NCBI GenBank assembly: GCA_001510295.1
Contig: LFEZ01000023.1
Span: 1 to 48,452 of the forward strand
Length of the DNA stretch: 48,452 bases
Direction of reading: 5' to 3'
Origin: Thaumarchaeota archaeon casp-thauma4
GTDB lineage: Archaea; Thermoproteota; Nitrososphaeria; Nitrososphaerales; Nitrosopumilaceae
The notes under the pieces were generated by a model. It made no database searches, was not told the origin of the DNA, and saw only the letters and a program-made list of their open reading frames with translations. Shown here one piece after another: positions 1 to 48,452 of the stretch. The translations under genes were made by a program, and so were the position numbers. The first letter of the stretch is position 1; every line of letters starts with the position of its first letter.

Positions 1-263
1 TTGATGAAGAAGAAATAATCAAAGTAGCAAAATTAATGAAAATTGATCTCGAGGATCATGGTGAGCATGTGAGCCGTATAAAAAAAATGCTTGAATATTT
101 TGATATTTTGGACCAAATTGATCTATCTTCTGAAGAAATTACGTCTCAACAAAAATCTCTAAATGAATTACGAAAAGATGAATTTATTCCAAATGATAAA
201 AAACTAATCGAATCATTAAAAAACTTTCGCGAACATTATGTTCGTGCACCAAAGATGAATTAG
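1..263 (+). CDS. gatC: Asp-tRNA(Asn)/Glu-tRNA(Gln) amidotransferase subunit C (5'-partial)
   Basis: GatC is the small subunit that wraps around GatA and helps hold the GatCAB complex, which converts Asp-tRNA(Asn) or Glu-tRNA(Gln) to the amide form. The frame is open to the first base of the window. Residues before the first ATG (position 36) read DEEEIIKVAKLMKID, which fits the usual GatC N-terminus (acidic helix followed by VAKLA-like), so the true start lies upstream and ATG 36 is internal. The C-terminus carries the expected LR.DE motif (LRKDEF) followed by a short tail. The stop codon directly abuts the gatA ATG, so the genes are co-transcribed. The family call is based on this motif and on position beside gatA. 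Confidence 0.87.
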   Translation, partial: DEEEIIKVAKLMKIDLEDHGEHVSRIKKMLEYFDILDQIDLSSEEITSQQKSLNELRKDEFIPNDKKLIESLKNFREHYVRAPKMN

Positions 264-1709
264 ATGAATCTGAATACTTCTATTTTAAAATACATCGAAG
301 ATGTTAAATCTGGAACTTTTACTGTTGAAGAATTTACTGCTGCAACTTTACAACGAATTAAAGATGTGGATGGAGATGTACATGCATATCTTTCATTAAA
401 TGATTCTGCAATAAACGATGCAAAAATAATTGATAAAAAAATATCTTCTGGTGAGAAAATCGGTCGGGGTTATGGATTTCCTATTTCAATCAAAGACAAC
501 ATTTGCATTACAGGTACTAAAACTACATGTGCTTCAAAAATATTGGAAAATTTTATTGCTCCATACACTTCAACTGTAGTAAATCGTTTACAAAATGAAG
601 ATGTAGTAATTACTGGGAAAACAAATTTGGATGAATTTGCTATGGGATTGACTACTGAATTTAGTGCATTTGGTCCTACAAAAAACCCGTGGAATCTCAA
701 GTATGTGCCAGGAGGATCTTCAGGTGGAAGCGCTGCATCTGTAGCTGCAAATGAATGTCTTGCATCACTAGGTTCTGATACAGGAGGATCTGTTAGAAAC
801 CCTGCTAGTTTTTGTTCAGTTGTAGGTCTAAAACCAACATACGGATTAATCAGCAGATATGGATTGATTTCTTATGCAAACAGCATAGAACAGATTGGTC
901 CAATGACTAAAACTGTAAAAGATTCTGCATTTTTGCTAAACATAATTGCAGGTCAAGACGCTAATGATGACACCACAATCAATAACAATAATGTCAATTA
1001 TCTAGAAAATATTGAAGACGGAATTGAAGATAAGAGAATTGGAATTATAAAAGAAATGACTATTGATGGTCTAAGCTCAGAAGTTGCTACTGCTACAAAA
1101 GATGCCATAAAAGATTTTGAGAGTTTAGGTGCTTCCTGTGATGAGGTAACACTTCCTACCATTCCTTACACTGTTGCCGCATATTATACAATAACTTCAA
1201 CTGAGGCGGGCAGTAATCTTGCACGTTATGATAACATACGTTATGGTTATGAATTGGAATCTGAGGGATATGAATACAATTCATACATTTCTAAATCACG
1301 AACAAAATTTGGACCAGAAGTAACACGTAGGATTATTCTGGGAGGTTTCGTACCGTCTGCAGGATATGCAGGTAAATATTTCTTAAAGGCACTAAAAGTA
1401 AAATCAAAATTAACATCTGAAGTCAATAAGGCATTTGAAAACTTTGATTATCTGATTGCACCTACTACTCCTGTACAACCATTTAGATTTGGAGAAAAAA
1501 TTGATGATCCTGTAACTTTAATGTTATTAGATTACAACACGGTCACTGCAAATCTTACCGGTAAACCTGCTATTTCAGTTCCATATCGCGTAGTTAATGG
1601 ACTTCCTATAGGAATGCAAATTATGGGAAATAGTTTGGAAGAAAAGTCACTATTGCAATCTGCATACGCTTTAGAATCAAAAACTAATTTACCGGCGGTT
1701 CCATTATGA
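264..1709 (+). CDS. gatA: Asp-tRNA(Asn)/Glu-tRNA(Gln) amidotransferase subunit A
   Basis: GatA is the amidase subunit that releases ammonia from glutamine or asparagine for the transamidation. The 481-residue length is normal. The amidase-signature catalytic triad is visible: Lys77 (SIKDN), cis-Ser152 in GGSSGGSAA, and nucleophile Ser176 in DTGGSVRNP. The start ATG follows the gatC stop without a gap, and the end overlaps gatB by 4 bases (ATGA), which indicates translational coupling. In archaea GatCAB normally serves Asp-tRNA(Asn), since GatDE handles Glu-tRNA(Gln). A tRNA-Asn gene lies later in this window. The substrate assignment is from family knowledge, not from the sequence. Confidence 0.97.
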   Translation: MNLNTSILKYIEDVKSGTFTVEEFTAATLQRIKDVDGDVHAYLSLNDSAINDAKIIDKKISSGEKIGRGYGFPISIKDNICITGTKTTCASKILENFIAPYTSTVVNRLQNEDVVITGKTNLDEFAMGLTTEFSAFGPTKNPWNLKYVPGGSSGGSAASVAANECLASLGSDTGGSVRNPASFCSVVGLKPTYGLISRYGLISYANSIEQIGPMTKTVKDSAFLLNIIAGQDANDDTTINNNNVNYLENIEDGIEDKRIGIIKEMTIDGLSSEVATATKDAIKDFESLGASCDEVTLPTIPYTVAAYYTITSTEAGSNLARYDNIRYGYELESEGYEYNSYISKSRTKFGPEVTRRIILGGFVPSAGYAGKYFLKALKVKSKLTSEVNKAFENFDYLIAPTTPVQPFRFGEKIDDPVTLMLLDYNTVTANLTGKPAISVPYRVVNGLPIGMQIMGNSLEEKSLLQSAYALESKTNLPAVPL

Positions 1710-3112
1710 CCAAAATAGGATTAGAAATTCACTGTCAATTAACAAAGTTGGAGAGTAAATTGTTTTGTTCATGTAAGGCAAATTACCGAGAGTTTGAACC
1801 AAATCATAACATTTGTCCTATCTGTATAGGATTACCAGGCTCATTACCGAGATTAAATCGAAAAGCAGTTGAATCTGCAACAAGTATTGCCATGGCATTA
1901 AGTTGCGAAACGCCTGAAAAAATTGCATTTTTTAGAAAAAATTATTTTTATCCAGATTCCCCAAAAAACTTTCAGATTACACAACTCAATGTTTATGGCA
2001 ATATGAGTGTGGGAGGAGAGGGATATGTTAATGTCGAAGATAAAAAAATTAAGATTAGGCGTATTCAATTAGAAGAAGATCCAGGGCGAATCATTTACGA
2101 AGGTGCCTCTGAAAGAACCAAAATAACGCTGGTAGATTATAATCGAGCTGGAACCCCTTTAGTTGAAATTGTGACGGACCCTGATTTTGAAAGTCCACGT
2201 CAAGTTAGAGTATTTTTGAATATTTTATCGGATTTGTTAGAAAATCTGGGGGTTGCAGAACCTGGTTTGGAAGGGGCAATGCGTGCAGATGGAAATGTTT
2301 CAATTGAAGGTGGAAATAAAGTTGAAATTAAAAATATAGGTTCATTTCATGATTTGGAAAAAGCGTTACACTTTGAAATTACAAGACAACAAAGTTTGTT
2401 TGAAAGAGATATTGAAATTGCTCAAGAAACCAGACATTGGGATGATAGACGAAAGATAACGGTTAGTTCTAGAAGTAAAGAAGAAGATCAAGATTATAGA
2501 TATTTCTTAGAAAATGATATTCCTTGGGTGAAAATTGATCAAAGTACCAGAGATGCACTAAAAGAAAACATGCCTGAGAGTATTAGTTCTAAAAAAGAAA
2601 GATATGTTGAAAAATTCGATATTGCACCACAGGTTGCAGGCATTATTGCATCAGACAGATACTATTCCAAATTATTTGAAAATGCGTACTCTGAACATAA
2701 TGCAAAAGATATTGCAAATCTTTTAACAACTGATGTGATAGGTTTCATTGATACCAAAGAAAAACAACAAAACTCAAAGATTACCTCAAAACATCTATCT
2801 GATTTGATTGATGCGATAAACTCTAAAACAATAACTAGAAATTCCGCAAAAATTGCACTTCAAGAGATTATGAAATCTGGTAACGACATGAAAGATATCT
2901 TACAAGAAATGGATTTAGGTCAAGTTTCAGATTCATCTGAAATAGATACTTTAATCTCTCAAATTTTTAAAGATGAAAAACAAGCTGTAATTGATGCCAA
3001 AGAGCGTCCTGAAACAATAAATTTCCTAGTTGGAAAAGTAATGCAGAAAACAAAAGGCAAGGCAGATCCTGTGAAAACACTTGAGTTGATTAAATCGAAA
3101 TTAAATCAATGA
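1706..3112 (+). CDS. gatB: Asp-tRNA(Asn)/Glu-tRNA(Gln) amidotransferase subunit B
   Basis: GatB is the kinase and tRNA-binding subunit that phosphorylates the misacylated aminoacyl-tRNA and accepts ammonia channelled from GatA. The 468-residue protein opens with the family signature GLEIHCQL. It has a putative zinc site CxC...CxxC (Cys21, Cys23, Cys37, Cys40) and FRKNYFYPDSPKNFQITQ-type catalytic-cradle residues near 80-100. Its C-terminal third is helical and matches the YqeY-like tRNA-binding tail (ITRNSAK, ...NFLVGKVMQKTKGKADP). It overlaps gatA by 4 bases and overlaps the next gene by 4 bases. Confidence 0.97.
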   Translation: MTKIGLEIHCQLTKLESKLFCSCKANYREFEPNHNICPICIGLPGSLPRLNRKAVESATSIAMALSCETPEKIAFFRKNYFYPDSPKNFQITQLNVYGNMSVGGEGYVNVEDKKIKIRRIQLEEDPGRIIYEGASERTKITLVDYNRAGTPLVEIVTDPDFESPRQVRVFLNILSDLLENLGVAEPGLEGAMRADGNVSIEGGNKVEIKNIGSFHDLEKALHFEITRQQSLFERDIEIAQETRHWDDRRKITVSSRSKEEDQDYRYFLENDIPWVKIDQSTRDALKENMPESISSKKERYVEKFDIAPQVAGIIASDRYYSKLFENAYSEHNAKDIANLLTTDVIGFIDTKEKQQNSKITSKHLSDLIDAINSKTITRNSAKIALQEIMKSGNDMKDILQEMDLGQVSDSSEIDTLISQIFKDEKQAVIDAKERPETINFLVGKVMQKTKGKADPVKTLELIKSKLNQ

Positions 3113-3996
3113 ATCGAATATTATTCATAATTCCAGTTGCAATCTTAATAATTATAATTGTGGCATATTTTGCCGTACCGTCAGATGAAAATACAGAAAT
3201 ATTAAAAAATCCTCAAATATCAAAATCTGAAAACTCTCAAACATTAATTCAAATAAATGTTCAATCATTATTCAAAGTAATGGCTTATGAAGATGATTTT
3301 GAAATTATTGACGGCCAAAAAATTTGGCGTAATGTTTTCTATGAGCTGGATGAATCAAATAACATGATTTATGATACTTTAAAAAATAATAAAAAATCAG
3401 CTGTTGTTTTTCCAATATTTACTACAGCAGCATATTCTGAACCTGGCTTTTACACATTTTATCGTGGTGAGTGTAATGGAGAATTTGAAGGGGTGTTATT
3501 CCAAGATGATGATTGTTTGACAGTTAATCTGGAAGATGAATATAGTCCTCTCTTTACATCGAGTGTCGATGGTATTCAAGTCCTAAATCTTTTAGGCTAT
3601 GAAATTATAAACGACATTACAATTCATCAAAATCCTGCCATTCTTTCAGAATATGAAAAAATTATTTTACTACACAACGAGTATGTCACTTCTGTGGAAT
3701 TTGATGCAATCACATCTCATCCAAATGTGATCTATCTATATCCAAATTCATTGTATGCAGAAGTTAATTTTGATGAAGAGTTGTGGGAGATATCTTTGGT
3801 AAGGGGGCACAATTATCCTGAAACTACAATAAAAAATGGGTTTGATTGGAAATTTGATAACAGTCATGAAGAATATGATGTAACCTGTGACGATATGAAA
3901 TTTTCAAAGATAGATAATGGCTGGATGTTAAATTGTTATCCTGAGAATATACTTCATAAGAATAAAGAATTGTTAAAACAGATCAAAGAATTTTAA
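3109..3996 (+). CDS. Membrane-anchored extracytoplasmic protein of unknown function
   Basis: No family is recognised with certainty. The 295-residue protein has one hydrophobic segment at residues 4-23 (LFIIPVAILIIIIVAYFAV) followed by an acidic, polar ectodomain, so it is probably anchored in the membrane with the bulk outside. Four cysteines (in GEC, DDC, TCDD and NCYP contexts) could form two disulphides. The middle part (LNLLGYEIINDITI...YEKIILLHNEYVT...FDAITSHPNVIYLYPNSLY) reads like an alternating alpha/beta, glutamine-amidotransferase-like fold with a possible catalytic position replaced; this is inference. It overlaps gatB by 4 bases (ATGA) and overlaps hisI by 4 bases at its 3' end in convergent orientation. 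Coupling of a surface protein to gatB is probably positional, not functional. Confidence 0.75.
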   Translation: MNRILFIIPVAILIIIIVAYFAVPSDENTEILKNPQISKSENSQTLIQINVQSLFKVMAYEDDFEIIDGQKIWRNVFYELDESNNMIYDTLKNNKKSAVVFPIFTTAAYSEPGFYTFYRGECNGEFEGVLFQDDDCLTVNLEDEYSPLFTSSVDGIQVLNLLGYEIINDITIHQNPAILSEYEKIILLHNEYVTSVEFDAITSHPNVIYLYPNSLYAEVNFDEELWEISLVRGHNYPETTIKNGFDWKFDNSHEEYDVTCDDMKFSKIDNGWMLNCYPENILHKNKELLKQIKEF

Positions 3997-4325
3997 AATT
4001 TCATATCGTTATGAAAGCAGGTTTGTTCTCCTGTATGACATGCTGGACCTGATGGTTCTACCAGATAAATTATTGCATCTGAATCACAATCCACGAGTAT
4101 CTTTTTTACTTTCTGCGTATTTCCTGACTCTTCTCCTTTCATCCATAGTTTATTTCTGGAGCGACTCCAAAACCATGAATTCCCAGTTTTTTTAGTTAAT
4201 TCTAATGATTCTTTGTTTGAATATGCCAGAGTAAGTACCTCTTTTGAGTTTGTATCTTGAACAATTACTGGAATTATTCCATTTCCTTTCTCAAAATCAA
4301 TATCTTCGATTTCTTTTAATGTCAT
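3993..4325 (-). CDS. hisI: Phosphoribosyl-AMP cyclohydrolase
   Basis: HisI opens the purine ring of phosphoribosyl-AMP in histidine biosynthesis. The 110-residue length is that of the stand-alone archaeal enzyme without a fused HisE domain. Diagnostic motifs are present: VLTLAY, a TGNSWFWSRSRNKLW block, KGEESGN, the metal-binding DCDSDA and the zinc ligands in GPACHTGEQTCF. The ATG overlaps the stop of the upstream ornithine cyclodeaminase by 4 bases (ATGA), so the two are translated from one message. No other histidine genes are nearby. Confidence 0.95.
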   Translation of the reverse strand: MTLKEIEDIDFEKGNGIIPVIVQDTNSKEVLTLAYSNKESLELTKKTGNSWFWSRSRNKLWMKGEESGNTQKVKKILVDCDSDAIIYLVEPSGPACHTGEQTCFHNDMKF

Positions 4326-5545
4326 TTTTTACCGCCAATCTGGTTTGCAACCATTGGTAAAAATGCACCTACATCCGATACAATTCCTAATGCCTGCCAA
4401 GTACCCCTATCCATTAATTTTGTTACAGTTGGCTGATTGATATCAATTACAATGACCTTTACGTTTGCTGGAAGCATGTTGCCTGTAGCTATCGAATGTA
4501 ACATTGTAGATACCATAATTACCATGCTTGCATCCTTCAAAACTTTCTTGTATTCCTTTTGAGCTATTGAAATGTCTGTGATTACATCTGGTAATGGACC
4601 GTCATCTCTTAATGAACCTGCTAAGACAAATGGAATATTTTTCTTAATACATTCATACATTATTCCACTTGTTAATTTTTTCTGTTGTACCATTTTCTTT
4701 AAAGACCCTGCTTTGAATACAGAGTTTATAGCATCCATGTGATTCCTATGACCTCTTACAGCTAATGTTCCATCTTTAACATTCATTCCTAACGAAGTAC
4801 CAAGTGTTGCATATTCAACATCATGTACTGCCAGTGCATTTCCTGCCAATATTGCGGTTATGTGTCCTGATTTAACTAATTCTGCAACTGCATCAGCTGC
4901 ACCAGTATGTACGATTGCTGGACCTCCAACTAGAACAATTTTTCCACCTTGTTTTTTTGTTCGAATAATATCTTCTGCAACCTTACGTGCAATATGTTGG
5001 GTTGGTCTTTCACTTGAACTACCGCTTCCCATGAATTGAAAAACATTCATCCCTTCTCTTGGACGTTCAGGAGTTGAAACTTTAATTCCATCTTCACCAA
5101 CTACTACTCTGTCCCCCTTTCTAACTTCTCTAATTGGCACACAAGATGCCTTGTTTCCTTTCACAATGATGCATTTATCCATCATCATGTCATCCACATT
5201 AATCCATTTGTTATTATGATAAATTGATGTATGATTATTTGTAGTACTGTAGAAATTATCTGGAAAGAGCATATTCCTTATAGCTACTTTTGTTTTACAT
5301 TTTTTTTGAGTTTCTGTAGTTGCACCCTCTCTATGTAATGCAGTCATCATTTCATTCAGATGTGCCGTGTTTTTTCCAATAATTCGTAATTTTGCATAAC
5401 TTTGATCTGTTTTCAGTTTTCCAACTGAGATTTTCATAACTTCAAATTTACCTTCAAGATCCATAACTCTGTCAAAGATTTTTGTTAAAACTAGTGAATC
5501 GATAAGATGTCCCTTGACCTCGATGATTTCCGAATATTTGTTCAT
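4322..5545 (-). CDS. Archaeal-type ornithine cyclodeaminase (LOR/SDH domain, TIGR00300 family)
   Basis: This family, long annotated as a LOR/SDH bifunctional enzyme conserved-domain protein, has archaeal members shown to convert ornithine to proline and ammonia. They are thought to use the nickel-pincer nucleotide cofactor. The 407-residue protein has the N-terminal domain starting EIIEVKGHLIDS, the central PIREVRKGDRVVVGEDGIKV block, and a C-terminal Rossmann-like part with KIVLVGGPAIVHTGA and LAGNALAVHD. The match is to the whole-family pattern; the exact substrate here is inferred. It is the first gene of a two-gene unit with hisI. The operon suggests amino-acid metabolism, with proline supplied from ornithine. 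Confidence 0.85.
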   Translation of the reverse strand: MNKYSEIIEVKGHLIDSLVLTKIFDRVMDLEGKFEVMKISVGKLKTDQSYAKLRIIGKNTAHLNEMMTALHREGATTETQKKCKTKVAIRNMLFPDNFYSTTNNHTSIYHNNKWINVDDMMMDKCIIVKGNKASCVPIREVRKGDRVVVGEDGIKVSTPERPREGMNVFQFMGSGSSSERPTQHIARKVAEDIIRTKKQGGKIVLVGGPAIVHTGAADAVAELVKSGHITAILAGNALAVHDVEYATLGTSLGMNVKDGTLAVRGHRNHMDAINSVFKAGSLKKMVQQKKLTSGIMYECIKKNIPFVLAGSLRDDGPLPDVITDISIAQKEYKKVLKDASMVIMVSTMLHSIATGNMLPANVKVIVIDINQPTVTKLMDRGTWQALGIVSDVGAFLPMVANQIGGKK

Positions 5546-5577
5546 CTTAGTATGATAATAGATGGTATTAATAAAAT

Positions 5578-5925
5578 CTACACAGGTAAAGCGACTTTGC
5601 CTTTGTACTCTACAATGTTATCTTTTTTCAATAATTCTACAATGTTGTCTTTTTGTTCTTGATTAAGACTTTGAACTAGGGATTTTGATGTACCTTTTGA
5701 ATCACATATTGCAATAATATACCCACTAGAATCCGTTAACACAAATCCTGATGATTCATCAACTACTGCATACAGATTTTCTTCACCCACCGGTTCCCAA
5801 ACATTGGTTTTGTTATCTCTTAATGCCAAAGCTGGCATTGCTCTATCATTTGAAATTGAGTTTAGATATGCACGTGAGGCCTCCACTCTTTTTTGACCCA
5901 TCTTTAATGCTTGGAAATATTGCAT
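5578..5925 (-). CDS. Conserved hypothetical protein (115 aa)
   Basis: The function is not recognised. The protein is 115 residues, soluble, with no membrane segment. The first 30 residues are helical and basic, the middle is beta-rich (ENLYAVVDESSGFVLTDSSGYIIAICDSKG), and the C-terminal third is an amphipathic helix with a repeated KDNIVE motif (QKDNIVELLKKDNIVEY). The Y.VVDE.SGFVL.DSSGYIIAI pattern resembles a PAS-like or roadblock-like sheet but is not diagnostic. It lies 32 bases upstream of the ornithine cyclodeaminase on the same strand and could share its transcript. It diverges from the next gene across 41 bases that carry TATA-like sequences in both directions. Confidence 0.7.
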   Translation of the reverse strand: MQYFQALKMGQKRVEASRAYLNSISNDRAMPALALRDNKTNVWEPVGEENLYAVVDESSGFVLTDSSGYIIAICDSKGTSKSLVQSLNQEQKDNIVELLKKDNIVEYKGKVALPV

Positions 5926-5966
5926 ATGATAGAAATATTATAAAAGCGATATAAATTAACAACTCT

Positions 5967-6281
5967 ATGCCTCTACTAAATACAACAATAATACGCTTAA
6001 ATGAAATTACAACCCTAATTGAAGATAAATCACAGTTATCATCAGAAAATGAATCGCTCATAAAACAAATTTTCAAAGAAATTAATAAAAAAGGTGAAAG
6101 ATATGATGTTGATGAAATTGAATCGTGGTTTGAAAATGAAGGTAGTTGGAATGTGAAAGAAGTCAGGACAAGAATTGTGAATATTTCACATTATGCACAA
6201 TCAAAATTTGAAGAAAGAAACAAGTTTAGAATTGTAGATGATACATGCGATGATGGGGATTCATGTAATTGTGGAAGCTAA
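5967..6281 (+). CDS. Hypothetical protein with Cys-rich acidic tail (104 aa)
   Basis: The function is unknown. The 104-residue protein is mostly helical, with acidic and basic residues alternating (IKQIFKEINKKGERYDVDEIESWFENEGSWNVKEVRTRIVNI). It ends in a short tail with three cysteines spaced CDDGDSCNCGS (Cys95, Cys100, Cys102 approximately), which could bind a metal or form disulphides. The central DVDEIESWFENEG stretch looks like a small helical domain of the HTH or EF-hand-like kind, without a diagnostic motif. A good TATA box (TATAAAAG, 5938-5945) lies 22-29 bases before the ATG, consistent with leaderless transcription. The 3' end overlaps the converging gene by 4 bases. Confidence 0.65.
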   Translation: MPLLNTTIIRLNEITTLIEDKSQLSSENESLIKQIFKEINKKGERYDVDEIESWFENEGSWNVKEVRTRIVNISHYAQSKFEERNKFRIVDDTCDDGDSCNCGS

Positions 6282-6511
6282 TTGGATTCTATCTGCTTTA
6301 ACAATCTTGAAACAATTTCTGCATTATTTTCTCTCTCTTTGGTAATTTCGTTTAATCTTGAATTTTCATCTTCAATTCTAACTTTTTTACTAATAATTTG
6401 AAAATACTCTGCATCCAAATCATTATTTGATTGGAGGCGTTTTATTATTTCAAATAAAATTCCAATTAATTCATTTTGTGCTTTTACCAATTCATCATTG
6501 TTTTCAGACAT
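6278..6511 (-). CDS. Small coiled-coil hypothetical protein (77 aa)
   Basis: The function is unknown. The 77-residue protein is entirely helical and highly charged, with heptad-like spacing of Leu/Ile (LVKAQNELIGILFEIIKRLQS, and IVSRLLKQIE at the end), so it probably forms a coiled coil or oligomer. It has no cysteine and no membrane segment. It converges with the previous gene with a 4-base overlap and lies 28 bases downstream of the HD-domain gene on the same strand, so both may be in one transcript. Confidence 0.6.
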   Translation of the reverse strand: MSENNDELVKAQNELIGILFEIIKRLQSNNDLDAEYFQIISKKVRIEDENSRLNEITKERENNAEIVSRLLKQIESN

Positions 6512-6539
6512 TATTGCTACACTAAAAGTAAGTTTGTAT

Positions 6540-7064
6540 TTATTTTAAGATGTCCATAAGGATCTTCTTTACATCGGTATCCATTATTTGTTCAACAGCT
6601 GAAATAATGAAGGGTTTAACTTTTTCAGGATCAGTATCTTTTTCATATATTTTTGCCTGTAATGCCATCTCCAATTTGTCTAATTCATGGACCAATTTTG
6701 ATTCTGGCGTATTTTTGTCCAAAAATTCTTTCCAGATATTCATATACTCTTCTTGAATTTTTTGTGGGAGTGATTCTAAAATTTCACTCATTGCAAAAGT
6801 TTCCAATTCTGATTTTTTGTCATATTCAATTTGTTCAGGCATAAAATCTCCTATTTTTGATTCAGCCCAATCATGTAAAATTGACATCTTTAGTACTTTT
6901 TCGGAATTAAGCGACTTCATATCTGACAATACCATTGACATCACCGACAACATGTAGGAGTGTTCTGCAACTGATTCTGAATCGATTAATCCTACTTTTA
7001 TCTTCCAACCTGAACGAGGTAATTTTTTTAATTCTGCAATCTGAAAAAAGAATTTTGAAATCAT
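6540..7064 (-). CDS. HD-domain phosphohydrolase (5'-deoxynucleotidase YfbR/HDDC2-like)
   Basis: Proteins of this family remove phosphate from deoxynucleoside monophosphates. The metal-binding HD residues are present: His35 in SVAEHSY, His64-Asp65 in LHDWAES, Glu68, and a distal acidic residue in HELDKLEMALQAK. The 174-residue length and the order ESVAEHS...LHDxxE...GD fit the HDDC2/YfbR group. The protein is soluble and is probably involved in nucleotide-pool control. The substrate is inferred from the family. It lies upstream of the small coiled-coil gene on the same strand. Confidence 0.85.
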   Translation of the reverse strand: MISKFFFQIAELKKLPRSGWKIKVGLIDSESVAEHSYMLSVMSMVLSDMKSLNSEKVLKMSILHDWAESKIGDFMPEQIEYDKKSELETFAMSEILESLPQKIQEEYMNIWKEFLDKNTPESKLVHELDKLEMALQAKIYEKDTDPEKVKPFIISAVEQIMDTDVKKILMDILK

Positions 7065-7100
7065 GGTTTTTATTTAATTTGTTTTTAATAAGGTTCTTTG

Positions 7101-7703
7101 TTATGACGTGATATCTAAAAATCTCTTATCTGCTAAAACATTTTTGAATTCTTGATTATTTTTGGATTTATTTTTTAAATTAGGCATGACATTAACTGCT
7201 TTTTCAAGAAATGTTAGAAATTGTTCAATATTGTTTAATTTTAAAAAATTTGATGCCATATCATACAAAACATCGCCATTTTCGGGATAAATATCCAATA
7301 ATCTTGCACAGATAGAATTTGATTCGGTAAACTTATCTAATTTTTTTAGTATACGTAATTTATGATATAATATAATTGCGTCATCAGGGTTGTTTTTTAA
7401 CAAATAATCACAAATTTCTATTGCATTGTCAAATTCACCTGTTTTTCTAAATATTGATATTTTATTTATCAACACAGATTTCTCGTTTGGGTTAATTTGT
7501 AAAAATTTATTATAACAAGATAATGCATCAGAATATTTTTTTAGTTTACTCAAAGAATATCCTTTATTGTTTAAAGCGATTAAATTGTTTGGATCGTTTT
7601 CTAAAACTAGTTCATATTTTTCAATAGCTTCTTGAAATCTTTTTTTGAGGAATAAATCATTCCCTTCTTCAATTTTGTTCAAGACGAATATGGTTGGCAC
7701 CAT
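7101..7703 (-). CDS. Tetratricopeptide repeat protein
   Basis: The 200-residue protein is built from about five TPR units of 34 residues. The clearest run from NKIEEGNDLFLKKRFQEAIEKYE through NNLIALNNKGYSLSKLKKYSDALSCYNKFLQINPNEK and FDNAIEICDYLLKNNPDDAIILYHK. Conserved TPR positions (small residue at 8, A at 20, P at 32) recur. It has no signal peptide or other domain, so it is a cytoplasmic scaffold for protein-protein contacts; the partner is unknown. It diverges from the adenosyltransferase gene, with 46 bases between starts. Confidence 0.88.
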   Translation of the reverse strand: MVPTIFVLNKIEEGNDLFLKKRFQEAIEKYELVLENDPNNLIALNNKGYSLSKLKKYSDALSCYNKFLQINPNEKSVLINKISIFRKTGEFDNAIEICDYLLKNNPDDAIILYHKLRILKKLDKFTESNSICARLLDIYPENGDVLYDMASNFLKLNNIEQFLTFLEKAVNVMPNLKNKSKNNQEFKNVLADKRFLDITS

Positions 7704-7709
7704 ACAAAT

Positions 7710-7720
7710 TTTAACATACC
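7710..7720 (+). promoter_or_regulatory. Promoter element TTTAACATACC, first copy
   Basis: The 11-base string TTTAACATACC begins exactly 40 bases before the ATG of the adenosyltransferase gene and is followed by CTTAATAC, a TATA-like stretch 21-28 bases upstream of the ATG. The same 11 bases occur at the same distance before the nucleotidyltransferase gene at 17761. It is probably an extended BRE/TATA core promoter for a leaderless transcript. Confidence 0.45.
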
Positions 7721-7749
7721 CTTAATACGTATGCGTCAACCAAAATTTT

Positions 7750-8286
7750 ATGAAGATTTATACAAAAACAGGAGATGAAGGTAAAACTTCATTGTTTGAT
7801 AACTCGCGAGTTTGGAAATCCGATGAGCGTATATTGTCATATGGCGCAATTGATGAACTGAATTCCTCCATAGGTGTTGCATTATCGCTAGAATTAGATT
7901 CTGAAATTAAAGATATTTTAATCAAAATTCAAAATGATCTGTTTATTGTTGGCTCTGATCTTGCAAATCCAAATATGTCTGATAAGAAAATTAGGACAAC
8001 TTCTGAAATGATTACATTCATAGAACAAAAAATTGATTTACTAGAAACTCAATTGAAACCACTAACTAGTTTCATTCTTCCAGGAGGTACATTGTTAGCA
8101 TCAATCATCCATTTATCTAGAACAATATCTAGACGAGCAGAAACTCATGTTGTTGCACTATCAAAAAATGAAGAGATAAACAAAGACGCTGTAATCTATT
8201 TGAATAGAATTTCAGATCTATTGTTTGTTTTAGCACGTTCAATTAACAATCGAAAGAAAATATCGGACATAATTTGGAAACCCTGA
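7750..8286 (+). CDS. pduO: Cob(I)alamin adenosyltransferase, PduO type
   Basis: This enzyme attaches the 5'-deoxyadenosyl group of ATP to the cobalt of corrinoids, the last activation step for adenosylcobalamin. The 178-residue protein has the N-terminal ATP-binding signature TKTGDEGKTSLF, then GAIDELNSSIG, and the C-terminal RRAETHVVAL motif with its conserved Arg and Glu, followed by YLNRISDLLFVLAR. This is the PduO/MMAB fold, not the CobA P-loop type. Thaumarchaea make cobalamin, and this gene is consistent with that. The tRNA-Phe gene follows after about 40 bases. Confidence 0.95.
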   Translation: MKIYTKTGDEGKTSLFDNSRVWKSDERILSYGAIDELNSSIGVALSLELDSEIKDILIKIQNDLFIVGSDLANPNMSDKKIRTTSEMITFIEQKIDLLETQLKPLTSFILPGGTLLASIIHLSRTISRRAETHVVALSKNEEINKDAVIYLNRISDLLFVLARSINNRKKISDIIWKP

Positions 8287-8326
8287 AAGGAACGCTTTAA
8301 TTTCAATCAATTTGTAATTTTTTCAT

Positions 8327-8400
8327 GCCGAGGTAGCTCAGCCTGGGAGAGCACCACGCTGAAGACGTGGCTGTCGGGAGTTCAAATCACCCCCTCGGCA
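8327..8400 (+). tRNA. tRNA-Phe (GAA)
   Basis: A 74-nt cloverleaf can be drawn: a 7-bp acceptor stem GCCGAGG/CCTCGGC with discriminator A, a 4-bp D stem GCTC/GAGC, a 5-bp anticodon stem CCACG/CGTGG with loop CTGAAGA (anticodon GAA), and T loop TTCAAAT. The T stem GGGAG/CACCC has an A-A mismatch at pair 52:62. CCA is not encoded and no intron is seen. All other helices are perfect, so it is likely functional despite the mismatch. Confidence 0.95.
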
Positions 8401-8402
8401 TT

Positions 8403-8424
8403 ATATTTCATTACAATGAAATAT
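8403..8424. repeat. Perfect 10-bp inverted repeat after tRNA-Phe
   Basis: ATATTTCATT and AATGAAATAT form a perfect dyad separated by only two bases (AC), starting two bases after the tRNA. With so short a loop it is more likely a protein-binding dyad, a cruciform, or an RNA hairpin with a few terminal pairs unpaired. It could end the tRNA transcript (no strong T run follows) or act as an operator for the Lys-rich gene whose ATG is 36 bases further on. Confidence 0.5.
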
Positions 8425-8459
8425 TTAATAACGTGATATTCTGATTTTCAACGAATCAT

Positions 8460-8690
8460 ATGGTAGAAAAGAAAAAAACTGCGAAAAAAATTGTAGAAAA
8501 GAAAAAAACTGCGAAAAAAATTGTAGAAAAAACCACGAAAAAAATATCTAAGAAAAAAGCAGATTATGAACCTCTAGATTCTGGAATTGTAATAGTTGAT
8601 GACGACTTATCCATAGATAAAGAAAGTGAACGTGAAGAGAGACGTGCATATCTTGAAGAATCTCGTTCTCAAGAAGCAAGTTCTGATTAG
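8460..8690 (+). CDS. Lys/Ala-rich N-terminal repeat protein (76 aa)
   Basis: The function is unknown. The N-terminal half is very basic, a repeat of VEKKKTAKKI that recalls histone H1 or bacterial HU-like C-terminal tails. The C-terminal half is acidic (DSGIVIVDDDLSIDKESEREERRAYLEESRSQE). Such a bipolar small protein could bind nucleic acid through the lysine tract. The lysine tract is encoded by a perfect 30-bp tandem duplication. The gene stands alone between tRNA-Phe and the RAM-domain pair. No known domain is visible. Confidence 0.65.
   Translation: MVEKKKTAKKIVEKKKTAKKIVEKTTKKISKKKADYEPLDSGIVIVDDDLSIDKESEREERRAYLEESRSQEASSD
8463..8522 (+). repeat. Perfect 30-bp tandem repeat inside a coding region
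   Basis: Positions 8463-8492 and 8493-8522 are identical 30-base units, each coding for ten residues (VEKKKTAKKI). A third, degenerate copy starts at 8523. Identity at silent positions indicates a recent duplication, so the length of the Lys tract is likely variable between strains. Confidence 0.9.
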
Positions 8691-8724
8691 CAATCCTTTT
8701 CAAATACTGCATGATGTCTAATAC

Positions 8725-8964
8725 ATGAAAGCATTATGCATGATTACCGTAAAACCAGGCATGGTGGATAACGTAGTTCAAATTTTAAGAAAAAAAAGAA
8801 AAATTTCAAAAGACATAATGATTGTAACTGGAAGAGCCGACATATCAGTCATTTTAAACTCATCATTAGATGAAATTAACAATGTTGTAATTGATTTAAA
8901 AAATGTAAAAGAAATTGTCAACACTGAAACATTAATTGAAGTAGAGGTGGATCTAGGATGGTAA
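8725..8964 (+). CDS. Stand-alone Lrp/AsnC-type RAM (ligand-binding) domain protein
   Basis: The 79-residue protein is a single alpha-beta RAM domain as found at the C-terminus of Lrp/AsnC regulators, without the helix-turn-helix. It starts with KALCMITVKPGMVDNVVQILRK and has the sheet strand DIMIVTGRADISVIL. Such proteins bind amino acids and can pair with full-length Lrp regulators or form rings. It overlaps the next gene, another RAM domain, by 7 bases, so the two are probably made together and may form a mixed oligomer. The ligand is unknown. Confidence 0.85.
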   Translation: MKALCMITVKPGMVDNVVQILRKKRKISKDIMIVTGRADISVILNSSLDEINNVVIDLKNVKEIVNTETLIEVEVDLGW

Positions 8965-9176
8965 GGGCTGTAATACTTGTCAAATCTCCAAAAAAGTTGA
9001 TATCTGCAAGATTAAGAAAAATAAATAAAATCACTGAATCATTTGCTGTCAGCGGTCAATTTGATGCTGTGGCAGTAATTGATGTTAAAGAATTATCGGA
9101 AATTAAATATGTTACAACAGAAATACAGAAAATTCCAGGGGTGGAACGAACTGAAACCATGGTGGAAGTAAGTTAA
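8958..9176 (+). CDS. Second stand-alone Lrp/AsnC-type RAM domain protein
   Basis: The 72-residue protein is a RAM domain with the pattern VRAVILVKSPKKLISARLRKI...ESFAVSGQFDAVAVIDV and ending VERTETMVEVS. It shows the same beta-alpha-beta-beta-alpha-beta order as its upstream neighbour but is clearly diverged from it. It lacks a DNA-binding domain. A strong Shine-Dalgarno sequence (GAGGTGG, 8944-8950) lies inside the upstream gene 8 bases before the ATG, which supports this start. The pair probably forms a small-molecule sensor or acts as a partner of a separate Lrp regulator; this is inferred. Confidence 0.82.
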   Translation: MVRAVILVKSPKKLISARLRKINKITESFAVSGQFDAVAVIDVKELSEIKYVTTEIQKIPGVERTETMVEVS

Positions 9177-9211
9177 TAAAATGTTATAACTAATAATGGT
9201 GTAAAGTGGAT

Positions 9212-9631
9212 ATGAACATTAAACGAGTTGGAAATATAATTTTGGAAGTAAAAGATTTGGATGCATCCATTAAATTTTACTATGAAATTTTAGGAATGCC
9301 GATAAAGAATGAAAGACGGAACTGGGTGGATTTAGGTCAACAATCAGGAGGCACATTGAGTTTACATCCTGCATCAATTACCACACCTAATGCAAACTTG
9401 TCAAAAGAAAATGGAATTTTAATTGGATTAACGGTAGGCGATTTAAATTCTGCAATGCATGAATTATCGGAAACAAAGGTAGAGATATTCCGAGATGTTC
9501 AAGAGCGGCAAGCTGGTAAAAATGCAGTAATTTTGGATCCTGACGGATATATGATTTCATTATTTGAACCTGATTTTTCAGAAAATAAAGATAAACAAAC
9601 TTCCGGATATATTGGATTCACACCTGAGTAG
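9212..9631 (+). CDS. VOC/glyoxalase-fold protein
   Basis: The protein has a vicinal-oxygen-chelate fold: one beta-alpha-beta-beta-beta module starts at VGNIILEVKDLDASIKFYYEILGM, and the second starts at GILIGLTVGDLNSAMHEL and ends ILDPDGYMISLFEP. His and Glu in LSLHPAS and LFEPD sit at metal-ligand positions, but the first-strand ligand position is Asn, so the metal site may be incomplete and the substrate is not predictable. A GTG at 9206 extends the frame by two codons. ATG 9212 is preferred because TTATAA (9184-9189) lies 23-28 bases upstream. The 3' end overlaps the converging gene by 14 bases. Confidence 0.85.
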   Translation: MNIKRVGNIILEVKDLDASIKFYYEILGMPIKNERRNWVDLGQQSGGTLSLHPASITTPNANLSKENGILIGLTVGDLNSAMHELSETKVEIFRDVQERQAGKNAVILDPDGYMISLFEPDFSENKDKQTSGYIGFTPE

Positions 9632-10004
9632 TTATTTTTTTAATTTTATTTATCAATGTTGTATTTGATTGTGTTTTTTTATTAATTGTGACATAGTGCG
9701 TTATGCCATTTTTATAAAATAATAAAATAATAATTTTTTTATGGTTAATTGAAATAAATTCCACATCTCCTAATACTTTAGATGTTCTTTCTCTTAATTT
9801 CATCATGGATGCGATTGCAAAAAACTCATGACGTATCGAATCTGGTGAAAATATTGGTTTTATTCCTGGTCTAATTTTTCCAGATATTGTACGACCATAT
9901 TCATTGAAAACTCCTGCATAACGTATATCCTTAGAAATGGCTAAAATTTTTTCACATTTCTTTCTATTTTGTGTGACCGTTTTTGTCCAAGAGTGACTAT
10001 TCAT
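9618..10004 (-). CDS. Conserved thaumarchaeal hypothetical protein (possible DUF6659 type)
   Basis: The function is unknown. The 128-residue protein opens with a helical part (KKCEKILAISKDIRYAGVFNEYGRTISGKIRPGI), then a helix HEFFAIASMMKLRERT and beta strands around KKIIILLFYKNGITHYVTI. The YAGVFNEYGR.I.GKIRPG motif is familiar from a family of short thaumarchaeal proteins, probably the one catalogued as DUF6659, with a roadblock-like alpha/beta order; the name is from memory and not verified. It is soluble and without cysteine pairs apart from one Cys near residue 17. It converges on the VOC gene. Confidence 0.75.
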   Translation of the reverse strand: MNSHSWTKTVTQNRKKCEKILAISKDIRYAGVFNEYGRTISGKIRPGIKPIFSPDSIRHEFFAIASMMKLRERTSKVLGDVEFISINHKKIIILLFYKNGITHYVTINKKTQSNTTLINKIKKITTQV

Positions 10005-10059
10005 AATTGTCTAAAATGTTCTATAATTAATAAACCACATCAAATATTGATTTTTGAAA

Positions 10060-10239
10060 ATGGTTGTTGAATATAAAGAAAAAATTAATAAAATACTTCA
10101 ATCAGAAGCAATCAATTATCTTGAAACTTCAGAAAGGCTAGTTCTCAGAAATATATTGGAAAAAGAGATAATTTCAGAATTAGAGGCGGTCAGTCTAGAT
10201 AAAATTCTTCAAAAATATGAAAAATTCATTAAAAATTAG
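10060..10239 (+). CDS. Small helical hypothetical protein (59 aa)
   Basis: The function is unknown. The protein is an all-helical, charged 59-residue polypeptide (VVEYKEKINKILQSEA...LVLRNILEKEIISELEAVSLDKILQKYEKF) with amphipathic spacing. A TTG at 10054 could add two codons, but ATG 10060 is preferred. The 3' end overlaps the converging gene by 11 bases. Coding status is supported by composition and by the tight packing with its neighbours, but no family is recognised. Confidence 0.55.
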   Translation: MVVEYKEKINKILQSEAINYLETSERLVLRNILEKEIISELEAVSLDKILQKYEKFIKN

Positions 10240-10645
10240 ATTGTGAGGATTTTTTTTCAGATTTCTGAATTTGCTTTTTTAGCTCAAGATTTTCTTTGAG
10301 TAATTTATCATTTGCTTCTTTTAGAAGTGAAAAAGACTTTTCTTTATTGTAAAGTGGATGACCTGGAGGAAATATTGATCTAGAGCCATTTAACAAACCG
10401 TCTGCATATTGGCGAAACATTTGATTAAAATCTTCAAGGTTTGGCATTAGAGATGCATTTGTTCGGTTAAATTTATCGTGAATTTCTTTAATTCCTGTAC
10501 CTCCTGTTGGAGGTCTACTTGTAGGTGGATAACGTACTGAATCCACCAAGCCATGATTTACATCTACAGTGTTAAAATGTGTTTTTTTGTAATTAAAGAA
10601 TCCCATGTCCATATTAACAAGGTTTTTTGAACAATATTTTAGCAT
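10229..10645 (-). CDS. Hypothetical protein with C-terminal coiled coil (138 aa)
   Basis: The function is unknown. The first 50 residues are polar with a Pro-rich patch (RYPPTSRPPTGGTG). The middle has FNRTNASLMPNLEDFNQMFRQYADGLLNGS. The end is a charged coiled coil (SLLKEANDKLLKENLELKKQIQKSEKK). There is an internal Met at residue 12 (MDMGFF), which might be the real start, since the first eleven residues carry an odd Cys/Lys composition. No membrane segment is seen. Confidence 0.6.
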   Translation of the reverse strand: MLKYCSKNLVNMDMGFFNYKKTHFNTVDVNHGLVDSVRYPPTSRPPTGGTGIKEIHDKFNRTNASLMPNLEDFNQMFRQYADGLLNGSRSIFPPGHPLYNKEKSFSLLKEANDKLLKENLELKKQIQKSEKKSSQSNF

Positions 10646-10704
10646 TCGTATAGCCGCTGTGTGCTCAAATTGTTAACAAACATCGATTTTTAGTCATATT
10701 CTTC

Positions 10705-10729
10705 TGATCGCAGATCCTTATAGCGATCA
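10705..10729. promoter_or_regulatory. 7-bp inverted repeat enclosing a TATA box
   Basis: TGATCGC (10705-10711) and GCGATCA (10723-10729) are perfect inverted half-sites 11 bases apart. Between them lies CCTTATA, with TTATA (10718-10722) 25-29 bases before the ATG at 10747. This is the usual TATA position for a leaderless archaeal transcript. A dyad around the TATA box is a typical repressor operator arrangement. The regulator is unknown. Confidence 0.5.
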
Positions 10730-10746
10730 TAAATTTGGATTGATTC

Positions 10747-10896
10747 ATGCAACACAATAAAGTGAAACGTTGTCTAAAATGTGAGAAAATAATTCAAGAT
10801 GTAGAATTACATAAAATTGTGATGTATGTTATAGAAGAGCAGTTCACCGAACACCACTACGAACATGTGGAATGTCCAGATAAATTTACAATCTAA
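10747..10896 (+). CDS. Small Cys/His zinc-finger-like protein (49 aa)
   Basis: A 49-residue reading frame starts at ATG 10747 and ends at TAA 10894-10896. It has the ligand pattern Cys9-x2-Cys12 (RCLKCEKI) followed by FTEHHYEHVEC, which gives three His and Cys43 at zinc-ligand spacing. This looks like a one-knuckle treble-clef or zinc-finger microprotein. The operator-like promoter just upstream and the 4-base convergent overlap with the cyclase gene support real coding. The role is unknown; DNA-binding regulation is possible but inferred. Confidence 0.6.
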   Translation: MQHNKVKRCLKCEKIIQDVELHKIVMYVIEEQFTEHHYEHVECPDKFTI

Positions 10897-11705
10897 TTTG
10901 AATGATAATAAACTGGGTATAACTCTCCAGTTTCTCTGCTATTATACTTCCATTCATCCTCATTCCATATCTTCTTTGAAAATTCTTTTCTCAATGAAGG
11001 ATGAATTCTATTATAGACATCTTCGCCTATCAAAATTTCTTGAGGTTTTGCTTTTGCTTGAATTTTTGCAGCAATATTCATTGCAGGACCTAAAAGATCT
11101 ACATGGGACTTTTCAGCATCAGAGCCATAACGGACAATCATGTTTGTTCCAAAGTCAATACCAATTTTTATAAATAAATCAGGATAATCGTATTGATTCA
11201 AAATTGGATTGATGCCCTCTTCAATAATCTTAATCATGGATTTTGCAGCACTAATTGCATTATCTGCAGCAATCAAAGAGCTCGCATGAACGAAATATCC
11301 GATCACCGCATCTCCTACAAATTTTAAAACAAATCCACCATGAGCATTAAGTGCAAATGCCATTTCTTGTGCAAATGAACTAATTATGATTGCAACTTTT
11401 TCTTCAGGTAATGTTAAGGTAATATTTGTAGAGCCTACCAAATCAACATACATTACAACCATCGATTGTTTTTCATGAACATGTTTTCTAAGATATGCAT
11501 CAGATCTATCTACCGTTGCGTCATATTCGATCCCTTTTTTTAATGAATTCCAAATTCTTTTCTGAGTTTCTTGAATCATTGTTTCAGAATCTATTACCCT
11601 CATGTTGCTCTTTCCAAGCATCATGTCTACAACCCTGTCTTTTTGAGTGGTATCTTCTTGGGCTGAACTTGTAGAAGGTAATTCGCTATCTTTTTTATTT
11701 TCCAT
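10893..11705 (-). CDS. Class III adenylate/guanylate cyclase catalytic-domain protein
   Basis: The 270-residue cytosolic protein has a polar N-terminal 80 residues and a class III nucleotidyl cyclase domain. Metal-binding Asp88 (VDLVGST) and Asp132 (KFVGDA) are present. Lys128 and Asp203 (HVDLLG) sit at the adenine-recognising positions, which favours ATP over GTP. Asn210 is at the ribose-binding position, but the next transition-state position, normally Arg in N.AAR, is Lys214 (NIAAKIQ). That could lower activity. No membrane or receiver domain is visible. Cyclic-nucleotide production is inferred. It is separate from its neighbours by about 30 bases. Confidence 0.88.
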   Translation of the reverse strand: MENKKDSELPSTSSAQEDTTQKDRVVDMMLGKSNMRVIDSETMIQETQKRIWNSLKKGIEYDATVDRSDAYLRKHVHEKQSMVVMYVDLVGSTNITLTLPEEKVAIIISSFAQEMAFALNAHGGFVLKFVGDAVIGYFVHASSLIAADNAISAAKSMIKIIEEGINPILNQYDYPDLFIKIGIDFGTNMIVRYGSDAEKSHVDLLGPAMNIAAKIQAKAKPQEILIGEDVYNRIHPSLRKEFSKKIWNEDEWKYNSRETGELYPVYYHSN

Positions 11706-11734
11706 TGTTATATAGTTAAAAAAATTACTGTATT

Positions 11735-12553
11735 TTATGCTTTTTCCGTGAAAACATATGGAGTATCAAATTCTTGATCCATTGTCCAATAAGTTGGTAA
11801 AGAAATTGTAGATGTCACGGTTAATTCAAATTTTTTGATGGATGTTCCCCATCCAAAATGAGTTTTATCTCTAGAAAATTCCCGATGAAAGTGACTCCCA
11901 GTTAGTACAAACGAAGAATTTGAAATATGTGACGATTCTAGTGCGTTTTTAATTACCGATTCTGCCAAAACTTCTCCAATTTCTGGAACTCCTCCTATGA
12001 CAAAAATGGATTTTTTTGAAGGGATTTTTTTAAAATCGTAACTTGTCGCATCAGAGCACACAGGGTTGAAATCAATTCCTGTTTTTTTAGACAAACTTTC
12101 CTGCAAGTTTACTAAATTTTCATCAATTTCAATAGAGATTGAATCTAATTCTAAGACTCTTCCACAGTATGCAATTCGACCATCACCTGACCCGATATCT
12201 ATAATTTGTTCAAATCCAAGAGTTTTAGCGTTTAGTGCTAAACACCATGCAGATAACATCCATGTAGGATAAAATGGTGCATAACTGGTATCATGTTTGA
12301 TACTGTCTATCCAGTAATTATTCAAATCACCTTCAAAAATTGTATAATCTCTATCCGAAATTTTTTTAGATATGTGATTTGAGTAAATTGGATTGGCTTC
12401 AAGAAATTTATGTAATAAAGAAAGTTGACGGGAATCTATTTGCAGTAATTCATCAGGCATATTTGGTAAAATTTCTGTGGTATGGCTATTTCCTTTGTAA
12501 ACTTTTACAAATTCCTGTTTTAACTCACATACACTATTTGAATATGTTTCCAT
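11735..12553 (-). CDS. Probable SAM-dependent methyltransferase-fold protein
   Basis: The 272-residue protein has a Rossmann methyltransferase motif I at IIDIGSGDGRIAYCG (about residues 117-131), an acidic motif II (SISIEIDENLVN) and a motif III-like PVCSDATSYDF. The N-terminal 100 residues are helical and include PFYPTWMLSAWCLALNAK. The target is unknown. The C-terminal part (IGGVPEIGEV...LTGSHFHREFSRDKTHFGWGTSIKKF) departs from common methyltransferase catalytic motifs, so the protein may only share the fold. It diverges from the next gene across about 40 bases. Confidence 0.7.
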   Translation of the reverse strand: METYSNSVCELKQEFVKVYKGNSHTTEILPNMPDELLQIDSRQLSLLHKFLEANPIYSNHISKKISDRDYTIFEGDLNNYWIDSIKHDTSYAPFYPTWMLSAWCLALNAKTLGFEQIIDIGSGDGRIAYCGRVLELDSISIEIDENLVNLQESLSKKTGIDFNPVCSDATSYDFKKIPSKKSIFVIGGVPEIGEVLAESVIKNALESSHISNSSFVLTGSHFHREFSRDKTHFGWGTSIKKFELTVTSTISLPTYWTMDQEFDTPYVFTEKA

Positions 12554-12592
12554 AAATGATTATAATTTAAGGAAGTAAATAAAAGAAATCAT

Positions 12593-13438
12593 GTGAGAAT
12601 AGGCAATCCTACAAAGAATGAATTCATTTTAGAATTAAATAAAATTAATTATGAAATTCAAGCAGAATATCTGAAGAAAATTATTCATACAACAAGGAGC
12701 GTTAACTGTGATGTAATGCTAGGGGATAGCACCACCAAGAAAGTTGAAACATTTGATATAAAAAATGTAGAAACATTTTTTGGTAGATTTGAATCTTATT
12801 TATCAGAATGGAATTCTCAAGGCGTTACATATTCTTCAGATAAAGATCTAAGACGTATATTCACAAAAGCTGAGATTAGAATTGGAGATTATATCGTATC
12901 ATTACACGTATCATTACAATACCATGTTTTACTATATTACAAACCACTACAAAAAGTGATTGAACTGCAAAAAAAATTAGCAGAGTTGATTGATAGTAAT
13001 GGAAACTCTGAATCAAAATATGAAGAAGAAGGTGATAGATTGATACTTGAAAAGTTAAATCAATTAGGGTTTAGAGATATGCCAAAACAAGAATTATTTG
13101 AATTATTTTACAATAATGAGGAATTAGCAAAAAAAATTAAAAAAATGATAAATGATTCACAGCCAGAAGTAGTCGATTTTCAAGGTCAGAAGAATGAACT
13201 GTTCAAAGAACTAGATAATTTGCTGATAGAAACCTTTCATACAACTGCAGTAATGATTGATGAACAAAAACTTGTAAACGGTGAAGAAGGATGTTTATGT
13301 AATATTGATTTAGAATATATCGACAAGGGTGCAAAACAAGGATTAGTAGATGCATCACTCATAGATGAACAAAATAAAATTTTGATCAAACAAAATATTA
13401 CAAGAGTTTTAGATATAGTTTTAGAAGATAATTCTTAA
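12593..13438 (+). CDS. Conserved hypothetical protein (281 aa)
   Basis: The function is not recognised. The start is GTG 12593; the ATG two bases earlier runs straight into TGA in its own frame. The protein is soluble and largely helical in the second half (QKKLAELIDS..., KKIKKMINDSQPEVVDFQGQKNELFKELDNLLIETFH), with a mixed alpha/beta first half. Two cysteines lie close together in EEGCLCNIDLEY near residue 238, a CxC that could bind a metal. The gene ends immediately before an unusual intergenic sequence upstream of ilvA. No domain or operon partner suggests a role. Confidence 0.65.
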   Translation: MRIGNPTKNEFILELNKINYEIQAEYLKKIIHTTRSVNCDVMLGDSTTKKVETFDIKNVETFFGRFESYLSEWNSQGVTYSSDKDLRRIFTKAEIRIGDYIVSLHVSLQYHVLLYYKPLQKVIELQKKLAELIDSNGNSESKYEEEGDRLILEKLNQLGFRDMPKQELFELFYNNEELAKKIKKMINDSQPEVVDFQGQKNELFKELDNLLIETFHTTAVMIDEQKLVNGEEGCLCNIDLEYIDKGAKQGLVDASLIDEQNKILIKQNITRVLDIVLEDNS

Positions 13439-13500
13439 TCAAGGGCACATAGGCTTGATGCCTTGGGGAGTTGTACCTCTTGACTAATAATTTACATCTT
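13439..13500 (+). other. Structured intergenic sequence resembling the 5' end of 23S rRNA
   Basis: Directly after the stop codon at 13436-13438 the sequence changes character. CAAGGGCA (13440-13447) can pair with TGCCTTGG (13459-13466) with one bulged G. TCAAG (13439-13443) can alternatively pair with CTTGA (13454-13458), and another TTGA lies at 13480-13483. The string AAGGGC(A)CA...GATGCCTTGG also resembles the conserved 5' end of 23S rRNA (AAGGGC-CA-GGTGGATGCCTTGG). It could be a leader RNA for ilvA, a small RNA, or a 23S-derived fragment. No complete rRNA gene is present in the window. Confidence 0.35.
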
Positions 13501-13578
13501 GATCGCACATATTTAGGAATTATGGAAAAAATAGGCATGAATTAGAAAAGTGATTCATTTCAAACAATTAATTATGTA

Positions 13579-13598
13579 TGGAATTTGTAACAATTCCA
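13579..13598 (+). promoter_or_regulatory. Inverted repeat abutting the ilvA start codon
   Basis: TGGAATT (13579-13585) and AATTCCA (13592-13598) are perfect inverted arms around TGTAAC, the second arm ending on the A of the ATG at 13598. If transcription starts upstream, this would be a hairpin that occludes the start codon. If the transcript is leaderless, it would be an operator at the transcription start site. ATTAATTATG around 13567-13576 is a TATA candidate. Confidence 0.4.
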
Positions 13599-14806
13599 TG
13601 AAGGTAACATACGATGATGTCACAAAAGCAAGAGAAACTCAGAGCAAGATAATTCGAAATACAACTTTAGAATTTTCTCAAACATTTAGCAATATTTGCG
13701 GAGCTAACGTATATTTAAAAAACGAATATGAACAAAAAACTGGATCATTTAAAATTCGTGGTGCTTATTGTAAAATCAAATCATTAACGGATGAGGAAAA
13801 AAGTAGAGGAGTGATTGCAGCGTCTGCAGGAAATCATTCACAAGGAGTTGCACTCGCATCTCAAATTGAAAATATCCAGTGCACAATAGTGATGCCAAAA
13901 ACAGCCTCCCCTGCAAAAGTGTCTGCAACAAAAGGTTATGGTGCAAATGTGATATTGGAAGGATTAACCTATGATGAAGCATGGGCTCATGCACAAAAAA
14001 TAGCGTCGGAAACAAAAGCAACAGTAATTCATGCTTTTGATGATCCACATGTAATTGCAGGTCAAGGAGTCATAGGTCTGGAAATAATTGAACAACTTCC
14101 AACTGTAGATCAAATTTATGTTCCAATTGGAGGTGGAGGACTAGTTGCAGGAATCATAACTGCGGTTAAAGAAAAAAACCCAAATGTAGAGATAATTGGA
14201 GTTGAATCTAGCGCATATCCTGCAATGAAAAAATCTGTAGAAAATAATATGCTTGAAACCGTTACTGGTGATACTACTATTGCAGATGGAATAGCTGTAA
14301 AAACACCAGGAAAATTAACTTTTGAAATAATTCAACATAAAATTGATAAAATTGTAACCGTAGATGATAGCGACATAATTAACGCAATGTTTCTTTTGAT
14401 GGAACGTTCTAAAGCCGTTGTTGAACCTGCAGGTGCTGTTGCACTTGCATATATTTTAAAACATAAACCCGAATCCGGAAAAACAGTAGTTCCAATATTA
14501 TGTGGAGGTAACATCGACATGCATTTGCTAGGACAAATTGTATCTAAAGGATTATCTGGAATGGGTAGAATGTTAAAAATTTTTGTTCTTTTAAAAGATA
14601 AACCAGGTGCCTTAAAGGAACTAATAGATGAGATATCTTCAATTAATGTAAACATTATTGAAATAATTCATGATAGATTGAGTACGGACGTTAGTGCAGG
14701 GTCAGCAGGAGTTACAATTAGTCTTGAAACAGAAGATCAAAAGCAATCAAATGAACTAATCAATCACTTACAAGAACGGGATATCAAATTTCAAGTATTG
14801 TCTTAA
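13598..14806 (+). CDS. ilvA: Threonine ammonia-lyase (threonine dehydratase) with ACT domain
   Basis: IlvA deaminates threonine to 2-oxobutanoate, feeding isoleucine synthesis. The 402-residue protein is a PLP fold-type II enzyme: Lys52 in TGSFKIRGAY binds PLP, the phosphate-binding loop is PIGGGGLVAGI, and the C-terminal 75 residues (MLKIFVLLKDKPGALKELIDEIS) form an ACT regulatory domain. A GTG at 13550 would add sixteen residues unlike the family. ATG 13598 gives the expected start MKVTYDDVTKA and has a TATA-like sequence at the proper distance. It converges on purE with a 4-base overlap. Confidence 0.94.
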   Translation: MKVTYDDVTKARETQSKIIRNTTLEFSQTFSNICGANVYLKNEYEQKTGSFKIRGAYCKIKSLTDEEKSRGVIAASAGNHSQGVALASQIENIQCTIVMPKTASPAKVSATKGYGANVILEGLTYDEAWAHAQKIASETKATVIHAFDDPHVIAGQGVIGLEIIEQLPTVDQIYVPIGGGGLVAGIITAVKEKNPNVEIIGVESSAYPAMKKSVENNMLETVTGDTTIADGIAVKTPGKLTFEIIQHKIDKIVTVDDSDIINAMFLLMERSKAVVEPAGAVALAYILKHKPESGKTVVPILCGGNIDMHLLGQIVSKGLSGMGRMLKIFVLLKDKPGALKELIDEISSINVNIIEIIHDRLSTDVSAGSAGVTISLETEDQKQSNELINHLQERDIKFQVLS

Positions 14807-15414
14807 CGAAACTTTTTTTTCACAAATTTCGATAAACCTAATTTTTTTAGTTCTTCAGATTCTTTGATGACTGAAGTATATTGGTCAAATTTATGTTTCT
14901 TTAATTTTGTTTTAATTTCAGGATATGAATTCCCGAGAATTTTTAATGCATAAATTCCTGCATTAGATGCCTTATTCACTCCAACAGCTACAACAGACGA
15001 ACCCGTGGGCATTTCTGAGATTGATAAAAGAGAATCAAGACCTCCAAATGCAGAGTATCTATTTTTGTCAGTTTTTTCAATTTGTTTATCATTATACACC
15101 ATTATTGGTACTCCTATAACCGGAATAGTTGTATGCGATGCAATCATTCCCGGAAGATGTGCAGCCCCGCCTGCACCCGCAATGATTACTTTGAAATTGT
15201 TTTTTTCAGCATGTTTAGCATATTCATCTAATCTCTCAGGAGTTCGGTGTGCAGAAATAATTTGATCTTCATGAGGGATGGAAAATGAATCCAATATCTC
15301 AGCTGCGCCATGCATGATACGACTGTCCGAACTTGAACCCATGATTATTCCAACAAGTGGTTTTTTTATTGCCAATAATTTCTCATGCTTTTTGCTATTT
15401 TTAAACAATTTCAA
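14803..15414 (-). CDS. purE: N5-carboxyaminoimidazole ribonucleotide mutase
   Basis: PurE moves the carboxyl group from N5-CAIR to C4 in purine biosynthesis, working after PurK, which is encoded divergently. Class I motifs are present: GIIMGSSSDSRIM (phosphate loop), ISAHRTPERL (catalytic His), AGAGGAAHLPG and VIGVP. At 203 residues it is longer than the usual 160, with a basic 40-residue C-terminal tail. No ATG precedes the conserved core, so a TTG start is required. TTG 15414 is given; TTG 15375 (just before AIKKPLVGIIMG) is an alternative. The shared promoter lies in the 49 bases to purK. Confidence 0.93.
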   Translation of the reverse strand: MKLFKNSKKHEKLLAIKKPLVGIIMGSSSDSRIMHGAAEILDSFSIPHEDQIISAHRTPERLDEYAKHAEKNNFKVIIAGAGGAAHLPGMIASHTTIPVIGVPIMVYNDKQIEKTDKNRYSAFGGLDSLLSISEMPTGSSVVAVGVNKASNAGIYALKILGNSYPEIKTKLKKHKFDQYTSVIKESEELKKLGLSKFVKKKFR

Positions 15415-15463
15415 TCAAAAATTTTCGGCTAAACTATTAGTATTACAAAATTTGTTTTAGAGT

Positions 15464-16609
15464 ATGAGTAAGATTTTGGGTATAATTGGCGGCGGGCAAC
15501 TAGGAATGATGTTAACAGAAGCCGCACAAAATTTGGAGGAAATATCTAAAGTCATAGTTTTAGATCCTACTGAGAATTGCCCCGCAGCAAAAGTTGGAGC
15601 TCAGCAAATTATTGCCGATTTTAAAGACGAAGATGCAATAAGAAAATTATCAGAACTATCCGACATAATAACATATGAAATTGAATCAGGCAATAGTGAT
15701 GTTTTGAAAAAATTAGAAGAACATACTGAAATCAATCCCTCTCCTGATACATTAAAAATTATTCAAGATAAGTTACTTCAAAAGCAATTTTTAAAAAAAA
15801 ATAACATTGCAGTTGCCGATTTTGAGAAAGTTGAAAATAAAGACGAAATAAATAAAGTGATAGATAAAATGGGCCTTCCACTATTACTGAAAACTAGAAG
15901 AGATGCATATGACGGAAGAGGGAATTATAAAATTAATTCAAGATCAGATGTAGATGACGCATTAGATTTGTTTAAAGGTAAATCTTTGATGATTGAGAAA
16001 GTTGTAAAATTTGAAAAAGAAGTTTCAGTAATAGCTGCAAGAAATACAAAAGGTAAAATTGCAACATACCCCGTAGTTGAAAATATCCATGAAAATAATA
16101 TATTGAGAATTACAATTGCCCCTGCACGAGTTTCAGAAAAAATAAAAAAACAAGCAAAAGAACTTGCAGAGAAAACCCTAGAGGCGTTACACGGGGCAGG
16201 TGTTTTTGGGATAGAGATGTTTGTTACAAAAGATGATGAGATTTTAATAAACGAAATTTCTCCGCGAGTTCATAATTCTGGTCATCATACACTACAATCA
16301 TGCAACACGTCCCAATTTGAACAACACCTTAGAGCAATTTTAGGAATGGATCTAGGAGATTCATCCATAAAATTTCCTACAATAATGTATAATATTTTAG
16401 GACCTAAAACATTTCAAGGCGAATATAATGTATTGATAAAAAAACAAGACAATGTTTATCTAAAAATGTACGGAAAATTGGAATCAAAACCTCAAAGAAA
16501 AATTGGTCATGTGAATATAGTAGACAAAGAAAATCTAGGAATCGATGAATTATTTAATCAAATGGAAGAACTAAAGAAAAATTTGATTATTGAACCAAAA
16601 CAAGCCTAA
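15464..16609 (+). CDS. purK: N5-carboxyaminoimidazole ribonucleotide synthase
   Basis: PurK is an ATP-grasp enzyme that carboxylates AIR to N5-CAIR with ATP and bicarbonate. The protein has 381 residues. The N-terminal domain opens with ILGIIGGGQLGMML, the central ATP-grasp part has LPLLLKTRRDAYDGRGNYKI, and the catalytic/metal region is GVFGIEMFVTKDDEILINEISPRVHNSGHHT. It is transcribed divergently from purE; ATTAGTATTA in the 49-base gap is at a suitable TATA distance for both genes. Confidence 0.96.
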   Translation: MSKILGIIGGGQLGMMLTEAAQNLEEISKVIVLDPTENCPAAKVGAQQIIADFKDEDAIRKLSELSDIITYEIESGNSDVLKKLEEHTEINPSPDTLKIIQDKLLQKQFLKKNNIAVADFEKVENKDEINKVIDKMGLPLLLKTRRDAYDGRGNYKINSRSDVDDALDLFKGKSLMIEKVVKFEKEVSVIAARNTKGKIATYPVVENIHENNILRITIAPARVSEKIKKQAKELAEKTLEALHGAGVFGIEMFVTKDDEILINEISPRVHNSGHHTLQSCNTSQFEQHLRAILGMDLGDSSIKFPTIMYNILGPKTFQGEYNVLIKKQDNVYLKMYGKLESKPQRKIGHVNIVDKENLGIDELFNQMEELKKNLIIEPKQA

Positions 16610-16665
16610 TACTAGTTCCAAAATTACCAAAATGGTTTATTAAATACTTGATTTCAAAAATCAAT

Positions 16666-17055
16666 ATGTTACTAAAAGTATCGGTAGTAATTACTGCAAT
16701 CGCTATCGCATTATTAGTAATTTATGGTGCAGATGTTGCAGTTGCAATGAGTAACCCAGATCATGAAGGATTCTTACCCTTAAATGACATGCAAAGAGGC
16801 ATGGGACTTGGTGGACCTGCATTAATTTTACCAATAATTGCATTCTTCATATCACTCAAAGAATCATCTAAAGGATTGGGAGGAATGATCATAATCACGG
16901 GCGTCTTAATTCTAATTGGAGGTGTAGCAATGGTTGGAAGTCCAGCACCTGAAGGTGTAGATAGGGACCCAATGTCATCAGTTGTAATGTTATTTGCACC
17001 AGGAATTTTCCAGATTGCATTAGGTGCAATAAAAATAAAAAAGTCATCAAATTAG
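16666..17055 (+). CDS. Four-span membrane protein of unknown function
   Basis: The function is unknown. The protein has about 129 residues with four likely membrane segments: VSVVITAIAIALLVIYGADV, GGPALILPIIAFFISL, GMIIITGVLILIGGVAMVG and VVMLFAPGIFQIALGAI. Loops carry PDHEGFLPLNDMQRGMG and PAPEGVDRDPMSS. A TTG at 16648 could add six residues, but ATG 16666 puts the first membrane segment at the N-terminus and is preferred. It precedes a small zinc protein and DedA on the same strand and may be co-transcribed. Confidence 0.7.
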   Translation: MLLKVSVVITAIAIALLVIYGADVAVAMSNPDHEGFLPLNDMQRGMGLGGPALILPIIAFFISLKESSKGLGGMIIITGVLILIGGVAMVGSPAPEGVDRDPMSSVVMLFAPGIFQIALGAIKIKKSSN

Positions 17056-17062
17056 ACATCAC

Positions 17063-17197
17063 ATGCCAAAATGTGAAAAATGTGGAGAAAATACTAGTAA
17101 AGGTTATGATTGCGAGCATACTAAATTTGAAGAGTATTGCAAAGAATGTTACACAGAATTACACTATTACATAACTGAGAAAAGAGATAATGAGTGA
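17063..17197 (+). CDS. Zinc-ribbon microprotein (44 aa)
   Basis: A 44-residue frame begins at ATG 17063, seven bases after the preceding stop, and ends at TGA 17195-17197, overlapping the DedA start by 8 bases. It has two Cys pairs, Cys4-x2-Cys7 (KCEKCGEN) and Cys26-x2-Cys29 (YCKECYTE), plus Cys17 and His19 between them. This is a good zinc-ribbon layout. Overlap with dedA implies translational coupling. The function is unknown. Confidence 0.75.
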   Translation: MPKCEKCGENTSKGYDCEHTKFEEYCKECYTELHYYITEKRDNE

Positions 17198-17720
17198 ACT
17201 ACAAGCATTAATCCAATGGATTGCAGATTTACTTTCAGAGTATTTGTACACAGGTGTATTCATTGCGGCATTAATTGAAACAATAATTCCTCCAATTCCT
17301 ACTATGGCGGTATTTCCAACTGCAGGATTTATTGCATCACAAAATGGTCTAAGCGTTGCAGAAGCAGTATTGCTAGGTATTGTCGGCGGATTAGGTGCAT
17401 CGATTGGGTCTACAGTCATCTATCTAATTGCTCTAAAATTGGGTAGAACCGCATTACTGAAATATCTAAACAAAGTTAAAATTTCTGAAAAAAAGTTAAA
17501 CAGGGTAGAAAAATGGTTTGAGAAATATGGGGATAAGGCAGTTCTATTTGGAAGAATGGTTCCCGTATTTAGAGAAATGGTTTCAGTTCCAGCAGGATTA
17601 TTGAAAATGAGCATCAAGAAGTTTTTGTTATACACAATACTTGGTTCATGCGGATGGGGGGTTACTATGGTCTTGGTAGGTTATTTCTTTGGAGTGACTG
17701 CTTTTGAAATGATCATATAG
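17190..17720 (+). CDS. DedA-family membrane protein (VTT domain)
   Basis: DedA/VTT proteins are membrane transporters or scramblases, with bacterial members moving undecaprenyl phosphate and phospholipids. The 176-residue protein has the family pattern: ALIETIIPPIPTMAVFPTAGFIA (re-entrant, Pro-rich), GGLGASIGSTVIYLIALKLGR, and the conserved RMVPVFREMVSVPAGLLKMS block, followed by a last helix GWGVTMVLVGYFFG. The archaeal substrate is unknown; a lipid carrier is the family-based guess. It overlaps the zinc-ribbon gene by 8 bases. Confidence 0.92.
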   Translation: MSELQALIQWIADLLSEYLYTGVFIAALIETIIPPIPTMAVFPTAGFIASQNGLSVAEAVLLGIVGGLGASIGSTVIYLIALKLGRTALLKYLNKVKISEKKLNRVEKWFEKYGDKAVLFGRMVPVFREMVSVPAGLLKMSIKKFLLYTILGSCGWGVTMVLVGYFFGVTAFEMII

Positions 17721-17731
17721 TTTAACATACC
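17721..17731 (+). promoter_or_regulatory. Promoter element TTTAACATACC, second copy
   Basis: These are the same 11 bases as at 7710-7720 and they again begin 40 bases before the ATG (17761). TTAAAAAATA follows as the TATA-like part, 20-29 bases before the ATG. The identical spacing suggests a core promoter with an extended upstream element for a leaderless transcript. Confidence 0.45.
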
Positions 17732-17760
17732 TTAAAAAATAGAAATAATTAGTAAGTAAC

Positions 17761-18447
17761 ATGAAAGCAATAATTTTAGCAGGAGGTAGAGGAAAAAGAT
17801 TACGTCCAATTACAGATAAGATTCCAAAAACATTAATCCCAATTAACAATAAACCGTTAATAGAACGCACCATAAAATATCTAAAAAAATATGGAATAAC
17901 AGAGATTATCATCTCTAGTGGATACAAATCAAATCTAATAGAAAAATTTCTTAAATCGAAAAAAAAATTCGGATGTGAAATAATTTTTTCAATTGAAAAG
18001 ACACCACTAGGTACGGGAGGTGCAATTAAAAAAGCATTAAAACATGTAAATGAAGAATCATTTTTAGTACTAAACGGAGATATTGTTACAAATATTGATC
18101 TGAAAAAAATTCTAAAAAAACCAAATACTATTGCTGCAAATGAATTAAAAACAAAATTTGGCACAATGAATATTAAAAATAATAAAATTTTAAAATTTAA
18201 TGAAAAAAAGAATCTTACAAATATTTGGATGAATTCAGGCATATACCATCTTTCAAAAGACATCGATAGATTAATCCCAAAAAAAGGAAGTTTGGAAGGG
18301 CTAGTTTTCCCAAAAATGGTACGAAATAAAACTCTAGAAACCGTGAAATTCAAAAACATACTATGGTTTTCAATAGATTCTCACAAGGATATTGAAGAAT
18401 GTTCAAAAGAAATAAAATCAAAAAAATATTCTAAATATTTCAAATGA
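17761..18447 (+). CDS. NDP-sugar nucleotidyltransferase family protein
   Basis: This is a Rossmann-like nucleotidyltransferase: N-terminal KAIILAGGRGKRLRPITDKIPKTLIPINNKPLIER is the classical NTP-binding signature, GTGGAIKKAL follows, and LVLNGDIVT holds the metal-binding Asp. The 228-residue length is that of a minimal catalytic domain without a left-handed helix acyltransferase tail. Such enzymes activate sugar-1-phosphates (mannose, glucose) for glycans; the sugar is not predictable. It heads a four-gene operon with 4-, 8- and 4-base overlaps and has its own promoter element. Confidence 0.93.
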   Translation: MKAIILAGGRGKRLRPITDKIPKTLIPINNKPLIERTIKYLKKYGITEIIISSGYKSNLIEKFLKSKKKFGCEIIFSIEKTPLGTGGAIKKALKHVNEESFLVLNGDIVTNIDLKKILKKPNTIAANELKTKFGTMNIKNNKILKFNEKKNLTNIWMNSGIYHLSKDIDRLIPKKGSLEGLVFPKMVRNKTLETVKFKNILWFSIDSHKDIEECSKEIKSKKYSKYFK

Positions 18448-19421
18448 GAAGATTATCTTATAGTCTAGGGTCTTTGCTTTCAATTGAAGATGTTATAGAA
18501 TGTTCTCAGAAATTAAATAAAATTAAACCAGAAGTCATGTGGATTCCAGAAACGTGGGGTATGGAAAATTTTTCCATATTGGGGCTTGCATCTAAGGAAA
18601 ACACATTTTCAAAAATCGGATCATCAATTATTAATATCTATTCCAGGAGCCCAAGCTTAATTGCCATGGGCGCATCTACTGTAGATACAATTTCTAATGG
18701 AAGATTAATACTGGGATTGGGTACAAGTAGCATACCAATTGTGGAAGATTTTCATGGAACTTCTTTTGAATCACCTATGCAACGAATGAAAGAATATGTG
18801 GACATCATACGCATGGCATTGAGTGGTGAAAAAATCAATTATTCTGGAAAAATTTTTTCGTTGAAAGATTTTTCGTTGTTGACAAAACCAATAAGAAAAG
18901 AAATTCCAATTTATCTTGCAGCTGTTAATCAAAAAATGGTTCAAATGACATGGGATATTGCAGATGGTGTAATATTTTATTTAAGACCAAAAAATGAGAT
19001 GAAAAACATGATCCCTATAATGCAAAAAAAGAAAAAGATCGATACTACATTACAGATAATCACATGTATTCATAATGATGAGGAGAAAGCTAGAACCCGC
19101 GCAAAGAAAACTCTTAGTTTTTACATTGCAGTAGGAAAAATTTATCGGGAATTTTTACAATCAACAGGATATTCTGAAGAAATTCAAATCATTTTTGATG
19201 AATATCAAAAAGGAGGATTAAACGGTTTAGAGAAATTCATACCAGATAAAATGTTAGATGATTTATGTATTGCCGGTACACCAGATGACGCACTAAAAAA
19301 ATTAAATGAATTTCGAGATGTAGGTATAGACTTACCTATTATTCAATTCAATCCAATAGATAACGTAAAAGAATCATTTGAATTATTAACAAAAACATTT
19401 TCAGGAAAGTCAAATGAGTAG
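18444..19421 (+). CDS. Luciferase-like (LLM) class, probably F420-dependent oxidoreductase
   Basis: The 325-residue TIM-barrel protein matches the bacterial-luciferase-like family: PEVMWIPETWGMENF at the start, LIAMGASTVDTISNGRLILGLG (family signature), and a C-terminal DDLCIAGTPDDALKKLNEFRDVGID. In archaea these proteins mostly use coenzyme F420, as in methylenetetrahydromethanopterin reductase-like enzymes; cofactor and substrate are inferred. It overlaps the nucleotidyltransferase by 4 bases and the thiolase by 8 bases. Confidence 0.9.
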   Translation: MRRLSYSLGSLLSIEDVIECSQKLNKIKPEVMWIPETWGMENFSILGLASKENTFSKIGSSIINIYSRSPSLIAMGASTVDTISNGRLILGLGTSSIPIVEDFHGTSFESPMQRMKEYVDIIRMALSGEKINYSGKIFSLKDFSLLTKPIRKEIPIYLAAVNQKMVQMTWDIADGVIFYLRPKNEMKNMIPIMQKKKKIDTTLQIITCIHNDEEKARTRAKKTLSFYIAVGKIYREFLQSTGYSEEIQIIFDEYQKGGLNGLEKFIPDKMLDDLCIAGTPDDALKKLNEFRDVGIDLPIIQFNPIDNVKESFELLTKTFSGKSNE

Positions 19422-20520
19422 GGTAGCAATAGTCGGTACAGGTCAAACAAAATTTTCAAAAGAAGATGACGATGTTGAAAAATTACTTTTTGAATCAGCA
19501 AATCGATGTATTCAATCAACAAATAATTGTGATTCAAAAGATATCGAAGGAGTTCTTGTATCTACAAACAATAATTCAAAATATCTTGGCGCAATTTTAT
19601 CCGAAACAATGGGAATACAACCTAAAATTTCACATTCAATTGAACATCTCTGTAGTTCTGGAACAAACGCTATCATCTCTGCATACGCCTACATTTCCTC
19701 AGGATTATCAGATATGATACTAGTTTCAGGTGCAGAATCTGCAACTAATCCAGGTCAAGTTTTAGAATGGGATAAATCTCGAGGAACCCTCGATCATCCA
19801 ATCTATTGGGGATCATTGCTTACCAAATCTCACAAAAGAAAATTTCAAACAACTGAAGAAGAATTGGCCATAGTATCGGCTAAAAATCACAAACAAGCAA
19901 TGGATAATCCATTTGCATATAGTAATGAACCTAGAACGATATCAGAAGTAATGAATTCTAAGCAAATTACAGATGACCTTAGAATTTTAGATTGTTCACG
20001 TTCATGTTCCGGAAGTTCATCAATTTTATTGGCATCTGAAGAAAAAGCTAAAACATTTTCTGACCAACCAATCTGGATAGCAGGAATTGGACAAAAAACT
20101 ACCTCTGCAAGCTTTACAAAGAATATTCTTGAAGAAATTGAGAGTACAAGAATAGCTGCAGATTCAGCATATAAAATGGCAAAAATTGAATCAAAAAATA
20201 TCCACGTAGCCGAAGTACACGATGCGTTTTCGGTTTGCGAATTAATGGCTATATCAGAATTAGGAATAACATCAAATGAAAAAAGTGGAGAATTTGTTAG
20301 AAATTTATTCAATACTGAAAATAGAATGATAAATCCCAGAGGAGGGTTGATTGGTGCAGGACATCCATTAGGGGCAACAGGCATATCCCAAACAATAGAG
20401 ATCACAAATCAGCTTCAAGGTAAATCAGATAAGCGTCAAATCACCAATGCTAAAACAGGCCTAATACACAACATGTCGGCAGCAGGAACATCAAGTTCGA
20501 TCATGGTATTACAAAATTGA
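19414..20520 (+). CDS. Thiolase-superfamily acyl-CoA acyltransferase
   Basis: This is a thiolase of the archaeal/SCP-x-like type that acts with a DUF35 partner. The 368-residue protein has acylated Cys80 in EHLCSSGTNAIISAYAYI, a His in VAEVHDAFSVCE, and the GHPLGATG motif in GGLIGAGHPLGATGISQ. The C-terminal catalytic Cys of biosynthetic thiolases is not evident (HNMSAAGTSSSIMVLQN), so the activity may differ from acetoacetyl-CoA formation. The next gene encodes its usual zinc/OB-fold partner, overlapping by 4 bases. Confidence 0.9.
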   Translation: MSRVAIVGTGQTKFSKEDDDVEKLLFESANRCIQSTNNCDSKDIEGVLVSTNNNSKYLGAILSETMGIQPKISHSIEHLCSSGTNAIISAYAYISSGLSDMILVSGAESATNPGQVLEWDKSRGTLDHPIYWGSLLTKSHKRKFQTTEEELAIVSAKNHKQAMDNPFAYSNEPRTISEVMNSKQITDDLRILDCSRSCSGSSSILLASEEKAKTFSDQPIWIAGIGQKTTSASFTKNILEEIESTRIAADSAYKMAKIESKNIHVAEVHDAFSVCELMAISELGITSNEKSGEFVRNLFNTENRMINPRGGLIGAGHPLGATGISQTIEITNQLQGKSDKRQITNAKTGLIHNMSAAGTSSSIMVLQN

Positions 20521-20840
20521 CATTTTTTGAAGAACAGTTAGAACAGGGAATTTTTCAAATATGTTATTGTGGAAATTGTAATGATACAATATGGCCTCCT
20601 AACGAAATTTGTCACACATGTAATAACAAAACAAATTGGAAAAAATCTGCAAATTTTGGGAAAATATTGGAATTTTCAAAAAAAGAATCATTGTATTTTG
20701 GTTTAATAGAAATTGATGAAGGTATACGGGTTTTGGGCGAAATAACGTCTAAATCAATACCAGAAGTAGGTCAATCTGTTAGAATGAGTGTATCGTTTGA
20801 CTCTAAACCTCATTATTCATTTATTGTTGAAAACAATTAG
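20517..20840 (+). CDS. DUF35 zinc-ribbon/OB-fold protein, thiolase partner
   Basis: DUF35 proteins have an N-terminal rubredoxin-like zinc ribbon and a C-terminal OB fold, and bind thiolases or HMG-CoA synthases as CoA-channelling partners. The 107-residue protein has zinc Cys in ICYCGNCNDTIWPPNEICHTCNNK (Cys-x-Cys-x2-Cys and Cys-x2-Cys) and an OB-like end with LIEIDEGIRVLGEI. The start is TTG 20517, within the thiolase stop codon region (4-base overlap). It ends the four-gene operon. Confidence 0.9.
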   Translation: MTFFEEQLEQGIFQICYCGNCNDTIWPPNEICHTCNNKTNWKKSANFGKILEFSKKESLYFGLIEIDEGIRVLGEITSKSIPEVGQSVRMSVSFDSKPHYSFIVENN

Positions 20841-20897
20841 CAATAGGTCATTACAGAATAACCCGTATTACTATATTCAATAAAATAAAAATGGTGT

Positions 20898-21464
20898 ATG
20901 AGATCTGAGTTAAAAATTGAAAATAAAGTAAAAGTACTTAATTTTAAAAAAATTGCACAGACAAGAAGACAGAGAGGGTATAATTGGGAAGACACACTAG
21001 TAAAACGATTCAATAAACTGGAAAACTGGAAAGCATTTAGGCTAGGATCTCCTAGTGTTGCATTACCCGATATTTTATGCGTCAATAATGAAAATAGTGT
21101 TTTATTCACAATTGAAGCAAAATCTGGGACCGGCACTACACTAACAGTTCCATTTGACCAAATAACACGATGTCTAAACTGGACAAATAATTTTACAGTG
21201 TATAATACAAGAAAAGTTATTCTTGCATTCAAATTTTTATCAAAAAAAAGAATTGGAGTTGGACAGTATGAGAAAAGAGAATTGCGGGAATTTTACAAGG
21301 TATGGGATGAAAAAAAGAATCCCGTGGACATAGTATGCAAGTATGATGGTGCAACATATGCCCTAATCGAGGGTGAAAAGAGAAAAATGAGTTTAGAAGA
21401 TTATGATATGCCATTTAGTTCCAAACATCGAAAAACAGTCTCCGATACAATTAGCACTATGTAA
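20898..21464 (+). CDS. Hjc-like Holliday-junction resolvase (PD-(D/E)xK nuclease)
   Basis: The 188-residue protein has an archaeal Hjc-type nuclease core: RRQRGYNWEDTLVKRF (Glu31), FRLGSPSVALPDILCV (Asp58), and FTIEAKSGTGTTLTVPFDQITRC (Glu73 and Lys75). This is the expected E...D...ExK active site with the following Gln. The last 80 residues extend past the core and have a second basic alpha/beta stretch ending SSKHRKTVSDTISTM, longer than typical Hjc (about 130-140). The role in recombination and repair is inferred. Confidence 0.85.
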   Translation: MRSELKIENKVKVLNFKKIAQTRRQRGYNWEDTLVKRFNKLENWKAFRLGSPSVALPDILCVNNENSVLFTIEAKSGTGTTLTVPFDQITRCLNWTNNFTVYNTRKVILAFKFLSKKRIGVGQYEKRELREFYKVWDEKKNPVDIVCKYDGATYALIEGEKRKMSLEDYDMPFSSKHRKTVSDTISTM

Positions 21465-21510
21465 AGAAAAAGTTGTCTTTATTTATTAATGACAAATTAT
21501 TCAAAAGTGT

Positions 21511-21870
21511 ATGAGTTTCTCAGATTTCATTGATGAACGTATGCTAATTAGTAAAAATGTTCTAGGTGACAAAGAAATGAAGATCAAAGTTATCGAGGTA
21601 TCAGATGAAACGACACCCTTACAGTGGAAGTTTGGAGATAGGGTAAAGGTAACTAAAGTTATAATAACAATCAAACATCTCAAAACACAAAAAATTGAAG
21701 AAGGTGAGTTAGACATAGAGGCGGCTGAGAAGAAATTGGTAAAAGACAGGCATTATACATCAACCAACAGATGGGTTCCTACAAAAGAAATCAAGAATGG
21801 TTATGTGGTAAATTCAAGACATACAACACTAATCAGTGACGCACATGCACTTGACATGATAGTGTTCTAA
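21511..21870 (+). CDS. Conserved hypothetical protein (119 aa)
   Basis: The function is unknown. The 119-residue protein is a mixed alpha/beta polypeptide with charged residues (MLISKNVLGDKEMKIKVIEV, FGDRVKVTKVIITIKHLKTQ) and a possible Asp/Glu-rich helix (EEGELDIEAAEKKLVKDRHYTS). No membrane segment is seen. It lies 46 bases after the Hjc-like gene on the same strand and may be in the same transcript. Confidence 0.6.
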   Translation: MSFSDFIDERMLISKNVLGDKEMKIKVIEVSDETTPLQWKFGDRVKVTKVIITIKHLKTQKIEEGELDIEAAEKKLVKDRHYTSTNRWVPTKEIKNGYVVNSRHTTLISDAHALDMIVF

Positions 21871-21910
21871 TCGTCAGAAACTTTAAGAACCTACTTTTTG
21901 AACAAATTTT

Positions 21911-22222
21911 ATGATTACAAAAAATATTTCAGTAGATGGGGCAGATTACAAAATAACGTTAACTGATCAAGTATTGAATCAAGTTGATAACCTAAAGGCT
22001 TTGTATGCAACAGCTGCAGAAGATCCGGAAAGTTTTGAACAAGTAAGTTCAGAAATATCGGCTACAATTAACAATATTGCAGAATCTGTATCTCCAGAGA
22101 TTTCAGATGGGCATTTAGATGGGCTCATACAAGAAGTTTTCAAAGCCGTTGAAGATAAGAAATCTGAAGTTGATAAACAACTAAAAGATAAAGATGCAAA
22201 AATTTCAAAAAAGAAGAAATAA
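21911..22222 (+). CDS. Small acidic helical hypothetical protein (103 aa)
   Basis: The function is unknown. The 103-residue acidic protein has a beta start (KNISVDGADYKITLTDQVLN) and then long helices (EQVSSEISATINNIAESVSPEIS, VFKAVEDKKSEVDKQLKDKDAKISKKKK) with a Lys-rich tail. It has no cysteine and no membrane segment. It abuts the converging gene with no overlap (22222/22223). Confidence 0.6.
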   Translation: MITKNISVDGADYKITLTDQVLNQVDNLKALYATAAEDPESFEQVSSEISATINNIAESVSPEISDGHLDGLIQEVFKAVEDKKSEVDKQLKDKDAKISKKKK

Positions 22223-22600
22223 TTATTTCAAATCTTTTGCAATATCATATAGTCTAAAAATCATTTTATCATCTTGAAGTGAGTTTATAATGGAATTTCT
22301 AATATGTTTCACTCGTAATGGATCTTCAGAGTAAACTTCTTTAAGTTTTTCAAGTTCCTCCACAAAATAATAATTTTCAAAATAATTTTGTATTTTTTTC
22401 TGCAACTTTGAAAATTCGATATTTTTATCGGAAAATTCTTCTGATTTTCTAACTAAAACTCGCAATAATCCATTGATCTTATTTAATTCCATATCTAATA
22501 CAAAAAAATCATCTTTAGAATCGCCTAGATTTTTAATTATATCGTAACTGTTTAAAATTTTCTTCATTAAATCATGAAAGTATTCATCAACGACAACCAT
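22223..22600 (-). CDS. Helical hypothetical protein (125 aa)
   Basis: The function is unknown. The protein is nearly all helical, 125 residues, with hydrophobic spacing like a four-helix bundle (YFHDLMKKILNSYDIIKNLGD, LNKINGLLRVLVRKSEEFSDK, KLQKKIQNYFENYYFVEELEKLKEVY). The start at 22600 is ATG. It diverges from the threonine synthase gene across 113 bases. Confidence 0.55.
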   Translation of the reverse strand: MVVVDEYFHDLMKKILNSYDIIKNLGDSKDDFFVLDMELNKINGLLRVLVRKSEEFSDKNIEFSKLQKKIQNYFENYYFVEELEKLKEVYSEDPLRVKHIRNSIINSLQDDKMIFRLYDIAKDLK

Positions 22601-22713
22601 ACTGTAACCATGTAAAAATTAGTTGTAAATCTTTACGTGGTGAATATTATGAAAATATGAGGTGAAAATTATCAATCCAGCCTTTAAATTAGTAGCAAAA
22701 TGGTGTTAGAATC

Positions 22714-24057
22714 ATGCAACAGCAAGCAAAACTTGTATGTATTAATCCAAAATGTGGAAAAACATATCCAGTAAGATCATTAGCCATAAAATGTGAGTTG
22801 TGTGATTTCTCACTTGATGTAAAGTATGAAAATAAACCAAATCCAAATTTAAAAGAGGTATTTTATGAAAGACGAAATCCACAAGGAAATATCTATAATG
22901 AAAGTGGAGTTTGGAGATTTAGAGAATTATTAAATTTTTGTGAAATCGAAACAGAAGACTTTGAACAGTGTGCAAAATATTTGGTCTCACTAGATGGCGC
23001 AGAGGGAAGACAGTCAAAACCATATCATATGAGCAGAGTTGCAGATTTCGTAGGAATAAATAATGAAAATGCAGTATTTCAACCAGAAGGATACAATCCA
23101 AGTGGTTCGTTTAAGGATAACGGAATGTCTGCAGCTGTTACCCATGGAAAAATGATGGGTGCAAAAAAAATCATTTGTGCATCAACTGGAAATACCTCTG
23201 CATCAGCAGGAATGTTTGCTGCAAATGAAAATATGGATTGTGACGTATACATTCCAGATGGGCAAATAGCTCCCGGGAAATTAAGTCAAGCATATCAATT
23301 CGGAACCCAAATAGTAAAAGTTAATGGTAATTTTGATGATGCGTTTACAAAATCATTGGAAGCTGCAAAAGAACCTGGAAGCTATACAGTAAATTCTGTA
23401 AATCCATTTAGAATAGAAGGTCAAAAAACAATTCCATATAGAGCACTTGAAGCACTAAATTGGGAGGTTCCAGACTGGTTCGTTTATCCTGGAGGGGCAT
23501 TAGGAAACACATCCAGTTGTGGAAAAAGTTTAATGGAACTATATGAATGGGGGTGGATTAAAAAAATTCCACGCATTGCAGTAATCAATGCAAGCGGGGC
23601 AAATACACTGTATCAATTATTCAATGGAATTTTTGATGAGGAGAAATTACGATGGAATAATGGCGCCCCTAATTTTGAATTAATTGAAAGATTTTATAAT
23701 AAAATGAATGATAACGAGGAACTTAGACCAAAAACTAAAGCAACCGCAATACAAATTGGGCAACCTTCAAACATTCTGAAAGGGTTACGTGCATTAGATT
23801 TTACAGATGGAATTGTAGAAGAAGTAACGGATAAAGAAATGCTTGATGGAATGTCAATAGTAGGATTGAATGGATTTGATTGCGAAATGGCATCAGGTGC
23901 ATCTGTTGCAGGTATAAAAAAATTGAGAGATAAAGACATTATTAAAAAAGATGATAAAGTTGTAGGGATTTTAACAGGGCGTCAAAAGGAACCACTACTT
24001 GCAATAGAGTATCACAATAACCCTGAGAATAAATTTGCAAGACCGCCGAAAATTTAG
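22714..24057 (+). CDS. thrC: Threonine synthase
   Basis: ThrC converts O-phosphohomoserine to threonine with PLP. The 447-residue protein has an N-terminal zinc ribbon (Cys9, Cys14, Cys27, Cys30), PLP Lys134 in PSGSFKDNGM, the phosphate loop CASTGNTSASAG, and PGGALGNTSS. Length and the ribbon are those of archaeal class II threonine synthases. TTTAAATTA (22683-22691) is a TATA box 23-31 bases before the ATG, so it is probably a leaderless single gene. Its product feeds IlvA, encoded about 8 kb upstream. Confidence 0.95.
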   Translation: MQQQAKLVCINPKCGKTYPVRSLAIKCELCDFSLDVKYENKPNPNLKEVFYERRNPQGNIYNESGVWRFRELLNFCEIETEDFEQCAKYLVSLDGAEGRQSKPYHMSRVADFVGINNENAVFQPEGYNPSGSFKDNGMSAAVTHGKMMGAKKIICASTGNTSASAGMFAANENMDCDVYIPDGQIAPGKLSQAYQFGTQIVKVNGNFDDAFTKSLEAAKEPGSYTVNSVNPFRIEGQKTIPYRALEALNWEVPDWFVYPGGALGNTSSCGKSLMELYEWGWIKKIPRIAVINASGANTLYQLFNGIFDEEKLRWNNGAPNFELIERFYNKMNDNEELRPKTKATAIQIGQPSNILKGLRALDFTDGIVEEVTDKEMLDGMSIVGLNGFDCEMASGASVAGIKKLRDKDIIKKDDKVVGILTGRQKEPLLAIEYHNNPENKFARPPKI

Positions 24058-24204
24058 GCATAAATATAGAAAATAAATTTTATTTAATCTCAAGAGTTTA
24101 ATACAAACCATATCTAGGTGATATTAATCTAAAAATGTGGTGTAACTACAACATATGAAGCATATGGTTCATTTCAATAAAATAAAATTATCAGAAGGTA
24201 TCAC

Positions 24205-25449
24205 ATGCAATTAGAATTTGGGATACCATTACTGGTAGTTTTGATCGTATTTTCCGCTTTTTTTAGCGGATTGGAAGTAGCTTTAGTTGGAACTAGAATT
24301 TCAAAAATTGAACAAATGGTGAAAGATAAAGTAAAAGGTGCAAAATCAGCTCTAAAATTAAAAACAAATCCCGGCCACATGATGGCGAGTGTTAATTTAG
24401 GAAATAATTTGGTAAATGTCGCATCCACTGCAATTGCAACAGACATTGCACTCGAAATATTTGGAAATAGCGGATTAGCAATAGCAATTGGAATAATGAC
24501 ATTCTTGATATTGGTATTTGGAGAAATAACACCAAAGACGTATTGTAATGCAAACGCCCCAAAAATTGCAGTAAGATGTAGCAAAATATTGTTGGCATTC
24601 AGCTATGTGTTTTATCCAGTAATTATAATTTTAGAAACTATAACTAAAGGAATTATTAGGTTAACAGGAAGTAGTCATAACCCACCTGGATTAACAGAAG
24701 ACGAAATCAAAGGTGTAATTGATCAAGGATTGAAAGATAAAGCTATAGAAAAACATGAAAGTGAACTAATTCACGGGGCACTAAATTTTGACGACATAGT
24801 AATTCGTTCAGTCATGACACCACGAACAAAAATGTTCATACTAAATTCTAAAAAAATATTGCTTGAAGCATTGCCCGAAATAAACAACAGGGGTTTTTCA
24901 AGAATTCCAGTATATTCAGGAAATAGCGATAATATCATAGGAATTGTACATGTTAGAGATGTTTTAAGATTATTAGAACATGATAAAAAAAACATATCCC
25001 TTGAAAGTATTATGAGAGAACCGATTTTTGTATCACAAGAGAAACATGTTAGTGATTTATTAAAAGAAATGCAAGAAAAACAGACACACCTAGCGATAGT
25101 GATAGATGAATTTGGAGGAGTGGAAGGTTGTGTCACGCTCGAAGATTTACTGGAAGAGATTGTAGGGGAGATTCATGATGAAAAAGATACCATCCGAGAA
25201 ATATTTCAAACTGAAGGAAATGATGCAATATTAACTGACGGGGATATTGAAATTGATAAAATTAATGAAATTTTTAAAACTAATATCCCAGTAGGCGATG
25301 ATTATTCGAAACTGAACGGACTTTTACATGAGAAATTGCAAGACATACCAAAAGAAGGTGATAAAATTGAAATAGATTCTTTACGAATAATGGTAGAAAA
25401 AGTTTCAAAAAATAAACCCGATAAAATTAGAATAGAGAGAATCAGATAA
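24205..25449 (+). CDS. CNNM/CorC-type membrane protein with CBS pair (HlyC/CorC family)
   Basis: The 414-residue protein has a DUF21 membrane part (three to four spans, starting LLVVLIVFSAFFSGLEVALVG and followed by LGNNLVNVASTAIATDIAL and ILVFGEITPKTYC), a CBS pair (VMTPRTKMFIL and IMREPIFV), and a C-terminal CorC_HlyC domain (FGGVEGCVTLEDLLEEIVGEIHDE...PKEGDKIEIDSLRIMVEKV). Family members move or regulate divalent cations such as Mg; the ion is inferred. It stands alone and converges with the GAPDH gene with no gap. Confidence 0.95.
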   Translation: MQLEFGIPLLVVLIVFSAFFSGLEVALVGTRISKIEQMVKDKVKGAKSALKLKTNPGHMMASVNLGNNLVNVASTAIATDIALEIFGNSGLAIAIGIMTFLILVFGEITPKTYCNANAPKIAVRCSKILLAFSYVFYPVIIILETITKGIIRLTGSSHNPPGLTEDEIKGVIDQGLKDKAIEKHESELIHGALNFDDIVIRSVMTPRTKMFILNSKKILLEALPEINNRGFSRIPVYSGNSDNIIGIVHVRDVLRLLEHDKKNISLESIMREPIFVSQEKHVSDLLKEMQEKQTHLAIVIDEFGGVEGCVTLEDLLEEIVGEIHDEKDTIREIFQTEGNDAILTDGDIEIDKINEIFKTNIPVGDDYSKLNGLLHEKLQDIPKEGDKIEIDSLRIMVEKVSKNKPDKIRIERIR

Positions 25450-26499
25450 TTATTCTTTACTGAAATTGGATTCTAACAATCTTTTTTTCTCAGACATGTT
25501 GAATAATTTTTCAGTGTGTTTGATTGCATTTTCATAAGATTTTTTAAATAACATAGCTTGTAGTAGCATGTGGTTTTCAGGTATTACAATTCCCGTTTGA
25601 TCATCAGAATACATTAGATGTATGGTATCATCAATTTTTTGTGTCATGTTAGCATGTATGTGAATCATATTTGTATCTTTAAAACTAAAATTTAATTTTT
25701 CTGCAAAATCCCTGATGTCTTTAGTTCCTTTTGCATTCCACAATGTGGCAATCCCATATTCATCTTTGAATATATCGTGTATCTCGTCAACCGAGGGAGT
25801 GTTTTCTTTAAATCGTATATCCATTATATGCAAATGCATTTGTCTAGTAGGAACTTTAATTGCACGAACAAACAACGGAGAATCTTTTCCAAAATAGGAT
25901 TTTACATCTTCCCCATGATGTGGACTCTGAGTTAATTCAATTGTGTCAGGTACAGTTTCATTTGTTTGCTCAATATCGGCCCATCTTCTTACTAATATTA
26001 CATCAAATCTTTTAATAGAATTTCCAAAATTTTTTCGTAAAGGTTCTAAAATTCGGCCCATGCCAGTAACATTACAACTACCCTGCATGACATGTTTTTT
26101 TCCAATCGCATCAGCATAATTCACTTTTGAATTAAATAATAAGTCCGAAACAGCATTATCACCCTCTATTGTTTCTCCACCTTGATAAATTGATAAAATA
26201 TCCCTAGGTTCATAAAACAATTTTTTATTTTTGAAACCAATCCCTCTAGGAGATGCGTCAATTACCAGATCTGATTTATCTAGTGCAGATTCAATATTTC
26301 CAGTGATAGTAAAATCAGAAAATGAATTTTGGTTCTTTTCAGGGACATAAACCTTAAACCCTTTTTCGATAGCTTCATTTACTTTTGAATCAGGAGAGTA
26401 TTTTCCAACCCCAACTAATTCAATTTCTGGATCATCTTTGATAAATTGGATTATACGACTGCCAATTGAACCATAACCATTGACAAAGACTTTCTTCAT
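25450..26499 (-). CDS. gap: Archaeal (type II) phosphorylating glyceraldehyde-3-phosphate dehydrogenase
   Basis: This is the archaeal GAPDH, which interconverts glyceraldehyde-3-phosphate and 1,3-bisphosphoglycerate and, in ammonia oxidisers, works mainly in gluconeogenesis. The protein has 349 residues: Rossmann motif VFVNGYGSIGSRII at the N-terminus and catalytic Cys142 in QGSCNVTGMGR, as in other archaeal enzymes. A TTG at 26502 adds one codon in frame, but ATG 26499 is preferred. TATAAAAG on the minus strand (26523-26530) lies 24-31 bases upstream. It is divergent from the DsbA-like gene. Confidence 0.95.
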   Translation of the reverse strand: MKKVFVNGYGSIGSRIIQFIKDDPEIELVGVGKYSPDSKVNEAIEKGFKVYVPEKNQNSFSDFTITGNIESALDKSDLVIDASPRGIGFKNKKLFYEPRDILSIYQGGETIEGDNAVSDLLFNSKVNYADAIGKKHVMQGSCNVTGMGRILEPLRKNFGNSIKRFDVILVRRWADIEQTNETVPDTIELTQSPHHGEDVKSYFGKDSPLFVRAIKVPTRQMHLHIMDIRFKENTPSVDEIHDIFKDEYGIATLWNAKGTKDIRDFAEKLNFSFKDTNMIHIHANMTQKIDDTIHLMYSDDQTGIVIPENHMLLQAMLFKKSYENAIKHTEKLFNMSEKKRLLESNFSKE

Positions 26500-26522
26500 C
26501 AATAATTGTCAGAGAATTCAGT

Positions 26523-26530
26523 CTTTTATA
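26523..26530 (-). promoter_or_regulatory. TATA box of the gap gene
   Basis: TATAAAAG reads on the minus strand and is 24-31 bases before ATG 26499. This matches leaderless archaeal promoters and supports that ATG over the TTG one codon upstream. Confidence 0.6.
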
Positions 26531-26571
26531 ATTAATGGAAGGATTAAATCACATGATTTAGTCATTTTTTT

Positions 26572-27411
26572 ATGGAAGTAAAAGATTCAGACAAAGATTT
26601 TACATTTTCCATAGAGGGCAAAGAATACACAATTTCAGAAAAAGATAAGATTGGCGAGAATAACGCTACAGAAATTAGTAAAAAACAGACATTACATGTA
26701 CCATCTCTGACAATTGGTGCAATAATTTCTGGAATATGCATTGCAATAGTAGTTTTTGGAATTGGAGATTTATCAGAATCATCTTCACCACTAATAGAAA
26801 AACAATTAGTAGAAAAACAATTAGTAGAAGAACAAGTGAAACCAACACAAATTACAACAGAGATATTTTTCGAAAATGGTTCACCTATACTTGGAAATCC
26901 AGATGCAGAGATTACACTAGTTGAGTTTGGAGATTATCAGTGTCATTTTTGCAATGTGTATTTTCACAATACAGAACATGAAATTTATGAAAAATATGTA
27001 ATGACAGGAAAAGTAAATGTCATCTTTAAAGATTATACAATTATTGGTCAAGATTCAGTATGGGCGGCTCATGGAGCACATTGCGCGTCAGAACAAGGTA
27101 AATTTTGGGAATATCACAATACATTGTACAATAATTGGGGCGGCGAAAATAACGGATGGGCAAGTAGTGAAAATATTTCAAGATTTGCAGAAGAAATAGG
27201 ATTGAATATGGATGAATTTGTAGAGTGTAATGTTGATAAACGATATGAACAAAAAATAACGGCAAGCAATGCAGATGCACAAAAATTGGGAATTACTGGA
27301 ACTCCTGCATTTTATGTGATTTCCGCAAATAGTCAACAAGTGCAAACGATATTTGGGGCACAGCCATACGAAGTGTTTGAAAAAATTTTCAATTCCATGC
27401 GTGAAAATTAG
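26572..27411 (+). CDS. DsbA-family membrane-anchored thioredoxin-fold protein
   Basis: The protein is a disulphide oxidoreductase facing the outside. It has a cytoplasmic N-terminal 42 residues, one membrane segment at 43-65, a repeated linker (EKQLVEKQLVEEQV) and a thioredoxin-fold domain with catalytic Cys124-x2-Cys127 (GDYQCHFCNVYF). DsbA-like insert and cis-Pro are seen in WAAHGAHCASEQGKFWEYHNTLYN and GITGTPAFYV. Extra Cys in AHCASE and ECNVDK may form a structural disulphide. This family is abundant in thaumarchaea; substrates are unknown. Confidence 0.93.
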   Translation: MEVKDSDKDFTFSIEGKEYTISEKDKIGENNATEISKKQTLHVPSLTIGAIISGICIAIVVFGIGDLSESSSPLIEKQLVEKQLVEEQVKPTQITTEIFFENGSPILGNPDAEITLVEFGDYQCHFCNVYFHNTEHEIYEKYVMTGKVNVIFKDYTIIGQDSVWAAHGAHCASEQGKFWEYHNTLYNNWGGENNGWASSENISRFAEEIGLNMDEFVECNVDKRYEQKITASNADAQKLGITGTPAFYVISANSQQVQTIFGAQPYEVFEKIFNSMREN

Positions 27412-27482
27412 AAAAATTGGGATATTATCAATAAGATCGCTAGAAAATTCATCACTACATAAATCATATTTGTTCTAGAAAT

Positions 27483-27490
27483 TTTATATA
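27483..27490 (+). promoter_or_regulatory. TATA box of the HMG-CoA synthase gene
   Basis: TTTATATA lies 23-30 bases before ATG 27513. It is a near-consensus archaeal TATA box for a leaderless transcript. An ATG at 27499 is out of frame and is not a competing start. Confidence 0.65.
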
Positions 27491-27512
27491 CCCTCGACAT
27501 GGGGCATAGCTT

Positions 27513-28910
27513 ATGGCAGCAGGAATTGACGATATTTCAATTTTCATTCCACGATTATACATGGATGCAAGAGACTTTGCAGAAGCGAGAGGGCTTGATC
27601 CTCAAAAATTAGTGAAAGGTTTAGGAGTTTCAAAAATGGCAATCGTAGATGCAAATCAAGACGCAGCATGTTTAGCTGCAAATGCATGTTTGAAAATTAT
27701 GCAGAAAAATAAATTATCGCCAGAACAAATTGGAAGATTGTATGTTGCAACTGAATCATCATTTGATGAATCAAAGGCAATGAATTCATACGTCATTGGA
27801 ATGCTGGAACAGGTTTACGGAGATGGTTCATTCCAACACTGTGGAGGAATTGAATGTAAATTTGCATGTGTTAGCGGATCATATGCATTATATGATAATA
27901 TAAACTGGATTCGAGCAGGAGAATCTGAAGATAAACATGCACTAGTAGTTGTATCAGATATTGCAAAATATGATTTAGGTTCTAGTGGAGAAATGACGCA
28001 AGGAGGAGGGGCAATTGCAATGTTGTTAAATGAGTCCCCACGACTTTTAGAATTTGATCCTAAAGTAACATCAACATCAATTAAAAATGAATATGACTTT
28101 TACAGACCATTTGGAAAGGAGACACCAATCGTTCATGGCCAATATTCTAACCTGCTATACTTAATTCAAGTTAAAAATGCACTAATCGATTACAAAAGAA
28201 AGGCACTCAAAACAGGACTAATAGTAATGAAAGAAGGTCAGAGTATGCTTGATCATATTGATTATTTCAACATGCATTTACCCTATAGTAACATGGGAAA
28301 GAAAGCACTTGCATATTTGGTTCGACATGAATTAAGAAGTACACCAAAATGGAAAGAGATTATTGCAGAAATTGGCATGGAGGAACCTATACCTAACGAT
28401 CCAAGAGGTACAATAGAATCAATTATTTCCGATTTAGACTTTATGACAAAAGATAGTGAATTTACAAAGAGATTTGTAAGAACGGATACGTATCAAGAAA
28501 TTTATGAAAACAAGGTTGCAAGTTCATTGATTGCATCAAAGAGTATTGGAAATATCTATACCGCATCATTATACTTAGGATTTAGAAGTTGTTTAGAATA
28601 CGAATTCCAAAAAGGTGTAAATTTGGATGGAAAACGTTTTGGATTTGCATCATATGGAAGTGGCAGTAGTGCAATGGTGTTTAGTGGAGTAATACAACCA
28701 GAATATATTGAAATTGTAAAAGATATGAATTTAGAAGCAGAGATTGGAGAACGTCAAAAATTGAGTTTATCAGATTATGAAGAATTGCACGAGAACAAAC
28801 GTACACCAGAACAATCAATACTTAATGCAAAAAAAGAATTCATTTTAGAACATGTTGAAAAAATTTCCTCAGATAAACGAGGAGAAAGAAGATACGCATT
28901 TGTTAAATAA
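27513..28910 (+). CDS. Hydroxymethylglutaryl-CoA synthase
   Basis: The enzyme condenses acetyl-CoA with acetoacetyl-CoA to HMG-CoA, the first committed part of the mevalonate route to archaeal lipids. The 465-residue protein has general base Glu81 (ATESSFDESKA), catalytic Cys119 (KFACVSGSYAL) and the His in RPFGKETPIVHGQYSNLLYL. It is the eukaryote-like long form, as is typical of thaumarchaea, not the short archaeal form with a separate DUF35 partner. It is followed by the 182-aa gene after only 5 bases. Symbol left blank because usage varies. Confidence 0.95.
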   Translation: MAAGIDDISIFIPRLYMDARDFAEARGLDPQKLVKGLGVSKMAIVDANQDAACLAANACLKIMQKNKLSPEQIGRLYVATESSFDESKAMNSYVIGMLEQVYGDGSFQHCGGIECKFACVSGSYALYDNINWIRAGESEDKHALVVVSDIAKYDLGSSGEMTQGGGAIAMLLNESPRLLEFDPKVTSTSIKNEYDFYRPFGKETPIVHGQYSNLLYLIQVKNALIDYKRKALKTGLIVMKEGQSMLDHIDYFNMHLPYSNMGKKALAYLVRHELRSTPKWKEIIAEIGMEEPIPNDPRGTIESIISDLDFMTKDSEFTKRFVRTDTYQEIYENKVASSLIASKSIGNIYTASLYLGFRSCLEYEFQKGVNLDGKRFGFASYGSGSSAMVFSGVIQPEYIEIVKDMNLEAEIGERQKLSLSDYEELHENKRTPEQSILNAKKEFILEHVEKISSDKRGERRYAFVK

Positions 28911-28915
28911 AACTG

Positions 28916-29464
28916 ATGAGCGAAAGTTCACCAATTAAAGATGCATTATATGCAAAAATTAACGATATTGGACAAGAAGAAATACATCAATTATTGTTAA
29001 ACGGTAAATTTTCAGAATTATTTGAAAAAATCTATGAACCAGTAATTAATGGTATAGAAGATATTGATGAATACAAAAAACATGGAACCTTGGCAGAAAG
29101 CCTAACACATTATCTGTTTACAGAGATGCTAATTCCTAGTCAACGAAAAGTTGTTTTTGAAAATATAGAACTAGACATGATAATTCCAAGTATGGCAGAA
29201 TTACAAAAAGATAGTCATAATTCAATAGTGATAGTATTTGTTAAGACATCAAATATTGAACATGTAAAACAAAGAATTGAAAATATAAAGAAAGTTCAGA
29301 AAGAGGATAGAAACATATGGACCATTTCAAAAGAATATATTGAAATCCCACAATCTAGATACAAAACAGAAAAAGAATCTTTTGGTAATTTTTTAAAAGA
29401 TACTCAAAATTTTATTAAAACAAAAAAGAGGAATAAGCTAAATATTTTCAAGACCGATTTTTGA
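28916..29464 (+). CDS. Hypothetical protein, possible PD-(D/E)xK-like core (182 aa)
   Basis: No family is firmly recognised. The 182-residue protein is soluble, with charged helices at both ends. The central part LAESLTHYLFTEMLIP...VFENIELDMIIPSMAELQ...SIVIVFVKTS has acidic residues before and at the start of a strand and a Lys ending a second strand (E...ELD...FVK). This order resembles restriction-like nuclease cores but is only suggestive. It starts 5 bases after the HMG-CoA synthase stop, so it is co-transcribed. The 3' end overlaps bioD by 27 bases on the opposite strand. Confidence 0.65.
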   Translation: MSESSPIKDALYAKINDIGQEEIHQLLLNGKFSELFEKIYEPVINGIEDIDEYKKHGTLAESLTHYLFTEMLIPSQRKVVFENIELDMIIPSMAELQKDSHNSIVIVFVKTSNIEHVKQRIENIKKVQKEDRNIWTISKEYIEIPQSRYKTEKESFGNFLKDTQNFIKTKKRNKLNIFKTDF

Positions 29465-30133
29465 AATATCAACAAAATTTGGAAAGTTTTCAACGTAGGA
29501 TTCAATTGTAAATGAAGGATTGTGTGGAATTGCACCAAAAACCCTATGTCCAGTCAGACCAAAGATTTGATGTTTCAAATTAGTTAATTCATACCCGTCA
29601 GAGACGTTTTGATTTACCAAAAATCCTTTTAAATTCAAGTTTTTTTGTCGTGCATGCTCGTATGTTAACATAAAATGATTCACAGTGCCGATTTTAGAAC
29701 CAATTACAATTAATGAACTCAATTTTAAATCAGAAATTAAATCAGAAACAAAATAATTTTTAGATATTGGAGTCATAATTCCACCAATTCCTTCCACAAT
29801 TACAACATCATGTATGGACGCAAGTTGTTTGTATGATTCAATTACCTTGGAGATGTCAATTTCAAGATTAAGTTGTTTAGATGCATCATATGGAGAAGTA
29901 GGAATTTCAAAATAATAGGGATTTATAAGATCAGTAGGATCGGTTACTCCGGAATATTTCATTAAAATTTCAACATCGTGAGATATAGAATCAGGAGTTG
30001 CCTTGTAGCCAGATGCGAAAGGCTTCATCACTCCAACATCTACATCAATATCACGAAGATGTTTAACTATTGCAGCACTGACACATGTTTTTCCAACATC
30101 AGTATCAGTTCCAGTAACAAAAAAAGAATTCAT
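29438..30133 (-). CDS. bioD: Dethiobiotin synthase
   Basis: BioD closes the ureido ring of 7,8-diaminopelargonate to dethiobiotin with ATP and CO2. The 231-residue protein has the P-loop FVTGTDTDVGKT at residues 5-16, the substrate loop MKPFASGYK, and VVIVEGIGGIMTPI, the classical motifs. Its ATG overlaps the bioA stop codon by one base (TAATG), so it is translationally coupled to bioA. Confidence 0.96.
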   Translation of the reverse strand: MNSFFVTGTDTDVGKTCVSAAIVKHLRDIDVDVGVMKPFASGYKATPDSISHDVEILMKYSGVTDPTDLINPYYFEIPTSPYDASKQLNLEIDISKVIESYKQLASIHDVVIVEGIGGIMTPISKNYFVSDLISDLKLSSLIVIGSKIGTVNHFMLTYEHARQKNLNLKGFLVNQNVSDGYELTNLKHQIFGLTGHRVFGAIPHNPSFTIESYVENFPNFVDISKIGLENI

Positions 30134-31467
30134 TATAATTTCCTAGATATTGATTTGATTGTGGATATGGTCCCATCGATTAAAAAATTAATATCTTTTT
30201 GAGATATTGCTAATGGAGGAACAAGCATTATGATATTTCCAAGTGTTCTGAAATAGATTTGGTGTTTTCTACCTTCATCAAATACCAATTTGTTAATTGA
30301 TATTTTAGACGAAATAGATTTGTGAGAGTTTTTGTTTTGAAGAAGTTCAATACCCATCACCATACCCTTATGACGAATTTCTCCCACCAAATCTAAGTTA
30401 GAAATATCATTAATTCTATTTTCAAAAACCTTAGATGTTTTTTGAATTTTTTCAATTAGATGATATTTTTCATACAATTCAATATTTTTTAGAGATAATG
30501 CAGCAGAGATAGGATTTCCAGTATATGTGTGACCGTGAAAAAGATGTTTAAATTCAGAGAATTTACCGAGAAATGAATCATTAATTTTCTTCGTGGTTAA
30601 AGTGGCAGCAAATGTTTGATATCCGGCAGTAAGCATTTTTCCAAACGAAACAATATCGGGAATAGAGTTTTGAGATTGATATTCAACCATAGATCCTAAT
30701 CTTCCAAAACCAGTTGCAATTTCATCCAATACAAGTAAAACGCCATTTTTTTTGCATATTCGTGATATCTTTTTTTGAAAAGATTTAGGGTAGATTATTA
30801 CTCCACCTGCCATTTGTGCACCACTTTCCATGATAAATGCGGCAATTGAATTATTTTTTTCAAGTTTATCTTCAATTTTTGCTAAACAATATTCTTCATA
30901 TTCCTTAGATGATTCTTTTTTGTGAGTTCCGGCAGATATGGTTCGTGGAACAGGAAATTGTATAGTTGAAAATAACTTTGAACGGAATTTTGAGAAAAAT
31001 TCAGGAACGTATCCTACAGACATTGCACCAAAGGTATCACCATGATATCCATTTTTCAATGTAGCGATGTTTATTTTTTTATTTTCGCCCTCATTATGCC
31101 AATATTGTAAAGCAATTTTTATTGCAATTTCCATTGCAGTTGAACCATTATCTGAAAAGAAAACAGAGTACATTTTCGGATTTAGTTTTAATAATTTTTT
31201 AGATAATTTTTCGGCAGACGGGTGTGTTAAATTAAACAAAGGAGTATGCTGAATTATTTTTGTTTGTTTGATCATTTCAGATACTAGTTCAGGTTTCGAG
31301 TGACCCCAAACATTACACCACATGCTTGCAACACCATCAAGCATTTTTCCACCCTTGGAATCATACAACCACATACCTTTAGCAGATGTTATTTTAGGAA
31401 AAGCGTTCCATTCAGACATTTGAGTATTAGGGTGCCAAACAGAACTATGAGATTTCATACAAATCAT
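30133..31467 (-). CDS. bioA: Adenosylmethionine-8-amino-7-oxononanoate aminotransferase
   Basis: BioA is a class III PLP aminotransferase that makes 7,8-diaminopelargonate with S-adenosylmethionine as amino donor. The 444-residue protein begins with the substrate-site VWHPNTQ, and has FSDNGSTAMEIAIK, GYHGDTFGAMSVG, LVLDEIATGFGRLG (Asp249), and PLP Lys277 in SFGKMLTAGYQ. The start is ATG 31467, or Met4 at 31458. The TTAATTA stretch lies 23-30 bases before 31458, which favours the second for a leaderless message. It forms an operon with bioD. Confidence 0.96.
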   Translation of the reverse strand: MICMKSHSSVWHPNTQMSEWNAFPKITSAKGMWLYDSKGGKMLDGVASMWCNVWGHSKPELVSEMIKQTKIIQHTPLFNLTHPSAEKLSKKLLKLNPKMYSVFFSDNGSTAMEIAIKIALQYWHNEGENKKINIATLKNGYHGDTFGAMSVGYVPEFFSKFRSKLFSTIQFPVPRTISAGTHKKESSKEYEEYCLAKIEDKLEKNNSIAAFIMESGAQMAGGVIIYPKSFQKKISRICKKNGVLLVLDEIATGFGRLGSMVEYQSQNSIPDIVSFGKMLTAGYQTFAATLTTKKINDSFLGKFSEFKHLFHGHTYTGNPISAALSLKNIELYEKYHLIEKIQKTSKVFENRINDISNLDLVGEIRHKGMVMGIELLQNKNSHKSISSKISINKLVFDEGRKHQIYFRTLGNIIMLVPPLAISQKDINFLIDGTISTIKSISRKL

Positions 31468-31485
31468 ATCTCTTTTGGCTAATTA

Positions 31486-31497
31486 ATGGTTAACCAT
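31486..31497. promoter_or_regulatory. 12-bp perfect palindrome, candidate biotin operator 1
   Basis: ATGGTTAACCAT is a perfect palindrome next to the AT-rich TATA region (TAATTA, 31480-31486 area) of the bioA promoter. A second GTTAAC is centred 22 bp away (two helical turns) near the bioB promoter. The placement on the TFB/TBP sites of both genes suggests that one repressor controls both. Identity of the regulator (BirA-like or other) is unknown. Confidence 0.5.
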
Positions 31498-31510
31498 AGA
31501 TTTAACACGA

Positions 31511-31516
31511 GTTAAC
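31511..31516. promoter_or_regulatory. GTTAAC palindrome, candidate biotin operator 2
   Basis: A second GTTAAC, centred 22 bp from the first palindrome, lies immediately upstream of the TTATTTA (about 31519-31525) that is 22-28 bases before the preferred bioB ATG 31547. An intervening TTTAAC (31501-31506) has the same half-site. See the companion entry at 31486. Confidence 0.4.
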
Positions 31517-31546
31517 GCTTATTTACTGAATTTTTTAATTTTGAAT

Positions 31547-32527
31547 ATGCAAAATCAAACGGAGTTAATCCTGGAGTGTAAAAATAGAGTCCTCGCCAAA
31601 CAGGGATTAACCGAAGAATTAACAAACAAATTATTTAACGTGGAAGACGAAGTTTTGAGTCAATTATCAGATGCAGCCAACGAGATTACTAGGAAATTTC
31701 AAGGAACAAAAATAGATATTGAGCAATTAGCAAATATCAAGAAAAATTATTGCAGTGAAGATTGTTCATTTTGTAGCCAATCTGCATTTTTTGATACAGG
31801 GATTGACAATTATCAATTAATGCCTGCAGAAGAAGTGGTCAGAAAAGCAATGGATGCAAAGAAAGCAGGTGCTCACTCATATTGTTTAGTTGCAGCATGG
31901 AGAGAGCCATCAGACAAAGATTTTGAAAAAGTTTGCAACATAATTAAAGAAGTTAATGAGAAAGTAGGAATTTCAATTGAATGTAGTTTAGGATTTTTAA
32001 CAATTCAACAAGCAACAAAATTAAAAGAATTAGGAGTAATTAGATATAATCATAATTTGGAAACATCTGAATCTAAATTTCCAGAGATTTGTACAACTCA
32101 CACGTATCAAGATAGAATTGACACATTGCACACCGCAAGAAAAGCTGGATTGGAGCTTTGTACAGGAGGAATAATAGGAATGGGTGAAACAAGAAAACAA
32201 AGAGAAGAGTTAGTACAAGCAATTTCTAAACTTAATCCAGAAGAGGTTACAGTTAATTTATTGGTAGCAATCCCAGGTACACCTTTAGAATTACAAACTC
32301 CGTTAAGTTTAGAAGAAATACTAAGAGTATTTGCAGTTTTGAGATTTTTACTTCCAAAAAGTATTATAAAAATTTCAGGAGGCAGAGAAGTTAATCTAAA
32401 CGATGATGGAAAAGAATTACTTTTGAGCGGTGCCAACGGAATTATTAGCGCAGGCTATTTAACATTAGACGGAAACTCTATGCAAAAAGATGTTAAAATG
32501 ATAAAAGAGATTAATCTTGAAGCCTAA
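31547..32527 (+). CDS. bioB: Biotin synthase
   Basis: BioB is a radical SAM enzyme that inserts sulphur into dethiobiotin. The radical-SAM cluster motif is CxxxCxxC at Cys69, Cys73 and Cys76 (YCSEDCSFCSQS). SYCLVAAWREP and YNHNLETSESKF, GIIGMGETRKQR and ISGGREVNL follow, as in other BioB proteins. A TTG at 31541 lies two codons before ATG 31547, which is preferred for its TATA distance. The 3' end overlaps bioF by 11 bases. Confidence 0.96.
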   Translation: MQNQTELILECKNRVLAKQGLTEELTNKLFNVEDEVLSQLSDAANEITRKFQGTKIDIEQLANIKKNYCSEDCSFCSQSAFFDTGIDNYQLMPAEEVVRKAMDAKKAGAHSYCLVAAWREPSDKDFEKVCNIIKEVNEKVGISIECSLGFLTIQQATKLKELGVIRYNHNLETSESKFPEICTTHTYQDRIDTLHTARKAGLELCTGGIIGMGETRKQREELVQAISKLNPEEVTVNLLVAIPGTPLELQTPLSLEEILRVFAVLRFLLPKSIIKISGGREVNLNDDGKELLLSGANGIISAGYLTLDGNSMQKDVKMIKEINLEA

Positions 32528-33647
32528 ATTTGGCACACTTGAAAAAAAATTAAGTGCAATTAAAAAAAATAATTTACTAAGAAATCTTCAAGATAGTCAA
32601 GTTGAAAAACAGTTCATAAAGCAAAATGGAAAAAAATTACTAAATTTTTCATCAAATGACTATCTTGGAATAAATCCAGGCGATATAAAACACTCTCAAT
32701 TTCAATCAAGTTCAAGACTTGTCTCTGGAAATGATACTAGTTTTTCAATACTTGAAAAAAAGTTAGCCGCTCATAAATCCAAAGAAAAATCAATAATTTT
32801 CCCTACAGGGTATATGGCAAACCTTGGAATAATTTCTTCAATTGCAAACAAACAAGATACAATATTTAGTGATGAGTTGAACCATGCAAGTATTGTTGAA
32901 GCATGTAAGTTATCTGGATCTAAAATTAAAATTTTCAAACATAACGATATGGGAGATTTGGAACAAAAGATAAAGAAAACTAAAGGAAAAAAAATCTTGA
33001 TTACAGAAGGAATATTCAGTATGGATGGCGACTGGTCAAGATTAAATGAGATATCTCAGATAGCCGAAAAACATGAAACTATTACAATTGTAGATGATGC
33101 ACATGGAGATTTTGTATTAGGAAAAGATGGAAAAGGTACTGCAAATTTTTTCAATGTAGAAAAGAAAATTGATCTATACACCAGTAGCCTCAGTAAAGGA
33201 TTAGGTAGTTTTGGAGGATATGTTTGTGGGAAAAAGAGTTTAATTGATTTATGTATAAACACATCAAAAACTTTCATATACACATCGGCATTACCTGCAT
33301 CAATTAATCAATATTCACTTGAAAGATTTAATTCAAACAGAGAAGTATATAGAAAAAAATTATGGGATAAAATTAATTTATTCCATAGAAGATTAGAAGA
33401 AATTCAACTTCATACCACATCTACAAGTCAAATAATTCCAATAATCATAGGTAAAGAAAAAAATGCAATGGAGTTTTCAAAATTTTTAAGAGATAATGGT
33501 ATTTTTGCACAAGCAATAAGATACCCAACCGTAAAGAAAGATCAGGCACGAATTAGAATATCAGTTACAGGCTGGTTATCAGATAAAGAAATCGAATATT
33601 CAATACAAATTTTAGAAAAAGCTAAAAGGAAATTTAAACTAAAATGA
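32517..33647 (+). CDS. bioF: 8-amino-7-oxononanoate synthase
   Basis: BioF is a PLP enzyme that condenses pimeloyl-thioester with alanine. The 376-residue protein has FSSNDYLGI, SRLVSGNDTSFSILEKKLA, VDDAHGDFVLG, and PLP Lys227 in YTSSLSKGLGSFGGY. The start is TTG 32517, which gives MKPKFGTLEKKLS and overlaps bioB by 11 bases. The operon supplies the three last steps of biotin synthesis together with bioA and bioD. Genes for making pimeloyl-thioester (bioC/bioH, bioW) are not in the window. Confidence 0.95.
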   Translation: MKPKFGTLEKKLSAIKKNNLLRNLQDSQVEKQFIKQNGKKLLNFSSNDYLGINPGDIKHSQFQSSSRLVSGNDTSFSILEKKLAAHKSKEKSIIFPTGYMANLGIISSIANKQDTIFSDELNHASIVEACKLSGSKIKIFKHNDMGDLEQKIKKTKGKKILITEGIFSMDGDWSRLNEISQIAEKHETITIVDDAHGDFVLGKDGKGTANFFNVEKKIDLYTSSLSKGLGSFGGYVCGKKSLIDLCINTSKTFIYTSALPASINQYSLERFNSNREVYRKKLWDKINLFHRRLEEIQLHTTSTSQIIPIIIGKEKNAMEFSKFLRDNGIFAQAIRYPTVKKDQARIRISVTGWLSDKEIEYSIQILEKAKRKFKLK

Positions 33648-33761
33648 TTAGCGTAGCATATCAAAACCTAGTCCGCCACCAGATCCAGGTGCACCGACAA
33701 GATATGCAAATACAATGATTACAGCAAGTGCCGCAATAACGGCATAAAATCGTGAATTCAT
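33648..33761 (-). CDS. Single-span membrane microprotein (37 aa)
   Basis: A 37-residue frame reads MNSRFYAVIAALAVIIVFA, then YLVGAPGSGGGLGFDMLR. It has one membrane segment (about residues 6-23) and a Gly-rich exit tail. Its ATG overlaps the stop of the upstream gene by 4 bases (ATGA), and its stop abuts the bioF stop with no gap. This tight packing and the clean hydrophobic segment support real coding. The function is unknown. Confidence 0.6.
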   Translation of the reverse strand: MNSRFYAVIAALAVIIVFAYLVGAPGSGGGLGFDMLR

Positions 33762-33988
33762 ATGGAAATCTGAAAAGCCTTGAATAAAAACTCACATGTG
33801 TTAAGTATTTTATAATATTGTTTTTCAATATCGCATCCTAAAGGAGATTCATCAACAGGAATTGAACCAAATCTTCTTGGAATTTTATAAAAATCTCTTT
33901 GTTTATGAATCTCTGTTTGTGGTACTAGTTCTTCAATAACATCTGAATCTGTATATTCTGTAATTCTCTCATTTTTGTCATTTGTCAT
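33758..33988 (-). CDS. Hypothetical protein (76 aa)
   Basis: The function is unknown. The 76-residue protein is soluble and acidic in the first half (TNDKNERITEYTDSDVIEELVP) with a Tyr/Phe-rich C-terminal helix (IEKQYYKILNTCEFLFKAFQISI). It has two cysteines (LGCDIEK, NTCEFL). It overlaps the single-span microprotein by 4 bases, so they form a two-gene unit that might work together at the membrane. No family is recognised. Confidence 0.55.
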   Translation of the reverse strand: MTNDKNERITEYTDSDVIEELVPQTEIHKQRDFYKIPRRFGSIPVDESPLGCDIEKQYYKILNTCEFLFKAFQISI

Positions 33989-34120
33989 AAATTATCACAT
34001 TTTTTGTCCTATTTCCTTCTTCGTGAATATTTTTACCGTGATTAAGGATAATTTCATTAATGAAATCAGAAGTAACTTGAGAAAAATTGATCCATTTAGA
34101 TCGATTTTTTTTAGTCGCGC

Positions 34121-34127
34121 TATAAAA
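34121..34127 (+). promoter_or_regulatory. TATA box of the cdvB paralogue
   Basis: TATAAAA lies 24-30 bases before ATG 34151, preceded by GTCGCGC, a GC-rich BRE-like stretch. It is the clearest core promoter in the window and supports a leaderless start at 34151. Confidence 0.75.
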
Positions 34128-34150
34128 TGCCAAATTTTTAAATCCATTAC

Positions 34151-34810
34151 ATGGTATCATTTTCAGATAAATGGAATGTTTTGAAGAGTAAAGGGTCATT
34201 ATCTCAAAAATTTATGGGTACCATAAAACCAGACGCTCCACTAAAAAATAGATTAGATTTAGCACAAAAAAGACTAGAACAACAAATTACGAAATTAGGA
34301 GAAACAGAACAAAAACTAAAAGAAAAGGATTCAATATTTATGAAAAAAATCGTAGAAGCGACTAAAACAAATAATCAAGCATACGCAAAAATGTATGCAA
34401 CAGAATTAGCAGAAATTAGAAAAAATAACAAAACTGTCAGTAATGCAAAATTATCAATGGAACAAGTTCAGATTAGACTAAACACAGTTTCAGAATTAGG
34501 AGACGTGGTAGTAACATTAAGTCCATGTATGTCATTAATCAAAGGATTAAGTACATCGCTAGGTGTAATGATGCCAGAAGTTGCAAGTTCAATGCAAGAC
34601 CTATCAAGTATGTTAGGAGATATTGCAACAGGAACATCCATCACAAGTGAAGGAACAATGGGAGAATTTACAACATCAAACAGAGAAGCACAATCAATAT
34701 TAGATGAAGCACAAGCAATGGTAGAAGGTCAAACTAGACAAAGCATGCCAGAACCACCAATTAGTAGAAATAGTATAGAAGACATACTAAGAGAAAGAGA
34801 AGCAATCTAA
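34151..34810 (+). CDS. cdvB: ESCRT-III-like cell-division protein (CdvB/Snf7 family)
   Basis: CdvB polymers form the constricting ring of the Cdv division machinery of thaumarchaea. The 219-residue protein has the basic N-terminal helix MVSFSDKWNVLKSKGSLSQKFMG and two long coiled-coil helices (LKNRLDLAQKRLEQQITKLGETEQKL and NKTVSNAKLSMEQVQIRLNTVSE). It also has the ESCRT-III hydrophobic hairpin, a Ser/Thr/Met/Gln-rich linker, and a C-terminal helix SIEDILREREAI that could be a MIT-interacting motif. Thaumarchaeal genomes carry several CdvB paralogues; which one this is was not determined. cdvA and cdvC are not nearby. A strong TATA box precedes it. Confidence 0.88.
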   Translation: MVSFSDKWNVLKSKGSLSQKFMGTIKPDAPLKNRLDLAQKRLEQQITKLGETEQKLKEKDSIFMKKIVEATKTNNQAYAKMYATELAEIRKNNKTVSNAKLSMEQVQIRLNTVSELGDVVVTLSPCMSLIKGLSTSLGVMMPEVASSMQDLSSMLGDIATGTSITSEGTMGEFTTSNREAQSILDEAQAMVEGQTRQSMPEPPISRNSIEDILREREAI

Positions 34811-35139
34811 TCTTTCTTCTTAATTTCTTGTAGTAATTTTTTAATTCTAGAAATTGTTGGGTAACTGTAACCACGCTTTCTATAGTTCTTAATCATCAGT
34901 TTCCAATTATTTAATCTCCAGGTAGCTTGTTCAGGAGTTATTGAATGAACTTCATTACCGATTATACTTTTTCTACCAACTTTTAGAGTACCTGCATCTT
35001 TTGCATCCCATCTATTTTTTGCAAATTTTAAACCACTTAATATCTCAGAGACAGGTATGTCAGAAAAATATGATTTAATTTTAGCAATGTCATCTTCAGT
35101 TAGATCGTCTTTAGATGTAATTGAAAGATCTCGTACCAT
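34807..35139 (-). CDS. Hypothetical basic protein (110 aa)
   Basis: The function is unknown. The first 40 residues are acidic (SITSKDDLTEDDIAKIKSYFSDIPVSEI), and the remainder is basic (FAKNRWDAKDAGTLKVGRKS, RLNNWKLMIKNYRKRGYSYPTISRIKKLLQEIKKKD), a composition compatible with nucleic-acid binding. It converges with the cdvB gene with a 4-base overlap. No named domain is visible. Confidence 0.6.
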   Translation of the reverse strand: MVRDLSITSKDDLTEDDIAKIKSYFSDIPVSEILSGLKFAKNRWDAKDAGTLKVGRKSIIGNEVHSITPEQATWRLNNWKLMIKNYRKRGYSYPTISRIKKLLQEIKKKD

Positions 35140-35206
35140 GAATTTAGTGACTAATACTAGAATATCACAAATGTGCTAAATTTGATTAAACAATATAGTA
35201 TTTTTT

Positions 35207-35326
35207 TCAACATCCAAAAAAGCTGAAAAATGAATGCCTACACATAGTATTAAAGATGGCAAAGCCAAAAATTGTAATTGCTACCAAACCTATAGGGATT
35301 ACAATAATTTTTTCTTTGTAACCCAT
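35207..35326 (-). CDS. Possible single-span membrane microprotein (39 aa)
   Basis: On the minus strand, ATG 35326 opens a 39-residue frame with a clean membrane span (KEKIIVIPIGLVAITIFGFA), then FNTMCRHSFFSFFGC with two Cys. It is in the 240-base gap before the proteasome gene. The hydrophobic segment between a charged start and a Cys-containing end is like that of the other microproteins here, but it has no overlapping partner, so support is weaker. Confidence 0.35.
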   Translation of the reverse strand: MGYKEKIIVIPIGLVAITIFGFAIFNTMCRHSFFSFFGC

Positions 35327-35379
35327 ACTGCCAATTTGCGCAATTGTTAAATTAACCTTGGCAAGGATATTAAATTACA

Positions 35380-36117
35380 ATGATGCCATCACAACAAGGT
35401 TATGACCGTGCAATCACAGTATTTTCACCAGATGGACGATTATATCAAGTAGAATATGCAATTGAGACAGTTAGAAGAGGAGCACTTGCAGTAGGCATTA
35501 AAACAAAAAGTGGTGTAATTATTGCAGTTGAAGAAAAATCAAGAAAATTACAAATTATTAACACCCCACAAAAAATATTTCAGATTGACTATCATATCGG
35601 TGCAGCAGCAGCAGGATACATTCCAGATGCACGTTCACAAATTGACACTGCACGAACATTTTCTCAAAGTAACAAAATAGTGTACGACGAAGCAGTTCAG
35701 GTCGAGACAGTTGCCAAACATTTAGCTGATCAATGCCAACAGTATACACAATATGGTGGAGCAAGACCAATTGGGGTTTCATTAATAATTGGAGGAATTG
35801 ATCCTGCTGGAACTAACTTGTATATGACAGACCCAAGTGGAGCATACATTTCATACAATGCAATATCAATTGGTGCCAAATCAGAGGTAGTCAATGAATT
35901 TCTAGAAAAAAATTACAAAAAAGACATGTCACTGGATGATGCAGCATCACTAGCTATCGCAGCAATTTACATTTCAAGCGAAACAAAAGAAGGAATTGAA
36001 CATATCAAAATGTCAAAAATAACTGGAGAACACGGAGTGTTTGAATTTATTAAAAATAAAGAAATAACAAAGTTTGCTGCAAATGCAAAATCAAAATATC
36101 CCTCTGATGGGAAATAA
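35380..36117 (+). CDS. psmA: Proteasome alpha subunit
   Basis: PsmA forms the outer heptameric gate rings of the 20S proteasome. The 245-residue protein has the hallmark N-terminus YDRAITVFSPDGRLYQVEYAIE, then RRGALAVGIKTKSGVIIAVEEKS, as in archaeal alpha subunits, and no catalytic N-terminal Thr. There are two ATG codons in a row (35380 and 35383); the first is used. TTAAATTAA (35347-35355) lies 25-33 bases upstream as a TATA candidate. The beta subunit genes are not in the window. Confidence 0.97.
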   Translation: MMPSQQGYDRAITVFSPDGRLYQVEYAIETVRRGALAVGIKTKSGVIIAVEEKSRKLQIINTPQKIFQIDYHIGAAAAGYIPDARSQIDTARTFSQSNKIVYDEAVQVETVAKHLADQCQQYTQYGGARPIGVSLIIGGIDPAGTNLYMTDPSGAYISYNAISIGAKSEVVNEFLEKNYKKDMSLDDAASLAIAAIYISSETKEGIEHIKMSKITGEHGVFEFIKNKEITKFAANAKSKYPSDGK

Positions 36118-36146
36118 ATATTTTCATCACAAATTAAGAATTTAAA

Positions 36147-36965
36147 ATGAAATTATCAATTGCAATACCTGATTCATCATTAAAAGATGAAAAAAAACAT
36201 GAAAATAAAACTCGAAAAATTTTTCAAATTGCACGTGCAGCAGGAATATTTCAAATTAATAACATAATAATTTACAAAGACGGACGAGAGTTTGAAACTG
36301 ATTCAAAATTATTATCAACAATTCTCAGATATCTTGAAACACCACAGAATTTTAGAAAACGGTTGTATCCAAAATCTGGAATACTACAATTTGTAGGAGC
36401 GTTATCTCCAATTAAGATGCCTAATCAAACTGTAACATCAGATGCAAAGCAAGTGAAAAAAGACGATATTAGAGAAGGAGTTATTTTTCCAAAAGATGGG
36501 AAAAAATTCATCGACATTGGAATTGACCATTCAATTCCATACCATGGAAAAAAACAAATCGATAAAAGAATAATTGTGAAAATTAAAGATACGTTTCCAA
36601 ATTTTACAGTATATGATATTGAAAAAGATCAGATACCAAATTTTTGGAGTTATAATGTAAAACATGGAGGAAATTTATTTACATTGTTAACTGAATGGAA
36701 AGGACCAAAAATACTTACAAGTAGAAAATCAAAGAAAATTAAAGATGAAGATATGCAAAAGATCCTTTCCTCAAAAGAAGAGATTCTAGTAGTGTTTGGT
36801 ACAACAGACAAAGGGATTCATGAGATGTTAGACAAAAAAATTAACAACATTCAAAATTTCAAAGCATGGAATTTTTTTCCACACCAAGGAACTGAAACGG
36901 TCCGTCTTGAAGAAGCAATATTAGGTTGTTTATCAATTATTAATGCACACACATTTAACAAATAA
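36147..36965 (+). CDS. SPOUT-type RNA methyltransferase (DUF171/SPOUT1 family)
   Basis: The protein is a putative RNA uridine-N3 methyltransferase. The 272-residue protein starts KLSIAIPDSSLKDEKKHENKTRKIFQIARAAGIF, has a central OB-like insertion (VKKDDIREGVIFPKDGKKFIDIG), and ends with the trefoil-knot SAM site (ILVVFGTTDKGIHEML...FFPHQGTETVRLEEAILGCLSII). In many archaea it sits just upstream of rpl3, as here, and this points to rRNA as its target; that role is inferred. It starts 30 bases after psmA. Confidence 0.88.
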   Translation: MKLSIAIPDSSLKDEKKHENKTRKIFQIARAAGIFQINNIIIYKDGREFETDSKLLSTILRYLETPQNFRKRLYPKSGILQFVGALSPIKMPNQTVTSDAKQVKKDDIREGVIFPKDGKKFIDIGIDHSIPYHGKKQIDKRIIVKIKDTFPNFTVYDIEKDQIPNFWSYNVKHGGNLFTLLTEWKGPKILTSRKSKKIKDEDMQKILSSKEEILVVFGTTDKGIHEMLDKKINNIQNFKAWNFFPHQGTETVRLEEAILGCLSIINAHTFNK

Positions 36966-36990
36966 ATGATAAAAAAATTATAATTTGGAT

Positions 36991-37101
36991 ATGAATAATC
37001 AAAGAAAATTTTTGATGTTGGCAGTATTAGTTGGGATTGCAGGAGTTGGGATTGGGGCAATTACAATTTTTTCGATGATTTCAGAATTATATTCACCATA
37101 G
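36991..37101 (+). CDS. Single-span membrane microprotein (36 aa)
   Basis: A 36-residue frame from ATG 36991 to TAG 37099-37101 encodes MNNQRKFLMLAVLVGIAGVG, then IGAITIFSMISELYSP: a positively charged N-terminus and one 20-residue membrane span. It is placed between the SPOUT methyltransferase (26 bases upstream) and the rpl3 promoter. The signal-anchor-like composition favours a real gene. No role can be inferred. Confidence 0.55.
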   Translation: MNNQRKFLMLAVLVGIAGVGIGAITIFSMISELYSP

Positions 37102-37144
37102 AAAATATTACAACAATTAACAAAGAAAATTGAGATTTTCACGG

Positions 37145-37152
37145 TTTATAAT
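37145..37152 (+). promoter_or_regulatory. TATA box of the ribosomal protein operon
   Basis: TTTATAAT lies 28-35 bases before the uL3 ATG (37180). Transcription should begin a few bases before the ATG, giving a very short leader. No other promoter of this strength was seen until after uL6. Confidence 0.55.
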
Positions 37153-37179
37153 GGGGTTAACGACTTTTTTCATTTATCT

Positions 37180-38175
37180 ATGGGACATAGAAAACGCAGT
37201 CAACCAAGAAGAGGAAGTGGAGCATATTCTCCTAGAATACGTGCAAAAAGTATGGAAGCACGAGTTCGAGCATGGCCTAAAGTAGACAGTGATGAACCAA
37301 GACTACTAGCACATGCAGGATACAAAGCAGGATGTGTGCAATTAGTTAGCATAGATGATAGAGAACATACACCAAGTCACGGAAAACAACTTGTAACAAT
37401 AGGAACAGTAATCGCAACTCCACCAATTACAATAGTAGGAATTAGAGGATATTCAGTAGATACCAATCATACAAGAAATGCAGAATTTGATTCATTTGCA
37501 AAAGATTTACCAAAAAATGTACAAAATAATTTAAAAATTAAAACAGAAGGAACACCAATTGATGAAGCAGAAAAACATTTGAGAAAAATTAAAGAAATTT
37601 TTGCCATAGTCATAACAACCCCAGGAGATGCCAATTTAGAAATGAAGAAACCTTACATCTTTGAAGTTAAAGTAGAAGGAGGAGACATACCAAAACAATT
37701 TGCGTTTGCTAAAGATCTTTTAGGAAAAACTGTCAAAGTCGACCAAGTGTTTGAAAGTGGAACCTATGTAGATACTGCAGCAATTACAAAAGGAAAAGGA
37801 TGGCAAGGTGTAATTTACAGATGGGGCGTAAAAAGAAAACAACACAAATCGCGAAAAACAGTTAGAGAAGTTGGATCATTAGGTCCAATATCTCCAAGTA
37901 GTGTTATGTACACAGTACCAAGAGCAGGACAAACAGGATTTCATCAAAGAATAGAGTATGATAAAAGAATAATGATAATGAGCAATACAGAAAAAGAAGA
38001 ATTTAAAATAAATCCTGACGGAGGATTCAAGCACTTTGGAAAGGTTACAGGAGATTTCATAATCGTGAAAGGTTCAGTGCCAGGAACGTATAGAAGATTG
38101 ATCAAACTTAGAAAACAAATTAGAAACAAACCAAAGAAAGTTGTAAAACCAAATGTGTTGGAGGTTGTGATTTAA
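37180..38175 (+). CDS. rpl3: Ribosomal protein uL3
   Basis: uL3 lines the peptidyl-transferase region of the large subunit. The 331-residue archaeal-length protein has the basic start GHRKRSQPRRGSGAYSPRIRAKSMEARVR, and the conserved KGKGWQGVIYRWG (which reaches toward the peptidyl transferase centre), followed by PSSVMYTVPRAGQTGFHQR. It is the first gene of the operon, with its own TATA box. Its stop overlaps the uL4 start by one base (TAATG). Confidence 0.98.
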   Translation: MGHRKRSQPRRGSGAYSPRIRAKSMEARVRAWPKVDSDEPRLLAHAGYKAGCVQLVSIDDREHTPSHGKQLVTIGTVIATPPITIVGIRGYSVDTNHTRNAEFDSFAKDLPKNVQNNLKIKTEGTPIDEAEKHLRKIKEIFAIVITTPGDANLEMKKPYIFEVKVEGGDIPKQFAFAKDLLGKTVKVDQVFESGTYVDTAAITKGKGWQGVIYRWGVKRKQHKSRKTVREVGSLGPISPSSVMYTVPRAGQTGFHQRIEYDKRIMIMSNTEKEEFKINPDGGFKHFGKVTGDFIIVKGSVPGTYRRLIKLRKQIRNKPKKVVKPNVLEVVI

Positions 38176-38987
38176 TGAAAAGGACTGTGTTAACAATAAA
38201 CGGTAAGAAAGATAGCGATATCGAACTTCCAAATGTATTTGAGACAGAAGTGGATCATGCATTGATTCACCGAGCATTTATAAACTTACAAACACATTCT
38301 TTCCAAAAACATTCCACAAAACCAACAGCAGGAATGAATGTAGTTGCAGATTCAAATGATCCACCAACTGGAAGAGGTACTTCAAGAATTGCTAAAATTA
38401 AAGGCGGTGGAGGAGGTCGGGCAGGACAAGCAGGAGAAGTTGCATCAACTAGAGGAGGACGTCAAGCACATCCACCAATAGCTGCTAAAGTGATTTATAA
38501 AAAAATAAACAAAAAAGAGAATAAACTAGCACTATGTTCAGCACTAGCTGCAACAACCTCAAAAGAATTAGTTGAAAAAAGAGGCCATAAAGTAGAAGGA
38601 ATTGATGCATTTCCAATAATAGTTTCAGATGATATTGAAAAAATTACAAAAACATCCGAATTGACCAAAGTTCTAGAAGATTTGAAGATTGTACAAGATG
38701 TCAATAGATTAAAAAGCAGAAAAAGAAGAACCGGTAAAGTTGCATTAAGAGGCAGAGTTTCAAAAATAGGAAAGAGTGCATTATTTGTAGTATCAAAATC
38801 AGAAAATATTTCAAAAGCAGCAAGAAGTATTCCAGGAATTGATGTATGTGCTGCAAAAAACCTAAGTGTTCTTGATTTGGCACCTGGAGGAACTTTGATT
38901 AGATTAACAGTATTCACAAAGAAAGCAATTGAAGAAATTGCAGAAATTAAATCACAACATCTAGAATTAATGGTGACTTTGAAATGA
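38175..38987 (+). CDS. rpl4: Ribosomal protein uL4
   Basis: uL4 has a globular domain on the large subunit surface and an extended loop reaching the exit tunnel. The 270-residue protein shows the long basic loop (SNDPPTGRGTSRIAKIKGGGGGRAGQAGEVASTRGGRQAHPPIA). A strong Shine-Dalgarno sequence GGAGGTTGTGA lies in the 3' end of uL3. It overlaps uL23 by 4 bases. Confidence 0.98.
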   Translation: MKRTVLTINGKKDSDIELPNVFETEVDHALIHRAFINLQTHSFQKHSTKPTAGMNVVADSNDPPTGRGTSRIAKIKGGGGGRAGQAGEVASTRGGRQAHPPIAAKVIYKKINKKENKLALCSALAATTSKELVEKRGHKVEGIDAFPIIVSDDIEKITKTSELTKVLEDLKIVQDVNRLKSRKRRTGKVALRGRVSKIGKSALFVVSKSENISKAARSIPGIDVCAAKNLSVLDLAPGGTLIRLTVFTKKAIEEIAEIKSQHLELMVTLK

Positions 38988-39250
38988 ACGTAGAGACAGC
39001 AACAAAAATCATCTTAAGACCATACGTTACAGAAAAAACATTCGCTTTAGTGGAAAACGAACAAAAAATTTGCTTTTTAGTTCAGAAAGAAGCAACAAAA
39101 CCACAGATAATTGAAGCCGTTAAAACATTGTATAATGAAGATGCTACAAACATTGAAACAGCAAGAACTGTTTATGGAAAAAAAGCATTTGTTAAATTTA
39201 GTTCCTCAGATAAAGCAAGAAACTTGGCAAACAAAATAGGTATGATGTGA
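38984..39250 (+). CDS. rpl23: Ribosomal protein uL23
   Basis: uL23 sits by the exit of the peptide tunnel and docks the signal recognition particle. The 88-residue protein starts TKIILRPYVTEKTFALVE, and NEDATNIETARTVYGKKAFVKFS is the typical later part. It overlaps uL4 by 4 bases. A 50-base gap follows in place of the uL2 gene found in the standard operon. Confidence 0.96.
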   Translation: MNVETATKIILRPYVTEKTFALVENEQKICFLVQKEATKPQIIEAVKTLYNEDATNIETARTVYGKKAFVKFSSSDKARNLANKIGMM

Positions 39251-39259
39251 TTGGTATAA

Positions 39260-39298
39260 ATGGCTCATAAAATCAAAATTTTGCAAGGAGACATGTAG
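39260..39298 (+). other. Tiny ORF (12 aa) in the place of uL2
   Basis: Between uL23 and uS19 an ATG at 39260 opens a 12-codon frame (MAHKIKILQGDM) that ends two bases before the uS19 ATG. It overlaps TATAAA (39255-39260) and the uS19 Shine-Dalgarno AAGGAG (39285-39290). It is probably not a gene; it may be a fortuitous upstream ORF or a trace left where uL2 was lost. Confidence 0.2.
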
Positions 39299-39300
39299 AA

Positions 39301-39699
39301 ATGGTCAAAGTAGTGAATATCTATAAAGGAAAAACAACTGAAGAATTACAAAAACTTCCAAATGACGAATTATTTGTATTGTTAAATGCAAGACAAAGAA
39401 GATCATTGAAAAGAGGAATATCAGATAACAAAAAGAAATTGATTGCAGAAATTAAAGAAATGAAAGAAGGAAAAAACAAAAACGCAATCAAGACACACCA
39501 GAGGGATCTAATAATTTTACCGTACATGATAGGAGTAACAATCAACGTCTTTGACGGAAAAGAATTCAAACCAATTGGAATTGGTGCAGAGATGGTCGGA
39601 CATTACATAGGAGAATACGTAATTACAAACAAGAGAGTGAATCATGGAGCACCTGGAGTTGGAGCATCAAGATCTAGTTTGTATGTGCCATTAAAGTGA
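39301..39699 (+). CDS. rps19: Ribosomal protein uS19
   Basis: uS19 is in the head of the small subunit near the A-site tRNA. The 132-residue archaeal protein has the basic helix LLNARQRRSLKRGISDNKKKLI and the conserved end IGIGAEMVGHYIGEYVITNKRVNHGAPGVGASRSS, typical of the family. An AAGGAG Shine-Dalgarno precedes it. Its stop overlaps the GTG that begins the uL22 frame. Confidence 0.96.
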   Translation: MVKVVNIYKGKTTEELQKLPNDELFVLLNARQRRSLKRGISDNKKKLIAEIKEMKEGKNKNAIKTHQRDLIILPYMIGVTINVFDGKEFKPIGIGAEMVGHYIGEYVITNKRVNHGAPGVGASRSSLYVPLK

Positions 39700-39704
39700 T
39701 TAAA

Positions 39705-40163
39705 ATGGGAAGATACAATTACGCATTCCAAAATTTTGACGCAACAAAGCATGTTAGAGCTTCAATTCGTGAAAAAAAGATTTCTCATAAACATGCAAGA
39801 GAAACAGCAAAAGCAATCAAAGGACTTACACTTGAAAAAGCTAGAGACTATATGCTAAGTGTTGTTGCAAAAGAAAGAGCAATACCATTTAGAAGATTTA
39901 AAAATCAAGTAGGACATAAAAGTGACCCAGGAATGATGTCAGGAAGATATCCACAAAAGACAGCAAGAGAATTTTTAAAATTATTAGACAATTTAGAATC
40001 AAATGCAGAATACAAAGGAATGGATATGGATAGATTAAAGATCATAAATGCCACAACCCACAAAGGTGTAATAATTAAGAGATTTATTCCAAGAGCCCAA
40101 GGTCGTGCAACTGACAAGAATGATGCATTAACACATGTAGAATTGGTGGCACAGGAGTTTTAG
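39705..40163 (+). CDS. rpl22: Ribosomal protein uL22
   Basis: uL22 lines the exit tunnel. The 152-residue protein starts [29 protein letters not shown], with [21 protein letters not shown], and the hairpin [26 protein letters not shown] at 39696 extends the frame by three codons, but ATG 39705 gives the usual start. The gap to uS3 is 2 bases. Confidence 0.96.
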
Positions 40164-40165
40164 AA

Positions 40166-40912
40166 ATGTCTGCAGTAAAAAACGTCATCAAAGATAATTA
40201 CAACATTATGCTGTTGAAAGATTACTTAAGAATAAAAATTAAAGATGCTGGATTCGAAAACGCAGAAGTTACAAAGACACCAACTGGAACCAGAGTTGTA
40301 CTGCATGTAACTAGACCAGGAATAGTAATTGGTAGAAAAGGAACAGGAATTAAAGAATTAACTGAAAAATTAGAATCAGACTTTGGATTAAAGAATCCAC
40401 AAATTGCAGTTGAAGAAATAACAAAACCAGAATTATCTCCCGAAGTCATGTGTAGCAGAATGGCATCACATCTCGAAAGAGGTACCGCATTCAGACGTGC
40501 AACAATGTGGACAATTCAACAAATTATGGAAGGAGGAGCAATGGGAGTAGAAATCACAATTTCAGGAAAATTAAGAGGAGATAGATCAGCATTTGAAAAA
40601 CACAGACAAGGAATTTTACCGAGAGCAGGTCATCACGCAGATATCATAGTTTCTGAAGACATTGCACATGTAAGAACAGCCATGGGGTTAATCGGCGTAA
40701 GGATAAGAATTGCAATAAAAGAACGATTAATTCCAGAATTTGAAATTAAAGGAAAGACACAAGCACAAAAAGATGAAGAGGTTAGAATCAGAAAACAGAC
40801 AGATGATGCAATTGTAAAGGCAGCTTCAGAGTCAGAAATAATTAAAATCGAAGAGGAGAAAATGGAAGAAATGGATGATACAATGGAAGATGTAGAGGAG
40901 GAGATGAAATAA
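40166..40912 (+). CDS. rps3: Ribosomal protein uS3
   Basis: uS3 is in the head of the small subunit at the mRNA entry. The 248-residue protein has the KH-domain motif [19 protein letters not shown] and a C-terminal domain with [32 protein letters not shown], then an acidic tail ([18 protein letters not shown]). An AGGAG Shine-Dalgarno precedes it. Its stop overlaps the uL29 start by one base. Confidence 0.97.
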
Positions 40913-41115
40913 TGGGTATGCTAAAAATGAAATCAATTAGAGAATTGAATGAAAAAGATCTTAGAGATAGAGTAGAACAGATGAAAACAGAGTTATCAAA
41001 ATTACAAACTGAAAACGCTAAAGGAACACTCAGAAAAGAAACCGGAAAAATCAAAAAAGTTAGAAAAGAGGTTGCAAGGCTTTTAACACGACTAAATGAG
41101 GTAAAAAAAGAATGA
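40912..41115 (+). CDS. rpl29: Ribosomal protein uL29
   Basis: uL29 is a small two-helix protein near the tunnel exit. The 67-residue protein has the family pattern MKSIRELNEKDLRDRVEQMK then TLRKETGKIKKVRKEVARLLT. It has a GGAGGAGATGA Shine-Dalgarno in the acidic end of uS3, and overlaps the RNase P gene by 4 bases. Confidence 0.96.
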   Translation: MGMLKMKSIRELNEKDLRDRVEQMKTELSKLQTENAKGTLRKETGKIKKVRKEVARLLTRLNEVKKE

Positions 41116-41372
41116 ATCTAAGTACACAGTCAGAATTTGATTTGATTGGTCAAAATGTAACAATTTCAGATTCAAAAAATAAAGAAATCATTGGTATTAA
41201 TGGCAAAATCATCATGGAAACAAAAAACATGATCATAATGAACACCAAAAACGGAAAAAGAAACATTCCAAAGGACATATGTCAATTAAGCAGCGATAAT
41301 GGCGTGGTAATTGAAACTGATTCAACTGAATTAAATAAAAGACCACATGAAAGATTGGAGATTTTAGTATGA
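41112..41372 (+). CDS. rnp1: Ribonuclease P protein component 1 (Rpp29)
   Basis: Rpp29/Pop4 is one of the archaeal RNase P proteins that, with the RNA, removes tRNA leaders. The 86-residue protein has the Sm-like beta barrel pattern LIGQNVTISDSKNKEIIGINGKIIMETKNMIIM followed by KNGKRNIPKDICQL. The location between uL29 and uS17 is the standard archaeal one. It overlaps both neighbours by 4 bases, which indicates strict coupling. Confidence 0.95.
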   Translation: MNLSTQSEFDLIGQNVTISDSKNKEIIGINGKIIMETKNMIIMNTKNGKRNIPKDICQLSSDNGVVIETDSTELNKRPHERLEILV

Positions 41373-41698
41373 CACGAAATATAGGAATCAATGTAAAAGC
41401 ACCAAAAGAGGATCCACGAGAAGGAGATAAAAAAAATCCATTCAATGGAACACTTCCAGTTCGCGGAAAATTATTTGAAGGTAAAGTAATCAAAGCAAAA
41501 GGAAAAGATACAGTTGTACTTGAAAAAGATGCTCCGCTTTACTTTAGTAAATATAAAAGATATGGACGAAGTACTAGTAGAATACATGCACATGTGCCAT
41601 CAAACTTGCAAGTAAATGAAGGAGACATAGTTGTTGCTGCAGAATGCAGACCAATAGCAAAATCCGTATCATTTGTAGTAGTGGAGGTTAAAGAATAA
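41369..41698 (+). CDS. rps17: Ribosomal protein uS17
   Basis: uS17 is an OB-fold protein of the small-subunit body. The 109-residue archaeal protein has PFNGTLPVRGKLFEGKVIKAKGKDTVVLEKD, and the later KRYGRSTSRIHAHVPSNLQVNEGDIVVAAECRPIAK. It ends in a one-base overlap with uL14 (TAATG), with a GGAGGTTA Shine-Dalgarno for uL14 near its end. Confidence 0.97.
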   Translation: MTRNIGINVKAPKEDPREGDKKNPFNGTLPVRGKLFEGKVIKAKGKDTVVLEKDAPLYFSKYKRYGRSTSRIHAHVPSNLQVNEGDIVVAAECRPIAKSVSFVVVEVKE

Positions 41699-42129
41699 TG
41701 GGCGGAGCACGTAGTAAAGGTAGCAAAGGAGTAACAGACTTCAAACCATACATTACAAGATCACTTCCTGTTGGTGCACGTATTACTTGTGCAGACAACT
41801 CAGGTGCAAAAATTATTGAAATAGTAAGTGTACATCAACATAAGACAAGATCACGTAGACTTCCTGCAGCTGCTATAGGAGACTTTTGTAATGTTGTAGT
41901 GAAAAAAGGTCCTGCAGAATTAAGAAAACAAGTTCACGGTGCAGTAATAATTAGACAAAAATATGTAGTTCATAGACCAAATGGAGTTCGAGTTCAATTC
42001 GAAGATAACGCAGGAGTATTGATTACCCCTGAAGGTGAAATGAAAGGAACAGACATCAAAGGTCCAGTTGCATCAGAAGTTACAGAGAAATGGCCAAGAA
42101 TAGCAAATCTGGCAAAGATGGTGGTATAA
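41698..42129 (+). CDS. rpl14: Ribosomal protein uL14
   Basis: uL14 contacts the small subunit at bridge B8. The 143-residue protein has PVGARITCADNSGAKIIEIV and KYVVHRPNGVRVQFEDNAGVLITPEGEMKGTDIKGPV, as in archaeal members. It follows uS17 with a one-base overlap and is separated from uL24 by one base. Confidence 0.98.
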   Translation: MGGARSKGSKGVTDFKPYITRSLPVGARITCADNSGAKIIEIVSVHQHKTRSRRLPAAAIGDFCNVVVKKGPAELRKQVHGAVIIRQKYVVHRPNGVRVQFEDNAGVLITPEGEMKGTDIKGPVASEVTEKWPRIANLAKMVV

Positions 42130-42130
42130 A

Positions 42131-42610
42131 ATGACTCGTTCCGCAATTCCAAGAAAAACAAGAAATCAGCAAATTTACTATGCAGCTATTCAAACAGCAA
42201 GTAAACAATTATCATGTGCACTTTCAAAAGAGTTACGAAAAAAATATGGAAAACGAAGTGCACGAATCATAGAAGGTGATACTGCAAAAATTGTCAGAGG
42301 AGAATTTACAGGAGTTGATGGAAAAGTCACAAAAATATCAATCCCAGATAGAGGAGTAAACATCGAGGGAGTAAAAAAAGAGAAATTAAAAGGTGAGAAA
42401 TTTGACGTGTACGTTCACACATCAAACATCATTTTAACAGGATTAGACTCTGGAGATAAATGGAGAATTAACAAATTAGAGGGAAAGAAAGCAACTGCTG
42501 CAAGAGCAGATGAAAAGCCAAAAGTAGAAACAACCAAATCTAAAGAAGAACCGAAAGATACAAAAAAAGCAACAAAAACAAAAACAACAAAAGGAGATAA
42601 TAAAGAATAA
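42131..42610 (+). CDS. rpl24: Ribosomal protein uL24
   Basis: uL24 is an early-assembly KOW-domain protein of the large subunit. The 159-residue protein has TAKIVRGEFTGVDGKVTKISIPDRGVNIEGV (KOW-type) at about 55-85. It then carries a C-terminal extension of about 40 residues, rich in Lys, Thr and Glu, from KATAARADEKPKVETTKSKEE onward. The extension has low complexity and is probably disordered. It overlaps eS4 by one base. Confidence 0.96.
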   Translation: MTRSAIPRKTRNQQIYYAAIQTASKQLSCALSKELRKKYGKRSARIIEGDTAKIVRGEFTGVDGKVTKISIPDRGVNIEGVKKEKLKGEKFDVYVHTSNIILTGLDSGDKWRINKLEGKKATAARADEKPKVETTKSKEEPKDTKKATKTKTTKGDNKE

Positions 42611-43326
42611 TGGTACACATTGCAGGAAGTAAAAAACTCAAAAGACAAATGGCTCCACTTTTCTGGGGAATTACTAGAAAAGATAAGCGATTTGTAGTTA
42701 CAGTAAAACCTGGTACTCAATCAAAACATGCATCAATACCAATCGCAGTATTTCTTAGAGATACATTAAAAATTGTTACTAGTTTGAGGGAAGCAAAATC
42801 AGTGATTTATTCAGGTAAAATAAAAGTAGATGGTGTGATAAGGAAATCATTACATCATGGTGCAGGTTTAATGGACGTAGTTGAACTAGAAGGTGTTAAT
42901 AAAATATACAGATTAGTGCCACATGACGGAACATTGCTGAAACCAATTGAGATTGACGAAGTTGAAAAAACAAAAAAGTTTGTACAAGTAAAATCAAAAA
43001 CTACAATTAAAAATGGAAAAACACAAATTGGTTTTCACGATGGAAAAACACTGATAGATGAAACACCAGTATCAGTAGGGGATACATGTGTATTACAAAT
43101 ACCAGACATTAAGATCCTATCCGTAATTAAATTAGAAAAAGGAATGAACTGTTTAATTATCAAAGGTGTTAATGCAGGAAAAATTGGCAAGATAGATGAA
43201 ATAAAAAAAGGAACATTTAGTATTTCAAAAAGCATAGACATTACATTTGATGAAAGACAAGTTGAAATTCCAGTAAGATTAGTAATGCCAATTGGAAAAG
43301 ATACTCCGGAGATTAAGATTAGGTGA
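42610..43326 (+). CDS. rps4e: Ribosomal protein eS4
   Basis: eS4 is an archaeal/eukaryotic small-subunit protein with an S4 domain and a KOW motif. The 238-residue protein has SKKLKRQMAPLFWGITRKDKRFVV at the start, an S4-like DTLKIVTSLREAKSVIYSGKIKVDG, and the KOW-like GMNCLIIKGVNAGKIGKIDEI. Its position after uL24 is standard in archaea. The stop lies 4 bases before the uL5 ATG. Confidence 0.96.
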   Translation: MVHIAGSKKLKRQMAPLFWGITRKDKRFVVTVKPGTQSKHASIPIAVFLRDTLKIVTSLREAKSVIYSGKIKVDGVIRKSLHHGAGLMDVVELEGVNKIYRLVPHDGTLLKPIEIDEVEKTKKFVQVKSKTTIKNGKTQIGFHDGKTLIDETPVSVGDTCVLQIPDIKILSVIKLEKGMNCLIIKGVNAGKIGKIDEIKKGTFSISKSIDITFDERQVEIPVRLVMPIGKDTPEIKIR

Positions 43327-43330
43327 TTTT

Positions 43331-43852
43331 ATGGCACAAGAAGTACAAAACAAAATGAAAGAAATAAGATTAGAAAAAGTTGTGTTAAACATGGGGCTTG
43401 GTAAATCAGGAGATGCAGTAGAAATTGCCAAAAAAGCACTAGGTCAAATATCAAATAAAAAAGTAAACGATAGACCTGCAAAAAAAGCAATTAGAGATTG
43501 GGGAGTTAGAAAAGGCGAACCAATAGGTGCAGCAGTTACAATAAGAGGCAATGATGGCAAAGAATTACTAAAAAGATTGTTAGAAGCAAAAGGAAACAAA
43601 GTGAATGGTCGCTCCTTTGATAAATTAGGTAACTTGTCATTTGGAATTTTAGAACATATTGACATTCCAGGAATAAAATATGATCCAAAGATTGGAATTT
43701 TAGGATTAAATGTAACAGTAAGATTAGTTAGACCTGGATTTTCAATATCTATGCGAAGTAAACATAAAGCAAGTGTTGGAAAGAACCACAGAATTAAACC
43801 TGATGAAGCAAAAGCATATCTAACAAAAGAATTCGGAGCCAGTGTAGAATAA
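43331..43852 (+). CDS. rpl5: Ribosomal protein uL5
   Basis: uL5 binds 5S rRNA and contacts P-site tRNA. The 173-residue protein has [35 protein letters not shown], and the later [41 protein letters not shown] upstream (43292) overlaps eS4 and gives a sequence unlike uL5, so ATG 43331 is used; it has a GGTGAT Shine-Dalgarno. It overlaps uS14 by one base. Confidence 0.96.
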
Positions 43853-44082
43853 TGGCAAAAACAACTTGGGGGAAAAATAGAGAATATGGCGATAGAGGAA
43901 CAGGATACACGCCTAGAAAACAAAGTATCCCAGGAACCACAAATGAAAAACGATATGGTAGAGGAGCAAGATGGTGTAAAAGGTGTGGATGTTATGTATC
44001 AATTCAAAAATACGACTTACATTTATGCAGACAATGTTTCAGAGAAGTTGCAACTTCCCTAGGATTCAAAAAATTCAGGTGA
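43852..44082 (+). CDS. rps14: Ribosomal protein uS14 (zinc form)
   Basis: uS14 is in the small-subunit head. The 76-residue protein has a zinc site Cys42-x2-Cys45 and Cys59-x2-Cys62 ([19 protein letters not shown]), as in archaeal zinc-type uS14. The N-terminal 38 residues ([22 protein letters not shown]...) form an extension, so it is longer than the usual archaeal 50-57. The overlap with uL5 (TAATG) supports this start. Confidence 0.95.
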
Positions 44083-44088
44083 TATGAT

Positions 44089-44481
44089 ATGCCAGCAATG
44101 AACGTACTAGCAAATTTATTTGTAACAATTTACAATAATGAAGCTCGAAGAAAATCAAAATGTGTTGTGCTTCCAACATCAAAAATTGCAAAAGAGGCAT
44201 TGAGCACACTAAAAGAACATGGATACATCAAAAATTATGAAAGAACGGAGGACAACAGAGGCGGAAAATTCAAAATAGAATTAATGGCAAAAATTACAAA
44301 ATGTGGGGCAATTAGTCCAAGATTTAAAGTTAAAAAAGATGAATATCTAGAATGGGAAAAACAGTATCTTCCATCATATAACAGAGGCATGCTAATAGTT
44401 ACAACAAATCAAGGTGTAATGTCACATCACGAAGCATCTAACAAAGGATTAGGAGGATTTTTGATAGGTTATGTCTACTAG
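44089..44481 (+). CDS. rps8: Ribosomal protein uS8
   Basis: uS8 binds helix 21 of 16S rRNA and is needed for small-subunit assembly. The 130-residue protein has NVLANLFVTIYNNEARRKSKCVVLPTSKI at the start and LPSYNRGMLIVTTNQGVMSHHEASNKGLGGFLIGYVY at the end. A GGTGAT Shine-Dalgarno precedes it. Its end overlaps the uL6 start by 11 bases. Confidence 0.96.
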   Translation: MPAMNVLANLFVTIYNNEARRKSKCVVLPTSKIAKEALSTLKEHGYIKNYERTEDNRGGKFKIELMAKITKCGAISPRFKVKKDEYLEWEKQYLPSYNRGMLIVTTNQGVMSHHEASNKGLGGFLIGYVY

Positions 44482-45028
44482 TTTAATAAATAAAATGGCA
44501 ACGGAATTAGAAATTCCAAAAGGAGTTACTATAACATATAAAAAATCAATGATAACAGTTCAAGGACCATTAGGAAAAACCTGGAAAAGCTTCAAAAAAA
44601 TTCCTGTAACAATTGATGTCACCGATGGCAAAGTACTTTTGAAAGCACAAGGTACAAGAGACAAAAGTCGTGCAATCATGAATACATCTAGATCACTTAT
44701 CAGAAATCTTTGTGAAGGAGTTGTGGAAGGATATACAATTAAAATGAAAATCGTATTCTCACACTTTCCTATTACAGTGAAAGTTGAAGGTAAGACAGTC
44801 ATAATTGAAAATTTCCAAGGTGAACGTGGCACAAGAAAAACAAAAATTTGGGGCGAGACAAAAGTGCTTCCAAAAGGTGACGACGTAATAATTACAGGTC
44901 ATGTTTTAACAGATGTTTCACAAACAGCCGCAGAAATACAAAATGGTTCAAAAGTAAAAGATAAAGATCATCGAGTATTTTTAGATGGAATCTATAAATT
45001 CGAAAAGAAAAAAGGCATTGAGAATTAA
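44471..45028 (+). CDS. rpl6: Ribosomal protein uL6
   Basis: uL6 lies near the stalk base and factor-binding centre. The 185-residue protein has two alpha/beta repeats, starting EIPKGVTITYKKSMITVQGPLGKTWK and continuing SLIRNLCEGVVEGYTIKMKIVFSHFPI. The start at 44471 overlaps uS8 by 11 bases; ATG 44495 would remove eight residues and is the closer match to other archaeal uL6. It is the last ribosomal protein gene of the operon in this window; uL32e, uL18 and uS5 do not follow. Confidence 0.95.
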   Translation: MSTSLINKMATELEIPKGVTITYKKSMITVQGPLGKTWKSFKKIPVTIDVTDGKVLLKAQGTRDKSRAIMNTSRSLIRNLCEGVVEGYTIKMKIVFSHFPITVKVEGKTVIIENFQGERGTRKTKIWGETKVLPKGDDVIITGHVLTDVSQTAAEIQNGSKVKDKDHRVFLDGIYKFEKKKGIEN

Positions 45029-45039
45029 TTATTAAATAA

Positions 45040-45333
45040 TTGACCCTAGACAACGAGTTCAAAGAACAAACCGAAAAATTAGTTTCTGAAACATTAGAGT
45101 TATACAAAAATGCTGGCGCATCGCCTAGAATTGGAGATGTTTGGAAGTGCGAAAATACAGGTGATTTTTTATGTGGTTTTTTTGTAGGAGAAATGGTCGG
45201 TTCAGCACTAAGTGCATTTCAGGTATACCATAAAAGAGAACCAAGTGCAGAAGAACATATGGAAATTGTGGAAATTGTGGAAAAACATTCAGACGATATT
45301 GTTGTTTTTTTCACAAAATTCAATCCAAATTAA
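45040..45333 (+). CDS. Hypothetical protein (97 aa) after the ribosomal operon
   Basis: The function is unknown. The start TTG 45040 is used (no ATG near). The 97-residue acidic protein has a helical first half (EFKEQTEKLVSETLELYKNAG), two Cys (WKCENTGDFLCGFFVGEMVGSALS), a possibly buried helix, and a Glu-rich helix EIVEIVEKHSDDIVVFF. The repeat EIVEIVE is encoded by a 9-base duplication (GAAATTGTG). It follows uL6 by 11 bases and is probably in the same transcript. No ribosomal protein family matches. Confidence 0.55.
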   Translation: MTLDNEFKEQTEKLVSETLELYKNAGASPRIGDVWKCENTGDFLCGFFVGEMVGSALSAFQVYHKREPSAEEHMEIVEIVEKHSDDIVVFFTKFNPN

Positions 45334-45377
45334 TTCGTCGGAAGAATTAAATCGCATTTTACTAGGAAAAAATTAAT

Positions 45378-45451
45378 GCCGCGTTAGCTCAGCCTGGTAG
45401 AGCGTTCGACTGTTAATCGATTGGTCATCAGTTCAAATCTGATACACGGCG
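45378..45451 (+). tRNA. tRNA-Asn (GTT)
   Basis: A 74-nt tRNA with anticodon GTT (loop CTGTTAA). D stem GCTC/GAGC and T stem ATCAG/CTGAT with loop TTCAAAT are perfect. The acceptor stem GCCGCGT/ACACGGC has a C-A mismatch at pair 5:68, and the anticodon stem TTCGA/TCGAT has a T-T mismatch at pair 27:43. Discriminator G; no CCA encoded. The Asn identity matches the GatCAB genes at the start of the window. Confidence 0.93.
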
Positions 45452-45455
45452 CCTT

Positions 45456-45487
45456 CTAATCTTCAAAATTAGCTTAGATGATTTTTT
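45456..45487 (+). terminator. Hairpin and T-run after tRNA-Asn
   Basis: CTAAT (45456-45460) and ATTAG (45468-45472) can form a short stem, and TTTTTT follows at 45482-45487. The T-run, which is the main archaeal termination signal, is the stronger part. It would end the tRNA transcript before the next gene. Confidence 0.5.
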
Positions 45488-45500
45488 GCACGTTGTTAGT

Positions 45501-45527
45501 TTAGATCGTTAGACAGGATCGATCTAA
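45501..45527 (+). repeat. 8-bp perfect inverted repeat upstream of the zinc-ribbon gene
   Basis: TTAGATCG (45501-45508) and CGATCTAA (45520-45527) form a perfect stem with an 11-base loop TTAGACAGGAT, ahead of a separate palindrome TGGATCCA (45531-45538). It lies 38 bases before the start of the next gene. It could be a small RNA, an operator, or the leader of that gene. Confidence 0.45.
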
Positions 45528-45565
45528 TATTGGATCCATCATAGTAAGTATGCAGGAGTGTTACA

Positions 45566-45814
45566 TTGGCCAGAACTAGAAGGGCTAACAGATATTGTGT
45601 TGATTGTAGTGCAAGATTGGTCTATTATCCAAGACTATCAAACCCAAAAGCACCAAATGAACATAGAGTTTTAGTTTACGCATGTCCAGATTGTACTGAA
45701 GACTTTGAAAAACCAAAAATGTTTTCAATAAAAAGAAATGTTACCGATGATCCATTAGAAACAGTAGAAATAGAAATTACACAGACACAAAAAAAGCTTG
45801 CAAAAAGTAAATAG
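45566..45814 (+). CDS. Zinc-ribbon protein (82 aa)
   Basis: The function is unknown. The 82-residue protein has zinc pairs Cys11-x2-Cys14 (YCVDCS) and Cys40-x2-Cys43 (YACPDCT) around a basic, Tyr-rich loop, and a charged Lys/Glu tail (EIEITQTQKKLAKSK). This is a classical two-knuckle ribbon, possibly nucleic-acid binding. The start TTG 45566 is preferred because GGAGTG (45554-45559) is a good Shine-Dalgarno with 6-base spacing and the nearby ATG 45550 is out of frame. It follows an inverted repeat. Confidence 0.7.
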   Translation: MARTRRANRYCVDCSARLVYYPRLSNPKAPNEHRVLVYACPDCTEDFEKPKMFSIKRNVTDDPLETVEIEITQTQKKLAKSK

Positions 45815-45836
45815 AGGAAAAAATTTCTGAAAACTA

Positions 45837-46058
45837 ATGTATCCTGAGAAAATTCGTTCACGTACATGGTATTTGGTTCCAATTTTCTTTGGATTGATAG
45901 GCGGAATAATTGCATATTTTATGATAAGAAAAGATGATCCTCAAAAAGCAAAAAAATGCTTATGGGTTGGAATCATTTTAACTGTAATCAACATCGTTGT
46001 GAATATTTTGTTATTTTCAACTGGAACCTTTGAACAAAATTACAACGTAAATGTGTAA
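45837..46058 (+). CDS. Two-span membrane protein (73 aa)
   Basis: The function is unknown. Two membrane segments are clear: WYLVPIFFGLIGGIIAYFMI and LWVGIILTVINIVVNILLF, with a positively charged loop (RKDDPQKAKKC) between them, suggesting inside positivity for the loop. The layout resembles small hairpin proteins often annotated only as membrane proteins in archaea. It starts 22 bases after the zinc-ribbon gene and ends just before the first copy of the 30-bp hairpin repeat. Confidence 0.75.
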   Translation: MYPEKIRSRTWYLVPIFFGLIGGIIAYFMIRKDDPQKAKKCLWVGIILTVINIVVNILLFSTGTFEQNYNVNV

Positions 46059-46087
46059 ATGTTTCTAAATTCGAGTTTAGAAATATT
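46058..46087 (+). repeat. 30-bp hairpin repeat, copy 1
   Basis: This copy folds into a 12-bp stem with loop TTCGAG: TTTCTAAA pairs perfectly with TTTAGAAA, extended outward by AATG/TATT through one G-T pair. It begins at the last base of the stop codon of the two-span gene. It differs from copy 2 (46977-47006) at one position. The two copies are direct repeats flanking 889 bp. Confidence 0.85.
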
Positions 46088-46137
46088 ATTAATTTGAACG
46101 TGTTAAACTAGTTATACCATGAATTGTTTGTGTTCTC

Positions 46138-46581
46138 ATGTCACGTCTAAGAGACAATGTAGAAAGATGGCTAATACATGAAAATTATGATTTCAATCAA
46201 GCAAAATCAGAAGACGCTGCATTCAAAATTGTGATAAATAATTCAGATGGATTAGGAAATGATACCGAAGTCTTTGAACCAAAGGACCAGGAAAATATCC
46301 TAGTCGTAGGAATCAAAATTGAAATGAAAATTAAACAATTAATCCGATTTAGAGAATTAAATGAAATAGAACAAGAGAACTTTAAGAAGAAAATTGAAGA
46401 TTTTTGTTATTCAATCAAGGCAGTTAGTAAATTTTTAGATGAAGATGGAAAGAAAAAGGTGGGGGTTTACATAATTTTAGATAAACAAGAACAGCTAAAT
46501 CAGCCATCTTTCTTCAAAGCATTAAAAGAAATCATTGAAATGAGTGAAAAAACAAATCGATTTTTGATCAAGACATTTTAA
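46138..46581 (+). CDS. DUF2299-family archaeal protein
   Basis: This family is archaeal and uncharacterised. The 147-residue protein is alpha/beta: first helix LRDNVERWLIHENYDF, beta strands FKIVINNSDG and ENILVVGIKIEMKIKQ, a helix NFKKKIEDFCYSIKAVSKFL, then VGVYIILDKQEQLNQPSFFKALKEIIEMSE. A TATA-like GTTATACC lies 21-28 bases before ATG 46138. The gene sits inside the block flanked by the hairpin repeats. The family name is from memory of the pattern. Confidence 0.75.
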   Translation: MSRLRDNVERWLIHENYDFNQAKSEDAAFKIVINNSDGLGNDTEVFEPKDQENILVVGIKIEMKIKQLIRFRELNEIEQENFKKKIEDFCYSIKAVSKFLDEDGKKKVGVYIILDKQEQLNQPSFFKALKEIIEMSEKTNRFLIKTF

Positions 46582-46604
46582 TTCAAAAAATCCAATTTGT
46601 GCCT

Positions 46605-46620
46605 AAATGTTAAACCCCAT
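46605..46620 (+). repeat. AAATGTTAAACCCC motif, copy A
   Basis: First of three related 14-16-base motifs in the gap. The AAATGTTAAACCCCAT of this copy is nearly the exact reverse complement of copy B (46674-46691). It could form a hairpin with it. Confidence 0.6.
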
Positions 46621-46673
46621 CCATATCATTAGCAATTTACGAATGGACCATATTTTCAAAAACGTCAAAAAAC

Positions 46674-46691
46674 ATGGGGGGTTGAACATTT
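46674..46691 (-). repeat. AAATGTTAAACCCC motif, copy B (inverted)
   Basis: ATGGGGGGTTGAACATTT reads on the opposite strand as AAATGTTCAACCCCCCAT, one mismatch and two extra Cs away from copy A. Copies A and B form an inverted repeat about 53 bases apart. Confidence 0.6.
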
Positions 46692-46769
46692 GTTCGTACA
46701 TATGCGAACCAAAGGTCAAAACACCACCATTACCCATTACAACATACCATGTTAATTTGAGGTAGTCAT

Positions 46770-46785
46770 AAATGCTAAACCCCCT
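46770..46785 (+). repeat. AAATGCTAAACCCC motif, copy C
   Basis: Direct copy of motif A, 165 bases downstream, with T to C at one position and one extra C (AAATGCTAAACCCCCT). Confidence 0.6.
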
Positions 46786-46976
46786 AAATCACATCAAAAA
46801 ATATGAAAAAAACATGAAAATACCAATAATTCCAGTAGTCAAAGGATACCAAAACTTTGGAATACTTTGTGGTTTTGAATTTGTAAATATTCCGTGCTCA
46901 TTATTGTTGGGTCTCACATGCACATTACGTCAAAATCAGTTTTAAATGATGGCAAAACCTACCGTGTAAGATAAGT

Positions 46977-47006
46977 AATGTTTCTAAATTCGAGTTAAGA
47001 AATATT
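46977..47006 (+). repeat. 30-bp hairpin repeat, copy 2
   Basis: The second copy differs from copy 1 by one base (TTAAG for TTTAG), which puts an A-A mismatch in the stem. It ends nine bases from the stop codon of the oxidoreductase gene encoded on the minus strand. Both copies are thus directly downstream of a stop codon, as would suit a terminator or a REP-like element. Confidence 0.85.
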
Positions 47007-47014
47007 GTTTATTG

Positions 47015-47422
47015 TTACCCCTCGTTCATAGGCAGATGAGGAAGAACAAATATTTTTTCAGGCTCAATTTTGAGAATTATTCTTTTTTCACCAGGACGTT
47101 TGAAAGGATATTTTTCTTTTCCCATGTACTGTTTTGTTAGAAAATCAGCGTGTTTGTATTCATAATCAGGCATTATTTCAACTACTTTACCTCTAATCGA
47201 GATCATATCAAGAGGGTTTTTTGAATCAACTACAGATAATGCAACACGAGGATCACGAAGTATGTTTTTGTGCTTCAATCTACCTTCAGCAGTATTGATT
47301 CGTATGTGAGAGTCTTCAAAATCACCCCATACAGGAGTGACTTGTGGCGAACCATCAGGCATAGAAGTGGCCAAAAATATTAGATTTTTACCATTTAGAA
47401 GAACTTCAACTTTTGAATCCAT
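47015..47422 (-). CDS. PPOX-class F420/flavin-dependent oxidoreductase
   Basis: The protein is a split-barrel flavin/F420 oxidoreductase of the pyridoxamine-phosphate oxidase-like superfamily. The 135-residue protein has LATSMPDGSPQVTPVWGDFEDSHIRINT, then GRLKHKNILRDPRVALSVVD and the usual strand ISIRGKVVEI, a layout common to F420-dependent members. Substrate and reaction are unknown. The TTG at 47428 is two codons upstream; ATG 47422 is preferred. Only 26 bases separate it from the divergent DUF371 gene. Confidence 0.88.
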   Translation of the reverse strand: MDSKVEVLLNGKNLIFLATSMPDGSPQVTPVWGDFEDSHIRINTAEGRLKHKNILRDPRVALSVVDSKNPLDMISIRGKVVEIMPDYEYKHADFLTKQYMGKEKYPFKRPGEKRIILKIEPEKIFVLPHLPMNEG

Positions 47423-47448
47423 ACTCAAATAACATAAATTGAATATTT

Positions 47449-47889
47449 ATGTCTCAAAGATTTCAAAATATCATGAAGTTAACCATACCATTTACAGGAC
47501 ATGAACAAGTTTTATCACTACACGAAAAAACTTTGGAAATTACCAAAGATGACAATCTTACACCTCAAGGAGATTGTATTATAGGAGTGAACTCAGACAT
47601 ATCGTGCTTAGATTTACCTGAAAAAATGAAGAAAAAAATCCAAAACTCTGAATCAAAAATCTCATTCACGCTTCAAGTAGGAAAATTTAGATTCAAAATT
47701 CAAGGGCATGGTTCTGAAAAGCTAACGCTAAAGCATGTAAGCGACATAGTACTGCGTAAGAGTGCATTCACATGCTCCCGTACTATCGCTATCAATTGCG
47801 ACAAGGCATCAAGTGATATCCCTAGAGACTTGGTCCGTCTCCTTCAAAACCCGCAAACCAAGGGAAAGATGATTATAGAGGTATTGTAA
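47449..47889 (+). CDS. DUF371 archaeal protein
   Basis: DUF371 is an archaeal family of unknown function. The 146-residue protein shows GHEQVLSLHEKTLEITKDDNLTPQGDCIIGV, the conserved segment of this family. ATG 47449 is used; ATG 47473 (MKLTIPFTGHE) would remove eight residues and may be the real start. The 3' half uses more G+C-rich codons than most of the window. It converges on the ArsR-type gene with no gap. Confidence 0.85.
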   Translation: MSQRFQNIMKLTIPFTGHEQVLSLHEKTLEITKDDNLTPQGDCIIGVNSDISCLDLPEKMKKKIQNSESKISFTLQVGKFRFKIQGHGSEKLTLKHVSDIVLRKSAFTCSRTIAINCDKASSDIPRDLVRLLQNPQTKGKMIIEVL

Positions 47890-48390
47890 TCAGTGTCTTT
47901 TTTCAAAGACCGTTGTAACTGCACGATTTACAATTTCCATAATCAAGTATTGACTATATTCCTGCTTATTTTGAGAGGTTTTTGGGATAACAGTCTTTTT
48001 CAAAAGTACGTCTAGAAGTTGTTCAACATGTTTTGACGTTGACTTTATGACTGTAGAGTATTTCTTCTCAAAGTCTTTCGGAGTTTCATAGTCAAGAAAC
48101 TTAGTCGATGTACCGTAGAATTTTATCATGGCACCGCGCTTTTCTTCAATTTTCACCACTTCAATTAATTCAGCGCCTTTCAAGATTTCTAGATGATGTC
48201 TAGTTGTCGTAATGGCTTTTTTGAATCCATTCTTTTTTAACTGAGTCGTGATTTGTTCTGCGTTTAGATGTTTTCGATATAGCATTTGCAGAATTTTTGC
48301 TCGTGCGGGGTCCTCGATAGCTTTTGCATGTTCCAGACTTGTTGCAAGTGTACGATTCACCGATATTGGTTTTTCGAGTATTGTTGACAT
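47890..48390 (-). CDS. ArsR-type winged-helix transcription regulator
   Basis: The 166-residue protein has a winged-helix DNA-binding domain: helix ARAKILQMLYRKHLNAEQITTQLKK, recognition helix ITTTRHHLEILKGAELIEVV and the wing EEKRGAMIKFYGTSTK. The C-terminal 70 residues are helical and may serve as a dimerisation or effector domain. No Cys metal site is present, so it is not a classical metal sensor. It is encoded divergently from whatever lies beyond the window edge and probably regulates itself or that gene. Confidence 0.9.
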   Translation of the reverse strand: MSTILEKPISVNRTLATSLEHAKAIEDPARAKILQMLYRKHLNAEQITTQLKKNGFKKAITTTRHHLEILKGAELIEVVKIEEKRGAMIKFYGTSTKFLDYETPKDFEKKYSTVIKSTSKHVEQLLDVLLKKTVIPKTSQNKQEYSQYLIMEIVNRAVTTVFEKRH

Positions 48391-48452
48391 GTAGTTTTTT
48401 CTATTGATCTTAGCTAAAAGTTATCGGTATCAGTATTTTTTGTCCAAATCAG

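Follow-up and report, generated by a model that had tools for sequence, protein, structure and literature searches.

Biotin genes and the repeat between them

The window analysed here, a stretch of 48,452 nt, comes from a marine, Nitrosopelagicus-like archaeon: its bioB gene shares 88–95% identity with bioB of named Nitrosopelagicus and marine group I records. Four biotin genes lie in the window as two divergent pairs. On the minus strand are bioA (30133–31467; TIGR00508, over cut-off) and bioD (29438–30133; TIGR00347, over cut-off), the latter sharing one base with the end of bioA. On the plus strand are bioB (31547–32527, with its ATG at 31547; TIGR00433, over cut-off) and a gene for a bioF-type enzyme (32517–33647), whose best match is TIGR00858 with 337.9 bits (under the cut-off of 426.45).

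The gap between the annotated bioA and bioB genes (31468–31546) is 79 bp long and contains an inverted repeat, TGGTTAACC-N14-AGTTAACGC (31487–31518; 32 bp, dyad centre at 31502.5), which we predict to be an operator of the type bound by BirA, which acts both as biotin protein ligase and as repressor. The GTTAAC cores of its two half-sites, as read from the sequence, are at 31489–31494 (left, within ATGGTTAACCAT at 31486–31497) and 31511–31516 (right), with 16 bp separating them and their centres 22 bp apart; a TTTAAC (31501–31506) lies between the cores. The initial annotation had described the 79-base gap, the palindrome ATGGTTAACCAT and a second GTTAAC centred 22 bp away, and all three are found in the sequence. 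A BioR (GntR-type) box, TTATMTATAA, was not seen in 31468–31546 when this sequence was read by eye.

Each side of the repeat has a TATA-like element, a putative promoter element: TTAATTA on the minus strand for bioA (31480–31486, centre 31483, 25 bp from the ATG at 31458) and TTATTTA on the plus strand for bioB (31519–31525, centre 31522, 25 bp from the ATG at 31547). The start of bioA is placed here at its second ATG, 31458, which is probably the true one since the first (31467) is lost in a relative (L110). Both TATA-like elements are centred 19.5 bp from the dyad of the repeat, and the start codons at 31458 (bioA) and 31547 (bioB) each lie 44.5 bp from it.

Conservation of the repeat and gene order in relatives

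Conservation was measured in 13 Nitrosopelagicus sequences (the window, 11 named loci and genome G096). Columns of the half-sites are invariant in 15 out of 16 cases, but those of the spacer in only one out of 14; as a baseline, 88 of 326 third codon positions of bioB are invariant (12 of the 13 sequences). The columns of the TATA-like elements are also conserved: six of seven are invariant on the bioA side and seven of seven on the bioB side. Two smaller elements named in the initial annotation are present in the window but were rejected as conserved units: the lone 12-bp palindrome ATGGTTAACCAT has different outer bases in three loci (L110, L112 and L114), and the third TTTAAC is missing from all 11 named loci aligned. 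As the halves are kept whereas the outer bases of the palindrome and the middle TTTAAC vary, the unit is one inverted repeat, TGGTTAACC-N14-AGTTAACGC. Two deeper members of Nitrosopelagicus (G172 and G184) carry a similar repeat in the corresponding position, and in them, too, bioA and bioB diverge. The initial annotation had let its proposal of a shared operator for divergent bio genes depend on whether the motif is conserved before the bio genes of related thaumarchaea; it is conserved there, and a shared operator is well supported.

In the usual layout of the family, bioA is co-directional with bioB and upstream of it, the box lies between them, and bioD faces away. The divergent arrangement of bioA and bioB turned up nowhere but in the Nitrosopelagicus group, the g56 genomes G158 and G191, and the named loci L116, L118 and L121. 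The loci with bioA inverted relative to most relatives, and thus with bioA and bioB divergent over the predicted operator, are the window (29438–33647), L106–L115, L144, L116, L118, L121, L336, L337, L396 and L397; the inversion makes all four bio genes adjoin one operator.

This usual order would suit a BirA that acts on the bioB promoter only, or as an activator, with the bioA side incidental to the inversion, as in most relatives the box precedes bioB and bioA lies upstream in the same orientation, and the loci scanned showed no box scoring at least 14 (see below) between bioD and bioA. Within the genus, however, the TATA-like elements and start codons are symmetric about the dyad, and the TATA-like element on the bioA side is conserved as well. 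We therefore consider a one-sided action unlikely; given the symmetry, BirA should shut both promoters.

A biotin protein ligase with a DNA-binding domain

We found one biotin protein ligase in the genome (661 kb, 61% complete), a protein of 335 aa (G000:C16:10150–11154). It has three domains over cut-off, HTH_11 (14–65, E 4e-14), BPL_LplA_LipB (94–218) and BPL_C (288–332), it matches TIGR00121 over cut-off, and it aligns with Staphylococcus aureus BirA over residues 14–317; its match to the repressor domain TIGR00122 has 54.9 bits, under the cut-off of 70. By this domain make-up the ligase is assigned to the type with an N-terminal winged helix-turn-helix (HTH) domain (group II). A search for a BirA with a DNA-binding domain had been suggested in the initial annotation, and the sole ligase found carries one. 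Directly before birA is a gene for a 179-aa protein (L001:683–1222), whose stop overlaps the birA start and which has a weak match, below cut-off, to TrmB-type winged-helix proteins.

Co-occurrence of the box with the HTH domain

The regions upstream of bioB were scored for 73 genomes in a sample of the order, for 27 of 30 further genomes of the family, and for G172 and G184, against the pattern TTGTWAACC-N14/15-GGTTWACAA; bioB matches weaker than about E 1e-70 were treated as paralogues and dropped. Ligases were classed by an HMM of the N-terminal domain. Left out were G125 (no upstream DNA taken), G188, G183 and G189 (no bioB region scored), G019, G095 and G113 (in which no ligase was found, although two of them have a box), and G172 and G184 (no ligase or uL3 data). 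With a box defined as a score of at least 14 of 18, a threshold picked after seeing the scores, a box is found before bioB in 63 of 70 genomes with an intact HTH, but in only one of 26 in which the HTH is absent or degenerate (96 genomes, Fisher 1e-15; the call 'degenerate' is based on short partial matches in G164 and G168, and G154 has no match). At a threshold of 15 the counts are 55 of 70 and 0 of 26, and by genus majority they are 19 of 22 and 0 of 8. The tree of the catalytic domain has several separate groups with neither HTH nor box. In phylogeny-corrected pairs there are only three usable independent contrasts between HTH and box, on average 1.8 of them in the same direction and never any in the opposite one (p 0.5, not significant). 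Strong as the association is, few evolutionary events stand behind it.

The single HTH-negative genome with a box (G049) scores 14, probably by chance. Seven HTH-positive genomes have no box before bioB: four of genus g4, G159, G160 and G074. The BirA of G074 (L223) has a diverged recognition helix, and its HTH is possibly on the way to loss. In genus g4 (L012, L014, L015 and L017) another conserved upstream stretch replaces the bioB box, while the DNA-binding domain of BirA and a box before the gene for ribosomal protein uL3 are kept.

The variable base of the box varies with the protein. If the residue after SR in the recognition helix is V or T, the right half is GTTAAC in 38 out of 39 genomes; if it is A, S or E, the right half is GTTAAC in none of 24, all of which have GTTTAC, GTTCAC or similar. 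At that position of the helix S. aureus BirA has SRTAV. On the tree, residue and base show only two to three changes, giving three contrasts, two of them in the same direction (p 0.5). Across these sequences the base of the predicted operator tracks the residue of the recognition helix, and we propose the rule V/T for GTTAAC and A/S/E for GTAAAC-type sites.

Related sites upstream of the uL3 gene

A candidate second target is found in the window: TATAATGGGGTTAAC (37147–37161, plus strand), which has a TATA-like element followed by one half-site, lies in the predicted promoter of a gene (37180–38175, plus strand) that we take to encode uL3 from sequence resemblance, with further ribosomal-type genes after it. 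Inverted repeats resembling the BirA box, or half-sites linked to a TATA-like element, are found at the uL3 promoters of relatives (L227:2319–2350, L228:10843–10874, L229:11545–11576 and L230:2110–2141). A full GTTAAC-N16-GTTAAC box precedes uL3 in genera g3, g4, g7, g57 and g59, and in g3, g7 and g59 the uL3 promoter is the second place, besides bioB, that matches the strict pattern GTTAACY-N14/15-RGTTAAC. GGGGTTWAC behind a TATA-like element is found at uL3 in g1 (the genus of the window), g2, g5, g6, g53, g56, g61 and three of four g50 genomes. Of the seven HTH-positive genomes without a box before bioB, six have a site at uL3 (a box in the four g4 genomes and in G159, a half-site in G160); the seventh is G074, with the diverged recognition helix.

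Of 61 genomes, 23 have a match to the TATA-linked half-site TATAATGGGGTTWAC, and none has more than one; because of this we rejected the half-site as a general promoter element. Most of these matches are at uL3 by position; the match in G152 is on a contig other than that of the uL3 gene found, and G181 was left out. G159 also has a GTTAAC-rich stretch (L401:1273–1305) in which GTTAAC occurs three times and which is not near a recognised biotin or uL3 gene; no biotin gene was recognised at the C61 site of this genome.

Under a criterion set after seeing the sequences (a score of at least 15, or GGGGTTWAC), a uL3 site was found in 45 HTH-positive genomes and not in 21, and in none of 24 HTH-negative genomes (90 genomes), an association that lineage effects could mimic. 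The variable base at uL3 follows the recognition residue of BirA in 41 of 41 and 6 of 6 cases, with one change on the tree. The same criteria gave no uL3 site in 36 upstream regions outside Nitrosopumilaceae (families f2, f3 and f8). From these sequence patterns it is conceivable, though we hold it to be somewhat less probable than its opposite, that in Nitrosopumilaceae BirA has come to act at the promoter of the uL3 operon as well as at that of bioB, so that biotin (carboxylase) status would set ribosome production. With only one half-site at uL3 in Nitrosopelagicus, control there, if it exists, would be weaker or of another sort. If the uL3 sites are targets of BirA, a vitamin-sensing enzyme would control ribosome synthesis; this is not known from any other organism, and BirA control of uL3 would have no known precedent.

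The uL3 sites also bear on whether another regulator, as yet undescribed (such as the small winged-helix protein whose gene precedes birA, or some other HTH protein), binds the GTTAAC pair, with BirA acting as a ligase only. The TrmB-like gene adjoining birA could encode such a protein (its match is weak), and the same motif precedes uL3, a gene without a known role in biotin metabolism. But the box tracks the HTH of BirA, the variable base goes with the recognition residue of BirA at both bioB and uL3, and the layout equals the BirA signal published for delta-proteobacteria, TTGTAAACC-[N14/15]-GGTTTACAA with one or two sites per genome (PMC545781, in an excerpt citing Rodionov et al. 2002). 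A separate regulator is thus very unlikely. The initial annotation had proposed a candidate operator for a new regulator; with this published layout, and with an HTH in the one ligase found in the genome, that part of it is not supported: the switch is almost certainly of a known kind, and no new regulator is needed.

Frequency of the repeat in whole genomes

GTTAAC is found 13 times in the window (10.2 expected). In the genome, GTTAAC-N13..18-GTTAAC matches once, exactly at the bio gap, and its reversed control pattern four times; the strict pattern also matches once, at the bio gap, and its control not at all. Three other Nitrosopelagicus genomes have one strict match each, at bioB (controls 1, 0 and 0), and 22 of 61 genomes of the family have one or two apiece, with controls mostly zero. 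Scored against TTGTWAACC-N14/15-GGTTWACAA (W allowed at the variable base), the window site reaches 14 of 18, a score that is reached by 3 of 60 shuffles of the upstream region; closer matches, up to 18 of 18, are found before bioB in relatives. The GTTAAC count alone is weak evidence, and it is conservation that raises the repeat above chance; likewise the case for BirA at the window site is built on relatives, its own match to the consensus being modest.

That the repeats are chance or promoter sequence of an AT-rich genome, without any regulator, would fit the commonness of GTTAAC and a loose pair no rarer than its control, but is extremely improbable given half-sites that are invariant around a free spacer in 13 sequences, a repeat before bioB in most HTH-positive genomes of the order, and a strict pattern with one or two matches in each genome that has it, against controls mostly at zero. 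Taken together, we put the probability that the repeat at 31487–31518 is the bio operator of the BirA encoded elsewhere in the genome at about 0.9.

Proposed working of the switch

When biotin is ample and the carboxylase acceptors are already biotinylated, BirA would retain biotinyl-5'-AMP and dimerize, as we infer from the bacterial BirAs that have been studied. Bacillus subtilis BirA is reported to dimerize, to require biotin and ATP, and to fail when only one half-site is present (PMC4016012); for S. aureus BirA, binding by the monomer is described (PMC6391492). The winged HTH of each subunit would sit on one of the GTTAAC half-sites, which lie on the same face of the DNA at a distance of two turns. 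Bound to the repeat, the dimer would abut both TATA-like elements and hinder TBP and TFB, so that bioA-bioD and bioB-bioF would be shut together. When biotin is scarce, the adenylate would be spent on acceptors, BirA would leave the DNA and both operons would be on.

A regulator of biotin synthesis in ammonia-oxidizing archaea can now be given as a named, testable candidate protein. Biotin feeds the carboxylase of the carbon-fixation cycle of these archaea, an established pathway, and the proposed switch would thus touch a central process of the ocean.

Comparison with known systems

In Escherichia coli one operator lies between the divergent bioA and bioB operons, and the window resembles it in having four bio genes beside one putative operator between divergent bioA and bioB. 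Both E. coli and B. subtilis share with the window the general plan of BirA and bioO: a group II ligase bearing an N-terminal HTH, and an inverted repeat with a spacer of the N14/15 type before biotin genes. The window differs from them in the outer positions of its putative site, which are G/C in place of TT/AA, and in having predicted archaeal TATA-type promoters rather than sigma-factor promoters. Rodionov, Mironov and Gelfand reportedly treated BirA regulons by comparative genomics in 2002, with Archaea named in the title; that paper is outside the open-licence literature covered here, in which we found neither a thaumarchaeal BirA operator nor a link between BirA and uL3.

In an excerpt on B. 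subtilis, the half-site primer contains GGTTAACAATT, with the same GTTAAC core as in the window (PMC4016012). Nitrososphaera gargensis has the same biosynthetic genes, bioABD, which are functional there, and BirA is named as a regulator in general terms in the excerpted text of that study (PMC6138646); a predicted thaumarchaeal operator is given here but not in that text, and in many genomes of family f8 the ligase has no HTH and there is no box. With the predicted BirA regulons the window shares the TTGTAAACC-[N14/15]-GGTTTACAA layout (PMC545781, as excerpted); compared with what is excerpted from that work, the present analysis covers the ammonia-oxidizing order and adds the candidate site at uL3.
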